From Paramacrobiotus metropolitanus (Eukaryota; Tardigrada; Eutardigrada; Parachela; Macrobiotidae): a DNA stretch of 64,000 bases. The notes below the pieces were generated by a model. The model made no database searches, was not told the origin of the DNA, and saw only the letters and a program-made list of their open reading frames with translations. The position numbers and the translations under genes were made by a program. The first letter of the stretch is position 1. Every line of letters starts with the position of its first letter. Below are positions 1 to 64,000 of the stretch, in pieces. The stretch covers positions 248,001 to 312,000 of the forward strand of contig NW_026570318.1 of the NCBI RefSeq assembly GCF_019649055.1, read 5' to 3'.

Positions 1-615
1 ATCTTTCCAAATCAAAATTTTCTGAATTTACACCCGGAAAATGTGCCCTGGTCAGAGTTTACATTTCACCGAAATTTGATGAGCACGTTTCAGTACAGAA
101 AAAAGCTTCAAAAAGAACTGCTTTTAAAAACTTCAGCTAGTAATTCAAAGTTTCTTAAAATTATTATTTTCTGAAAATTTATAGCGATTCTTACAGTAAA
201 ACCCTGTGTTGGAATCGTTTGTTACGCGCCAGTTGACCTTTGTAGATAAATTTACCACTACAGAGTACAAGCCGGATGATGAGCACGATTAAATACAGCG
301 AAAAACGTAACTTCGTGGGTTAAGTCAAATTACACAATCCGGCGCACCACGCCAAAATGTTTACGCTTTACATGCATTTGCTATGGTTAGTGACCGCTAA
401 ATGTAATGTAAAAATAAATGTTGGAGGCATTAAGCATAGAATAAAAACAATTATAGAATTTATAATTATAAAAATCAAAAACCAATTTGTATACTGTTGG
501 TGTTAAATGCGTCTTGTGAATATTGCAGTGTAGTGGCCATCGTCTCAAGCGCCAACAACGCACTCAGTATGCATGAGTCAGCCTGATTGCGAGCGATATC
601 TTTACGAGCTTATCA

Positions 616-657
616 TCCGGACCGGCTTGTACATACTCATGTACAAGCCGGTCCGGA
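616..657. repeat. Perfect 19-bp inverted repeat (hairpin)
   Basis: Two perfect 19-base arms (616-634 and 639-657) are separated by the four bases actc. The arm contains ccggaccggcttgtacat. A related half-motif, gtacaagccggatgatgagc, occurs once near 266-285. No gene lies on either side for over 1 kb. The short loop and perfect arms suggest a foldback or transposon relic rather than a structured RNA. I see nothing else in 1-1136. Confidence 0.8.
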
Positions 658-1136
658 AAATTAGTACTTTTGGGGAAAATAAATTAGAATAAGTTTTTAT
701 TTTTAGTGAAACTTCTAGCAACCCTTGCCGAAAAATCTTTCGATGACTTCGCGAAGGACTTGACATTTCAATATTATGATCTAGGAGTCCATGTATGGCA
801 CGTACCGGTATTATCTGTACAGTATTATGATACCGTTTGCCCGTAGCCACACCAAAATTGTACGTGCGTGCAAAAGTAAATTTGGAAGACTTCTCGCTCT
901 GAATTTGAAGCCAATATAGTAATATAATATAAAGGATTTAAAATGAAACACATAACAGTATTATGCGTAACATTGCGTTATCAACGTAAATAACATACAT
1001 AACAAGCGTAACATGAGTAACATGGCAATCATGACAAGCTTATCATAAGTAACATAACATACATAAAACCTTTTTGCACGAACGGCTCGTCATAAAGTCC
1101 TCTAGGCTTCTGCCGGTCAAGTCAGCTATTAATGAT

Positions 1137-1602
1137 TAACTGGGTTGCGGCGGCTCTGAATCGCTGCAGAGCAGCCAAGGTTTGCATTCCAAATGCCGCT
1201 GCCGTCTGGCACAGAAAGACGTCGTTGGTCTGCTGCTTGAAAAAGACTTGCGAAACAAAACGTGCGCCATCGCATACAATAACAATAGGGAAACGGAGTA
1301 CATGTGGACTACTCTTCCACTCGCATTCAGATACACTTACGCTCTACACTCAGCCCATATTCGTTTTGACCAGTCCGAGCGATTTTGCTCTCTCCTGTGT
1401 CTTTTGATAGGGAGCAGGGAGCGCAGCAGACGACCAGGACCTACATGTTCAAAAAGGCGATTTGGACCGGGCTGCAGAGCGTTGCAGAGGACGGTCTGCA
1501 GGCCAGACGGGGTCTGACTCAGACCGCTTGCCATTTTTATTGCCTCTGCAATGCAAACTATCCCTGATTTGTAGCGATTTGAGAGCCGCCGCAATCCAGT
1601 TA
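1137..1602. mobile_element. MITE-like element with ~29-bp terminal inverted repeats
   Basis: The left end (1137-1165, beginning taactgggttgcggcggctc) is repeated in inverted form at 1573-1602 with about three mismatches. The intervening ~410 bp holds only overlapping short frames on both strands, none with recognisable protein features. Flanking TA could be a 2-bp target duplication, but that is not certain. This is a non-autonomous DNA transposon by structure; I cannot name the superfamily. Confidence 0.6.
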
Positions 1603-2057
1603 CTATTGTATTGGTTTTGCCACATGCACAATGCTGACTGAAAGCGTTCGCTGCAACGTGGTATGGTGTCTGTATCGTATAATGATTTTTACCTGGCAAG
1701 TAGAAATTAACACGACGTGTACAGTTTATGCACTCATGTAGCTGTATGGTACACGTTTCATGCAATGCAGTATTATGATCCCGCAGCGCTAAGCCGATGT
1801 CTCATCAGCCGGTCAATGCCAAGACAATCTACAGCAGAACAACACTAACTGTACAAAGTGCAATGCGCGATAAAGATCTGATTTATGAGCGCAATACACC
1901 CTTTCGCTTTCTTAATTCTGCTGTGTAACTTCTCCGACTGAACAATAATTTTCTCCACGTATTTAAGCCGTATTCTTTCGTCCGCATTACCGTAGATCAG
2001 CCAGTCTTGAACACTTACAAGATTTTACCAGAGATTTGTAAACATTTTCTTACGAAA

Positions 2058-2692
2058 ATGAACAACGTGACAGTGTTTGTGGCCTTTTCTTTATTGTCCT
2101 GTGTTTTGGCTGGAGTTCAGGTGGACACAATAACGAACGGGGACGGTAAGAATTCTCTGTTTTGTTCTCCACAATGATTATTTACTATATCCGATTCTGT
2201 GTTGTAGGAACAAATTTTCCCCAGACGGGACAAACGGTGACTGTCCATTATACCGGTACGTTCCCCTAACTTATGCATATGTAGAAATAAATAATTCATT
2301 ATAAGAATTTCAAGCTGATTGTAGTTGCTAACGTTTACTGCATTTTTGCTACGAGTACAGTACTAGAGCAAAATTAATTATATTTAGGGACGTTAACGGA
2401 CGGGACCAAATTTGACTCCTCGCGCGATCGAAATCAGCCATTCAGTTTTCACATCGGACAAGGCGAAGTCATTAAGGGTCAGTTAGGATTATATTTCTAC
2501 GGAATTTATTTTAGTATTTTGAACCGGCTCGTGTCTGCAGGTTGGGACGAGGGTGTTGCCCAGATGAGTTTAGGGCAGCGCGCTAAGCTGACCATTTCAT
2601 CGGATTATGGCTACGGACAAGCCGGCATTCCGGGCGTGATCCCACCGGATTCCACTTTGATTTTTGATGTGGAACTGCTCGGTATTCAGTAG
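2058..2692 (+). CDS. Secreted/ER FKBP-type peptidyl-prolyl cis-trans isomerase
   Basis: Four exons: 2058-2145, 2208-2255, 2388-2477 and 2541-2692. All introns are GT..AG and the phases agree. The product begins with a hydrophobic leader ([19 protein letters not shown]), so it should enter the secretory pathway, as FKBP2/FKBP14-type proteins do. One FKBP domain fills the rest. Visible landmarks are [16 protein letters not shown], the VIKGWDEG turn with the pocket tryptophan, DYGYG, and the C-terminal strand [11 protein letters not shown]. The binding-pocket residues Tyr, Phe-Asp, Trp and Tyr are all present, so it is probably active in proline isomerisation and protein folding. There is no obvious ER-retention tail (it ends in GIQ), so it may be secreted. 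A TATA-like tatttaag lies about 90 bp before the ATG. Confidence 0.93.
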
Positions 2693-2983
2693 AAATTTTT
2701 ATGGCATGTTTCTTGTTATGTTTCGCGCACTTTGCGAAATATTTTTGTTATAATTTTGGCCTGGATGGTTTTTATTCTCTTGGGTTAAACGCGTTGTTGT
2801 TTTTGTTTTGCTTTAAAACTGATGTTTGCTACTGGCTTTTGTTTGTTATTTTCTACGGAAATTATCTTACCGAAAAATAAGCAGGTAACATAAAAATAAG
2901 GGAAATATCTCTCATCCACAAGAAAAAGGTAATTTCTGATGGCATAAAGACACCGCGAACGAACAATTCGGTCAAGGAAGAAA

Positions 2984-4007
2984 TTACACGGATTGCACAC
3001 AAATTTTCTGGGTGTCGCTGGATACTGGGCTTTGCACGGGACAGCATTTGGTCCCTTCCTCACACATGGCATCATCTTGACAAAAGTTAGAGCAGCTGGT
3101 AAAGTGCATTTGTGCTGTGGACGGACTGGGGCAGGTTCCTGGGCGGTTGCGCGCTACAACGAGCAAATATAGGTAAGTGCATTAATATAACTTCATCCTC
3201 GTTATTCAGTTGACTTACAGGCACACTGGGATTTTAGCGTGCAAATTCCATAATCGCAGCGATCTTTAACGCGTATACAATCGGTAGTCGCTGTGCATTT
3301 TGTGAACTACAACCGCAATTCAAAATTAACAATAGCATTTCAGGATATTTATTTCGGCAATAACAGGCTGTGCATAACCGTCCACGATACTTGCCATGCA
3401 GGGATCTGTAAAACAACCGGTTTGTTAAGCAGATGCTATTTAGAGATTTCGAAGTTACGTTAGCGGCACATATGTAATGCCAAAAGCATTTACGAAAGTA
3501 CGCAAGCCTTCAGCAAAAGGATAACTTTGATAGATCGTCTAACCAGCGTTGGCTAAATCGCAGACGGCGATGGGATAGCAGATTCCACCGGTCCTGTTAC
3601 TGCACCAGTAGCTCATATACTGGCTGCAGTTCTTTCCATTCGCACATGTCACATTCTGCGAACAAATAAATAAATACGAGTATAACAAAAATCCTATAGG
3701 TCTGAGCCATTCCCAAAAAATCAGCTTAAAATCGTATGCTATGTGTATAATCCTATTACTGCCGGTTGGTGGAGCCAAGTAGCTGCAACTGAAACGAAGT
3801 TTTAGAATTCCGTGTTCTTAATGAACATGCATGTGCGTACTTCACAGACATTGGGCAGAAGAAAGGAACACGCATCTGCAAAGGAAGAAATTATTCCGAT
3901 TGTTGAGAAGGACTATCTATTGTAGACGTACCAATATTGTAGAACTGGAAACTCATTAAAAGAATAGCACTGAATCCAGTGAAACACAATGCACGTGTTA
4001 AACTCAT
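2984..4007 (-). CDS. Secreted cysteine-rich protein with C-terminal WAP-like domain
   Basis: Six exons on the minus strand: 3932-4007, 3841-3875, 3544-3655, 3365-3405, 3219-3306 and 2984-3153. They sum to 522 nt, exactly 173 codons plus stop, and every junction keeps phase. Exon 1 encodes a signal peptide (MSLTRALCFTGFSAILLMSF). The mature part is rich in paired cysteines (NVTCANGKNCSQYMSYWC, KDRCDYGICTLKSQC). It ends with a WAP/four-disulfide-core-like unit, RPGTCP...CSNFCQDDAMCEEGTKCC. WAP domains often inhibit proteases or bind microbes, so an extracellular inhibitor or antimicrobial role is possible but inferred. Exon 4 (3365-3405) uses a weak gttatt donor and is the least certain junction. 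Confidence 0.75.
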
Positions 4008-4468
4008 TCTTTGGCTGTGCTTTTCAAAGCCCTTAAACACAGAGTGAAGGGCGAGCGATTGAAAATCTGATTAATTTACAGATTAATCAACGATTATAAA
4101 TAACATAGGGTGTCTATCAGAAATAGCTAGCTGTTCAAGTGGTCGAAGTCAGCGTAAAACTAGCACACACTCGAGCGCATATGCTTTCCCAGACTAGAAT
4201 AATAGATCACCGATACATGTGCGAATGTTTTCAAGCGGCTTTTTTATTACGCTCGCGGCTGTTTTGTGTTTTTTTTTCTATTTCTTTGTATTGTATAGCA
4301 TGTTGCTACTTGGCGAAGGTAAGCCACACAGTTATCGTGCGTTTCTACTAATATGGACAACAGGTAGTTTAGCAGCCATAGATATATTTTAATATTGTAA
4401 AACTTGGCACCACGCGATGCAAAAGAAATGCAGGGTTGGCATGGTAGTAATAATGCGCAATATTTTAT

Positions 4469-7412
4469 TCAGTAAACTTGTTCTAGTTGCAAAAATCTAG
4501 CCAAACTGGCTACCAAAGAATTCCATTTAAATTGAATTTCGTTTAGAACATGGAGAACACTGATATTGGCGGCGGCCGCGCCGCTCGTTGGCAGGGAAGA
4601 AAGAGAAGAAAGAGTCGTAGAACTCCATGCTATGGATGACCTTGGATCGGTTACATTAAACACAGCTCGCCGTGTACTCGTCACAGCGTTCCTCACGGTG
4701 GTCGCCAAAGTAGTGGACGACATCATTGCTTTCGTTGCTGGCGCTGTCGAACGCGCTGTGGAAGTGGTGACCTTTGTTTTCATTTCCACAAGATTCTCAT
4801 TCGTCTTATTTCGTGGCGTAGTGGTATAGTTAGAGGAGGAGTTATTTCGGCATGAACTGATCAGTGGTGTATGGTCAGCAGGGAGATCGTTGGGAGAATT
4901 CCAAACGTTAGTGATCAACGGTCCCTAAAAAGATACCGTTGCATTTTAATGGAGTGATCCTTTTAATGTAACGACTGCGAAGTCTCACATTACCGATGTT
5001 ACTGATTGTCGTATACAGCGCGAAACAATCTGCGTGCCGTTTTCTTTGGTCACACTCGGCGAGGTGTTGCACGTGGTCAGTCCGACATCATTGACGTACG
5101 CCCATGTCGGCAGAATTGGGAATATCATAAGGAACGCTCGACATCTTTCACTGGTATCCGAAAGCTGAAGAAAGACATGTGCAAAATAACGCAAATTTAT
5201 CATGCTCATACTCGAATTGCAGAATGTGAATCATATTTGTGCAGTACCTGTTTAGCATATTCACACTCGAGAAACAACTCGTCGCCCTGCAACCATACAA
5301 ATTTGAACGCCATGATTTCAGTTTTATCCGGGCGGAAAACTTCCGAAGCGGCAATATACCCGATGGAGAATTGTTGTACGGGGCGGTCGCCGTCCTTCTT
5401 GATACGTGTAGTCGTAGTGATTGTCTTTGGCGACTGGGTTCAGTTCGGTTCCGTTGCGGATATGCCGCAGCAGCATCCGCCTACCTAATTTAATGGTCTT
5501 CGAAGCTCCGGGCCGCCAGGAAACCGATTATGAAAACTGTACCTGATACTTCCGCATCGAGGACGACGTCGGCAATGTGGATTGAACGTCGCGCCAGTCC
5601 CTACACGTATTATGTTGGTAGCACGAGAACGAACTTTTTCGATGGATTACTTACGGATTGAGTACAAGATGCAGGACATCGGGTCACTGCCACGAGATCC
5701 GTTACATTTGCCGGAGCGGTAAACGAATCCATATCTGTAAAAATTATGTTACTGTTAGGGAAACAAGGTCGATTATAACCATAACCGGAAACAAATACCT
5801 GGGCGGTCGGTGTATTGCAAGGTGAGAAAACCGGCATCGAATTGTCGGATATCTGATGAAATCACGAGCGATATTCCTGAGCTATCCAAATAATCTGTAA
5901 CAAGAAGAAATTTGACGCTGATAAACAATTCAATCGCAGTAAACAGCACCGGCACTGAGAAAACCGGTGTAAAAAAGTCCAAGCCGGCACAAGCCGTTGG
6001 TTGAATGATGCTTTACCGATGGGTAGATCGTTTTGATAATCGTTCTGCAGAAGAATATAGCGGTTATTCATCTCTGGATTGATGGGAATTCCCGCTTCTT
6101 CCGGAAGATAAAAGATCTGCAGTACGTTCAAACTATGTGTTATGTACTATTGTTTACGCTAAATGATTCTTACATCCCTGCCACGCCCTGCGACCGCCAG
6201 AACCATCGTACACTGGTCGCGAAGCATCACTCGATACTTTTCATTTTCCGCCACTGAGCAATCAAAATCCTTTGTGGGAAACGTATCGTTGACAAGTGGA
6301 CTGCAGATATAAGCAACGGATCGCTGAAGAATATTCTCATTTCCTTGTGTCAAAATCGGGACAATCTACCGAAATAATAATGTATGTATATTCAATATTT
6401 TTAAATTCAGGTTAAATGTTTTCTCACAGCCGTGGCATGATATTTCACCGCCAGGGATGGAAGTTTAATTAGGGCACAGTGTGATTTTTGGCCGATATTT
6501 GCCGGAATGGCTACCTTGAATGGAAACTTTGTGAAAATCGACCAACTCTTAAATAACAAAATCTACCTCATCAACCAACAGCCACCTGATGCTTAAAAAG
6601 CTACCTGATCGGCAGTTAAATCCAGGCCTCCGCTATTTGGATCAATGCGGACGCTGTCCGTTAAATTTTCATTGTACGGTTCTGCCAAGAGATTTACGGC
6701 TATGCGTTTTGCCGATGCCCAGCTAAAGGTATTGCCGTCAACGATACTGAGCGTCGTAGCGTTGGACATGTAGTGCAAATACGCAGTGTCGCCCTAAACA
6801 GCAAAGAACAAATGCATCTGTTAAATCGTTTTGCAAATAATAATTATAGTAATGCTTATAAGACTAGATCATTAATTTAAATTGATACTACAGTACAGTT
6901 AGTAGTTAAACTAATACAAGCAGGGAAAAGTTCACCGTTATGGATAAATCTTGACTGTCGCATGTTTCCAGTTCTCTCGTCAGCCGGACGGTGAAAAGGC
7001 TGGTGTTGCTGACTGTGGCATTCCAGTCTTGATGTTTATCTAACCGAACGATACCGTCTGATCCAATCCAATAATCCTATAAATAATACATAATAAAATT
7101 TAATAATACAGAAAAATGCCTACTTTGGCGATCGTTTTTTAAATTTTTTCGAAAATTAACCTTTGCTGAAACGTTGGTAACTGAAGTTGAGCAGGCAACA
7201 AAATCAATGGGAAGATCTTCATGTGGATGACTGATTCCCAAAGCAAACCAGTCAGGTGGTGTCGTGTTATACGATACAATCAGCTCGATATGCGATGTAT
7301 TATGTAGCAGTTGAATCTGCACTCCCGTATCAAAATTTGCCAAAGTGAAAGCAGTAATCCGTAAAATCCAATAATCCAAAAAAATGAATAAACTGACTAA
7401 TTTTATAAGCAT
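4469..7412 (-). CDS. DOMON / dopamine beta-hydroxylase-like (MOXD-type) monooxygenase homologue lacking copper ligands
   Basis: Thirteen exons: 7161-7412, 6936-7076, 6605-6793, 6428-6547, 6174-6365, 6017-6116, 5799-5894, 5655-5734, 5543-5600, 5360-5484, 5248-5286, 4994-5164 and 4469-4924. They sum to 2019 nt (672 aa), all in phase. A signal peptide starts at MLIKLVSLFIFLDYW. A DOMON domain follows (DYWIGSDGIVRLDKHQDW, then FTVRLTRELETCDSQD). The rest aligns with the two-lobed DBH/PHM core: VAIPANIGQKSHCALIKLP, YLPEEAGIPI, DSSGISLVISSDIRQFDAG, LLRHIRNGTELNP, GDELFLECEYAKQ and SDTSERC. The copper-binding positions are changed: HHM to QRS (~248-250), VHY to NDY (~323-325), HxH to TQS (~388-390) and EMC to ERC (~470-472). 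Catalysis by the known mechanism is therefore unlikely. A Ser/Thr-rich, probably glycosylated tail follows from about residue 522. Confidence 0.85.
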
Positions 7413-7889
7413 TCTTATACAATTTTTGCGGCAACAACAGCGTCTTTTTTGTGGCACAAAATCTGATGGATTTTTTGACAGTCGAAGATGCGGTACATTG
7501 CATCCGGCGTGGTGTTGCTCGCCGGATGACAACGCTAACGATGGAATACAATAAATGGTGAGTATATGCTGATGGTGACATTTTCCAGATCCGTTTACAT
7601 CTGATTATGCCATTACAAAAGCATGATGATACATGCCGCAACGGTATTCAATGCAAATCTAACTACAAGCATTAAGCATTTTTTATTGCGTTTGTTGTTT
7701 AACCAAACACTGCCGTACTGACGATATTTACACGTCGGTTTGTCAAACACCTCATAGTCGGCGCAGTGCACGACAACAGCTACAACGCTGCTGCGCTATA
7801 CAATCAAAATTCCAGCGATGAATTTCATCGAAAATACTGAAGGTTCTTACAAAATTTATTAGTTTCAGTTGGGAAAAGCCGTGAAAACA

Positions 7890-8393
7890 TTAGCCAAATC
7901 CGTTGCATTGGCATCCAGCCGGCTGCGGTCCGCAGTTACCGGCATTTCCCAAGTTTCCACCGAAACAAGCCCACCACGCTCCACAAGCAAACGTACAGGC
8001 CCAGTCTACAGAAGCAATTCTGTACAATATATCTAGCGTTTGTTTCGCTAATAAGGAAGTTTCAAATACTGTTTTGAAACCTTACCAAATCGACCGTTAG
8101 CATCGAACTGCGGCTTCACATCTGGCGCCACCGGCACGGAAACAACGCAGGAAACGGCCAACACTAGTAAAGGGCAACAACAACGCGGGCGTTCATTCTG
8201 GAGATTACGACTAAAAAAGCAGACCACTGTTAAAAAGGTTGAAAATTAAAATTAACTCAGATTTTATATGCTGACGAAAGATGTACTTACATATAACTTC
8301 TAGAAACAAAACAACTAAAACCGTGAAGCGAAAACGGGTTAGAAGTCAAGGAAGCGAGCAGTTCTATGAAATTTAAATTACAAATATATACAT
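7890..8393 (-). CDS. Small secreted cysteine-rich peptide (5' end uncertain)
   Basis: The last exon (7890-8005) encodes a cysteine-rich tail, DWACTFACGAWWACFGG...GNCGPQPAGCQC, ending in NGFG. It joins in phase to an exon ending at 8086, which encodes a hydrophobic leader (PLLVLAVSCVVSVPVAPD). The CxxxC...CxC spacing recalls CS-alpha/beta defensins, but the first cysteine of that pattern is missing and an extra one is present, so I do not call it a defensin. The start is a problem. The only ATG in the leader exon (8198) is out of frame and stops after ten codons. An upstream ATG at 8393 could join in phase (MYIF then NERPR...), but it lies almost at the expected transcription start. A frameshift in the leader is the other possibility. 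Confidence 0.5.
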
Positions 8394-8413
8394 TGGGTTT
8401 CTGGGTTCCGCGC

Positions 8414-8421
8414 TTTTTATA
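8414..8421 (-). promoter_or_regulatory. TATA box candidate for the cysteine-rich peptide gene
   Basis: The minus strand reads tataaaaagcgc here, upstream of the 7890-8393 gene. Transcription would be expected to begin about 30 bp downstream, near 8390. Confidence 0.45.
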
Positions 8422-8424
8422 TGG

Positions 8425-9995
8425 CGTTAGTTGCGGATGTTTGTGCTTCGTTTTGGGTTGGTGTTATCGCGCGTCACTGTCAACAGTGTAGTAAGCCGTC
8501 AGAAATTTCCTACATAAATTATTGTTATGCGGCGCTGATAGGAACCGGTGCTATCTGTTTCCGGGCCGGCAAGTCTTTAGCATGTTTTAATAACAAGGTC
8601 GATAAGTAAAGATTTTAAATTCGCCTGACGCACCGTTTACGGCAGTAAACAATGGGCCGAAATAAATTAATTTCAAGCGATAATCTGGAAGACATTGTTG
8701 CTGTTAAGCGTGCCTTGATAAAGCATGCACCACTGGTGCAATAATTGGAACCGGTTATCATCAAACACTCACAAAACGTCTACATGTGTATTTGTACTAA
8801 TTATTGAGCTTGATAAGCTAAAGTTGCTAAACTTCCCGAATATATTACAGTTTTCTGGTATGTATTGCAATTTATAAACATGAGAGGTGGCGGGGTGGGA
8901 AACTTGTTCGCCGATTGTAAGAAACATTGTAAATTCACTATTACAGTGTACGTATTTGTATTCCTTTTGCCGACATTGAACACCAAATTAATAAATGACA
9001 ACTGAATACAGATATACATGACTGTGCAACAGAAGGAAATCCGCTTTTCTGTTCAGTCATAATATAGTGATAATTAGAAGCTGATCATAAATACACCGCG
9101 ATAAAATTACTGGATGACCTTATTTCTTGAAATATACTTGTATCTGTAACTCCGGCTTCTACGGTAAACTGGTAAATGCAAATTGGTACATATTATTATT
9201 AGGAAATCGATTAATTTTATGGAATAAAACACCGCGACAGTACAAGACCGGTAATTTCTGCAGAAGGAATAATAGCATATTACGCTAAATAACTGCGCCT
9301 CACGTGCAATCAGCTGTATATACTCTATCTAATGCGATATGATACAATCGTAATTATTTATTATTAATACGGTAATGTGCGTTCGTGAATACTGTTAGCA
9401 TGTGCATACCTTTACGCTGCTACACATATCCTATTCACTACGGGAAGCAGATACCGGCGCACTTTCCACACCAGTGCACTTCACCGTACGTTTTATCGGT
9501 GATTCTTTACAGATACACTAGCAGTATTGTTCTGCAGCTTCAGCTTCACTTTATGTCGATTTACCTCTGTAACTGGCAAGCAACAATTAACAGTGATGAT
9601 AAGTCAGTTTTTTCTATAAGGTTTGTTATTTCAATATAAATCTTGGCAGTTTTGTCCATTTTCTCTTATAAATCCATTCCAAACATTTGCTGCAACTATC
9701 GTTCAAAATACTCGGACACAGTTTATTAAAATTCACTGTCTCCAGAAAGAAAACCGCGGAATTTATTTACAAACTTTACGAACAATTTTCGGAATAGCCT
9801 TCTAATTTTTTTGAAGCATCGCTGAGCATTAATTAAATTCAAGCAAAAAAATTAGCCACCTCAGCCACCCCAGGAAATATATAAATGTTTCACATTCCAA
9901 ATAACTTTAAAAAAACTTTGACCCAAAAAACGAAGCATGGAAAATTCATTTTTACCGATCTACGCAATGAAATGTATAAAAAGAAATTTCCTGTA
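8425..9995. other. Spacer without recognisable genes
   Basis: About 1.5 kb of AT-rich DNA. Frames of up to 84 codons occur on both strands, but none shows a signal peptide, domain or splice-consistent extension. No tRNA-like structure or inverted repeat was noticed. Confidence 0.5.
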
Positions 9996-11039
9996 TCACT
10001 GAACCAGCCGCATTATTCGCATTCGGGTATCGTTGGAGGCGGTCTCGCCCAGCCCCCATGACGGATATTTTGAGAGACGGCCCGACGACACTTTATTTCG
10101 CGGGATCTCTTTTCCACGACATAATCTCCTGAGAATTTTTCGAAACATGGGAAAGAACGTGACGTAGTATACGAATGGCATCAAATCCTTCATACAGTCA
10201 AATGACGTATACGCAATGGCCATCGTCACCCCCAGAAACCCGTTCCGCATTCCGAAGAAATAAATCAGTCTGGAGGCCGACTGACACAGGACATTGGTGG
10301 TGACCACCGCGGAGCCGGCCATTGCGCTGCGCATCACGCTTCTCACAAGATAATAATCGGTTTGTCCGGGATTCGTGCGCCGGTTATTCGCACGAATTTT
10401 GACCTGCAGCGCAATAATACACGTGTGACACTGCGGCAACGCGATTAGACCCAGAGTGGCAAAGAACTGGACGTTGTAAAATACGATCCACGCGTAGTCT
10501 CGCAGCACCAACTGACCAACTTCTCGGCAGCTGACCACTAGCACGGTATTCCCCAGAAATGCGAAAAAAACCAAATAGAATCCACATACGGTAAACCACA
10601 TTAACATAATGACAATAACGACGGAGCGTTTAGTGACCTTTTGCCGGTAGAATAATGGAAACTGCACGGAGATCCATCGATCAATGCTTATGAGCATCAC
10701 CAACATGTTAATTAAAGGAAGAAACGTCGTACGGAATCCAACGGCCACTTTTGTGATATAAGAATAGCGTAGTGTATAATCGATCACTCGGTTCATGGTG
10801 CCAATAAAACTCCCGGTGCTGCATAATAATTCCGCCGCTGACAAAGAAATGTGGAAGAGAAGAAAGGGTTCTTTCTTTTTCCAGCGAGAAAATACGCAGA
10901 GGTTAATGCAGTTCACGACGATGGTGAGAATATTTAGAGTTAAGTAATATACCGTTAATATTCGGTAGTCTCTGGAAATGGACCATGATAAGCAGACCGT
11001 GGCATTTGCCGAAATGCTAGATACATTAGTCAGATTCAT
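9996..11039 (-). CDS. Divergent rhodopsin-like GPCR, subfamily A, member 1 (intact, single exon)
   Basis: An uninterrupted 347-residue frame with seven hydrophobic segments. An N-glycosylated N-terminus (NLTNVSS, NATVC) precedes TM1 (ILTIVVNCINLCVF). TM2 carries HISLSAAELLC. TM3 ends in ISIDRWISVQFP, a DRW version of the DRY motif. Extracellular loop 2 has VVSCREVG. TM7 reads KDLMPFVYYVTFFP in place of NPxxY, followed by a basic helix 8 (FRKILRRLCRGK). It should be a plasma-membrane G-protein-coupled receptor; the ligand is unknown. Two paralogues in the window (20718-22138 and the broken 24805-28952) share the HKEPFL/KKEPFLLFHISLS and LPQCHTC motifs. This copy lacks the intron the 20718 gene has after ALQ. 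Confidence 0.9.
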   Translation of the reverse strand: MNLTNVSSISANATVCLSWSISRDYRILTVYYLTLNILTIVVNCINLCVFSRWKKKEPFLLFHISLSAAELLCSTGSFIGTMNRVIDYTLRYSYITKVAVGFRTTFLPLINMLVMLISIDRWISVQFPLFYRQKVTKRSVVIVIMLMWFTVCGFYLVFFAFLGNTVLVVSCREVGQLVLRDYAWIVFYNVQFFATLGLIALPQCHTCIIALQVKIRANNRRTNPGQTDYYLVRSVMRSAMAGSAVVTTNVLCQSASRLIYFFGMRNGFLGVTMAIAYTSFDCMKDLMPFVYYVTFFPMFRKILRRLCRGKEIPRNKVSSGRLSKYPSWGLGETASNDTRMRIMRLVQ

Positions 11040-11570
11040 GAAGGAAAATGTGGTTTGTTTACTTTGTTATAGACTAAATGTACCGTGTGCTGGATATAAA
11101 TATTTAACGCGTTCAAGAAATCAAAGCGAGCGCAGAAGCTGGCACGCAATCTTGGGCTGTAACTGAGATGATGTAGCGCAACGTGATTGAGACCGGAAAT
11201 CAACTGCATATATCGGTTACTGAAGATGATTATTTTGTGCAGTAAGAGAAGCGCCGAAGTAATTTTCTAGTATGTGGAAAGGGTAGCGCCGAATTCTAAT
11301 TATTCTCCATGGGGAAATCACGGCTGGATAACGGTGGACGTTTGCACGTTTGTCGATGAAATGCAGCAGTCATGTGCGATCGGCTATTGATTTCGGTCTA
11401 AATTGATACTGTAAACCTGACTTCCGAATAAACGCAAAAAAGACACCGCGTGAAGTAAATCTAATTAGGTGAAAAACCGCTCGTTGCTGATTCTCTTGCT
11501 GTGTTGGCTTTTGTGGGAACGTATCGAGATATGTCGGTTGTGTTAAGCAGGTGAACAAAAGTAAAATGTG

Positions 11571-11799
11571 TTAACCATATTCACGCGAACATAATAGTTC
11601 TATTTCCAAAGTTGCGCTGTTGGCGCGCGGTAGGAAAATTCCCCTTTGTACGACGCCGACTTCCTGGAGTTCTTTTTGTATGATATCCGCCGTCGAAGGG
11701 CGTAGTTGTGGCAAATAATCACAGCCCAGTCTAATAACAAATCTGGGTTTTTCGTGAGGCAGCGATGCATAATAATCTTTGTCCACGTGTGCTATACTT
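11571..11799 (-). pseudogene. Possible remnant exon of a protein kinase domain
   Basis: After an AG acceptor at 11800-11801 the minus strand reads SIAHVDKDYYASLPHEKPRF then VIRLGCDYLPQLRPSTADII and QKELQE. The C....P..RPS..DI...L pattern resembles subdomain XI of tyrosine kinase-like or receptor guanylyl cyclase kinase-homology domains. I find no other kinase subdomains nearby, so this is either an isolated relic or a chance likeness. The rest of 11040-12646 shows only short unconvincing frames. Confidence 0.25.
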
Positions 11800-12646
11800 C
11801 TATTGATTACCGGGAAAACTTGGTAGAAAAACAGAAACCTGCGGCTAGAAACCTCACAAAAGGTGAGCACTGAGCAAGCAGCTCCAACAGGCGGAAAACT
11901 GAAGGATTACCGCACACTTTAATCAAGCAGTGTAGACTATTTACAAAGTGTTTGTATAAGGACGGGCTGGGTGTGCCCTGAGGACAACTGTTCCATGCAG
12001 GCTTATTTTTAGGCATAAGAACATTTATAATAAATTAAGGCACTCATATTTGTAAATTGTAAGTACAGTATGTCCAGCTGCTAAACGGTTAAAAAAATAA
12101 AACTATTTTAGGTTTGGCCGCCTTCACCGTTTCTTTGCTCGTTTCATTATACAATAAGCATTCAGCATTACCAACGTTCTGCGAAATTATTAAGGTTATC
12201 CTATCGAGAGGAAAAGTGTGCCGGTACATATATCAATCCGTGTACAGCGCTGACAATCGCATTATTTTCAAACCACCATTTCAAGATGGTAAAGGGAAGT
12301 GGCGGTACGCTATCGTTATAATTGCCAGCCTAATAGCTACCTAAGAAAAATCGACTTTTACCATCTTGTGGTACTCCACACTCTGTTTTTATTGCACTGC
12401 TGGCGGTTACGAAATACATATCAACATTCTTTTTACAGTAAAACCGAATTTTGTGCCCATAACGCACTGGGAAACGGAATATAAAGAAACATATATATTT
12501 ATTCATTTATCCAATCGACTATTCACATCGGTTAATAAAACTGTCGAAAATAATAGTAATAATGATAAGAGAACATTGCATTGTGTGCACATTCACTGAC
12601 ATCAGGGGTCATGGATGGCATGGGACATTTCATAAACGAACCTGCC

Positions 12647-13596
12647 TTACGTTGTTGTCGTTCTGCGTAGACTAGCAAACCATATCAGCGGATCGAAGAT
12701 AATTTGCAATGAGTACAAAACCTCCACTGCATTATACACCGCACTGGGCCACCACAAACCACGAAAGACCACCGCACACCAGAATACATCCGACGGCACC
12801 CAGCACGCCACCACACCGATCGTGGTCACCGTTAGGATGGTGAATGGCTTCACATGCTTATCCTTCTCTTTGAAAGTTTTCCCAGCAGTGCTCGTTTGGC
12901 TCTCCTGCGCTAGCTACGTGGGAACCCACTCGTCGTAACGACGCTCGGCCAAACCGTTTGATGATTAAATAAGTGTAAATTAGAATAACCGTTCCTAGTG
13001 GCAGAATCCGGTGAATTATCGTCTGGACGCGGCTCCAACTGGGCAAAGAAATCTGCTGGCAACCATTTCGCTTGACCTCACGCGACATTACTGACTCCAT
13101 AATAAACGGTGGCAGCGCTGTGATATGCACGTAACCAATCATCGCAAAAAAAATTAGTACTGCGACGGTCTTCGTGTGTCTGACTTGATAGAAACGCGGA
13201 CGGGTGACCGCCCACCAGCGATTCACCGAGATCAGAACATGGCACATGACATGGACGATGCTGACTATGCGCTGAAAATATAGATAGAAGAAACATAAAG
13301 AACGGTGACCAGAACCACGTTCCGCCATATAATTCGCTAATGGTCCCCAATGGGCGGTTGACGATGAGAAACGCGAGGTTTGCCGTGAATAAAAATAGCA
13401 AGTAAATTGTGAAAGGACTGATTAGCGAGATTCGAAGTATATGGACAAAGACAGCGGCACCATTCAGGACAACCGCCGCTACGAAGACAGCGATTTTAAA
13501 AGCCGTAATCGGGGTCCAGTTCGGCACATCGGAAACAGTGGTACATGTACCATTTCCTACGGCTGAACTCAAATTATTTGAGTAGTTAAACTGCAT
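12647..13596 (-). pseudogene. GPCR subfamily B, member 1, with two frameshifts
   Basis: The gene starts at MQFNYSNNLSSAVGNGTC and shows TM1, then TM2 (SPFTIYLLFLFTANLAFL). The frame shifts near 13298-13303, after GGTWFWSP. The new frame continues CFFYLYFQRIVSIVHVMCHV then ISVNRWWAV (an NRW version of DRY), TM4 and TM5. A second shift near 12870-12910, in intracellular loop 3, precedes TM6 (ACWVPSDVFWC) and TM7 (IFDPLIWFASL). The paralogue at 16133-17130 is open through both places, so these are lesions rather than introns. The only candidate splice pair at the first site would give an intron of about 23 nt. The receptor is probably non-functional unless these are assembly errors. Confidence 0.75.
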
Positions 13597-14672
13597 GGCA
13601 TTCCGAAAATGTGGTAAAAGAACGAATATTTCTCAGAATCTGCTCTTGCAGCTCCAGAGACGACACAAAAGCTCTATCACAAAAGTGATTGACGGCAGTC
13701 GCGTAGGCGCTTGGATGAAAAATTAACGTTTATATGTATCGCTAAAACCGAGAACAACTGCAAAAACGTGAATATGGCGCCAGGGCCTTTTGAGCTACTT
13801 TTGCAATCTCTTTGATTCTTTGCGTGCTAGCAAAGAATACCGTCTGATACATGGAGGTGATTTTACAGATGGAAGGCGAGAGCGAAAATATGCCCGACGG
13901 TGCAGAGAGTCAAATCACCAACTCGGGAAGAGTTATTAGTAGGAAGCATGCAAGACTGCGCAGCGATCTTTCGGTAGTATGCTTAGTTTCAGTAGGGACA
14001 CGATCCAGTGACTCCAGTCTAACATTAGATTTTCGTAAAATGTGCCATATTCTATTGCCGTCCCATAACGAATGGAATTTGTTGCATATCTGAAACTTTA
14101 AACTGAAAAAAAACTTTCTAGCTCATTTCCGGCTTTACGCGAAAGGCACTAATTAATGACCAAACACTTTGTCTATGCGGGTCCACTACACGGTTTCCAA
14201 GCAAGTTTTAGGATCTCCCAAACACAGGTCGCCATCATTTTATCCCAAAATAAGAAGAATTATTTTATCGAGCATTCGGGAGGCGCTTTGTGCGAGACAC
14301 GGAGACAGGCGTAGGTTTGTTCTACAGCCATGGACAGAAAGGTACTACCAGTCAGTTAAGCAATATGGCATGCTAACAATCCAAGCAGTCTAATCGGGTG
14401 TGCTGAAAGGTCACCTTCCAAACCCTTCCAGGCAAGCTCTATTGAGAACTGAGTTGCCTAATATTATTTATAAGCGAAATCACAAAAATCTTCCAAAAGT
14501 AACAGGTAAGTAACTGGAGCTCTATTGCAGATGAACTGCCATACTGAAAACAAGCTGGTCATCCCTTGAATGTACCGGCCAGCAACACAAGTGAGCATTT
14601 ACTGATAACTAGATTCTGTTAATGTACATTGGATTAACGTTAATGTTAAATTCTGTTAATGTACATTGGATT
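13597..14672. other. Spacer with a local direct duplication at its end
   Basis: No convincing gene. Just before the foldback element, the stretch ttctgttaatgtacattgga occurs twice, near 14612-14631 and 14650-14670. It is a small tandem duplication that also contains the element's target site. Confidence 0.5.
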
Positions 14673-15265
14673 GGCCTAGACTCCAACTCTGACTCTGACT
14701 CTGATTCTGACCACTCAAACTCTGACTCTGACTACTCAAAGTCTGACTCTGACCGCTCAAAGTCTGACTCTGACTCTGAAGGTTTCTTAGGTTTCTTAAT
14801 AGGTTTCTTAGGTTTCTTAGGTTTCTTAGATTTCTTAGATTTCTTAGGTTTCTTAGGTTTCTTAGGTTTCTTAGGTTTCTTAGGTTTCTTAGGTTTCTTA
14901 GGTTTCTTAGGATTCTTAGGTTTCTTAGGATTCTTAGGTTTCTTAGGATTCTTAGGTTTCTTAGGTTTCTTAGGTTTCTTAGGTTTCTTAGGTTTCTTAG
15001 ATTTCTTAGATTTCTTAGGTTTCTTAGGTTTCTTAGGTTTCTTAGGTTTCTTAGGATTCTTAGGTTTCTTAGGATTCTTAGGTTTCTTAGGTTTCTTAAG
15101 TTATTCTTAGGTTATTCAGTCAGAGTCAGAGTTAGGTTTCTTAAGTTATTCTTAGGTTATTCAGTCAGAGTCAGAGTTTAGACAGTCAGAGTCAGACTTT
15201 GAGTAGCCAGAGTCAGAGTTTGAGCGGTCAGAGTCTGAGTCAGAGTCAGAGCTTGCGCGCGGGCC
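14673..15265. mobile_element. Foldback-type element, copy 1, with internal 9-bp tandem array
   Basis: The ends are inverted arrays of gactctgactctga / tcagagtcagagtc repeats (14673-14780 and ~15115-15265). Between them is a tandem array of the 9-mer ggtttctta, about 35 units with a few ggattctta, agatttctt and similar variants. Flanks at 14664-14672 and 15266-15274 are both cattggatt, a perfect 9-bp target duplication. A second copy with the same termini is at 57114-57483. The long repetitive inverted ends and 9-bp duplication match Drosophila FB-type foldback elements in architecture. There is no transposase. The 162-codon frame across it (GFLGFL repeats) is a by-product of the 9-mer. Confidence 0.85.
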
Positions 15266-15274
15266 CATTGGATT

Positions 15275-16132
15275 AACGTCCCTGTTGCGCCTTCTTAGTT
15301 ATGTGGTTACGACTTACGCCCACTGGCCGGCTGTGCATTTATCCGACCCTATAAGATGCTGCAGCAGCACCGATCTGTTCATTTTCAGTTTTACGTTTTT
15401 GTGTGCAATGCATAGCCCAAGGAGTATTATGCATACGATTTCATGATTAGTGTAAGTTATTGTTGATGCTAACACAATTCATTTACTTTATTTTCTACAG
15501 AAGAGCAGTAAACTGGGAAAATGAATTTTACAACGTGGAGTAGACGGATACAACCGTCAAAACCCCAAGCCTTTTAAAAAATGTGCCCCGTCAATTTTTT
15601 ATCTTTTGGCAAATTTTTCAACGCTACAAAATGTGAGGATTTTTGCTCTGACGATTTTGTCTTACTGTGTATTAGCAGGTGAACGTGTTTCAAGCTGAGA
15701 TTTTGAGAAATATATTTTTGTGATTCTGCTTTTTTGCTGTAACACTTGCGGTCGTACGGTTTCTCGCGCATTGCCGCAAGCCGCTCCCGCGCTTTCACAT
15801 TCCCCAGTGGCCTGGCTGGATGCGCGCGATAAAATTTCGAACCGTTCTAAGGAACTATAATATCTGTACCGTGGACCTTATATAAAGAGCTGCTGAATCA
15901 ACATTATGACGGTAAAGGCACGAGCGTAAATTCTTAGGAGCCCAGCATTGTCAATATTGGCCAGCAAATACAGAGTACAGCGAAAACAAATTCAGGCATG
16001 GGAAGTTCAAGCTTTACGGTGCATATTTTGCTACAGAACACCGGCACACGTTATGTTAAATTTATATACTGTGATATGCAATAAAACGAGCATTTGTAGA
16101 ATACTAACGCAAATACAGGATGCACAAAATAA
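15275..16132. other. Spacer without recognisable genes
   Basis: The only minus frame of any size (15574-15798) is lysine/serine-rich and lacks any domain. No RNA gene or repeat was noticed. Confidence 0.45.
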
Positions 16133-17130
16133 TTAAGCGGCCTTTGTTTTACGTAAACTAACAATCCACATCAACGGATCGAAGATCATCTGCGCCGAAT
16201 ACAGCATTTCCACAGCATTATATACAGGACCAGCAAACCAAACTCCTCGAAACACGACCGCACACCAGAACACGTCAGCCGGCACCCAGCACACCACAAC
16301 ACTGACCGTCGTTACCGTCAAGATCATGAACGGTCTCACCGATCTCACTTTTTTCCGTACGGTCTCTTTCGTAACCACTACTCGTCGTCCGCCACCACCG
16401 GTGCTCCGTTTGTCATGTGCAGCCGTTATCGCTGTACTGCCTGGCGTCGCCTCGGAACCCACAGCGCCGACACGCTGCAGCGCCCGTTTCCGCCAGCGTT
16501 TGGTCATCAAATAGACGTAGATCAGCACAACAATTCCCAACGGAACGATCCGATGGATAATCGTCTGCGCGCGGCTCCACTCCGGCATGGATATTTGCTG
16601 GCATCCTCTTACCGGCGGTCCGCGCTGAGTCATCAGCGCCTCCACGATAAAAGGCGGTAAGGACGTAATATGCACGTAGCCAATCATCGCTATGAAGATG
16701 ATAAGTGCTGCGCGTTTTGTGTGCTTGGATCGGTAGGACAGTGGATGGGTCACCGCCCACAGACGGTTGATAGAGATGAGGACGTGGCACATAATGTGGA
16801 CTATGCTGATAATCCGTTGGCAGTACAAGTAGAAGAAACACAAGGACGCCGACCAGAACCATGCTCCGCCGTATAATTCGCTGACGACGCCTAATGGGCG
16901 GTTGGCGGCGATGTAAGCGAGGTTTGCGACGAAGAGAAAAAGGAGATAAATAGTAAAGGGATTTATCAACGATGGTCGAAGGATGTGGATACTCAGGACG
17001 CATGCGTTAAGAAAAAAGCGGTAACAATGATGGCGATCTTGGCGGTAAGAATGCCGGTCCAGTTGGAACGCGGTGGAAAAAATGAGCTGCTGTTACTGAC
17101 TACGCTGGAATTATTGAAGTTGGACTGCAT
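16133..17130 (-). CDS. Divergent rhodopsin-like GPCR, subfamily B, member 2 (one frameshift in TM1)
   Basis: It starts at MQSNFNNSSVVSNSSSFFPP with several N-glycosylation sites. TM1 runs GILTAKIAIIVTAFFL, then the frame must shift by one base at the T run 17011-17017 (minus gcttttttc) to reach LNACVLSIHILRPSLINPFT. From there the frame is open to the stop: TM3 with HVLISINRLWAV (NRL for DRY), ECL2 RGCQQIS, a long Gly/Thr-rich ICL3 (GSTAITAAHDKRSTGGGG), TM6 VCWVPADVFWC and TM7 IFDPLMWIVSL. One missing base in a homopolymer could be a sequencing error or a real null allele. The paralogue at 12647-13596 is damaged elsewhere. Confidence 0.75.
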
Positions 17131-17190
17131 GATGCTGATTGCGGCAACATATTATAGAACGGCCTATTGCATTGACTTCGTAACTGTACG

Positions 17191-17198
17191 CTTATATA
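17191..17198 (-). promoter_or_regulatory. TATA box candidate for GPCR B2
   Basis: The minus strand reads gctatataagcg about 60 bp upstream of the start codon at 17130, a normal distance for a short 5' leader. Confidence 0.5.
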
Positions 17199-17206
17199 GC
17201 TTATAG

Positions 17207-18391
17207 CTTGTCTGGCTTAAACGGAAAGATCATAAGAGCCAAGCAGTAATTATCAACATATAAATGGAGGTGTGTCAGTCTATCAAGCAAAAGATATTTA
17301 GTAACATAAACATTCCGCAGAATCTTAATCTTATATTTTAATGAATTCGCGTCTCGGATCGCGAAATGCTGCTTATTAACATTATATTGTTGCGGATAAT
17401 TATTAAATTAATGAGTACTTTGGGTTTGGGTTGGGATCAGTCGGAGAGTTCCGGAAGTGATTAATACTTCTGTTTAATGAAGGACATTGAAAGGTCAGCC
17501 CCACAGTTTCTAGCTAGCAGAAAGAACCTATTTTTTTGGAAATGTGAACTCAAAATAATGGTTGCAGATATTATGTAAGATGGCATTGCAGCAGTCAGCT
17601 ATTTTATCGAGGAAAGCAAAATTACTGGCGATTTTACATGCTTTTGAAGGCCTTTAATAAAAAGATCACCTAGTAATCGCGAAAAAAGCCCTTTTGTGGC
17701 CACTTGCAGATATATTCCAAGAGACCCGCAAAAGCCGTAAACTTTAGCTTTTTGTCGTACGTTATGAAAACACAACGACAAAGTCCATAGTGTCCGTACT
17801 TCAAAATATCACTACCAAACTCTCGCTTTTAATATTTTGGTAGGGCTTACTAATGTCATGATTAAAATAGACACAATTTCGCTGCACCTTTCAAACTTAA
17901 TAATTATTTTTTATTAATCTGCGCGGCCATAATGATGAACTATCACATGTTGAAATTACACACCTCTCACGTTTTTGAATTAAGACAGCCAATTCGTTAA
18001 ATTTCCTAGAGGGACACATTCTTCGGATCGCTCGCTGCCGGTTTGACTGAAAACATAATTTTTGTTTGTTTGTCTTTTTGTTTGTTTAATCAGCTTAATG
18101 TCTACGACAATCAGGGATGTCTTGCACGAGGTCATAGACAGAGACAGCGTTATCTGGCATCAGTGTCTTTTGTTTGCTTTCATGTTCACCATGTCGTACT
18201 GTAAAGTTTTCGCCATTTTATTTTAACTTCTACTTCTCGTTTCCCGTTTATGTGCATTTTATCATCACCAAAATGAATTGATGGCGCATACTAGCGGAAA
18301 CACAAGAAACCTACAGATTAAGGTGTATTCCGCAAATGAAAGCGCTAGCAAATCAAAAGTATATGCCGCATTTCCAACAAATAAGTAGCAT
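17207..18391. other. Spacer without recognisable genes
   Basis: AT-rich DNA with only short frames on both strands. No repeats or RNA genes were recognised. Confidence 0.5.
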
Positions 18392-19354
18392 TTACAAGCG
18401 TTTAATTAGAAAGGGAAATACGGCAACCGTCAAGTAATTGATCCAATAGCTGCTGATATCGACCCAGTACACATGCGCACTGTAATAAATTTCCATGGCT
18501 TTGTACGCATAAAACGGCGTCCACAGGCAACAGTACGTGATACCCAACCACATCACCACGTTTTTATCCATCCGCAATGGCTTACATCCAATGACGCATG
18601 ACTCGCTAACACGGCTAACGGGTGTCACACTGCCGCCGGCATCGGAAGTGGACATTTCCAAATTGACCAAATTCGTCACACTTGAAGCGTTGGCCGCTGC
18701 GTAGCGCTTTAATCGGTCGGAGTGAAACTTTCTAAATTTTAACAGTAAACATAAAAGAATGCTGATAACCGGCACGACCCCACCACACAGCAGATACACC
18801 GACCAATACGCGTCTTGGTAGTTCGTTTTGATGGTACACGACTGAATGTGAAGATGTCCATTAAGCCATGGCACCACCTGGTCCACTACGAATGCCGGGA
18901 GAAATATTAAATGTCCCCAAATTATTCCGAACACGGTCAGATTAATATCCGCTAATTTATTCATCTGCCAGTTTTCCGAACAGCACGACTGGACAGTGAG
19001 CACGGCGACGTAGAACGCGGTTATCGGCGTGGTGACCCAGTCGAAATACTGCCATATTAGGCACGTAACATCACCGAAAAGCCAAATATTGTAGCCGATT
19101 GTGTAGCTCCACAAACCAGGGACAGTTACGAACGCTACAATAAAATCAGCCACTTTCAGACCGCCGATGACTACGATCCCCGGTGTGTTTTGCCTCTGAT
19201 GGAAAATCACGTTAACTACATCAACAAGGTTTGCAACGGATGTGAAGATCCAAAATAAAATGGACCAGATTGTCCAAGCGATGGTCGAAGAACAGTGCAG
19301 CGTCTCCCATAACGTGGACTCGTTTGCTCTGTTATTCTGCACTGCGATAAGCAT
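18392..19354 (-). CDS. Divergent seven-transmembrane receptor, subfamily C, member 1
   Basis: A single-exon 320-residue frame with seven hydrophobic segments. Shared subfamily signatures are TVPGLWSYTIGYNIWLFGD, then VTCLIWQYFDWVTTPITAFY in TM3, PWLNGH with HIQSC in extracellular loop 2, and CCLWTPFYAYKAMEIYYSAH with VYWVDI in TM6/loop 3. TM7 is YWINYLTVAVFPFLIKRL, followed at once by the stop. There is no DRY motif (SENW at that place) and no NPxxY, so assignment to class A rests on topology and the conserved TM3 and loop-2 cysteines. It is a paralogue of the plus-strand genes at 39292 and 41324. Unlike the C3 copy, it reads SCCSENW in intracellular loop 2. Confidence 0.85.
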   Translation of the reverse strand: MLIAVQNNRANESTLWETLHCSSTIAWTIWSILFWIFTSVANLVDVVNVIFHQRQNTPGIVVIGGLKVADFIVAFVTVPGLWSYTIGYNIWLFGDVTCLIWQYFDWVTTPITAFYVAVLTVQSCCSENWQMNKLADINLTVFGIIWGHLIFLPAFVVDQVVPWLNGHLHIQSCTIKTNYQDAYWSVYLLCGGVVPVISILLCLLLKFRKFHSDRLKRYAAANASSVTNLVNLEMSTSDAGGSVTPVSRVSESCVIGCKPLRMDKNVVMWLGITYCCLWTPFYAYKAMEIYYSAHVYWVDISSYWINYLTVAVFPFLIKRL

Positions 19355-20369
19355 TTCAGCATCCGACGAATCGTGTTGTAGAATGGAAATATGGAAGTGG
19401 AAATATATGCGCTTTGCAGAATGGAAATATATGCGCTGGCGCTTAATATCCGTCTCTCTCGCATTCCTTCCGCCGTTCTGCGTTGCGCTGCCGTATTACT
19501 GGAAACATCTCTTTTATAATCTCACGTGAGTTAACTGCCTGCATAACCGCTTTAAACCGGAATACATAAAATGGAAATTGTGTGGATAATCACGCGCATA
19601 TTGTACAGTATGTTCGACGACCTTGCCCTGTTTAAGAAAATCCCACGGGAGCATGCAGTATAATGTTATTTAATACAATATGTGGCCCAAAGTGTGCCGT
19701 GCTGCTTTGTCCGGAAATTCAATGCCACAGTCTTTATTAAAGTATACTAAAGACTTGCATGGAATATCTATTATTTGCTTTTATGTTCCTGTGTCCAGTT
19801 AGCCGAAACTCGCGACCGTGGGTGACGTAATTACTACACAATTGGCATCCACGTGCGAATAAGTATAACAGTGGGAATTTGTTTTCTCTAGGTTGATGCA
19901 GTTAAGAGGCATGCACTCTCTGAAAATTGCATTAATTAGGTCATTACTCCGGAGAAGGAGAATGCAGCTGTTTCTTCCTGCAGCTGCAGCTGCTGTGATC
20001 ACCTTCACATGGCTGTGATCATAACTCCTTCAACATGATTGTTTCGCATTCCTTGTAGCATCACATGCATCCGTTTTGCGATATTTAACTGTCAGCACGA
20101 TACAAAGACTTCACAGCAAACCAGATACAAGCGATACAATCCACATAAACAAGCCATACTAATTTTAGAAGTTACTTCCTTTAACGTCATCCGATTGTTC
20201 ACGGCAAATTTGCACGTGTAAAAGATTTACCTACAGGCTACGGCCGATGTTGTCTTTGCGGCCCGTAACGTCACCTTTTCACGCAATCGAAGATGGTGAT
20301 GTTATTAAATGTGCGGCTTTCGCGCATTAGCTGTGCAACTAGCACGATAAATGAAAGCTATGCAAACGT
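19355..20369. other. Spacer; short local repeat near 19375-19440
   Basis: A small imperfect duplication (agaatggaaatat...tatgcgct) lies just upstream of GPCR C1. Otherwise no gene, RNA or transposon ends were seen. Confidence 0.45.
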
Positions 20370-20430
20370 CTCTGCTTATGTATAACAAGAAAAATGACGT
20401 CGTCATTTTTCTTGTTAAACATAAGCAGAG
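20370..20430. repeat. Near-perfect 30-bp inverted repeat with a one-base centre
   Basis: The left arm 20370-20399 and right arm 20401-20430 are complementary at 29 of 30 positions around a single T at 20400; the centre reads aaaatgacgtcgtcatttt. Almost no loop means it cannot be a normal pre-miRNA hairpin. It could be a recent foldback insertion or a DNA palindrome formed by template switching. Confidence 0.85.
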
Positions 20431-20717
20431 TCAGGTAAGCGAATACATGTTGTGAAAACGTCGGAAATGCGAAAAACGTCGAAGTATTGTGCTGCACTTC
20501 AGAACTCTCGAACCACCTCCCAGAAGCAATTTAAATTATTTTCATAAGACCCAACAATTTCAAGAGTTAAAACTGGCCCAAAAAGGTTCAAACAGGATCC
20601 TGGAGACGAACGCACGTTAGTTTATCTAAAGTGCGCTTCATTCCAGCCAAACAGCTATCGCACATAGCACGAACGGAAGTACCGCATTTCGGAAAGTTGC
20701 CGAAAGTTTGCTGACTT

Positions 20718-22138
20718 TCAGTTATTTGGCGGATAGTTCGGTGGACGAGCTAACAAGACAATGTTCTTCACAATCCTTTGGCGACGGCCATATATCAGCT
20801 CCAGCAGATTGTTGCGAAACTTCGGGAAGAAAGCCACGTAGCACACGAAGGGCATCAGATACTTGAGACAATCGAACGACGTGAACGCGATTGCCATCCC
20901 GACAGTCAACACTCCGCTGCGCATTCCGAAGAAGTAGATCAATCTCGCGGTGGACTGGCACACCACGTTGGTGATGACCACGGCGGAGCCGGCCATTGCG
21001 CTGCGAATGGCGCTGCGTACCAGCCGGCTGTCGTTGTCCCGGGTGTTTTGACGACGGTGGTGCGCCCGGCATTTCACCTAAAGCGGAATTTTATTTTCCA
21101 TATATTGTGTAATAGTTTTCTGTGTCGCTAATAACACATAATAATCTGTATAAGCATAAAACGCTTTCGAGGGCGAAAACATTTTCGATTAACACCGGCT
21201 TTAAATTAAAATCTCCTTAAGTGGGAAAACTGGAAAAACAATTTATGTTTAATTAAAAGAAGTTGAATAAAGTACAAATCACCGGAATACATTACTTGTT
21301 TTACTTGCTGACAATTCAGTTAATTTCTCTGACATATAGCAAAACACAAAAACTTTGGACCAGTTCAATTACTAGTAATCGTTGTATGTGGATTCGAATT
21401 TCAAACGATTTCAGTAATATTTTCAAGAACGGCTGAAATCTGTTTGAATTCTTCGTCTCTGATTTTTACCTGCAGTGCAATTGCGCACGTATGGCACTGC
21501 GGCAACGCGATCAGTACCAAGGTCGAGAAGAACTGGATATTGTAGAAGATAATCCACGCGGGATCCTTCAGTACAAACTGCCCCACTTCCCGGCACGTAA
21601 CCACCAAAACCGAGCTACCCATGAAGGCGAAGAAGATGACGTAAAATCCACAAGTTCCTGTCCACACCAAATTAATGGTCAGCAGAATGACCCGGCGTTT
21701 CACCTTGCGCCGATAGAACAGCGGGAACTGCACGGAAATCCATCGGTCCACACTGATTAGCATCACAAGGATATTGATCAACGGCAGAAATGTGGTCCGG
21801 AAGCCGATACCGATTTTGCTGAGCAGGGCGTAGCGTAGCGTGTAGTCGAAGGCGCGGTTGACATAGCCGACGAAACTCGTGGTGCTGCATAAGAGTTCAG
21901 CGAAGGACAAGGAGATGTGGAAGAGGAGGAAGGGTTCTTTCCGCTTCCACCGGGCGAACACACTCAGATTGATGCAGCTGGCGATCATGGTCAGGATGTT
22001 TAGCGCTAACACGTGGACCGTTAGGATACGGTAGTCTCGGGATACTCCCCAGGATAGGCATATGGTTGTGTTGGTCGTGATGTTGGAGGCACGTGTTAGG
22101 TTAGCTGAAAACAGCGGTATAGAGGTGTTTGCCCGCAT
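20718..22138 (-). CDS. Divergent rhodopsin-like GPCR, subfamily A, member 2 (two exons)
   Basis: Exon 1 is 21470-22138 (223 codons, ending ...CHTCAIALQ) and exon 2 is 20718-21077 (starting VKCRAHHRRQNTR). A 392-bp GT..AG intron in phase 0 separates them, giving 342 residues. Features are the glycosylated N-terminus (SNITTNTTIC), SVDRWISVQFP at the end of TM3, ECL2 VVTCREVG, LIALPQCHTC at the end of TM5 and KYLMPFVCYVAFFP in TM7. The sequence is closest to the 9996-11039 gene, which has no intron at this point. The bases caggt at the splice junction are present uninterrupted in that gene. The ligand is unknown. Confidence 0.88.
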
Positions 22139-22184
22139 AGCACCGACTTTCCTTCCTTAAAAAATTTAGACCGTTGACGTTTTG

Positions 22185-22191
22185 CTTTATA
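22185..22191 (-). promoter_or_regulatory. TATA box candidate for GPCR A2
   Basis: The minus strand reads gattataaagc about 47-53 bp upstream of the ATG at 22138. Confidence 0.5.
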
Positions 22192-23282
22192 ATCTGGCAC
22201 AATGCGACGAACCAAAATCAAGGGAAAACGATTTGCATGATGGATGAGTTGGGCGCAGTATGTATACAAAAATGGTTAGTCATGATTCCTTCAGTATCTG
22301 TACTAGGTCTAATTGCACGTCCGAACAACGATTAAGTTTAAGTTGCTGGGGCTTCTGCTTTCAGATAAAAAGCAGTCTGTTCAAACGCAAAGCGGAATCC
22401 CGTCGTATCCATCTTGGCAAGCCACTTTTGATGATGGGCCCTGCTTCATGAAAGTGAAACGGTGCATTCAAATAGCTTAATTATTGGTCGGATGCATGGG
22501 TAATCCGGAATCATGCACCGATGCCGCAGTGTGCAGTGCGCAGTACAGATATGCTCACGTGTACAGTTTACTTTATTGATAATTCAGGCTCTACCTTTTT
22601 CATTCGTTGCAAAATTTTTGTGCCAACTAAGTCGCCGTACGTTCCAAACTGATCTGGGAAATAATCGCGAGCAAATACAGAATATTGTGGCACATCATGG
22701 GAGCAGCGCATTATGTGACCTCGGCCATGTTTCGATTGGTAGTCAGCTTGTTGCCTAACGCTTCTCTAGCTTCTTGTCTTTTTGCTCAAATTAGTATGAC
22801 TACGATGCAATGTAAGACGAAAATTACAAGGCGGCCAACTGGTCCGCAATTCATTAATTAAATTAAGGAACAGCGTGCAACAGACGCATATCCGGTGCAC
22901 AGAAGTCGCCAACACTGAGTTCGAACTTCGAACACAGAAGCGCAGGTTTTGCGGAATAAGCGACAAAGCGAAGCATGTATAAAGTACATTCAAACTGCTT
23001 TTATGCAATGCATTAAAGAATTATTGCCACAGTCGTTTCTGTGCTCAACGTCAACGACATTTTTTTGCAGCAGCATAAGGAAATTTGACCTTTACCACAG
23101 CCTTCATGAGGAAAGGCGCCATTAGCCACCACACCGTTCCGATTAAAAAAGTGGCCACAACTGCCTTTATCAGTTTTCTGGCAACAGTCTATTTGGATCA
23201 CGTTGCGGCTTTCTCAAGTGTTTCATGTGGAAATGTGCTCTTTTGCGTCTTGGGATATATCTGTCAGTATCTCTTCTCCTGG
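22192..23282. other. Spacer with one possible cysteine-rich exon on the minus strand
   Basis: The minus frame at 23013-23201 reads MIQIDCCQKTDKGSCGHFFN, with CGKGQISLCCCKK further on. The cysteine density hints at a secreted-protein exon, but there is no signal peptide, splice partner or known domain, so I do not list it as a gene. Confidence 0.3.
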
Positions 23283-23288
23283 TTTTAA

Positions 23289-23813
23289 CCAGAGGTTGCC
23301 CATTTTTGCTTTTTCCATATCCCATCCATACCCCATTTTTTTACAGTTTTTCCCACCCATCTCCGTTCCATAATTTTTGGATTAGACCCATTTTTTTTTC
23401 ATCCCCATTTCAGCGTCCCATTTTTTAAAAACAAAATTAAAACGTACAACCAAAAACTTCCTTGACGCCGGGTTACGGAACACCTTGTTGGCAATCAGGC
23501 GAAGCGTGAACTCAGCGCTGTTTTCCCAAATTTTCTTGATCCTACCATGTAAAAATTATTATAATTTCGCGCGAAGCGCGAAGGTGTCGGGGGTTTTGTG
23601 AATTTGCCAACCAAAATAGTTGTAGAAATGTATTAACTCGTCATTTTTATCCTATTTTGTGAACTTCCCATTTCCGCCCATTTCTTGGTTTTTCCCATCC
23701 ATCTCCATCCATAAATACAGTTTTCCCATTCATACCATTTTAGTATGGAAAAATGGTAAATGGGGAAAAAATGGGATCCAATCCCTAAAAAAATGGAGAT
23801 GGGCAACCTCTGG
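23289..23813. mobile_element. 525-bp MITE with TTTTAA flanks
   Basis: The ends are ccagaggttgcccat and its inverse atgggcaacctctgg. Identical ttttaa at 23283-23288 and 23814-23819 looks like a 6-bp target duplication. The interior is built from repeated cccattttt / cccatccatctcc motifs in both orientations. There is no coding capacity. Confidence 0.75.
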
Positions 23814-24659
23814 TTTTAACCATTGGAACGCACTCAAGCGCTATCCAGCCGGTAGCACGTCAGTTTCCCGACCCCCGTTTGGCCGATCCCGATTGTTTGC
23901 TGACCGACATATTGCTGATTAACACAACCTGCTAGCGTACAAACTATTAACTAATCTACAACTTTGCTGCCCGACTTTTCGCAGAAACTTTTATGTTGAC
24001 TGACAGCATGCTTATCCGTCTGGCTACCAGGTATGAAGTTTCTTTGCTCTCTGAGTGTCTTGTTTTTTGTTTCTGGGTTTCCTGATGTTTTTAAATCTCT
24101 AGATTGTATGCTCACGAGCGTATCTGTTTTCTTCCTCAGTTTTTTAAGGCTTCTTCGTTCGTTTTCTTAGGTTTCCTTCTAGTTTCTTCTTGGCCAGCCT
24201 GGCTGTTATGATTCTAGGAATACAAACACAGTACATGTGCAAACTGTATTTGTATATGCATGCCTTCGTTGAATCAGGACAACGAAATAAGCTGCCCATA
24301 AAAGGTCACTCGTTGGGAGCACACAGCACATGACTTTCTGTTAAACAGATACTAAGAAACTACGGATATGAAAAGGCCATTGCTGCTGCTTGACTAGTTA
24401 AGCATACCGTTAACTTCGGATACTGGTCTAAATGAAACAGAATCCGCAACTGGATGAATGAAGCACGCTGGAAATTAAGAGTAACTGAAATAGTTACCGG
24501 AAAGCAGAGGTACGGATCGTATCGCACTTCCACTCGAAAATCCGCTGACGCATCAAAAACATTCACCGTCAATGCTCGCGTTTCCGCGCATTCGGGTGTT
24601 TGCATAAAAAAACACGAACGATTCCTTCTGTATTTACTACAAAATTGCTTTCCTTTTAC

Positions 24660-24667
24660 TATAAAAA
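24660..24667 (+). promoter_or_regulatory. TATA box candidate for GPCR A3
   Basis: tataaaaa lies 145 bp upstream of the ATG at 24805 in otherwise non-coding sequence (23820-24804 holds no recognisable gene). Confidence 0.4.
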
Positions 24668-24804
24668 CGCTCTAGATTGATACCACTTGAGCGGCATTTG
24701 GTGTCACGAAAAAACACTCGAAACAACATAAATCTCAGTTATATCGCAAAGCGTTTTCGCTGTTGACACGAAACTTGGACGACACGTTATTATCTAGTGG
24801 AATC

Positions 24805-27800
24805 ATGTATAATTCAACTAACTTCGCTAACACAAGTGTGTGTCTAACCTGGGCCACTTCGCCCGGCTTCCGTACTCTAATGGCTCAGTACCTGACCTTC
24901 AATTTTCTTACGACCATTACGATCACCCTAAATTTAATCGTGTTCTACCGCTGGAAACACAAAGAACCCTTTCTCTTCCTTCATGTCTCTTTATCCGCTG
25001 CGGAACTGATCTGCAGCGTTGGCAGCTTTTTTGGAACCTTGAACCGGACCATCGACAACAGCATGCGCTACACCGCTATCACACGGCTAGGTGTGGCCAT
25101 TAAAACGACCTTCCTACCGCTCATCAATCTAACAGCGATGCTGATTAGCCTGGACCGCTGGATATCCGTTGAATTTCCACTTGTGGGCAGGGTGTAAAAC
25201 CTGGCACTGGCAAGTGCCTATGGCGTTGCCACTGGCATGGCAAGGGATAAAACTTGGTATGTAATCCTTCTGGCACGCAATAAAATATGGTATATGCCAG
25301 AAAACCCGTGGCGCAGCGGTTAATAAATAAGTAGACAATATCGACGCCGACGGTGCCTCCATTGTACTAAGTTGCAAAAATTAATCAAATTGCGATGGTA
25401 TCAGTTGCATTAATAGCTGCTAATACTTAACCCCGCACATGGACAAGAGTTACAAGACCTTACTAATTTTCTCAACGAATTACCCCCACCGGCAAGAATA
25501 GCTCGATCAGCAATTATGAGTAATCGTGCCGCAAAAAGAATGAATTCGTAAATTGTGCTAGGCTCCAAACCACGCCGCTTCACGAAGCACTGCATCCGCG
25601 ATTTGCAATCATTTGGCATGGACGGTGCACGCTTAATACTGTAATGCAAAAATCCTGATCGCCTAATTAATAGACACCGGTTGGCGCCCAGACAAAGTTC
25701 GCTGCAATAATTACGAGTAGTAAAAACTTTCATCTTACCATCGGGTTTATTCCGCACCGTCTGTATCTTAGGCGCACAGGTCACGGTAAAATTGACAACC
25801 ACACAAACATTTCCACTCAAAGCAGATCAAATTGACGCCGCTCTTAACAAAGCTGCATAATTAAAAAATGCAGGTAAATATCCCGGCAACAGGCGCTCAC
25901 GGTGTGATAGACAACAAAAGCACACCGTAAGATTGTGATGTGATTCATGGAAAATCCGAAAAACATCCGTTATTCCAAATTAAACAGACCTGTGGAAAAT
26001 AAGTTATTTTTAGTTGTTTTCATCACCATTCAGATTTCCTATTTAGCGGCATCATATGCATCCCAATATATGCGAAATGCTTTTAACTATACATGTTCAA
26101 ATGAGCACTTAAATTTCAATAAATCTTGTATGAATGTTTACATGTGCAGGCTTACTATAACCGGCACAAAGTGAAGTGGCACTCACCGAAAATAGAAAAT
26201 ATCGACTTAAATCCAACGCTTAATCATTGTTGTCTTTGACTGAATATGTTAAACTTGACATGGCTATTGGCTGGTAATTAAAGGTTTGGGTTATCTGTTG
26301 TTTGGAAAACAGAATATTATGCAATGATAAGAACAGTTGCTTGCAAAAAGGCAGTTGGCACATATAGTACTTGTGTTATGAGTGTGTGCGTACGTATGTT
26401 TATGAAATTTGTATCTTTTTTTTCGTGCAACGGTGCAGTTTCGCAACAGCATCGACCTTCTCTTTCGCCGGACCAAAGTTCAGTGCACATAGAGACACAA
26501 CAGTATTTTGGCAGTTTCCATTCAGACATCAAACGCTAATCAGTTTGAACTTTGAACTTAAAATTACTGTTTTGCATTCAACCATCGTTGTTTTACGTAG
26601 ACGACATGCTGACACTTACAATTGCCAACAAACTACGAACAATTTTATTAGTTGTACGTTCCGAAACATCATTGATTGTGTTTGCGTTAATCTGTCGTAC
26701 AGAGTAACGCTTGGAAATGTACCGATACTGGACATTTTGGATGACCACTGTGTAAGCGTTCGGAGCTGTGTGATATACAACATGGATTATAAGACAAATA
26801 TTAATAAACACCGATATTGTGAAGTGCTAAAATTATGTGAAGTTGCAGTTACGTATTGGTGAATAAGTCGAATGGTGAATACTACTGCTGTTATTTTTAT
26901 CTCGCTCCAGTATCCGAATTCCCAAAAGCGGGCTTGATACATAGTTCGTGCAACGACGATCGCGAAGTGCTGAACAGGTTACAATCACCAGTTCACCACC
27001 AGAGAAAGCAGAGAAAGCAGAATTCATTTCCATGAAATTACAGTAATTCCAATAGCTGTTTAGTGCCCGTTTAGAATAATAAACTGCCAGTTAATCGAAG
27101 AAACTGCCCCTATTTTTGCATCGGTCTTCCTATGAAGCAATTTTTCAAAACTTGCATATCGCAAATTTTTTAATCGGTACGGTTAGAAAATTTTATAAGG
27201 AAGTGGCATGAATCGGTTAACAGTCGCGTTTCCAAAAGTTTTAGCAAGTCTTTTTGTATTGCAAATTACAATAATTATAATGTACTGCGCCCTGTCCATC
27301 GGTTATCGGTACATACAACTCGCGTGATTTTGTTGTCGTACTATCTTTAAAAAGTTCTTAATAATGGCTCGATGAAACTTGCATGGCAGATATATTCAGA
27401 AACTACCGTTCATGTGTTTATAAGTAGATTTTCTATATTAAGAATCTGTATTATTAATACAGAAAATTTATAAATAGTTTTAATACAATAATTATTGCTT
27501 CCATAGACTACAGTAATTTTAATACAATAGAACAGCATACTATACTCGTGTCTCGTACAATAATTATATACACTGCTGCAGTGCCCGGCCGCATAACTCA
27601 CCGTACTGTATATGTATGACCTTAATATACAGGTGCACTGTGTGTACGAAGGGAGAGCTCGTGCCATCAGCGTTCCATCCCACGGAAATCGTCGACATGG
27701 AGATCAGCCGTACAGTCGGACATCACTATTTTGCCGGTCGTTAGAGATCGACTTGAACAAGTGCGTTATCAGCACATAAGAAATGTCTTGAAAATTCAGT

Positions 27801-28952
27801 TTTAGTAATACTTCTATTGCGTATTCGCCAGGACGAATAACCGTACGACGTATGGTACAAGATCTTTTTTATATTTTGTTTTGAAAGTTGCAATTTAATC
27901 GCTATTTTTTATTTTAGCACTTTATCAGTCAGTTCCTTTCTGTCGGAAATGCATTACATTCGCACTGCCATTGTCATTTCGTCTTTTATTAGGATATATA
28001 AAAAAAATTGTCCTCTTTAATATTACTAAATTGCAATCCATTAGTGTGCGGTAAGCTATCTACAAGAAACCAAAGCTAAAACATCGTACTGAAAGTTATG
28101 GTTTTAATAATTCTAGTTTTCCGGCATATAGCCATATTTTATTGCGTGCCAGAGGGATAACATACCAGGTTTTATCCCTTGCCATGCCAGTGGCCACGCC
28201 ATAGGCGCTTGCCAGTGCCAGGTTTTACACCCTGCCCCACTTGTGTATCGGCGCAAAATGGACAAACGGTTGATTACATTCCTGATTGTGTCTGTATGGG
28301 TCAGCGTGTGTTTATTTTATCTGCTGTTTTTCGGATTTCTGTTCGACATCGCTGTCGTCGCTACATGCAAGGATGTGGGACAACTGGGGCTGACAGATAT
28401 GTGGTGGGTCATCTTTTATAATGTGCAGTTTTTTGCAACGCTGATTCTCATTATGCTGCCGCAATGTCGGACATGCTGGATTGCAATGAAGATGAAGATC
28501 CGTCGGCGTCGGCACCGCGGTGTCCGACCGGAGCTCACTGAAGCTACGCTGTAAGAAAATATTATAAAAAAATTAGCAACGTCTACAAAACAATTCTCGT
28601 AAAATTTTAATAAAATTACATCACATAATAATTATGGGACCGTGCTGCGACCTAGAAAGCCGAGCAGGAAAAGCTCCAGTTTGTGGTCAGCGTGTTGCGC
28701 AGCGCCACGGCTGGATCAGCGGTGGATATCACCAACATTGGCTGTCAGTCGACGGGCCGGCTAATATGGTACTTTGGCTCGAGAAACAGTTTATTAGGCA
28801 TTTCCACTATGCTGCTGTATATTTTTTTTGAAGGAGTGAAAGATTTAGCGCCATTCTTTTACTACTTAGCCTTCTTTCCGTTATTTCGTCAACATTTGCG
28901 TCGTTTGTTTAATAAGCGTGGAATTGCTAATCAAACGCTGTCCGGGGAATAG
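24805..28952 (+). pseudogene. GPCR subfamily A, member 3, split by a transposon
   Basis: The 5' part (24805-25185) encodes MYNSTNFANTSVCLTW, TM1, KHKEPFLFLHVSLSAAELIC, TM3 and ISLDRWISVEFPLV. It is cut by the 3.05-kb element 25186-28236. The frame resumes in register after it as YRRKMDKRL (28246 on), TM4, ATCKDVGQ and LIMLPQCRTCWIAMKMKIRR, with a possible donor before 28554. The last part (from about 28656, EQEKLQFVVSVLRSATAG, to 28952) holds TM6 and TM7 (FEGVKDLAPFFYYLAFFP). Removing the element and one target duplication restores the reading frame. The receptor is disrupted unless the element is spliced out. The junction between 28554 and 28656 is not resolved; no splice pair kept phase cleanly. 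Confidence 0.85.
25186..28236. mobile_element. 3.05-kb TIR transposon (MULE-like by structure) inserted in a GPCR exon
   Basis: The left end (25186 to ~25308, ggcagggtgtaaaacctggc...) and right end (~28114-28236) are inverted copies about 120 bp long, with only a handful of mismatches. The 9-bp sequence ccacttgtg flanks both sides (25177-25185 and 28237-28245). Long TIRs with a 9-bp duplication fit Mutator-like elements, though the cagggtg terminus also recalls hAT (usually 8 bp). No transposase was recognised inside. The longest frame, 25410-25820 on the minus strand, has no motif I know. It is probably non-autonomous and recently inserted. Confidence 0.9.
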
Positions 28953-30107
28953 CTGCGTGTTGATTTGCTAAAGGCGAATGATGAGTACAACACAAACCGC
29001 TCACAGTGCGCATTTACCAGGGAAATTTGTTTCTGCATTTTCGAACTATGACAAAACAACGCTTTACACTTTAGATCAGCGTCGAATTTGAATGGAAAGC
29101 TGGTCATGTGCTCACTTTAGAAATGGTAAAAATATCTGGAGACACGGGGATATTCATATCCTCGGGCATGTACGGCAGTACGAGTATTGTTAGTTTGTAC
29201 GAGTGCACTGTGGTGCTACTACTTGGTATGTTTATTAATTTGTTACTAGAAATTCGATGTTATCACGCTCTTGTTTTTTAAGTAAGGATTACTCGATCCA
29301 TATGTGAGCTAGCGAATGAGAACTGAATAAAATTCTGCTATAATTCGGCTAATATGTAATTGCGGTGACCTTTGTAAAGTCAACTAGGAACAGTCATCTG
29401 AACGGAAGTCGGTGAGTAATCGGAAGTAACATTATCCGGCAAATATCTAGGACAAAACATCAGCTTAGCAGTATCCTGAGAATGTGTGTACGCGCGTAAG
29501 AGTAGTAAACATTAGTAAGTTGTAATATTTCCGGGAGTTTCTGTTTACAGTAGTAGCCGGAGCTTATTTCATCTACGTATGCCGTCGGATTAAAGCTGGT
29601 ATACTGATATAATTTAGAACAAATTTACAGAGGACCAGATTATGCCAATACGGCAGGTTAATAAACATACATTTTGATGTACCAGATTATGTCGATATAA
29701 CTATACAAGATTAGGTCAAATTCTTTAAAAATTTGTCTAACAAATAAGTTTTCTATATGTCAGACACTAGCATCGGCATCCAGCGGAAAAACGAATTGTC
29801 CGTGGGACAATTTATAGAAAGTGAGAGAACGAAGATATGTTTAAATAATCTACAGTTGATCCAGATATGCACATACATAAACCGATAACAAGTTAGGTAG
29901 AAAAATTTTGTTCACAATATACAGAGGCACGAGCGTCGCTCAAACAGAAACGTACATATACACCACACGCATGAAATTACAGGATATCTGAAGGACATAC
30001 AGTGTTATATCCTTACGGTTTGGCATGATAACATGCTCATTTGACCTCTGACTAAGCTAGAGAATGTTTACGTAGCGAAAATTGGATAGACAGAAACCAA
30101 TAGTCCG
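28953..30107. other. Spacer without recognisable genes
   Basis: AT-rich DNA with no frame longer than 60 codons. Short gtacgagt/actcgtac motifs recur (near 29177 and 29200), as elsewhere in the window, but no organised element was found. Confidence 0.5.
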
Positions 30108-30374
30108 TCATCCAGGTATCAGCACCTGGATAGCGTCCTGGCCAGCCCCATCCAGTATCGCATTATCATGCCGCTGCCAGAATCCTTCCCCATTCAGCTT
30201 GCGGGCGGCTAACTCGTCGCGGGTGTTGGGAAACACCTCTCCAACCGTGTTGCATATTAGTCGTTCTACCCCGGAATCATCGTACACAATGTTACACAGC
30301 GGCGAACCTTGTACACAAATAATGACCGCGTTGAACGCGAGGACAACGGCTGATAAAATCAGGAAAGACTTCAT
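30108..30374 (-). CDS. Small secreted protein, unrecognised family (intact copy)
   Basis: A single-exon 88-residue protein with a clear signal peptide (MKSFLILSAVVLAFNAVIIC VQG, cleavage probably near SP). The mature part has two cysteines (PLCNIVY and LICNTVGEV), then a conserved tail motif NGEGFWQRHDNAILDGAGQ. I do not recognise the family. The window holds a second copy at 36455-36746 with the same TVG[ED], R[DN]EL/DDL, NGEGF..RHDNAI.DGAGQ pattern, so the protein is under conservation and is not a chance frame. A TATA box lies about 60 bp upstream. A secreted peptide or effector is inferred from size and leader only. Confidence 0.75.
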   Translation of the reverse strand: MKSFLILSAVVLAFNAVIICVQGSPLCNIVYDDSGVERLICNTVGEVFPNTRDELAARKLNGEGFWQRHDNAILDGAGQDAIQVLIPG

Positions 30375-30432
30375 GCTTGCTATCAGTTAATTTGAACACA
30401 ATGCACACAAAAATGACGACCAAAGCCCGACA

Positions 30433-30439
30433 TTTTATA
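30433..30439 (-). promoter_or_regulatory. TATA box candidate for the 30108-30374 gene
   Basis: The minus strand reads cttataaaatg 59-65 bp upstream of the start codon. Confidence 0.5.
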
Positions 30440-30674
30440 AGGGTCGGTAGCGCGATATATTTTTGCTGGGAACTTTCCTCAAACACTCCCTGGAAAGTGT
30501 TGTGTGTATATAATACTAAAATACGGCAATCTCATTGATTATGACGGATTAATTGCGCTGTCAACCATGTGGCTCAAGCAAAGTTCAACCGACTGTTAGC
30601 AACACAAAAATTTTGTTGATTAAAAAGTAATGGGTCGGAACGAAAGTAGCATCATATGACATCCGTTTGAGATC

Positions 30675-31370
30675 TACGAGGAGGGGGTAAATACACGGGA
30701 TAGACAAAAAAAACAGCAATAATAAGGGATAACCATTCACATGTTGTGCAGCATGGCCAGCACCAAGGGGAGGCAATCCAGCGACACTACACAAAATTCA
30801 GGCTTTGAGACCCGAGCTGCCTTCTCCGTAGAATCCTATGTTATACTCAAACACCTGCATCTTGGACATTTCAGAATCAATCCGTGCAGTCTATATCTTA
30901 AAAGAACAAGAAATAATTAACAAGATTTTCGATACCACGCAAGCCGTGATCTATGAGAAACGAGACAAGTTAGAGCCAATTAAGTTTCCCATAGACAAAG
31001 CTAAGGAGCTTCGTGAAAGCAAGCCATCCAACTCTTATGCTTAGTCTACGAGAAACTAAAACAACTCAATCTTGCCTCAGTTTTGATGAGTGGCGAGTTA
31101 TTTGGTATCAAAAATCTTGTAAATTTTTTCTTGTTCTTTTGAGCTATCGCTTGTGCGGATTAGTTCTGAAATGTGCAAGACGAAGGTGGTTGAGTTTAAC
31201 ATAGAAGTCTACGGAGAAACAGCTCGAGACTGGAGTCTCAACGGCTTTTCTGCACTGTGACACTTAACTGCCTTCTCTTGGTGGCTGGCCGTGTTGCACA
31301 ACACGTGAATGGTTATCCCTTATTATTGCCGTTTTTTCTGTCTATCCCGTGTATTTACCCCCTCCTCGTA
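30675..31370. mobile_element. ~696-bp TIR element with ~165-bp inverted ends
   Basis: The left end begins tacgaggagggggtaaatac and is repeated inverted at the right end (to 31370). Homology extends about 165 bp inward with scattered mismatches and small indels (for example ataataagggataaccattc inverted near 31308-31327). The middle (30838-31200) has only a short lysine-rich frame. No clear target duplication was found. This is a foldback/MITE-type element. Confidence 0.75.
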
Positions 31371-31545
31371 CCGATTGGTAGCAAACAACGCAAGCCACGT
31401 TGTCCAGTTTAAAGGCTCGGAGCTTAGTTTTGTTTAACTGTATATGCATGCAACCGAAAACATATCACGCGTTCACATAACTTAAAACTGTATGAAATGA
31501 CGTAAGTTCGTATTCATAGTGAACACACACATTGAAATTAGTCTA

Positions 31546-32996
31546 AGGTTGGGCATTCCAAGGGAAACGTCCCTTTGGAACGGATTTTGGATTGGAACGC
31601 GGATTCCAAAATTTGGAATCCAAGATATTCCATGGATTCCATGGAATGCGTTCCAATCCGCGGAATCGCAATAAATTAGTGGAATTACCGTAATTAGGCA
31701 TTATAATTAATCGCAGATGCTGTTTTTCTCAATTTATAATTGACGTCTTTCGTTTCAGTAGCTTTCTACCGTTAAATTTAACTCTGAGGCTCAAAATGTT
31801 CAGATGTATCACAACATACGGCGTCAGTCATAAGCCAAATAGATTGCTCTTCTACCGGTTAAACTCATAGTATGATGCTGCTGTATGTAGTTGAACTGTA
31901 AGTTATTGTTAAACTTCAAACAAAAGACTTTTTTAATTTACCTTACTTTAAATTATTACTATCGCATCACAATCATAATAAAACGTGCACTGTAAGATAA
32001 TATATGCAGTGCCGCTGTAGCTAGCTAACACTGCAGCGGCACTGCCAGTATATTGTCATTTGCCGGATTTTCAAATTATTGAGTCGCTGCTTACTAATGG
32101 TGTCCACATGCATTGAATGAATTCACGCTTTTTCATTCAAATTTATCATTCAGCAGCAACAATGCGTAGAAATCATCATGCATTGAATGAATTCAAAGTA
32201 TGTAATAAGCGAAAATCTGGATGACGATTACGTGAATTTATCCAAAATACCAGTGATGAAGAGGGAGGGGAAATCCTTCCTCTTTATTCATAAATAAAAC
32301 TTTCTGGCCAACCGCTATTGCTGCCTGCCGCAACCGTGGGCGGATGGATTGCCGATATAAAAAAATACAGATACACCGGGCAGGTGCCGTGCCAGTTGTT
32401 TCATGGCATGAAGTATATGTAGTCGACTATCGCCATTCAAACCGCCAAAACGAAACATTCATCGGCACGTTTCACTTCAGTTTTAAATCATAACATTTTA
32501 CTCTACTTCATGAGATTTGCATTAAACGTGCATTACGCCAGTGCATGTGGACACCTTAAGTCTCATCTGTAAGCCTTTGCTCCAGTATAGCGCAACGAGT
32601 AGCAGTGATTCACATAGGTGTTTAATATTAAAGTATGAGAATTTACGGGTCCCGAGCTTTATAAATATTTAAAAATTATAAAGCTTCCCTCACCATCACG
32701 CCAAACCATCGGAAATTTTAGCCTAAAACCACTGAGCTTTGGAGCAAACGGAATTTAAGAGCCCAGAGTCAAATTATGCAAGGTAAACTTTGTGATTTTT
32801 AACGCAAATTAGCTAAGACTAATTGAAAAAAGCCTTTGAAAGGTTAATTTTGGTAATTCCAAGGAGAAAAAGAATTCCAATAATTCCACGTGGAATCCGC
32901 GAAATCCGCATTCCATTCCAACTGCCTCTTGGAATATGCGGATTCCGTGGAATCGAATTCCACGTGGAATTGGATTGGAATTGGAATGCCCACCCT
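31546..32996. mobile_element. 1.45-kb element with TA flanks and ggaatccatgg-type palindromic ends
   Basis: The termini are aggttgggcattccaa and the inverse of agggtgggcattccaa, flanked by ta on both sides (31544-31545 and 32997-32998), consistent with a TA target duplication. The first ~130 and last ~150 bp are dense in overlapping ggaat/attcc palindromes (ttccatggattccatggaat). The interior is non-coding and contains a small hairpin near 32004-32047 (cagtgccgctg / cagcggcactg). A non-autonomous Tc1/mariner-like element is plausible. Confidence 0.65.
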
Positions 32997-33110
32997 TAGA
33001 AATTACTGAGTAACATCACACATTTTTCGAAAACTGAATGACACAATAATCAGAAATTGGAGTGGGAACATGGAGTAAATATTCACTGTCGGATTGCCTG
33101 AAATCGGCTT

Positions 33111-33371
33111 TTAATACGATTTCAAAAGTCTTATGTTAAAACGGTAACAAAAGCAATATGTGTGGTCAAACCGGTGAATTTTGTAGGCCGGCAACTCGTA
33201 ATTAGACGTGGCAGTTGTGCTTTCAATATCCAATTCACAAATGCAACCTGGTAAAAATTTGCGCATCTGATTGACAAAATTTTTCTTTGTTCTGTATTTC
33301 AAATAATTGGGAACTCTAGTGGCAGTCAGTCTGCATATGGTAAATACTAAGTACCATGACCAGCAGAACAT
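33111..33371 (-). CDS. Possible small secreted protein
   Basis: An 86-codon frame beginning with a plausible signal sequence (MFCWSWYLVFTICRLTATRV). It continues with a cysteine-containing mature part (FLPGCICELDIE ... DHTYCFCYRF). There is no homologue in the window and no known domain. It is listed because of the leader and open length, but could be chance. Confidence 0.3.
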   Translation of the reverse strand: MFCWSWYLVFTICRLTATRVPNYLKYRTKKNFVNQMRKFLPGCICELDIESTTATSNYELPAYKIHRFDHTYCFCYRFNIRLLKSY

Positions 33372-33694
33372 GGTATCCTATGAACGTCTCACTGTGTGAG
33401 CCCTCATCAGATGATTTCCTGCCATTACTGAGAAAATTTTGATGTGAAAATGCACCTTACTGCTGGTTGGCAAACGTTTCCTTTAGATGATGCTGCTGAC
33501 TGTAACAAAACTTGCATAGAACTAGCAATCGGAAGTACTGTACTTAGGATGTACCTTCAATATAACTGTACTGCAATTTACTGCGATGTACTGCAATTTA
33601 CCTTAGGATGTACGCATTGCAGTAACGCACGCACGGGTGATGCTCTAATGTGTAAGAATGCACCTATGTATTTCTGCGTACGTGTACACGGAAG

Positions 33695-33747
33695 TTCATG
33701 TAAAACAGCACAAACGATCGATTCATGTAAAACAGCACAAACGATCG
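33695..33747. repeat. Exact direct duplication of a 26-bp unit
   Basis: The unit ttcatgtaaaacagcacaaa (plus cgatcg) occurs twice head to tail, separated by one base. A looser repeat of tgtactgcaatttac lies just upstream (33570-33610). Confidence 0.8.
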
Positions 33748-34014
33748 TTAATATCCATACTAGTCACTTCCTCATATTTTAGGGATTCATCATGAATTAT
33801 CGAAGACCATTTCTAAACTTCGCCCGAAAGAAAAGCTAGCAAACAGTATGCGCTTTCTTTTTTTTGCCCTAGAAGTGTTAGATTCTTCATCGCATAGTTC
33901 AGGATTGGTGTGTATTTATTCTACTCTGTTTATTGGATTGCTGCGCGGCACCGTATTATTCACAAGTTCACAACGTGAAAGGTCGCCGGCCTAATGGTGC
34001 TAAAAGAAAAAAAC

Positions 34015-34190
34015 ATGAATAACCTTGATCTTCACTATGCTGCCGCAATGTCGGACATTCTGGAAGCACTGCAAATGAAACGCCACAACCGGAAGTGGCG
34101 CCGCAATATCCGCCACGCGAACGGCCATGAGAAACATCAATTTGTGGTCAGTATGATACGGTGCGCCAATAACGGTGGGTGTCACGTACA
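34015..34190 (+). pseudogene. Fragment of a subfamily A GPCR (TM5 end to TM6 start)
   Basis: The DNA atgctgccgcaatgtcggac matches the stretch encoding MLPQCRT in the gene at 28450-28475. Further on, EKHQFVVSM matches EKLQFVVSV at 28665-28695. The two segments need different frames and neither extends into more receptor sequence. It is a short decayed copy and not a gene. Confidence 0.65.
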
Positions 34191-34399
34191 GCTTAGGACA
34201 AAATGGTCGAATACCCAACATCTCCACATTCAGTACGAAAGCTGCGCAGTGCACTGTACGACTGAGTTCAAAATATCCGTTTCGTACAAGTGCACTGCAC
34301 CGCTTGCGTACAGAATGCTGGGTATGGGGCTATGCGAACATTTAGTCCTACATTGTATGTGAGCTGTCCATCAGCGGCTCCGTAGATACGGCACTTTAG

Positions 34400-35348
34400 T
34401 ACGACCAGGACCTACTGTATACAGGCCTAATAAGAGGTTCGATGACGTCGAAGTAGATCAGACAGTTATCAATAGCTACCAATGCAGAACATCGGAATGC
34501 TGGATTGATTTGGGTTGATTTTCAGAGTTGCCGTTATTATTGAACACAATTTTTAATACACAATAAAATAAGTGAATTTTCTGAAACATATTCTCCCACG
34601 AGATGGAAAAAAACAAGTGGAAAGTTTTAAAATGGGAAGTTTTTTGCGATAACTGTTGTTTTCCCAGCTCATCTGCTGCTACGCCAACACTCAACAATTT
34701 TTCTTTACAAATTTTGTTAGCATTCCTCGAAAACGGTCGAAGACTCAAACTCTCGAAACTCTAAGAGCAATTTAGGAATTCTGAGAAACCGTACAGCTAG
34801 AGGAGGACCGAGGACCAGATGCGTCGAAAAATTCAGACGCTTGATTCCCCCAGTCAGCGCGTCAACAGTACTGGCATAAGAGCTTTCTTGTGATCCTTCC
34901 TTCCATAAAAGCCCCACGCCGGTATTACAACACGGAGATTAAGGAAGAAAATAAATGATGGCTTCGTAGGTACTCGTATCTTCGTAGGTACTCGTATTTA
35001 AAGCGGATAAGATTTCAGAAGAAATCAGTGCAGCACAGCACAGCGTGCATGGAACAATACAGTGCAGTGTGGCTTGAGCTGCACGGTCGTTGCAGTAGTC
35101 TGCTTCTTTTTCCAGTTACACTTTGTAAACCATCTTCCACGATAGACTTTAATAATGATAAAAAATAGGTACATTTTTCTCTTAAAACTCAAAGATTATA
35201 AACCAATCTAAAACTAGAGAAGGTCGTAAAACATAAGAAATCAATATTTTCTCCACTGCTGCAGTGTTAAACCGTCTGATCTACTGCTACGTCATCTCGT
35301 ACTGCGCAGGCGTCTTATTAGGCCTGTATACAGTAGGTCCTGGTACGA
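34400..35348. mobile_element. ~950-bp TIR element
   Basis: The sequence ccaggacctactgtatacag, continuing into gcctaataag at 34405-34434, is repeated inverted at 35314-35343. Weaker inverted homology continues for another ~40 bp (atgacgt...agatcagac against gtctgatct...acgtcat). The interior has no convincing coding frame. The target duplication is not clear. Confidence 0.75.
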
Positions 35349-36454
35349 CGAACGGCTTATTGGGAGATTGGACTACTTTGTTATATTCAAATGTCCTTCG
35401 GGTATATGGGAGATAATTTAGCGGGACGCTTTCACTATATTTGGCCTTCTGCTCAGTGTTTTGCAGGTATTTACAGCATATGTACTGTGCATATTACCAT
35501 TAGTCTCGTCAACCATTGTAAAGTAGAATTTCAGCAAGTAGTGCATTCAGCTTGCACTGTAGAACAGATTGCACTGGGCACTGTAGAACTACATAGTTTA
35601 AAATCGTAACATTCATTCTACAACTTTTTGCTGATAAGTAGATAAAATATTTATGAGTTTACTGCTGCGCTTCGGTCATACAGTGCCCGCCAGAAGCGAG
35701 TGCACTTTCCTAGTTAAAACAGCTGGATATAAAACATCTCCAGCAGATAATCAATCATTTTATTGAAATGGAGGAGTGCGTTGGTGCAACGCCATCGGTG
35801 TGGTAAAATGATATTTTAATCGGCAAAATGTGCGAAACTGTTCAAAAAATCCCAATAAGACTGAGTAATTAACTGTCGCTTCGCCACCTCCCTGTCTTTT
35901 TCTGGAATCGGGCGTTTACTTTGACAGATAAAAAAATTATTGGTATAATGTTATTCAGCAGATGCCAGCGGCAGTCTGTATTTGACCGATTAATTTAAAG
36001 GGCCACTGATTTACAGACAGGTATAGGCATACATGATGTATAGCTTTCTCTGATTCTTTACCAAAACTAATACTTGCGGATCTTAATCCGTGGTTCTACC
36101 AAGTCAACTAAAGCTCAGATATCTGCATGAAAATTAACCGAAGTTCTTTGAGAAAACTGTATATTGCGCTCAATTTCCAAACATTGTTTGCACACGCTAC
36201 GTCTAAAAAAGTCTGGAGTAATTTACTTGTAATAAACAGAAACGTGGTTAGTGCACGTTACGATTTTCCGAGCCAAGCATTACATATTTTATGGCGCGGA
36301 ATAGCGCTTTCAGATTAAAATAATTATAGAAGAGTGTACTTTTCACATTTGTGAATGCATATACATTTAGCAGATTAAGTGAGCAGTCACCAGGAATCAC
36401 ACAACTTCCCACTTGTTGCAGTTGCAGGGAACAGCGACAGACATCAGAAACTGC
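35349..36454. other. Spacer without recognisable genes
   Basis: Only short frames of at most 72 codons without domains. No RNA genes or transposon ends were seen. Confidence 0.5.
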
Positions 36455-36746
36455 TCATCCGGAGAGCGAATCCACAGCTTCTTGGACGGCTTCCTGCACT
36501 GCGTTTCCAGCTCTTTGGCCTGCGCCATCAAATATGGCATTGTCGTGTCGTTCCCGGAAGCCCTCGCCGTTTACTTTTCGCGGTATTAAATCATCCCTGA
36601 TGTCAGGATATATATCGCCTACGGTTTCACACATGCCGCGTTTCCACCAGGGAATCCCCATAAACGCCACACGGAGCACAGAACACGGAATGGTTGTGCA
36701 CCACGAACACAAGACCGCTGATTAAGACAAACATGGAAGAATTCAT
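36455..36746 (-). pseudogene. Frameshifted second copy of the small secreted family
   Basis: The start MNSSMFVLISGLVFVVHNHS gives a signal peptide, then APCGVYGD corresponds to PLCNIVYD of the 30108 copy. The frame breaks at the aaa run 36641-36643 (one extra base). It then continues as CETVGDIYPDIRDDLIPRKV and NGEGFRERHDNAIFDGAGQR, with an extended tail (AVQEAVQEAVDSLSG) the other copy lacks. It is probably inactive unless the extra base is an error. Confidence 0.7.
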
Positions 36747-39291
36747 GGTTGTGCTATACCAGTATCATTTAGTGCATGTCATAAATCACTACTATCCGTT
36801 CGCTGTTTGGTATTTTTTGCTGAAATATTATTAACAGCTAAAACAAAGCTTAAATACTGGAAGTGAAATCCCGGATATTTGCACTGGGGAGTTCTCAGTG
36901 CGTAAAAGCAGAACTCAAAGACATCATTTGATTAATTGCTGTGCAATACTGATGTAATTTTATGCTTGTTGTGATGATAAAGTCCGGTGTAACAGTAACT
37001 TCGTAGCTCGGCGCTGGACCAACCTTAAAATGAGTGCGACATCCGTTAAAGATCGACTGATTTCGAGCGCAAACATGTTGTTGTCAATGAGCGCACCGTA
37101 ACACCATTCAATGCTGCATGCGGTGATTAATTCAATCATTTTCTGGCCCAAGTGCGTTTAATTATTGAAAGTTAACCGGTTTGTAAACAAGTCCATCGTA
37201 CAATTACAGAGTTACGAGTAAATATGGCTCATATTCGATTTTTTGCTATTCTGATGGCTATTGCATACTTAGTATCTAATAATAAGTATCGCTTCTTTCT
37301 ACTTCTAATAAACAAAGCAATAAAGAAGTTGCACTAAAGTGTTCGTTGTCTGCTGCGTTAACATTTAACTACAAGTTTACAGTTTAAAATATAATAATTA
37401 TGTACGTTCGCGTTTGAATTCGAACCGTTTTAATGGTGTCACGCGAACGCGCCATGAATTGTTTTAATAGCAATTGCAAAGTCATTTAATCTAAAACCAA
37501 AACGTTGAAACTTTCAGTGTACCTGTACATACTATGTACTCTGTACAAACCGTTCGTAGCACACATTTGAGTGCGCCGAACCGCCGAAATGGACCAGGTA
37601 TCAAGCTTATATATAAACGTGATCGGTTCCGATTACACAAGTAAATACTCTACAGATTACATACACAAAAAATGTATACATACTGGGTAACCAAATACCA
37701 AATAGGCAAATACTTGGGAAATACCAATAAACACCAAATACTTGCTTGGTAGCGCTTCACGCAAATGCATACCTGCATCTTGCAGGGGCCATGAAAACGC
37801 TGTGAAGATGTGCAAACACCATGGAGCAAAGGGTAATAAAGAAATGCGAGCTGCATCATGTAATCGTCCAGTTTCACAAGATTATGACACATTCGTTGTT
37901 CTAAATTCAGAGCAATACTTCACTTTTTGCACAAGGATACTGTAGTGTATGTAAGTACTCGTACAAAGGTTGTACGAGTATCTCGTGAAATGGATAATGG
38001 CCTATGGCTAATGTGCCGTAGCAACGGTATTGTTGTTGTCCGTTATTGTTGCCATGTCTAGAGTTTAGTTGGTTGTCCCGAGCGGACATAATAAAAGATT
38101 ATGGCGTTCATTCAATACATGATAGATACTGTGCTTAAGTTGTGCTCGAGTAGCATTTCTCGGCACATCCTGCGAAAGCCACAAGCGGGCGAGGTGACGG
38201 ATTGAAATAGTTACCGGAATAAAATACCTAAAAAAGAAAACTATGGATAAATGGATAAATACATAAACTTTGTTGCCGTAGATAGTTCTCTTTCTTACTC
38301 TAGATATTCACATAGTTCATTTATCCCCTACTCTATGAAACTTGTTAGGAATATAAACCCAATTTTCTGGTTAAGGCAAAAGTGAGCTGTAGCCTGTATC
38401 AAAACTCCAAAGTATGCACAGGCAATGACAGGCTGATATCGGTGTTTTTGCGTGTATGCCAAATGAACAGCTGCAGTTTACTTACCTGATTCTTACCTGG
38501 CCTTCCGTTAATAGTTCGTTTGAAATACTCGTACGTGATCATAATATCACATGCGACTACGCGCGTATGCTTCAAATAGAAAGCAACATTGTCAAACAGA
38601 AATCGCTGCTTAAGATGTTATGCTGTCTTTGTAAAAGCGCTCAAAGACGTCGCCATTCTTTGTTAGTCAGCGGCTTCCTACAAATCAAGCAGCACCAAAA
38701 GCACTGATAATACAAGGCTCCATGAAAAGGAGGATCTCTTTAGAAGAAAAGGAGGATCTCTTAAGATATTATCAAATCTTTATCTACGAAAAAATGAAAT
38801 AAGAAACAACAAACGCGAGCTTCGAATGATCGGTTACTTTGTCTGGAGCCGCCCACATATACTCTATCCATTAATCATTCGTATAACATGATCCAATCAC
38901 CGGAAATCTTTGAAGCGAACATTTTTGTGACGAGCCGTATGACCTATGGGACCAGCGATCAGTAGGCAGCGCTTAAATTATTCGGTTTGGCCATGCGGGT
39001 TTTTACCCCGAAACAGTTTACTTATTCAGAGGTTTCATGGAAGAGTTATTTGGTAGACTTTCTAACAAATAAGTAAGAATGTAAAATATGCATAACCGAA
39101 ATTAGCCAACAGCATCCATGGCTAACGGTTCCAGTGCACAGTGTGGGTGTATGAGGAGGATTAGCTAAATGGAATAGATGTTTCAAACTGAAAAATCAGC
39201 TGACAGTTAGTATGCAGAAGACGCTTTCTTAATCCAGCAAAACAACCTGTTTGTACGAGATATCTTACCTTGTGAGCCGGCTCTGATCATT
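36747..39291. other. 2.5-kb spacer
   Basis: No convincing gene. It contains a 10-bp inverted repeat tactcgtaca/tgtacgagta at 37956-37980 and loose ccaaatacttgg-type repeats near 37690-37745. The frame at 38456-38707 has no domain. Confidence 0.45.
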
Positions 39292-40299
39292 ATGTTCTCC
39301 CCTTTAGATGAAATAAATTACTCCAACCATTGCGACGCGTTGCACAATGCGACTGTTCAACCGTCCATTGCGGATGTTTTCCGGTCACCGGGAAATTTAT
39401 TATGGCTCATCGGAGCGGTACTCTTCTGGATCTTTGGCTCGTGTTACAATGCCCATGAAATTGTGGTGTTTGTTCGACGCAAGGCCCAGTATCGGCCGGG
39501 TGACGTGCTTATCTTCGCCCTGACGTTGGTACACTTTGTGTCTTCTGTAGTTACGATCCCTGGTTTATTGGGCTATACAGTGTCTTATAATGTCTGGATA
39601 TTCGGCGACGCCAGTTGCATTATATGGCAATATTTCGACTGGATTTCTACTCCGATCATTGCGCTACTTATAGCCGCAATCCATCTACAATTCGTCGTTC
39701 AATCATTTCTTCGGAATATTCGTCACCCGTTCATACAAGAAATTGTTGTTGTTTTCCTTATAATAATCGGCAGCAATTTACTATTCTTCCCCGCTTACAT
39801 TAGAAACCAAAATCTGTCTCGAATGAATGGTTTTCCGATACCAGCGTGTTCAATGCGCACCTATCCAGATATTGCCGGTTGGTCGGGATATTTTCTTGTC
39901 GGTGGCTATTTTCCGATGCTGATCATTGTCGTGTGTGATGCGATTGTTTTGGACAACATACTGCGTCAACGTCGACATGCTGTTTCCCAGCTGAATGGCC
40001 GTCCCAGTGCCATGGATCTCGTAACACTGGATACGTCGCCATCTAATCCGCCTTTTTGCTCGTCGGTTGTGTCGGTTAATGGGGAATGTATGGAATCCCA
40101 CAATTCAAGAAATACTAGCAGACGGATGCGAGGAGTGACGTGGCTGGGAGCTGCGTATCTGTTATTGTGGCTGCCTTATCTGGTGTTCAGCACACTGGAG
40201 CTGTGTCTCAATGTTCATGCCTACTGGCCTGATGTGTTGACGTACTGGCTGAGCTATCTGTGCTCAGTGATTCTGCCGAATGCGATGAAAAAATTCTAA
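39292..40299 (+). CDS. Divergent seven-transmembrane receptor, subfamily C, member 2
   Basis: A single-exon 335-residue protein. Subfamily signatures are TIPGLLGYTVSYNVWIFGD, SCIIWQYFDWISTPIIALL in TM3, PACSMRTYPDIAGW in extracellular loop 2, LLLWLPYLVFSTLELCLNVH in TM6/loop 3 and YWLSYLCSVILPNAMKKF in TM7. The stop follows MKKF immediately, so there is no cytoplasmic tail. The DRY position reads FVVQSFLRN. It lies 1 kb upstream of member 3 in the same orientation, a tandem pair. Ligand and coupling are unknown. Confidence 0.88.
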   Translation: MFSPLDEINYSNHCDALHNATVQPSIADVFRSPGNLLWLIGAVLFWIFGSCYNAHEIVVFVRRKAQYRPGDVLIFALTLVHFVSSVVTIPGLLGYTVSYNVWIFGDASCIIWQYFDWISTPIIALLIAAIHLQFVVQSFLRNIRHPFIQEIVVVFLIIIGSNLLFFPAYIRNQNLSRMNGFPIPACSMRTYPDIAGWSGYFLVGGYFPMLIIVVCDAIVLDNILRQRRHAVSQLNGRPSAMDLVTLDTSPSNPPFCSSVVSVNGECMESHNSRNTSRRMRGVTWLGAAYLLLWLPYLVFSTLELCLNVHAYWPDVLTYWLSYLCSVILPNAMKKF

Positions 40300-41323
40300 T
40301 TAATTATGCGCACATCCTAAATATTTTCTTTTTGGGGGCGGAATTTCGTATTTCTCGCTCTAACCAATACTTTTCATTGCATGGTGTTGTGTGTCAGTTA
40401 CTGTACAGTCTGTAGGTGGTCTTATTTTATTATACTGTAAATCTAAGCAGATTGTGCGAGTAATATCTTGATTTTCCAGTTCGTTTTTACAATTTCGCGC
40501 TCAACGGAACTGGAAGTAAATAGGCAAATCGGCCCGTATCACGACATTTTGCTTTTTAGTGCTGCTGCATTCGTAACAAGGATAATACATAAATTCACCA
40601 TAACATGTTATACAATTGATTTGTTGATGTTGTTTTTATGACGCTGTCCCCTCCATTTAAGGTTAATAAATTACTGTGTATTGGCCTTACAATCAACAGC
40701 TATCGGTACTCGTAGGGCTTGTGCCATAGCTTCTCGTTGTCACATAATATGCAGCAATTACCAGGGTCTTGTAGGCTTATTCAGATTCTGCACAGAATAC
40801 AAAGCCAAGAATATTGTCAAAACAATAATACTACATGCTTCATCTGTATACTCTCCTCGAGATGGCCCCCGTTCACTGGCAATAATGACCATGAAATACC
40901 GGGCGAAGAAAACGATCTTCGAGCTTTCACTGCTACAATAATTAGTTTGGTACTGTCTCGTGCAGTGCAGTTACTGAACCAGCAGATTATTAAGAGCATC
41001 ATTTTGTTAACCAGCATGTCGCATGATGCTTATTGTCCCTTTTGAACCGGCATCGTTCCAACGCCAGCGCAAAAGCGTGATTAAATTGAATGCGAGCCCA
41101 TTATACAGATGCCGTGCTTAGAACAGTTTACGTGCTATGGAGCTGAGGAATCCTTACAGAAATAATATGCAAATAAAGGAAACCCACGCAGTGTCATGAC
41201 CTGACAAAGCTAGTCCAGAGCATCCTCCTAGCGACCGCCAGTTTTAAATCCATTGCACAACGTTAGCAGAAAGCCTGAGACGGTTGCTTATGAACTATTC
41301 AAACTTGTAAAATTATCATTGCG
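40300..41323. other. Intergenic region between tandem receptors
   Basis: No gene recognised; the frames at 40681-41045 overlap each other and lack domains. A stretch near 41165-41210 (ggaaacccacgcagtgtcat, then gacctgacaaagc) recurs in diverged form at 45369-45402, marking a duplicated block. Confidence 0.5.
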
Positions 41324-42367
41324 ATGGCAAAGATGCAAATGCCACTGAATAATTCCGTCAACGGATCAGACCCGGGAAATATTTTCCAGTCGCCAATAAA
41401 CATAATGTGGATAGTCTGGTCGTGTATATTCTGGATTGTAAGCACCTTTCTGAACATCCATGATTTTTGGCGCTTGTTGCGGATCCGCAAAAAATGGATT
41501 CCGGGGTCGGTTTTTCTAGTTGGTCTGAGTTTGACTGATTTCTTAGTAGCACTGTTAACCGTCCCAGGATTGATGGGCTACTGTATCGCATATAACTTCT
41601 GGGCGTTCGGCGATCTAAGCTGTTTTATCTGGCAGTATTTTGATTGGGTTACCAACCCGATGACTGCGTACTTCATCGCGTGCATACATGTGTACTGCGT
41701 CGTGCAAAGGTGGTACGGCACCCAACTCCGACGACATGCGGAAATTATAATAACGGTTTTCGCTTTACTCTGGGCAGATTTGTTATTCTTACCGGCATAT
41801 TTAACGGAGCATATTTTACCCTGGCTAACCGGACATAGTCACGTGTTGTCGTGCAGCATCCAGACATACCCAACGATATGGCCATGGGCAGCATTCCTTT
41901 GGCTAGGTGCATATTTGCCACTTGGTATAATTTCTGTCTGCGACGGAATTATTCTTTGTGGTATGGTTAAAAGAGGGAAAGTCCAGCGGTATTCGCCGCA
42001 GATGGCGAGAGGCACTTCAAGTGGAATTAATTTAGCGGACTTCGATAGCACCAACATCAGTTCGGATGCGCTCGGTCGACAAGTATCCACAATCGACGCA
42101 ATCGATCAGCCGAGAAAAACGGAGATAGGGTGCATTGAACCGGCGAGCAAACGATGGCTGGTCCAACCTGTCGCCGCCGCAAACAGAATGAACGAACGCA
42201 CCGTGTTAATTAGCGGTGTCTTATTCTGTTGTCTTTGGACACCGTTCTACATTTACAAGGGAATGGAAATCTACTGCAACGCACATATATACTGGGTAGA
42301 CGTCGGTGTCTATTGGCTTAACTATCTTTCTGTCCTGATTTTTCCTATCCTTTTCAAGCGCTTCTAG
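41324..42367 (+). CDS. Divergent seven-transmembrane receptor, subfamily C, member 3
   Basis: A single-exon 347-residue protein with an N-terminal NNSVNGSD and a glycosylation site. Signatures are TVPGLMGYCIAYNFWAFGD, SCFIWQYFDWVTNPMTAYF in TM3, VVQRWYG at the DRY position, PWLTGHSHVLSCSIQTYP in loop 2 and CCLWTPFYIYKGMEIYCNAH in TM6/loop 3. TM7 is YWLNYLSVLIFPILFKRF, directly followed by the stop. ICL3 carries GINLADFDST, shared with member 1 (TNLVNLEMST) and with the remnant at ~45.47 kb. I start at 41324; the second in-frame Met at 41333 is an alternative. Confidence 0.88.
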   Translation: MAKMQMPLNNSVNGSDPGNIFQSPINIMWIVWSCIFWIVSTFLNIHDFWRLLRIRKKWIPGSVFLVGLSLTDFLVALLTVPGLMGYCIAYNFWAFGDLSCFIWQYFDWVTNPMTAYFIACIHVYCVVQRWYGTQLRRHAEIIITVFALLWADLLFLPAYLTEHILPWLTGHSHVLSCSIQTYPTIWPWAAFLWLGAYLPLGIISVCDGIILCGMVKRGKVQRYSPQMARGTSSGINLADFDSTNISSDALGRQVSTIDAIDQPRKTEIGCIEPASKRWLVQPVAAANRMNERTVLISGVLFCCLWTPFYIYKGMEIYCNAHIYWVDVGVYWLNYLSVLIFPILFKRF

Positions 42368-42926
42368 CGCAGGTCGTCAGAGATTGTTTTGTCGGCTGTT
42401 GTCGATGAACCGTGGGCAGGCGGCATACATGCATGTACTGTATTTACTGTATGTGATTATTGTTAACTCAGTTCTGCTGTTCAGTCGATAATGCGTACCA
42501 CCAGTAGTAGTATTAATTAGTATGTCAGTCTTGCTTTAACTATTCCTGCTAACATGCTTTGTAGAAGCGGTAATTTTGCTTACATCTGATTTTAATTGCC
42601 TTTCTTTTCCGCATCTGTTACTGCTTGCAGCAGGAACCTTACTTTTCGTAGCATCAAATGAATTTACTGTTATACTGGTTTTTTTTGCGGAAGCGAAAAT
42701 GGCCTCGAGGGTAGCCAAGAAATCGTGGCAATGGGTTGCAGTATTTCGTTTGATTTCTGTAAATTATAACATCAGTCGCCACGTTCAGAGTGGTTTACGG
42801 TACATATGACCGAATCTCCGTTTTGCTTTCTTTATTAATATCGAATGGGTTTCGTACTGTAGCTTTGCAGCTTCCGCAGACAATTTAGTTATACGCCTTA
42901 CGCCTTAAAGTTTCCTCGCGGTTGGT

Positions 42927-42940
42927 CCCCCCCCCCCCCC
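42927..42940. repeat. Run of 14 C
   Basis: A homopolymer just upstream of the LRR-like gene start at 42953. Its length is likely to vary or be misread. Confidence 0.9.
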
Positions 42941-42952
42941 GCCGGCTGCCCA

Positions 42953-44346
42953 ATGGCACTTTTGGGGACGTTATTATTAGTTTTGCTGTTGATCAATGCA
43001 GGTTCGGCTTTATACTGGACGGCATTATTATATAATATAATATACATCTGCAGTCAGGCGGTTGTACTTTGTATCCGTGCTATGCATTTCAGGTGTCCAT
43101 TTAGTTGAAACTCTCACAACGTTTAACCTGACGCCCATGACAATGCGCGAATGCAACGCTCGGCCGACAAATCCCTGCGGACCGCTGACGTTGAAGAAGT
43201 CGGATTGCTATGCCTATCAGAAGCCGGGTCGAACGGCCATGCATTCGGGGGTAGCAGTACCGGTAGCAGTTTCCTCCCAGGATGACGTAACGCTGGGTGC
43301 GGTTCAGAGGCATGTACGATTGGTGTGCACCGCCAGTGAAGTCAGTGCAACGAAAGAGGTAGAAGTACTTGTGAAATATTTGAAAGTTTATTTATCTTAG
43401 TAAGACAACAAAACCTTTCGTTGTTGCTATGATGGCCATTGTTGATAAAAACATTGCATCTTGATAACAGAAAATATTATATTATTTTTATCATGACTGA
43501 CTGACATTTTTATCATGAATCTGACCTCAACCAAAAGAAACTTTCCAGAAATTTTATTTGTTTTATTATTAACAGTTTGGCTTTTGATTTTCGAAGGATA
43601 CGTTACATAGAACATCAACAGATTTTCATGAACTGCTTCCTACTCACCAGGAGTACAGATACTGTAGTTGTGCAAAAGTAAATGGTTGCTTAGGTAATTA
43701 CAGGATTTACAGGGCTGTATAATTACAGGATTTTGTTAAGCAAGTGAAGGCCATCCGCAAATGAAGCGCTGATCGCGCCGTCTGGACACAAATTGAGAAC
43801 GTTGATTTCTTGACGCCGGATACCCTAGGACTCATCGGTCAACAGGTCGTTGTCCTGCGACTGGCAGACTTCGACCAATCAAATGTCACATCGTTACTGC
43901 CGGCGCTGCGATTGGAAAATCTCGTGGATATATTATTTAATACGCGACTGACCAGTCTCGTTCTGCGCAAGAGTGACTTTAGCTCGTTGCAGAGTGTGAA
44001 AATCATTGTCTTCCGTGACACGCAAATTGCTTCTGTGGAAGAAGGAACATTCACCGACCTTCCCAATTTGATGTATTTGGCGCTGGATGATGATATCAGG
44101 AGTGTAGTGGATTCTGTGCGCAAACTGCATTGCGATCCACAGTATAAGTGGTTGTGGGCGTTTGTTACTTCCCACCGGCTGCACCGGAAGTACGATTTGG
44201 GTGAGGTGTATAAAATTGGCGGTTTGTCCAACGAAGTCTTAACGGAGAAAGACCCGTATGACGTTGTGTTTTGCACCACGCCCAACGAGACGCTTGTTAC
44301 TCTTAAGACAAAGGAATCTACCATAACTTTGGATCTCTTTAAATAG
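42953..44346 (+). CDS. Secreted leucine-rich-repeat-like protein
   Basis: Three exons: 42953-43001, 43093-43358 and 43798-44346. They sum to 864 nt (287 aa) in phase. Exon 1 is a signal peptide (MALLGTLLLVLLLINAG). Exon 2 encodes a cysteine-containing N-terminal part (MRECNARPTNPCGPLTLKKS DCYAYQKPG). Exon 3 has two or three leucine-rich repeats (TSLVLRKSDFSSLQSVKIIV, FRDTQIASVEEGTFTDLPNL MYLALDDD). A C-terminal region with two cysteines follows (KLHCDPQYKWLWAFV, VVFCTTPNE). It should be extracellular and protein-binding; the partner is unknown. The repeat number is low for the family. The exon 3 acceptor (43797) was chosen because it alone keeps phase. A decayed paralogue lies at 46126-46400. 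Confidence 0.7.
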
Positions 44347-44408
44347 AAAATGCGAACGTCCGTTGGATTACCGCAAAAAAATTAAGGGGGCTTCATGTTG
44401 TACTTAAT

Positions 44409-44657
44409 ATACGAGGATGAACGCAATCAAACCGGCAGTAAATTTTTTCAGTCAGACCAACCGACAACCACGCGCACAGGCAAATTGTTTTTTCACATAA
44501 CAGCCACCCGTGAAAGGGAGGTATGGTTTGCTCTGTATGCGTGGAACAGGTGACAGGCATCCGTGGATGGTTGGCAGTCGCTTGCACTATATGCACGGTT
44601 GTCGGTTGGTCTCGCTGAAAAAATTTACTGTCGGTTTGACTGCGTGCATCCTCGTAT
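44409..44657. mobile_element. ~250-bp foldback/MITE
   Basis: Arms of about 65 bp (44409-44475 and ~44592-44657) are inverted copies with a few mismatches. The ends read atacgaggatg and catcctcgtat; inner parts include gtcggttggtctcgctgaaa against its complement. The overlapping minus frame 44393-44785 is produced by the repeat and is not counted. Confidence 0.7.
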
Positions 44658-45362
44658 GGCGATATGGTCCTAAAACGAGGGAAGAATTTTGTAAGTGAAA
44701 ATTTTCTTCGTGGTAATTTTTGACGTTGACCTGTATTTCTGCTACACGCGCGAAATATTGTTGTAATTATCGTTAGTATTGACACCTTCTCTCTCGGTTT
44801 TATTCAAACGTTTTTCTGTTTACTGCATCGAAATAAATATGCGAATAAGAACGTGTTAGGTAGGACATCTCGTTTTCCATTGCAATCGCATTAATACTGC
44901 AGCAAAAATAACAGACTTCAATATCGACAATAATAAATTCACCTCAACAATACATATGTAATTTTTACCACCGGTATGCCACGCTCTTGCTGCTTCCATA
45001 TCTCGATGTCAATGAAAAGTGCAGCAGTTATGCCAACACAGAAAGTATACACTGATATATACAGAAAGACGAGATCTTTCTCCTCTAACGGCAATAACCT
45101 TCCAACACCGGTCCATGTCCGGGTTTTGCCGGGATGCCGATGCGCAGCGAGCAGTGTGCGCTGCAGTTCAATCGCCACTGCAGCACTCCACGTGTTTCTC
45201 TGCAAAACTGCTTCAAGCACAACTCTTTGGATATTGTCTGCAAATAGTCAGCAGAAGCAGAACCCATAAATGTTTTATTAATCCATCAGATGTCATTCAG
45301 TCGATGGTTCCCGCGAATTTTGAATATTCCATCGACCGAGAAATCTGCATAAGTGTTGTTGA
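44658..45362. other. Spacer with one uncertain membrane-like frame
   Basis: The minus frame 44939-45220 ends with a hydrophobic stretch (DLVFLYISVYTFCVGITAAL) but has no signal, domain or splice partner that I could connect. It could be an exon of an unrecognised gene. Confidence 0.25.
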
Positions 45363-45515
45363 AAATCAAGGAAATCCACGCATTGCCATGACCTGATAAA
45401 GCATGTCTATAGATTTCTGCAGTATTTTTGTCTGCTCTCCCCTTTGCCTTTGTCATACGGCTGCTTGCAAAGGGCACGAATGGTATTAATTTAGTAGATT
45501 TTGATACAACTTAGC
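45363..45515 (+). pseudogene. Remnant of a subfamily C receptor locus
   Basis: Bases 45369-45402 match the 5' flank of the 41324 gene (ggaaatccacgcattgccat, then gacctgataaagc). Bases 45464-45510 encode KGTNGINLVDFDTT then a stop, matching ARGTSSGINLADFDST in its ICL3. About 800 bp of receptor sequence between them has been lost. Confidence 0.65.
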
Positions 45516-46125
45516 CGCTAATCGATGTTATGTACCAGCGGAAACAATGACACGGTTTTCCATATTACGTAATTTTCGCATTAGCAACCGCGCATGATTC
45601 GTATTCGTTTGCAACATAAAGGATGCTAGAACAGACAACGCTGCAGACAAGTATTACAGCTCTTCAGAAAATCCATCCCACGACACCATCGTTGTGAAAG
45701 TACACAAAGACTGTCACAACAATAGTGTGTGACTGAGCTCTTTTCCCTGCGTGTGTACGTGTGGTGTTGTGTGTGAACAATGTCTACTGTACAAACACTA
45801 CCCTAAGAAAATTATCGAGCACACGAGAATGTCGCTTTCCGCTGTTATTATCGCCTGCAGGCTGCAGCGATCGCCAATGCTGCCAGCAATGTCTTATCGG
45901 TTGTCATTACTAAGACGTTTGCTAGACTTGGTGCAACTTATGACTCAGCATCCCCGATTGCCCTACAGGTAAATTCACGGGGAATGTGGTTTGGTAATAA
46001 TTTTATTTGCCTGTTTTGAAAATAATAAGCTCGTACTGATTCATGCCACGGTAAAATTTTACAGAAAACACAGCAGAGGTGATTTCTTTTTCTTCCGGGC
46101 TGTTCATACTTGTGCCTCCTTTACA

Positions 46126-46400
46126 ATGCGCATGAGGTTGTCATTAATTCTGCGTTGGCTTATTGCAGGTTTGACTTTTCGCTTGCTATAACAGTGGCAA
46201 ACTCTGCAGAGACATGTTCCCTATCTATGTTACGCATTTTAGGGTCTCTCTTCGCGGACACCTTGTCGATGTTTAATTGGAAACCTACGACTCTGCGTGA
46301 ATCGGTGAATGCAACACTCGACCTATCAATATTTGCGGATCACTGACTCTGTAGAAGTCCGATTGTCTTGGCCAGGAGAAGCCGGTAAAATAAAATGTTT
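46126..46400 (+). pseudogene. Decayed copy of the LRR-like secreted gene
   Basis: A signal-like exon (MRMRLSLILRWLIAG, ending gcag|gtttga like the intact gene) is followed about 75 bp later by MFNWKPTTLRESVNA. A stop comes next, then KSDCLGQEKPVK, which parallels TFNLTPMTMRECNA ... KKSDCYAYQKPG of the 42953 gene. Stops and frame loss show it is non-functional. It stands in the same order relative to the receptor remnant as in the intact block. Confidence 0.65.
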
Positions 46401-47279
46401 TTTTCACCCGCAACGTAGAAGCTGTCGGTGTATCTGGCCAACTTATAACATTTCTATATATATAAAATGTATAGATGTCTCTTTAGGTCCACCCAACTGT
46501 CTACGGAAACCTGCGATTATTGTGATAAAGGTGAACGATCCCGTCACCAGTGTGGTATACTGTGTATCAAACTGGTTCCGGCATTGTCCACCACCAACCG
46601 AATTGTTGCGCCGGCTGACCAGCTTTCGGTAAATACATGAACATAGTACAAATCCAGCGCCGATCGATGTCAGGGCCCAGCCCACCTAAAAATTCAAAAT
46701 TGTTATCCTACATATTGTTGGAGACTAGGATTTTATGCAGTACTCTTGGGTGCCCAAATTTTCATGACACATCGGCAGTAAAACTGTCAATATGTTTGTG
46801 TTGCATCTATGTGGAAAAATTTTAAGGGCAGTAATTATGGCTTTTCATTACGTTTTTCATTTCCGTCACATGGTGTTATCAGCGCATGTAGAGGCATACT
46901 GAACTGGTTTGTATAGTGGCTAATTTTCAAGTAAAACTGTGTAATGATACTGTACGGGTACACCATCCCTAGTTTGTATGCGTTAGAATAATAGTTGTTT
47001 GGAAAATACAATTATATTCAACAATGCAATTTGTTTTGCAATAAAATATGCGCATGAATCACGTTCAACAGAAACGCTCTCCTGCAATCATTAGACGCGA
47101 CGGTAGAGAAAGCGCGCGCTTCTCTCTGTTCAGTGCCGATACAATTTGTTTAGGCGGCTGTATGGTGTATACGATGCAGCCCAGCCGTGCTATTGCCGGC
47201 TTGCGCTCCAACAAAAGTATCAAATTTCTCTGGTGCTCTGGTTCGGCTGATATACTGGAGTTCTCATAGACAATGCAAA
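46401..47279. other. Spacer without a confirmed gene
   Basis: The minus frame 46443-46685 has two hydrophobic stretches (WALTSIGAGFVLCSCIY, LVTGSFTFITIIAG) and could be an exon of a membrane protein. I found no start or partner exon. Confidence 0.25.
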
Positions 47280-48111
47280 GGATCGGAAGGGCAGAAGTGT
47301 GGGCGCATTTCGGCAGATCTATGGGAGGATAACCACTTTCCTGCCGGGCTCGCCAACAGTCAACAAGACAACATGTTTGCCGGCTACAGGCGCTCTCCTG
47401 TGTGCTCCTGAAGTCTTTTGCCCAGCTCCTTCACAATAGCGATAGCCAACGGGCCTCAAAGGCCCATGATCTCAAAGGCGATGGGAGAAAAGATAAAGCG
47501 CCCTTGCAGACACGCGTTCAGTCGGAATTTCTTTTCTTCTGCTTGTACGGCCGCAGTTCCTGCCTTAACCGACGTCGATGAGAGATAGAAAAGGGCCATT
47601 GTGTCTACGCGCGTCACATCCCAGGCCGGACTCATTCTTTTCCAGTCGAACGTTGTATAACCGTCAGGGCGTTGGCCTGTTGTGGGAGACGTGGGGACGT
47701 GCCGCCTGTTTCAGGCTTAGAAAGAACACCAGCTGACACACAAGCCCGGCGCATATTACTGTTTGGTCCTCCGTGGCGCGCATGTCTACCTGCCGAGTAG
47801 CTGCATGATAAACCGTGGTGTCCCAACTTGTCAACGTGTTTATTACATTTGGTACAGTTATATGGCTCGCAGATATCCGCTCCAAGACGCAGGCCAATTG
47901 AAATTTTCATCGTTTCGTCGTCGAGGCGATTGCCGATGTGTGCTGAAAGAAGCGCATTCAACCAAATACCGGCTTCCGGTTTGGACTGTGCAAGGAGGCG
48001 GGCTGTGTTGATGCCGTCGTCGCAAAACAAGTCCAATAAAACCGAGACTGACACATTACAGAGCGGTAACTCCCACGTTATTTGTAGCTTTCGGAGGGCA
48101 ACTTCTCGCAC
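47280..48111 (-). mobile_element. Degraded C-terminal region of a non-LTR retrotransposon polyprotein
   Basis: The minus strand encodes ARLLAQSKPEAGIWLNALLS then AHIGNRLDDETMKISIGLRL and a zinc-binding stretch CEPYNCTKCNKHVDKLGHHG LSC, followed by RHGGPNSN. After a frame change, FRLNACLQGRFIFSPIAFEI MG, GP and ELGKRLQEHTGER follow. This order is the one found downstream of the reverse transcriptase domain in a family of invertebrate non-LTR elements often left as unnamed proteins. Frame changes and stops show the copy is dead, and the polymerase itself is absent. Upstream frames to ~48514 may be further remnant. Confidence 0.65.
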
Positions 48112-48325
48112 TTTTGATTGACGGCTTTAGGTTTCCACAAATCCTTCGGAAGCGTCCACTGCCGATAGGTGAGGAAACATCGGCCATTGGCCAACAGGTC
48201 GACACACTGGCCAACACTCCTTTGGCTGAAAGCGATCCGCTAGTCTGACGTCGCAGCTTTGTTACCTGCACGGAAATTGGAATCTCGTTCGAAGCAGCTG
48301 CGCCAAGGCTACGACATGGGAGAGG

Positions 48326-48745
48326 TGTACTGTAGCCGCTAGACAAGATTGCACCACTTTTAGATCCAGCCGTAGCCTGCCACTGGCCGGGCACTGAGCA
48401 CGAGCCTTCCTCCCACCGGGCGGCGCACACGCTACATTTTGATTTTAATGTGTTAAAGCCAGCTGAATTCTGAAACATCTGCCCCTGCCAGGGGCACCCC
48501 AAAAACCGCAACAAATCAGGTTTACAAAACTATATCAGAGCTCTGAATTTGTCATTTCTTAAAATTTTTGTTGCCAATAGGTAAATAACTCTTTTATCCC
48601 CTCCAGAGCAGTTCACCAAGCAATGGCTTCAAATTAAAAGCAGAACACCAAATATTGTTGCAGGGTGCAAATTGTGTATATTGGGCTTGCATTTTCCCGT
48701 ACACCAGACTCTGTGGTGCAATCTGGTCTAGCGGCTACAGTACAT
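48326..48745. repeat. 32-bp inverted repeat pair
   Basis: The sequence tgtactgtagccgctagaca (continuing agattgcaccac) at 48326-48357 is present inverted at 48714-48745 with one mismatch. About 356 bp lies between. The ends may mark a small element inserted beside the retrotransposon remnant. Confidence 0.65.
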
Positions 48746-48865
48746 GATCGGGACTCTTTTTAACGAAGTGTTGACGGATTCCGTTAAAACCTATTCCCTT
48801 GAATGTGTCACCGATAATACACCACTTGCGGATGGGAGAACAGACCAAGAAAAAATTGAGACCTT

Positions 48866-48925
48866 ACTTTCCAGTGCAGCGGTTAGCGCTGCGGATATAG
48901 TTTTTGCGTAATAACCGTGATCCTC
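48866..48925 (+). other. tRNA-like (SINE-like) remnant
   Basis: gtgcagcggttagcgctgcg resembles the D-arm/A-box part of a tRNA. No good B box or acceptor stem follows, so it is at most a decayed tRNA-derived repeat. The surrounding 48520-49331 has no gene. Confidence 0.3.
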
Positions 48926-49331
48926 CTTCCCATAACCGGAACAGCGTCATGGAATCCGCGCGCGACCGGTATCCATGATGCAGTATGTCTGAAAATGGAC
49001 TTTCCGTTGGTTATGTTTCTGTTCTGTCTTCCGGTTTTTTTCGCGCGCATTTTCAGATACGAAAATCGATTCGCCAGGTTATGCGTTTTGCTTCTGATTT
49101 AGTGTTGTATCCAGATGACAGACCAGCAATTCTACAGACATTGACCAAGTCTTATAGCCAGACTAAGTCCGCTTTGCCGTACCCGTAAAGTATTCATACT
49201 TCGATATGTATCCATATTTCGATATGTATAAAGTATCCATACTTCGATTTACCCAAACCCCGTAAAGTATCCAGGAGCCGAGACGTGCAACTGATTTGCA
49301 AGGGAGCCGGAACGTGTGACAAGTCGAAGTA

Positions 49332-50595
49332 CAGGGGTGCCGCGCCAAGTTCGGACAGTTGCGCAAATTAAATTAAAAAATATTTCTGCACTTGTTTTTA
49401 CTTTTTATTTTGCACTTTTCTAGTGTAACGTTTTATTGCAAATCTGAATATGAAAAATTGAAAATTGAAATGCTAGATGGGTAGTAAGTAGCCAAACGGT
49501 TAAAACAAGGATGGGGTAGTGGTCATCTCCAGAGGGCTTATAACTGACCTTCTAGAATATTCCCCAAGTGACATTTTTTCATGAACAATTTTATAAACTG
49601 CTGAGTGGCTTTAAAGGTATAAGGTATGGGTGAGCAAAAGGTTTCTCGTGATTGGTGCTCGCGGTGACCTAGAAAGAAGTTGCACCACCCATAGGTTTGT
49701 TTGTTAAACAGAGCGTCTGAAAGAATGTGGTTGCCAAGCGCGCAGAGATACAGAACTTCGAGATGATGTTGTCGAAAAATGAGACATGCATCAAAGATAG
49801 GAATTTGGTATTCGATCCATTATTTACTAAGCATGCGATAAGATACAGCTGGCAGAAGAACCGAAGAAAAAATCGACAAAGCGAAACTGTGTTGCAACCA
49901 GTGTTGTATTACTGTCACTTTCTAGACAGCAGCTTACTGTTTACTGTGCTGCATTTCCTTTTTACTTTACTGTTACTAATTTTTTCAATAGCGTTTACTG
50001 TTTACTGTCAATTTACTCACTGTTTACTAAGTAATACAACACTGGAACTTGCAACGGAATGTCGTGGGCCTTTTGGGCAAGCACAAGAGATTACGGTGTT
50101 GATCAGTGCTTAGCCAACGAACTTCTTTTACGTACTAGACACATCCACCTTCCGAGATTCTTGTGCGAGCTCTCAAAGGGCGCCGTCCACCCTTCTGACG
50201 GTGCCTCCAATAATACTGCAAAGGTTACGTCGCCATCATTGAAACAGAATGGAATCAGGCGAATTTAGCAAGGGCGTTGAATGGCAAACAGCCAACATAA
50301 ACTTTTTTGGACTATAGCATCAGTGGAATTTCTTAACAAATTTTAAGTGGGAGGGAGACTATTCAGACTAGGATGGTCCTTGGGTGACTGGGTCGAACCG
50401 CATTTTTATTCAGGTCTGCTTTAATTTAAAGTTTAAACCTTGCTGTATTGCAAGCCACGCCCTCAGCATGGCTGCATTGAAAAAGATGCCTAACTCATAC
50501 GGTAATAATAAAAAATTGAATAGCTAGTTATTTGTTGGTTTGTCACCTAGAGTAATTTTTAAGAGAAGCTGTCCGAACTTGGCGCGGCACCCCTG
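49332..50595. mobile_element. hAT-like non-autonomous element
   Basis: The termini are caggggtgccgcgccaagtt and its inverse aacttggcgcggcacccctg, with identity continuing to ctgtccg/cggacag (27 bp). The cagggg start is typical of hAT elements. The flanking eight bases do not match, so the target duplication is decayed or the superfamily guess is wrong. The interior frames (such as 49727-50113) lack a transposase domain. Confidence 0.65.
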
Positions 50596-50862
50596 GCCCT
50601 GTACATTTGAAGATCCCGTATTAAGAAGACATCTCTTTGATTATCAGCTTACGTCCGGTAACTGGTTATTAGCGAATTTGGGCAAGCGCCAGCATTGGCA
50701 GTAGCATTAGCAATAGCAGTGCTCACGGCTATGGCCAAACGCACTGCAGTCCGGTTACTTGGCTGCCCAACTCCGGTGTTGGAGAAAGCAACAGCAATAC
50801 TCGTATCAATACTGTGCAGGGCACTGCAGGCCCGTAGCGAGATCCCGGTTAAATTTTCAGAA

Positions 50863-51227
50863 CTCCTCCCACACTTTCCATCAGAAATTTTTTCAGAATA
50901 ATCTGTTGGATTCACCGTAAAATTCTAAACAAAATAGTGAGGTAGATTTTTGAATTTCGCTTTCCCCCTAAAATCAATTGCACGGGCGGTCGCCCATACG
51001 ACACCTGATATTGGTGGGGGGGGGGGTTTCCCTCAAGTCACTCCAATTCCCCAGCGCTCAGGGGGCAATACCTCAAAATCTCGGGTGTCCTAGGTGCAAC
51101 CGCCCGTGCAGTTGATTTTAGGGAGAAAGCGAAATTCAAAAATCTTCCTCAACCATTTTGTTCAGAATTTTACGGTGAATCCAACGGTGTATTCAGAAAA
51201 AACCTTTGATGGAAAGTGTGGTAGGAG
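50863..51227. mobile_element. ~365-bp palindromic MITE
   Basis: Two arms of about 130 bp (50863-~51000 and ~51100-51227) are inverted copies, with ctcctcccacactttcc at the outer end and acgggcggt at the inner end. The centre holds a run of 12 G. The open frame on each strand (50649-50915) is an artefact of the repeat. Confidence 0.75.
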
Positions 51228-52996
51228 ATTTTTTTAAGAAAATTTATTATCTGATATTGTGCACTCGTACAGCCGTACTGCAAAAGCGAAAACTGCCCAG
51301 TGTCTACTTTGGAAGAAAAGTCAACTGAAACTTGAAAATCACAACTTCAAAACTCTCTGGTCCAAAACTGTGATTTTAGTATTGCTGCAGCTTTATTATG
51401 ACACTGTTTATTGGGCAAAGGCCATCAGTGTAACAAAAGTGCATACGCGTAATACTACTTAAAATGATACAAGTTTAAACGTTAAAAAAACAACCAAAAT
51501 CGTTATCGCCGTCAAAAATCCTAGGACGCTTTATTATTCATCTTAGTCTCGAATCCTTTTGCTTCTCTAACCAACTTGATTAAATGCATTCATAACAGCA
51601 TTAATCTATCTGCACCATGCCAACTGCCAAACTGGAGACACGCGAAACTTCTACGCCAGTCAGGGTCTTTTATTGCTGGCTTAGGATAAGTTATTTTATT
51701 GTTAACAATAAAAATCCTTTCCTTGTGGAGAATAAAGGTGTAGCACGGACTGTAATCTTGCAAATCTATGTTGAAGTTTGTCGAATTACATAAAAAGCGG
51801 GTATTCTGAATTTTGAAATTCGTGCCCGATCGGAAGCGAGGCACGATGCGATTTTTACAGGGAGTTGAGTTGATGCGCTACAAATGGAAATTTCATGATC
51901 TTCTGATGGTTCGTTTTAAAGTCATTTTAAAAATAGAAAACAATTACTGTTCACATTCTTAAACATTCCAGAAAAATCTGCAAACTTTTTTGAACATTTC
52001 TGATTTTGGCTACCCGTAGGCAATTATACTCAGCTGCGAAGGCAGAGGGAGAAAGAGGATGACCGTAGTTTGTCTTTTCTACGGTCAATGCCAGCTCTGC
52101 ATTGACCGTGCCGTAGCTTTGAAACCGTAGCTAAAGACGATTCGGACCGACAATCGGTCCAAGACCAAAGGATACGGCTATGGCCAATGCTACGGTCGAA
52201 GAGTGCCCAAATTGTCTATTGTTTTGTTTGCCCATTAACGTAACAATTACTGCCCCGGCTGTGGAGTGTCAACCGCCACTGCTCCTATAAGCATAAGCAA
52301 ATTTAACTGTCTTAAGCGAAATAGACACGAAGACCCCGAAACAACTTGCCGTAAAACTGCTTGGCATTTTATGAAAAATAATACAACAGGAGCAAAAGTT
52401 TAGAAACTGGCATTCAATTCATGAAAAGATATGAAAATGTAAATCGCTTTGCGTTGTCTACGTTTTCTCAAAACCAGATAGTTGACCCAATTCATGGCAC
52501 TGCTGCTGTCACCCGGCTCGAGTGGAACGTTACGGCAACACATACGGTTAAAAATCCGGCGCGGTACATAAGCGCCATGTTTAGCCATAACGTCAGACTC
52601 CAGCCGGGTGACCGCTGCAGAACAGGGGAAGTGGTTTGAGCAAAGCGGTCTTTCCCCTTATTATTATTTGACAAAAGGCCGTGCATTTTTCTTACAAGAG
52701 CAAACCGATTTTTTTAGCCCTAAGCCGTTGAACGTACCAAGCAGGGAGCAACATGTACATAATGGGCATAGTACGGTTACAGTCATTTCTCTAATTGATA
52801 ATAATTTGTAGGTATCCAAATATACACACGATCAGAATATATGTAGGTATGCAGCTCCAGGTTAACCAACATACGGGTGTATACTGCAGATTATTGAATA
52901 AACCAAAAGCCGGCAAACGCGAATTGTAAACAGTAAACACATCTGTACCAGCAAACATTGCATTAATTTTAAAGGGCGGCATAGCGCTTCCGCGGT
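51228..52996. other. Spacer without recognisable genes
   Basis: Short imperfect palindromes involving ctacggtc/gaccgtag occur at 52060-52200. No frame shows a domain or leader. Confidence 0.45.
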
Positions 52997-53617
52997 TCAC
53001 AGTTGTCCCCGATACAGTTTATACAGGAAACAGACCAGCACTCCATACATCCACACCGTGTACGCGGTAAACAGCAGCAGGATGCCAACTAGCTGGTGCC
53101 GTTCCGGACAGGCGAGTTCCATCACCGGAAAAGGGAGCAGCAGCCAGAAGGCGTACTGCGTCATTGCGGTTAACAGCAAACGTTGGATATCAGCCCACAT
53201 CGCACACAAAAAGAAGCCGCCTGCACCTTTCGGCTTCATTAAAGCGTCGCTGCAGCGGGCGAAAGAAAACTGCATTATTAATAATTCTCAGTAGAAGAAA
53301 GCATTACGGAATTTTCTCTAAACGAGCTGCTTGGGCTGACCTGTATCGTTGTCTTTTTCCGTGAATGACCGGAAAGTCGACGGGTTTTTGCAATAGTCCA
53401 CCACGACGAGTACCATCGTGTAGACGAAGAATAGGATGGCGACTATGTAGGGCAGAGCGTTGACAAACACGAGCGTTCCAGTCCAGACCAGAAACAGTCG
53501 GTTCACAGTGGAGGAAAAAGTGGAAATGAAGATCGCCAGAATGGGACCGGTGTCCGTGTCCAGGCGGGGATAGCCGAGATCGACCCAATAGGATAGCATC
53601 GCCGTCCCGTGATCCAT
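52997..53617 (-). CDS. Small multi-pass membrane protein (about four TM segments)
   Basis: Exon A is 53341-53617 and exon B is 52997-53286; a 54-bp intron (gtcagc...actgag) in phase 1 separates them, giving 188 residues. Without the intron there would be two adjacent frames 42 bp apart. Hydrophobic stretches are ILAIFISTFSSTVNRLFLVW, LPYIVAILFFVYTMVLVVVD, TQYAFWLLLPFPVMELA and GILLLFTAYTVWMYGVLVCF. No known family was recognised. There is no cleavable signal peptide; the N-terminus MDHGTAMLSYWVDLGYP is probably cytosolic or an upstream exon is missing. Confidence 0.6.
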
Positions 53618-54246
53618 GCCCTACCGTTAGCAAATTAGTTGTACATTTGCACCTCGAGCTTGATGCCATTTCTTAAAACGTTAAGTCAACTTTGTAGGTA
53701 AACAATTATTTAACAAGAAGACGTAGATATTTTCGAAAAACGAGAGTTATAATACAAGAAAACGGCAATGTGGTTATGTTTCTAATCCAAAATCAATTAT
53801 TCACTACCTAGTATATGTATAAGCTTTTTATGCGCTAGCCATCAGAGTAGGGCAATGAATCTGCGGTAAATGATCTAGTAAATGTTTCAAAGAATTGAAA
53901 AAGCATTAATACAAATAAAACTTACATCTTGCGAGTAAACGGCAAAGCGCTGAATACAACAACGGCATTTTAGCCCTTTTTGATAAATCTGCTTAATAAG
54001 TAGTGATGATTGCTACCGCGCATGCACCTTGTTATTCTGATCCGGTGCCAAATGCAACCTCAGCAAAGTCCAAAGATTACGCGTAGAAACATTCTCAGTT
54101 ATAATGAACGAGAGTGTTGTACTTCACAGCACATTGAGCACGGTGGTACTGTATAACGAATTAAAAAATTGATTCCCTATTACTGCTGGCAACTGTGCTT
54201 CTCAAATTATGCACACACATAATAGACATTTAATTACCCATATTAA

Positions 54247-55337
54247 CCCGGCAACGTCTGCTAGGTGGAAAAACCACTAGTAAAGTTCGCCAATTTTCAC
54301 AACGCCAGAACTATTGTCATTGTTTGGGTCACATATGCTTGAGATAGAACAAAGATAACTCTCTGCACAGTGAATTTTAGTTTTTTAATCAGACACACCA
54401 TAAGAAACCTACGCTGCTTAAAAAACACTGAAAAAATAACGTAAGGTTCTACGAAGTGTATCTAAATCGGCTGTTGTGATAAAAATTTGGGATTAAATTA
54501 GTGATAACTTCATGTGAGTATCTCACAATTTCAGTATCACACAAAAGTTTGCAGCTTTTCTGTAAAAAATTGTGAATTTTCAAAAACAGCTGGTGGAAAT
54601 TCCACCGCTTGGGCATTGGCGTAGGACAATAACAAGCTGAATGAACAGGCACAGTGACCAGAGCCGCACACTTCATATGATTCAGCCGTTGCACACTAGG
54701 AGCCTCCTAGTAGTAGGGTAGCCAAACCAGAACACTGTCATCTAACTGATCAAACTATCAAACAAATAAGGACATCTGAGTGCTTTTATAATAGCATAAA
54801 TGGTAATAAAGCCTTTTTTTCTTATCATATTACAATGTTTTCTTCGACTGCAATAGGTAAAAAAACAATAAAATGACGTTGTGATCGAAGCAGCCAACCA
54901 AAATATGCCTGGCTGTGATCAGTGTTGTTCACATGTAAACTGGCGCAGCCCACCATGACCCTGTTGTATACTGACCGGAAATGACACATTCTTTTGATTA
55001 TAAATTCACCCATGAATCTTTTCATGATGAATTAAATTGCATAAGCTAACTATTGTAAACAGCTACCACAGCCAGGTTGATTCGAGTAGATCAAGTAGCC
55101 ACAACGTTGTGTACAACAGAATTTGTGTGGTGGCGCACCGGCAACCACCTTGCCTGCACCGTACGTATTGTATATCGTGAATGCCCAAGCGGTGGAATTT
55201 CCACCTACCCTTCAAACTTTAAACTACTGCAACAAAAATTTTGAAAAAAATAGTTTAAGTTCATTATATTATTGTTATTCTATGGTATGAATTTCAACTT
55301 CGACAAAAAATTCCTTGATACCTCGGGCACTGCCGGG
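54247..55337. mobile_element. piggyBac-like non-autonomous element
   Basis: The termini are cccggcaacg and the inverse of cccggcagtg, each immediately flanked by ttaa (54243-54246 and 55338-55341). TTAA target sites with CCC...GGG ends are the hallmark of piggyBac. A subterminal inverted repeat (ggtggaaattccaccgcttg near 54592, inverted near 55176-55207) is also present. The ~1.1-kb interior is non-coding. Confidence 0.8.
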
Positions 55338-55772
55338 TTAATTTCTGTGTTTAAATTACTGTGTTTTAACACCGATGCTTTTGAAGACTGAAAACACTAC
55401 CGTTGCATAATTTTGGCAGCACTCCGTGCAGTTTGTAATTCTCCAGTAGCTCCAGTTGCTAGCGGCTTCTGACGGTTGGTTGGATTCCGACTGGAAAGGA
55501 GCGTCAAATGTGTGTGGCTGCTTGCGGGAATTTCATCAGGAGGTAGTAGCTGTTAGAGCTATACATCCCATTATGAAAAAGGCGCACTGCCGAATAACGA
55601 AGACATAGATAGTGGTGCAACGTTTCAGACACGGCATGTGGCTCTTTCTCGGGCAAAGATGCCGGCAGTTTATTGATCGCCGACGACCTCGCAGTGAGGT
55701 GGCGAGTTGGACTAAAACAGCGAATGCATTATTATTCTAATTTTAATAATCATTAAAAGTTTATGGAATGTT

Positions 55773-56375
55773 TCAGTTTAAAGTGAAACAGCGAGAAAAA
55801 CTGGACGGTAACCTTAAAAAGCGACGAATCCGTGTCCAGTATGTGTCTTTGATCCATAGCCCCCAAATCCTCCCGGTAGAGTAGATACCGATGCTGCACA
55901 CAACGACTATACAGCACGGAAAAATTGCCGCTGGACCCAAAATGTTAACAGCTACTGCAGCGGCTATCGCCAGCACCAGAAACAGCGGCAGCACACAACA
56001 CGGCAGCCACACCACGTAAAAGCACAACTGCACCATCACGAAGAGAACAGCCGCCCCGGCCAGGAAGCGCACGCTGGACGTCTGAAAGTCACAATAGTCC
56101 GGAGAACAATCCATGTCCTTGTTGTAACCGAATAAAGCGGTGATGCGGCGGCAGTGGGGCAGATGCTGTTTCCACTGGGGATGACGCCAGAACATGCTGA
56201 CCAATAAGAAAATGAGGAGTGACACCGTCAAGATTGCGGTCACACCTACCATGGCAGCGGTACCGAAGAAACCAAAATTTGTTTGGGAATTCGCCAAAAC
56301 AGTGGCGTTAGATCCTGTGGTGGGAGAGGGTGGTAGCCGTGGTGACACAGTATCATCCGATTTAAAGCCGTTCAT
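55773..56375 (-). CDS. Multi-pass membrane protein of unknown family
   Basis: A 200-residue frame. The N-terminus is polar with Pro/Ser and NAT/NSQT (MNGFKSDDTVSPRLPPSPTT), followed by TM1 (MVGVTAILTVSLLIFLLVSM). A loop with four cysteines comes next (HCRR...MDCSPDYCDF). Then a long hydrophobic region fits two to four TM segments (VLFVMVQLCFYVVWLPCCVL, LVLAIAAAVAVNILGPAAIF, CCIVVVCSIGIYSTG) before a basic C-terminus. An AG acceptor lies three bases before the ATG, so a 5' exon may exist. No family recognised. Confidence 0.6.
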   Translation of the reverse strand: MNGFKSDDTVSPRLPPSPTTGSNATVLANSQTNFGFFGTAAMVGVTAILTVSLLIFLLVSMFWRHPQWKQHLPHCRRITALFGYNKDMDCSPDYCDFQTSSVRFLAGAAVLFVMVQLCFYVVWLPCCVLPLFLVLAIAAAVAVNILGPAAIFPCCIVVVCSIGIYSTGRIWGLWIKDTYWTRIRRFLRLPSSFSRCFTLN

Positions 56376-56659
56376 GGTCTAAAGGTCACACGGAATTTAA
56401 GCATGAAACAACGATGAAAATTCACACCACAGCGGAATTTTGTGTTTTAATTACACCTATTTGAGAATCGAAATTGTCTGGTTGCTATTTTGTTGAGACT
56501 GCAGTACTTACTAACAGATATTATAATATTCAATTCGCATTAGTCGTGAAAATGCTTATATTACGTACGTACTACTTTGTTTCGCAAATATATCTGAGAT
56601 AAACATAGCTGGTAATCAAAAGCACATGCAGGTTGTTTTTTTATAATATTCAGTGCCGA

Positions 56660-56938
56660 TTAAATCAGACACCGTTTTAACTCTTGATAAAAGCGACTTA
56701 CATAGCCAAAATAAAGGCGAAGGAACTCATCCAAATCCGTCTCCTTATCGGGATCAACTCGAGTGTCCTGCCATTCAGGGAAAAGCGCACGCCATACTTC
56801 AACGACAGCAAGCATCCCAGATACATTAAAACCATGACTTCCATCACAATTTCTTGGTACGCCCACTGTAGATCCCGGCGCAAATGATAAACAAGATTCT
56901 TCGGGATCTTGTGCATGGTAAAGTGGAAAGTGTTTCAA
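56660..56938 (-). CDS. Possible coding exon of unknown function
   Basis: One frame reads VEVWRALFPEWQDTRVDPDK then ETDLDEFLRLYFGY, before a good gtaagt donor. An overlapping frame reads MHKIPKNLVYHLRRDLQWAY. Either a frameshift joins them or only one is real. It may be the 5' part of the 55773 gene (phase 0 is possible), but this is unproven. Confidence 0.25.
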   Translation of the reverse strand: MKHFPLYHAQDPEESCLSFAPGSTVGVPRNCDGSHGFNVSGMLAVVEVWRALFPEWQDTRVDPDKETDLDEFLRLYFGYVSRFYQELKRCLI

Positions 56939-57113
56939 CTGAAATTTTATTGCCAGAAAAACGCACAGCGCAATGCAAATTAAGACGGCTTATGAAAGGT
57001 TTCAGGATGACTGCGGCAAAATAAACGTGATGCGGGAATGTCGGTTTTTAATACCGAATCCACAGGAGATGCAAACGTCGTAACAACATCAGCGACCCCC
57101 TCGGCTTATTAGC

Positions 57114-57483
57114 GGCCTAGACTCCAACTCTGACTCTGACTCTGATTCTGACCACTCAAACTCCGACTCTGACTGCTCAAAGTCTGACTCTGACCGCTCA
57201 AAGTCTGACTCTGACTCTGAAGGTTTCTTAGGTTTCTTAGGTTTCTTAGGTTTCTTAGGTTTCTTAGGTTTCTTAGGTTTCTTAGGTTCTTAGGTTTCTC
57301 AGGTTTCTTAGTTTTCTTAGTTTTCTTAGTTTTCTTAGGTTTCTTAGGTTTCTTAAATTATTCTTAGGTTATTCAGTCAGAGTCAGAGTCAGAGTTTAGA
57401 CAGTCAGAGTCAGACTTTGAGTAGTCAGAGTCAGAGTTTGAGCGGTCAGAGTCTGAGTCGGAGTCAGAGCTTGAGCGCGGGCC
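57114..57483. mobile_element. Foldback-type element, copy 2
   Basis: It has the same termini and inverted tctgactctgac arrays as 14673-15265, but the internal ggtttctta array is shorter (about 15 units, some tttt variants). The 9-bp duplication cttattagc lies at 57105-57113 and 57484-57492. The right duplication overlaps the first bases of the Harbinger element, so this copy inserted at that element's edge. Confidence 0.85.
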
Positions 57484-57769
57484 CTTATTAGCTACACTCA
57501 ATCTTCAACTCTCTGCAGAGATTCGCAACTCCGTGGAGCTAGCTGGCCCCGCCTTGCGCCGCGATTGGTCGCTGAGCTCCTCGGAATTGCAACTTTGGTC
57601 TACGACGTAGACCAGCTAAATAGCTGGTGTAGCTTCACCGTGGACGCACCCCGACCAAACTAACTTGAATTTTCAACCAAACTAACTTTCCTAACAAGCA
57701 CACATGATTTTTGATTTTTGTATACAGCAAATAAATCTTTTCTCTGCGACGGCTCTGCCTGTAAATAAA

Positions 57770-58937
57770 ATGACAGAACCTGACGGTCAAATTATTGGCG
57801 CCAGTAATGCTGCTAGCGGTGGGACAAAAGAAGGAGTTAGGAAATGTTTGATGCTGGAAGAAGAACAACATCTCCTCACATGGCTAGAAATGCCAGGAAT
57901 CTACGATCAACTTCGCGGTTCCACGAAGACTGTAACCGTAGGACCCGATGGCAAGAAGCGACGAAAACAAACCACGGGACTGACAAAAACTGCGATTTGC
58001 CAGAAAGCAGTACAGTATTTGAAAGAGCAGGGGATCGTTCGATTTTCCGCAGATAAAGTTCGCTCGAAAGTGAAAACGCTGGAAGGGAGTTGGCGCAGAG
58101 CAAAAGACGAACTGGATAAAACTGGCGCTGGTTTAACGGACGAAGACAAACTAAAGCTCCCGGGGATTGATGGTGAGTTTTGCAATCAGCCAATTAAATA
58201 AAAAAAACAATTTATTAAAGCAAAATTCCCCGATCAGTTAAGAAAACTCCAGTTTTATTAATTCCAGTATTTAACGGCCGTGTCATCTGTATCTTATTTA
58301 GAATCATTTTGTATTTTTGCATAAATGTAAGTTTTAGGTTGGAAATAAATTGTTGACTGCTTTTTAATAACAGTTGTTTCCAGGTAAAATTAAACGAATG
58401 TGCGTACACTTCGAACGGTTGAATCCCCTAATGAGAGACAGAGCTGGAAACGAACCACCACATGCGTCTGGAAGCATGTCTGACCCTGCTGAAGCGGAAG
58501 TTGTTTTGCTGGGCGATTCCGGTAACAGTAAAGACTCAGCCATTTCCGAAGGCGACGATCAAGGGGATGGTGAAGATCATTGAAGCCATCTTGACAAATG
58601 TTTGGATGGAGATTCGGAATGGGGTGATGACAGCTCGGCTGAAGCGCAGACGGCCAGCTCATCGAGCGGGAAAAAGGCGCACAGAGCGAAAAAGCCGCAA
58701 AATGGAAAAGCACGTTTATTTGGGCACGGAAAAGATGTGGCAAAGCGACCACTTACATTAGCTGATGCATTAGTGACCATCGCTGAAAAAAGAGAAAAGG
58801 CATCTGAGCGGGATAACGACCTTGCAGTTCAGCAGTTCAATTGCAACGAGATGAATCTGGACTGCACCGAGATGAGCTACAAATTCGCGCGGATGAAACG
58901 AAAGTCCGCTTGCTGGCAGAAGAAAATCGACAGCTAG
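57770..58937 (+). pseudogene. Myb/SANT-like DNA-binding protein of the Harbinger element
   Basis: Exon 1 (57770-58154) encodes EEEQHLLTWLEMPGIYDQLR, KTAICQKAVQYLKEQGIVRF and KVKTLEGSWRRAKDELD. A GT..AG intron (58155-58383) joins in phase to exon 2, KIKRMCVHFERLNPLMRDRA. The helix-rich trihelix-like domain with a final C.HF.RL.PLM motif is typical of the accessory protein that brings Harbinger transposase to the nucleus and DNA. In exon 2 the frame meets TGA at 58581. The same frame reopens at once and runs to 58937 with a Lys-rich then coiled-coil-like tail. It is therefore either truncated or carries one nonsense mutation. An upstream ATG at 57704 is also in frame. Confidence 0.75.
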
Positions 58938-59385
58938 AATTAAAGATCCAACTTGCAAAACTTTCTGCTGAAAAGCAGTAAATGTGTTCCAATCTCGGCT
59001 AAATACCGGTTAAAAATTGCGATATTTTTGCGTTTACTATAACTACTAATTAAAACTTCGGTGTGCTACGTTGTTTTACTGAAGCTGTGTACACTGAAAG
59101 AAAAATATCAGATCTTATCTAACTAAATTTACTGATGTAACACAGAAACAGAGCACAGTTTTCGTAAAGCATCAGAACAGAAAAAAAAACGGTTAAAGAA
59201 AGCAAAAATTAGGCAACGTAGAAACACATAAGCAACTGTAACACTGGGCGGTTGGCTTCCAAAGCAGGTTTTAGTCGCCCTACCGCCTGCCCATGACAGT
59301 ATGCTGTACTAAGTCGTTACTGGTCTCTATCGGTTCAAAATATATTCTTTTAAATAATTTCTTTTTGCGTTGCCGCTTCCTTCAT

Positions 59386-60537
59386 CTAAGTCGGTTTCTT
59401 CAGCAGTCGTTTCTTCTTCTGTTTCTGCCATTGTCCATGATTCATCGTAACTGTCTTCGTCGTCAAGGAGCGGGTTATGCAAACACAACACGCACGGAAC
59501 CAGTACACCACCCGTGCGTGATCCCTTGCATTTTTAATTAGAATGCGCATACATCGTAGGCTCTGGAAACGACCTTTCAACGTGCCGAATATGTGTTCTA
59601 TAAATGTACGGACTGCCGCATGCTTCATGTTAAACAACTGATTTTCAAACAAATTCTACAAAGGCTTTTAAATGGGGGTATGAGATATGACAGGCAGGGA
59701 TACGCACTATCTCCAAGGAGATATTCTTCTCCAGAAAAGAACTTCCGAGAAGTTTTGGACAGCTCAGTATTCTTGAACACTCTACTGTCGTGAGCAGATC
59801 CCGCATAACCGCAAAAACGAATATAAAATTTTTTTTCGATGATCACCGATTACTAGCGAGGCAATCGAATAACGACTTTTTCGGTCGTAATAATCTTCAC
59901 CATATTTTGAAGGCTTTTTCTCAAGTGGTATTGCGCAGCCGTCAATTATTCCAATTACATTTGGAAAGCCCGATATCTCTTCGATTCCCTCTGTAATTAG
60001 CCTTTTTTTCTGTTTGGTTAGGCCACGCAACGACTTCAGGTTCCAATGCCAACAAAGCCACAATGACGCGGTTCGTGTACAAGTTTACCGTTCCTTCTCC
60101 TACACCAAAAAGACGGCCCAGTTTCCCAAACGAAGCACCGTTACCATAAGATCCAAATCTATGCAACGCTACCATCAGCTGATACTCGACAGGAGCCTGG
60201 CTGCAGTTTGAAATGCTTTGGAAGACGGTGTGGCCTTTGATGCGCTCTGCAATGCGATAAAAGGATTTTCTTGTCATTCTAGCTTCCTGAAGGAATTCCT
60301 TGTCGCTAAGTGTGGGCAAAAGCTGCTCCAAGTAAAAACTTGGCCTTCGTTCGTAAACACGTGGAAAAAAGTAGCGTTCCGATTCCATTCCAGCAAGTAG
60401 TACAACAAATTCTTCAAGTTCCTCGTCATCAATACATTTATTTTTGGATTTCTTTCAAAAAGCATGTTTAGAACGTACTAAATGCTGATATAGTCATCCA
60501 GTTCTTGAATCACACGTTTCTTTCGGAAAACTGCCAT
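59386..60537 (-). pseudogene. Harbinger (HARBI1-like) DDE transposase with several frame breaks
   Basis: It begins MAVFRKKRVIQELDDYISI at 60537. Next come MESERYFFPRVYERRPSFYL, a helix-turn-helix-like region (YGNGASFGKLGRLFGVGEGT VNLYTNRV), and the catalytic core. The core shows first Asp in FPNVIGIIDGCAIPL, GYAGSAHDSRVFKNTEL, second Asp in YLLGDSAYPCLSYL and Glu in RTFIEHIFGTLKGRFQSL. These blocks lie in at least three different frames, with shifts near 60010, 59815 and 59650 and a break before 60470. All three catalytic acidic residues remain, but no continuous protein can be made. Confidence 0.85.
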
Positions 60538-60796
60538 ACTGAATAAAAAACAACGTAAATAGACCAATAAACTAGCTGAAAACAAAATCAGAACTGAAAC
60601 TGCAATTTGTATAATTTTGTCCAATTTTCAATAGAATTAGAAATCTGACGCCGCAATGCGCAAACATAGTCTAAAAAACACTCAATCTTCGTTTCCAACC
60701 CGAAGTGAGAGATGTGTTTCAATTCGCTGCCTTAACCACCCCTTTCCTCCACGGGGCTGCCAGCCCGGGCAGGGAGTTGAAGATTGAGTGTAGCTA

Positions 60797-61682
60797 TTGT
60801 TCTGCTGGTAAACCTAATAGCAGAATTAATATCGCTGCACCTATGCGGCGGAGGCGTATTAATGAAGAGGAGCACTCTCCTGTAAAAACATGCCGTTTCA
60901 ACTGCCATATAAACCGGTACGTTCTAACGTCACCTACACGTTTTTGGGAAAGGTTTAAATTTGGCCGAATGGTAAGAAATTAATCCATCAGAGTTGCGTA
61001 CCATTTGGCTTAACCCGGCAACAGTTTATTCAAGCCCGAAGTACGCACGCGCCAGATGTACAAGCTTGTCCGGTAATTTCTGTCGTAAAGGTACAGCTAG
61101 CGCAAAATTTGCACTTAAAACGATGGCCATATCACTATGCTTATCGGAATGCCTAAATGCACTCCGCAGTTAGATTGTCCATTACTACAACGACCGTTTT
61201 TTAGCCACCTTCCGCCAGGCAGTTACTGTTTCTCTCATTAAATTAGTATCTGGCGTACATCAAGTCAACAGCCAGCCAGACGCATGTTACGTATTTAAGC
61301 AGTGTGGCGTGGCGCGCCGTAGCACGGAGTTTGGCGTAAAACGCAAATTTGTGAATTTCGCTATATTCAACGGGCAGAAATTACCTGACAAGCTCGCATT
61401 TGTAGCACTGCAGTAATTTCATCTCTGCAATTTATATTATATATTTTATTCGGTAACATACAGGTAGTAATCCAGAAGGCATATTGCCGAAAGGTCACCG
61501 TTAGGGTGCTGACACATTGTGTCAACTAACACTGCAAGCGCCAACTTTTATTGAATAATCAAAACAAAATTATTATTATACACTTTCTAATTTCTGTAGT
61601 TCAATTATTTATTTCAAGACGAGCTAAAGGAATTTTATGGTATGTTAATAAGGTCAAACGATTGAAATCTATGTCGCACATT
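60797..61682. other. Spacer with a solo piggyBac-like end at 61010-61022
   Basis: ttaacccggcaac at 61010-61022 matches the left end of the 54247 element, including TTAA. No partner end follows in the window. No genes were seen. Confidence 0.4.
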
Positions 61683-61814
61683 ATGAAGAAAAGCTTGGCG
61701 GCTTGGACAGTATTAATGACAGCGTTATTAGCCGCGGATGCAGCGCTTCCCCACCGACGTCGCCGATCTCCCAATACGCAATTTTTCTTATTATCATCGG
61801 CCACCGCGCGTTAA
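61683..61814 (+). CDS. Possible short secreted peptide
   Basis: A 43-residue frame beginning with a good signal peptide (MKKSLAAWTVLMTALLAADA). It is followed by ALPHRRRRSPNTQFFLLSSA and TAR. The RRRR run could be a processing site. There is no homologue in the window; it may also be the first exon of a longer gene. Confidence 0.3.
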   Translation: MKKSLAAWTVLMTALLAADAALPHRRRRSPNTQFFLLSSATAR

Positions 61815-62699
61815 CAGGGTGTGCCCATTGTACCACCATGAATGGATTGGTCAATAGGCGTGCGTTGAGTCAACACAGTTGTTTTGCTAAGCTCAATGGT
61901 GAGGCACAAGCGTATCCCGTACGTCTGACAATACAATTATACAATTATTAGCGGTCGATTACTGCACTTGGCCTGTCTTTGTTTGCTTATCATACTGGTT
62001 AACGTTCAAGATAAATGAGCTGCTTGTGCGGCAGGAGCGATTACAGGTGTCCCAGTATTTACAAGTATTATTGAGCGTCTATGGGAACTCATTTTTTTCC
62101 CAGTACGTAGTAGTTGGGGTTGATGGCAGCTGCTTTATGTGAATTTCGGCAGATACAAAATATTAGTAACAGGACAGTATTTCAGGACCAGTACCGCTAA
62201 TATGGCAAGCGAAAGCTGAATCGCATGCAGAGAACTAAGGGCATACAATCGAAGCAAACCAAAAGCAATTTGAATTGTGGTTTAAGTCGCAAATAAATGA
62301 AAAAAGAGGGAAATAATCTGCAAAATAAGAGCGGCACCGGCAAGCACAGCATACCAGTGACATAACTTAAAGATAATGAGATTTACCATAACATGCGGGA
62401 CTTACTTATACTGTTGTTAGGAGGTTGGTGCTGCCGTATAGATAGGCAGAGTCGCGCCACTTCCGTTGCACTTTTGCGCACTTGCACGTGCGAGCTGTTT
62501 TTCGTTTCCACCGATCTGCGATCGGTTTGGATTTCACTGGGCCGTCTTCTCCGCAGAATCTACATTCTACGGATCGATGTGTTTTTCCGCATGAGATTTG
62601 TGTTCTGGGCATTGTGCCTTTATTCATTTTCTTCGAAAATTAATAAACGATCGTTTGTGGCTGGCGTTTGTTCTGTTTTTCCTTAGCAGCGTGAGCGCC
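61815..62699. other. Spacer without a confirmed gene
   Basis: The minus frame at 62406-62627 has CGKTHRSVECRFCGEDG, which looks like a small zinc-binding knuckle, but there are no further exons. The plus frame over the same DNA has no features. Confidence 0.25.
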
Positions 62700-63644
62700 A
62701 CGCTGACATGGTGGAGATGCAATAAGATTCCCGTATCCCTTCATTTTTCGATTTAATTTACTTGGCGCGTAGTCAATAGCGCGCATAACCGGAATTCTCT
62801 GTATTGGCCACTCAGTCTGCCTTCAGCCAACAGCGAAGCGTGGACGTTAGCCATACGCAAGTGACGAGGAAGTCCTGAAATCAGCAGCCCGACAACGCGG
62901 AGCTCCTGAGCCGATTTCCCGTCAATGTCGCACCGAATCCGTCTCCTCTACATTCCGGAGGGAAGCCCCGACTACAGGCGAGCTTCCTAGTGGGATCAGG
63001 AGCGGGAAACGAAAGACTGCGTCCGGACGTCGAATTTCGGAGCAAGCAAGCAAGCGTCGACCGCATCGTCTACAGTCACGTCAGCTAGCAGGTAAGCCAA
63101 GCTGCAAACTGCAGATACCGATCAAGGTCGACTAGGCCTTTTATCGAAAATTCTAGAAGGAAGTTTATCGTTCCTTTCTGGAAATATTAACCGAATACAG
63201 AAGCTGTAAGCTTCTGTAACATATCGTTGTATTATCGTAATTGTCGATAATATTACCGTATTATTTTCGTTATTTTTATCGAAGTTATCAACCGATGATT
63301 TCTTGGTAGAAATACCAGAATCGATAGACCGAAATTAACGAGTAATTGTAGGAATATTAATCGATCACGGAAGCCGTGAAAGCTACCGTGTTGTACCGTA
63401 TTTTTCAGTATCGTTGATACTGTGCAATTGTGTACAGTGACGCTTTAACCGTCTAATAATCTTACGATTATTATATACATATTTATCGACATTGTTTGCT
63501 GAACAAATCAGCAAGAATACCGAGTGTAATAGTTGAGCATAATAGCGGAAATTAACCGCGATAATTTCCGATTTTGTAATGCATATCGTTGTGGATTATT
63601 CCACGTACACCGCATTCTGTTGTTAGTTCAACAGAATTACCTAA
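62700..63644 (+). other. Probable 5' non-coding exon and intron of a gene or retroelement
   Basis: A GC-richer block (about 62760-63091) ends in a strong splice donor, gctagcag|gtaagcc, at 63091-63092. After it, to ~63640, the DNA is strikingly rich in atcg/cgata words. No long frame precedes the donor. Confidence 0.35.
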
Positions 63645-64000
63645 CCGCGTAAAAGTCTAGCTGAAATAGCTCAGCTAATACCGCTAAATCCTAATCGAAA
63701 ATCGTTACGAGATTTAATTGAATTTATCGACGAACCGACCCAAATATGGGAACTCGAAATAGATTTTCCGTATGATCTACCGTACACATTGTTAGAATAT
63801 AATCGCGAAAATTATCGTTTAATTTTCGACAATTCAAACATGCATCGAACACCGTTAGCTAAAGTGAAGCAATTCGCCGCCGAGGCTGTACGGTCAGCCG
63901 GGCGAATAATTCGAAATCAATCTGATAGCGATGATAGTGATGCGAACCGACCCAGAGAGGAAGTAACTAATCCTCCAGGGAAACTAACGCGAAATAAAAT
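63645..64000 (+). CDS. Open reading frame running off the window
   Basis: Open in one frame from 63645 (after a TAA) to the window end. A likely AG acceptor at 63674-63675 would begin the exon LIPLNPNRKSLRDLIEFI. It continues DEPTQIWELEIDFPYDLP, MHRTPLAKVKQFAAEAVRSA and an acidic Ser/Asp run (NQSDSDDSDANRPREEV). The first in-frame ATG is 63840. No family recognised. A Gag-like or host protein are both possible. Confidence 0.4.

Follow-up and report, generated by a model that had tools for sequence, protein, structure and literature searches.

The window, by which we mean the whole stretch of 64,000 nucleotides analysed here, carries on its minus strand (7412-4469) a gene of 13 exons. Its 12 GT-AG introns are 54-142 bp long and in phase, and the coding sequence specifies 661 amino acids with no internal stop. 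The original prediction had placed a 13-exon homologue of the MOXD/DBH-type monooxygenases at this locus. Our model has the same span, the same exon number and an intact frame; since the prediction came without exon coordinates, this agreement concerns the span and the exon count and not the individual exons. The model is as follows:

4469-7412, minus strand: whole coding sequence of a ligand-lost DOMON/Cu2-monooxygenase-like gene (gene model, Pfam, exon pattern of the paralogues)
7161-7412, minus strand: exon 1, first part of DOMON preceded by a hydrophobic stretch that is likely a signal peptide, from the first in-frame ATG of the open frame
6936-7076, minus strand: exon 2, remaining DOMON core with LDKHQDW and TCDSQD (alignment, Pfam)
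6605-6793, minus strand: exon 3, last part of DOMON, followed by the linker (gene model)
6428-6514, minus strand: exon 4 (87 nt), start of the CuH lobe (87-nt exon in 8/10 paralogue models; Pfam gain)
6174-6365, minus strand: exon 5, CuH lobe, Q237 and R238 at the HH pair (codons 6326-6321; alignments)
6017-6116, minus strand: exon 6, CuH lobe, D313 at the VHY histidine (codon 6041-6039; alignments)
5799-5894, minus strand: exon 7 (96 nt), where the two lobes join (96-nt exon in 7/10 paralogue models)
5655-5734, minus strand: exon 8, start of the CuM lobe with RCPASCTQS (paralogue comparison, gene model)
5543-5600, minus strand: exon 9, D394 (5558-5556) and E396 (5552-5550) at the HxH pair (alignments)
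5360-5484, minus strand: exon 10 (125 nt), CuM lobe (125-nt exon in 7/10 paralogue models; Pfam gain)
5248-5286, minus strand: exon 11 (39 nt), CuM lobe, shortened loop before the Met site (paralogues mostly 60 nt)
4994-5164, minus strand: exon 12, R460 at the Met ligand (codon 5146-5144; alignments)
4469-4924, minus strand: exon 13, C-terminal end (TPLISSC), Ser/Thr-rich tail and stop codon 4471-4469 (gene model)

All three domains of the family passed their Pfam cut-offs in the encoded protein: DOMON with 41.7 bits, Cu2_monooxygen with 67.0 bits (cut-off 30 bits) and Cu2_monoox_C with 49.6 bits (cut-off 23 bits). The DOMON domain and the two-lobed copper type II monooxygenase scaffold are thus kept, as had been proposed. 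Two boundaries of an earlier model, a start of exon 4 at 6547 and an intron of 40 bp separating exon 10 from exon 11, were rejected by the exon lengths of the paralogues, most of which have exons of 177, ~160, ~180, 87, ~190, 100, 96, 74-80, 55-58, 125, 60 and 99 nt; one paralogue, C151, lacks the 87-nt, 96-nt and 125-nt exons. With the earlier boundaries every Pfam score was lower (Cu2_monooxygen 62.2, Cu2_monoox_C 37.9 and DOMON 41.6 bits). Because the seed profile already held both corrections, the exon lengths of the window gene do not count as independent evidence, while the gain in Pfam score does.

By eye, the N-terminus of the protein resembles a signal peptide, and 18 possible N-glycosylation sequons were counted. 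The last exon encodes 151 amino acids, the first ~30 of which are similar, also by eye, to the C-terminal end of other family members. Serine and threonine make up 29.8% of this segment vs 16.3% of the remaining protein, in agreement with the Ser/Thr-rich tail described earlier.

Elsewhere in the window, five of the eight open reading frames scanned (15 were listed) match the rhodopsin-type seven-transmembrane receptors in a single frame, and make a loose cluster. A spliced gene and a short frame were also found:

9996-11039, minus strand: open reading frame matching 7tm_1 (Pfam)
18392-19354, minus strand: open reading frame matching 7tm_1 (Pfam)
21401-22138, minus strand: open reading frame matching 7tm_1 (Pfam)
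39292-40299, plus strand: open reading frame matching 7tm_1 (Pfam)
41324-42367, plus strand: open reading frame matching 7tm_1 (Pfam)
2058-2692, plus strand: spliced gene for an FKBP-type prolyl isomerase (FKBP_C, 128 bits, hand-joined protein); a signal peptide is likely
7893-8081, minus strand: short Cys- and Gly-rich frame ending in DWACTFACGAWWACFGGNLGNAGNCGPQPAGCQCNGFG, just upstream of the monooxygenase-like gene; it may be part of a gene for a small secreted peptide

Copper-ligand sites and retained scaffold

The ligand positions were located by aligning the window protein with human DBH (4zel, in an alignment that spans five of the six), a family profile with DBH and PHM, and the paralogues with one another. 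Searched against the PDB, the window protein, in its earlier-boundary version, had human DBH 4zel as its sole match at E <=10 (E 3.8e-27). The ten-row family profile matched DBH at E 1.8e-116 and 13 PHM sequences (best E about 1.9e-22), and it places all six ligand columns. For PHM, we take the ligands of the CuM site to be H242, H244 and M314. Its CuH ligands are H107, H108 and H172 (PMC6123673), and the copper ligands of DBH are His262, His263, His333, His412, His414 and Met487 (PMC4846438).

All six positions are replaced in the window protein. Where an active enzyme has three histidines at CuH, it has Q237, R238 and D313, and where an active enzyme has two histidines and a methionine at CuM, it has D394, E396 and R460. 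The codons at these sites are CAG, CGA, GAT, GAT, GAA and AGA, and by hand count at least nine nucleotide changes lead to them from codons for His and Met. The loss of every copper ligand, the central claim of the original prediction, was therefore upheld (0/6 left), and the sequence-based alignment with PHM and DBH placed no intact His or Met at the copper sites. The alignments also give Q and R for the HH pair, D for the VHY histidine and, from the profile and the paralogues, R for the methionine. The T and S once assigned to the HxH pair had to be corrected: VLDAEVSGR of the window protein aligns with QLHTHLTGR of DBH, which gives D394 and E396.

If the gene model were an artefact, the true ligands would lie in other exons or in another reading. 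Two boundaries of the earlier model were indeed wrong, and the gene is known from genomic sequence alone. However, the exons that bear the sites (5, 6, 9 and 12) are identical in both models, and their alignment runs through the sites with conserved residues on either side; we find such an artefact scarcely credible.

The rest of the scaffold was compared over the 61 columns that are invariant across nine ligand-intact paralogues of the same genome, six of which are the ligands and 55 are others. The window gene keeps 0/6 ligands, 44/55 other invariants and 10/10 conserved cysteines. The difference between ligands and other invariants has a Fisher p of 2.2e-4, which is to be read as a contrast and not as an unbiased test, because the gene was picked for having lost its ligands and the columns were defined on genes picked as intact. 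Glycine accounts for five of the 11 invariants lost (three at gapped positions); the others are Tyr and Pro, twice each, a single Trp and a single Asp. In the DOMON domain of DBH, six aspartates lie in or next to a putative metal site for group-1/2 ions (PMC4846438). By alignment and spacing, these residues (D99, D114, D126, D130, D155 and D158) were matched to D41, D60, D72, D76, D99 and D102 of the window protein, all of them invariant over ten aligned rows including the window. The six aspartates of the putative DOMON site thus appear to be retained.

These features bear on the idea that the protein acts as an inactive partner, forming mixed oligomers with ligand-intact paralogues and tuning their stability, secretion or activity. 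Nine such paralogues lie in the same genome, all ten core cysteines are kept in the window protein, and DBH makes disulfide-linked dimers (PMC4846438). Nevertheless, the C-terminal dimerisation helices of the DBH type could not be recognised by eye in the window protein, which has one Cys in that stretch. We consider this role unlikely.

Ligand-lost relatives in the genome

A whole-genome search by Pfam family and by protein (169.8 Mb, 533 contigs) led to 19 stretches that were examined. They gave 13 full three-domain models, including the window gene, and further members may exist. Nine models (C40, C112, C19a-c, C6a-b, C63 and C151) have HHHHHM at the six ligand positions, and the other four have lost three to six ligands:

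window gene: QRDDER (6/6 lost), 10/10 Cys, 44/55 other invariants
C45a: QSNTNA (6/6 lost; alignment at HxH ambiguous, with a His one column off), 9/10 Cys, 36/55 other invariants
C77: RQQNHS (5/6 lost), 10/10 Cys, 47/55 other invariants
C36: RQHHHT (3/6 lost), 10/10 Cys, 53/55 other invariants

An Arg at the Met site of C77 had come from models with retained introns or spurious exons; the refined model has Ser. C36 (L022, G000:C36:874500-882000) is without the HH pair and the Met but retains the other three ligands. It is the least diverged among the four ligand-lost genes and therefore a good case for timing. In C45a, two of the five DOMON aspartate columns checked are replaced, and C63 has one replaced, in a poorly modelled exon.

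Several stretches stand outside the 13 models. C64 and C70 are PHM-like by eye, C45b is partial, and only DOMON was recovered in C17, in C114 and in C6 near 2,387,000. On C45, two copies of a divergent ligand-lost gene lie ~68 kb apart (L024 and L025, G000:C45:940000-946500 and 1010000-1016500); the model of the second holds the C-terminal lobe only and is nearly identical there to the first. C14 holds a partial copy of C40 (L021, G000:C14:1345500-1351500), which matches it at 69-74% identity in three segments of the copper lobes. In a further C6 copy (L026, G000:C6:2376000-2382500), part of the CuH lobe is inverted onto the opposite strand and the ligand motifs are kept. This inversion replaces our former description of the copy by a stop and lost exons; the model is unreliable between the breakpoints, and the inversion may be a misassembly. 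DOMON exons several kb away, in L027, may belong to the same copy.

The best tree of the 13 models has four changes of ligand state, at least two of which are forced by well-supported branches. The four ligand-lost genes came together on one branch in 0/200 bootstrap trees, and ligand loss showed no clustering on the trees beyond that of shuffled labels (500/500 shuffles as low). C36 groups with the intact C6a (support 93/92). The deep branches are weakly supported, and the exact position of the window gene is not fixed by the tree; its terminal branch (2.22) is the second longest among the 13, after that of C45a. Judged from alignments and trees, ligand loss has recurred within the family. 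Since three relatives of the window gene have also lost some or all of their ligands, it seems that copies in this enzyme family were repurposed more than once.

The relatives also inform the question of whether the window protein still holds a metal. Carboxylates occupy three of its six ligand positions, and D313, D394 and E396 might coordinate a different cation (calcium, manganese or iron, for example). However, the Arg gained at each former site would be expected to repel a cation, and the acidic residues are absent at these sites in C77, C36 and C45a. A metalloprotein of this kind is, in our judgement, improbable.

Constraint versus decay

For C36, a codon model over 463 codons gave a branch omega of 0.24 vs 0.105 elsewhere. 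Both omega = 1 (2dlnL 17.7) and one common omega (2dlnL 12.9) were rejected, so C36 is constrained, if more weakly than its relatives are.

For the window branch, the dN/dS comparison over 434 codons rejected omega = 1 on two topologies (2dlnL 27.6 and 30.7), at saturated dS. An omega of its own was not significantly better than a common omega on either tree (2dlnL 1.8). These fits used a single start each, and several branch lengths reached the bound of 100. Given the saturated branch lengths, the bound and the single start, we claim no omega value for the window gene, which was compared with paralogues at saturated dS.

How readily could neutral drift yield such a gene? Among 400 copies simulated at 0.05 substitutions per site, 3.5% were stop-free, and 1/20,000 had all six ligands changed; at 0.1 substitutions per site, 0/400 were stop-free and 4/20,000 had six ligands changed. 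In the simulation, drift sufficient to change six ligands thus leaves almost no stop-free copies. The broken copy in the family, the inverted C6 copy (if it is not a misassembly), keeps its ligand motifs, the reverse of the pattern in the window gene.

A dying gene, whose function was lost so recently that the frame is still unbroken, would suit the long branch of the window gene and its 11/55 other invariants lost. It is countered by the simulated drift, by the at least nine nucleotide changes needed at the ligand codons, by the rejection of omega = 1 for the window branch (with dS saturated) and by the ligand motifs retained in the inverted C6 copy. We rate it a poor prospect. The broken frame, stops and lost exons of a pseudogene were not found in the window gene. 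It has instead lost its catalytic residues with the fold family and the frame kept, as expected of a pseudoenzyme. The earlier judgement that this is not simple decay is therefore supported, by the intact frame and splice sites, 10/10 cysteines, 44/55 invariants vs 0/6 ligands and the rejection of omega = 1. Constraint has been relaxed as well as shifted, given the long end branch and the loss of 11/55 other invariants.

A probable copper-free scaffold and its known counterparts

The best explanation, to which we give a probability of roughly two in three, is that the gene encodes a secreted, disulfide-stabilised and probably N-glycosylated copper-free pseudoenzyme of the DBH/MOXD type, retained as a binding or partner scaffold. 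Its fold family, the loss of six ligands, the retention of structural residues and the recurrence of loss are read from the sequence comparisons; for the window protein itself, we infer secretion, absence of copper and a binding or partner role. Regarding secretion, a DBH-like glycoprotein entry carries the tag BV898, which we take to denote Hypsibius exemplaris. The entry is listed among tardigrade glycoproteins in a table, where it is named as a DBH-like monooxygenase (PMC12167791), so a member of the family can be secretory.

On this explanation, the gene would descend from a DOMON-containing copper monooxygenase of the DBH/MOXD type. With the copper-holding residues gone from both canonical sites, the protein would not be expected to hydroxylate. 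The gene has most likely been retained because the scaffold itself works, as a binding or partner protein that would act through its DOMON domain and the surface that both lobes offer. In PHM, the mutants H107A, H108A and H172A are each inactive, yet crystal structures of them were obtained (PMC6123673). A role for the DOMON domain could not be claimed for all four ligand-lost genes, because C45a has lost DOMON aspartates.

The original prediction had proposed selection for a non-enzymatic role, such as binding or decoy. The non-enzymatic role is plausible; the decoy has been weakened. A decoy would bind the old substrate without converting it, which the kept two-lobed scaffold might allow. 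PHM, however, needs its copper to bind substrate, and mutants of its CuH site do not bind it (PMC6123673). This requirement favours a surface or DOMON role over a simple substrate decoy, which we regard as very unlikely.

A salt bridge may have taken the metal's place at both former copper sites of the window protein, as suggested by the one Arg and one or two acidic residues at each (QRD and DER). This would be a guess for the window gene alone, since C77, C36 and C45a do not show the Arg-acid pattern. A broader reading is tentative and, in our view, doubtful: DOMON/copper monooxygenases would repeatedly have become maintained copper-free scaffolds, and in the window protein the copper sites would be Arg-carboxylate locks, the DOMON ion site would be kept and DOMON would be the working part.

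Among known proteins, human DBH (PDB 4zel) shares with the window protein the order DOMON-CuH-CuM, the conserved cysteines and the putative cluster of DOMON aspartates. The window protein differs from it in lacking the six copper ligands and, by eye, recognisable dimerisation helices, and in having the Ser/Thr-rich tail. PHM shares the two-lobed core, which is what the family profile matches in it; unlike the window protein, it keeps all native ligands, and the match covers the core only, without DOMON. The ligand-intact paralogues are 25-33% identical to the window protein, with the same ten cysteines and, except in C151, similar lengths of most exons, but HH, H, HxH and M are all present in them and all missing from the window gene. 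C77, C36 and C45a resemble the window gene in having lost ligands and retained cysteines (10, 10 and 9 of 10), but have other replacements and form no single clade with it.

Metal-ligand loss in folded enzyme families is a known kind of event. The nearest case found is mammalian MOXD2, a DBH-like gene that has suffered loss-of-function mutations in several lineages (PMC4125168), whereas the window gene has an intact frame and replaced ligands. In the passages of the MOXD2 paper (PMC4125168) returned by a text search for terms, nothing concerned copper sites. Pseudoenzymes are known, and in the open-access literature (subscription papers and preprints lying outside), among the best 20 matches listed for broad queries, we found no paper on ligand-lost homologues of DBH, PHM or MOXD and no pseudoenzyme described for this family. 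The intact, half-lost and fully lost paralogues in one animal genome offer a natural series on the non-catalytic roles of the DOMON-monooxygenase scaffold.
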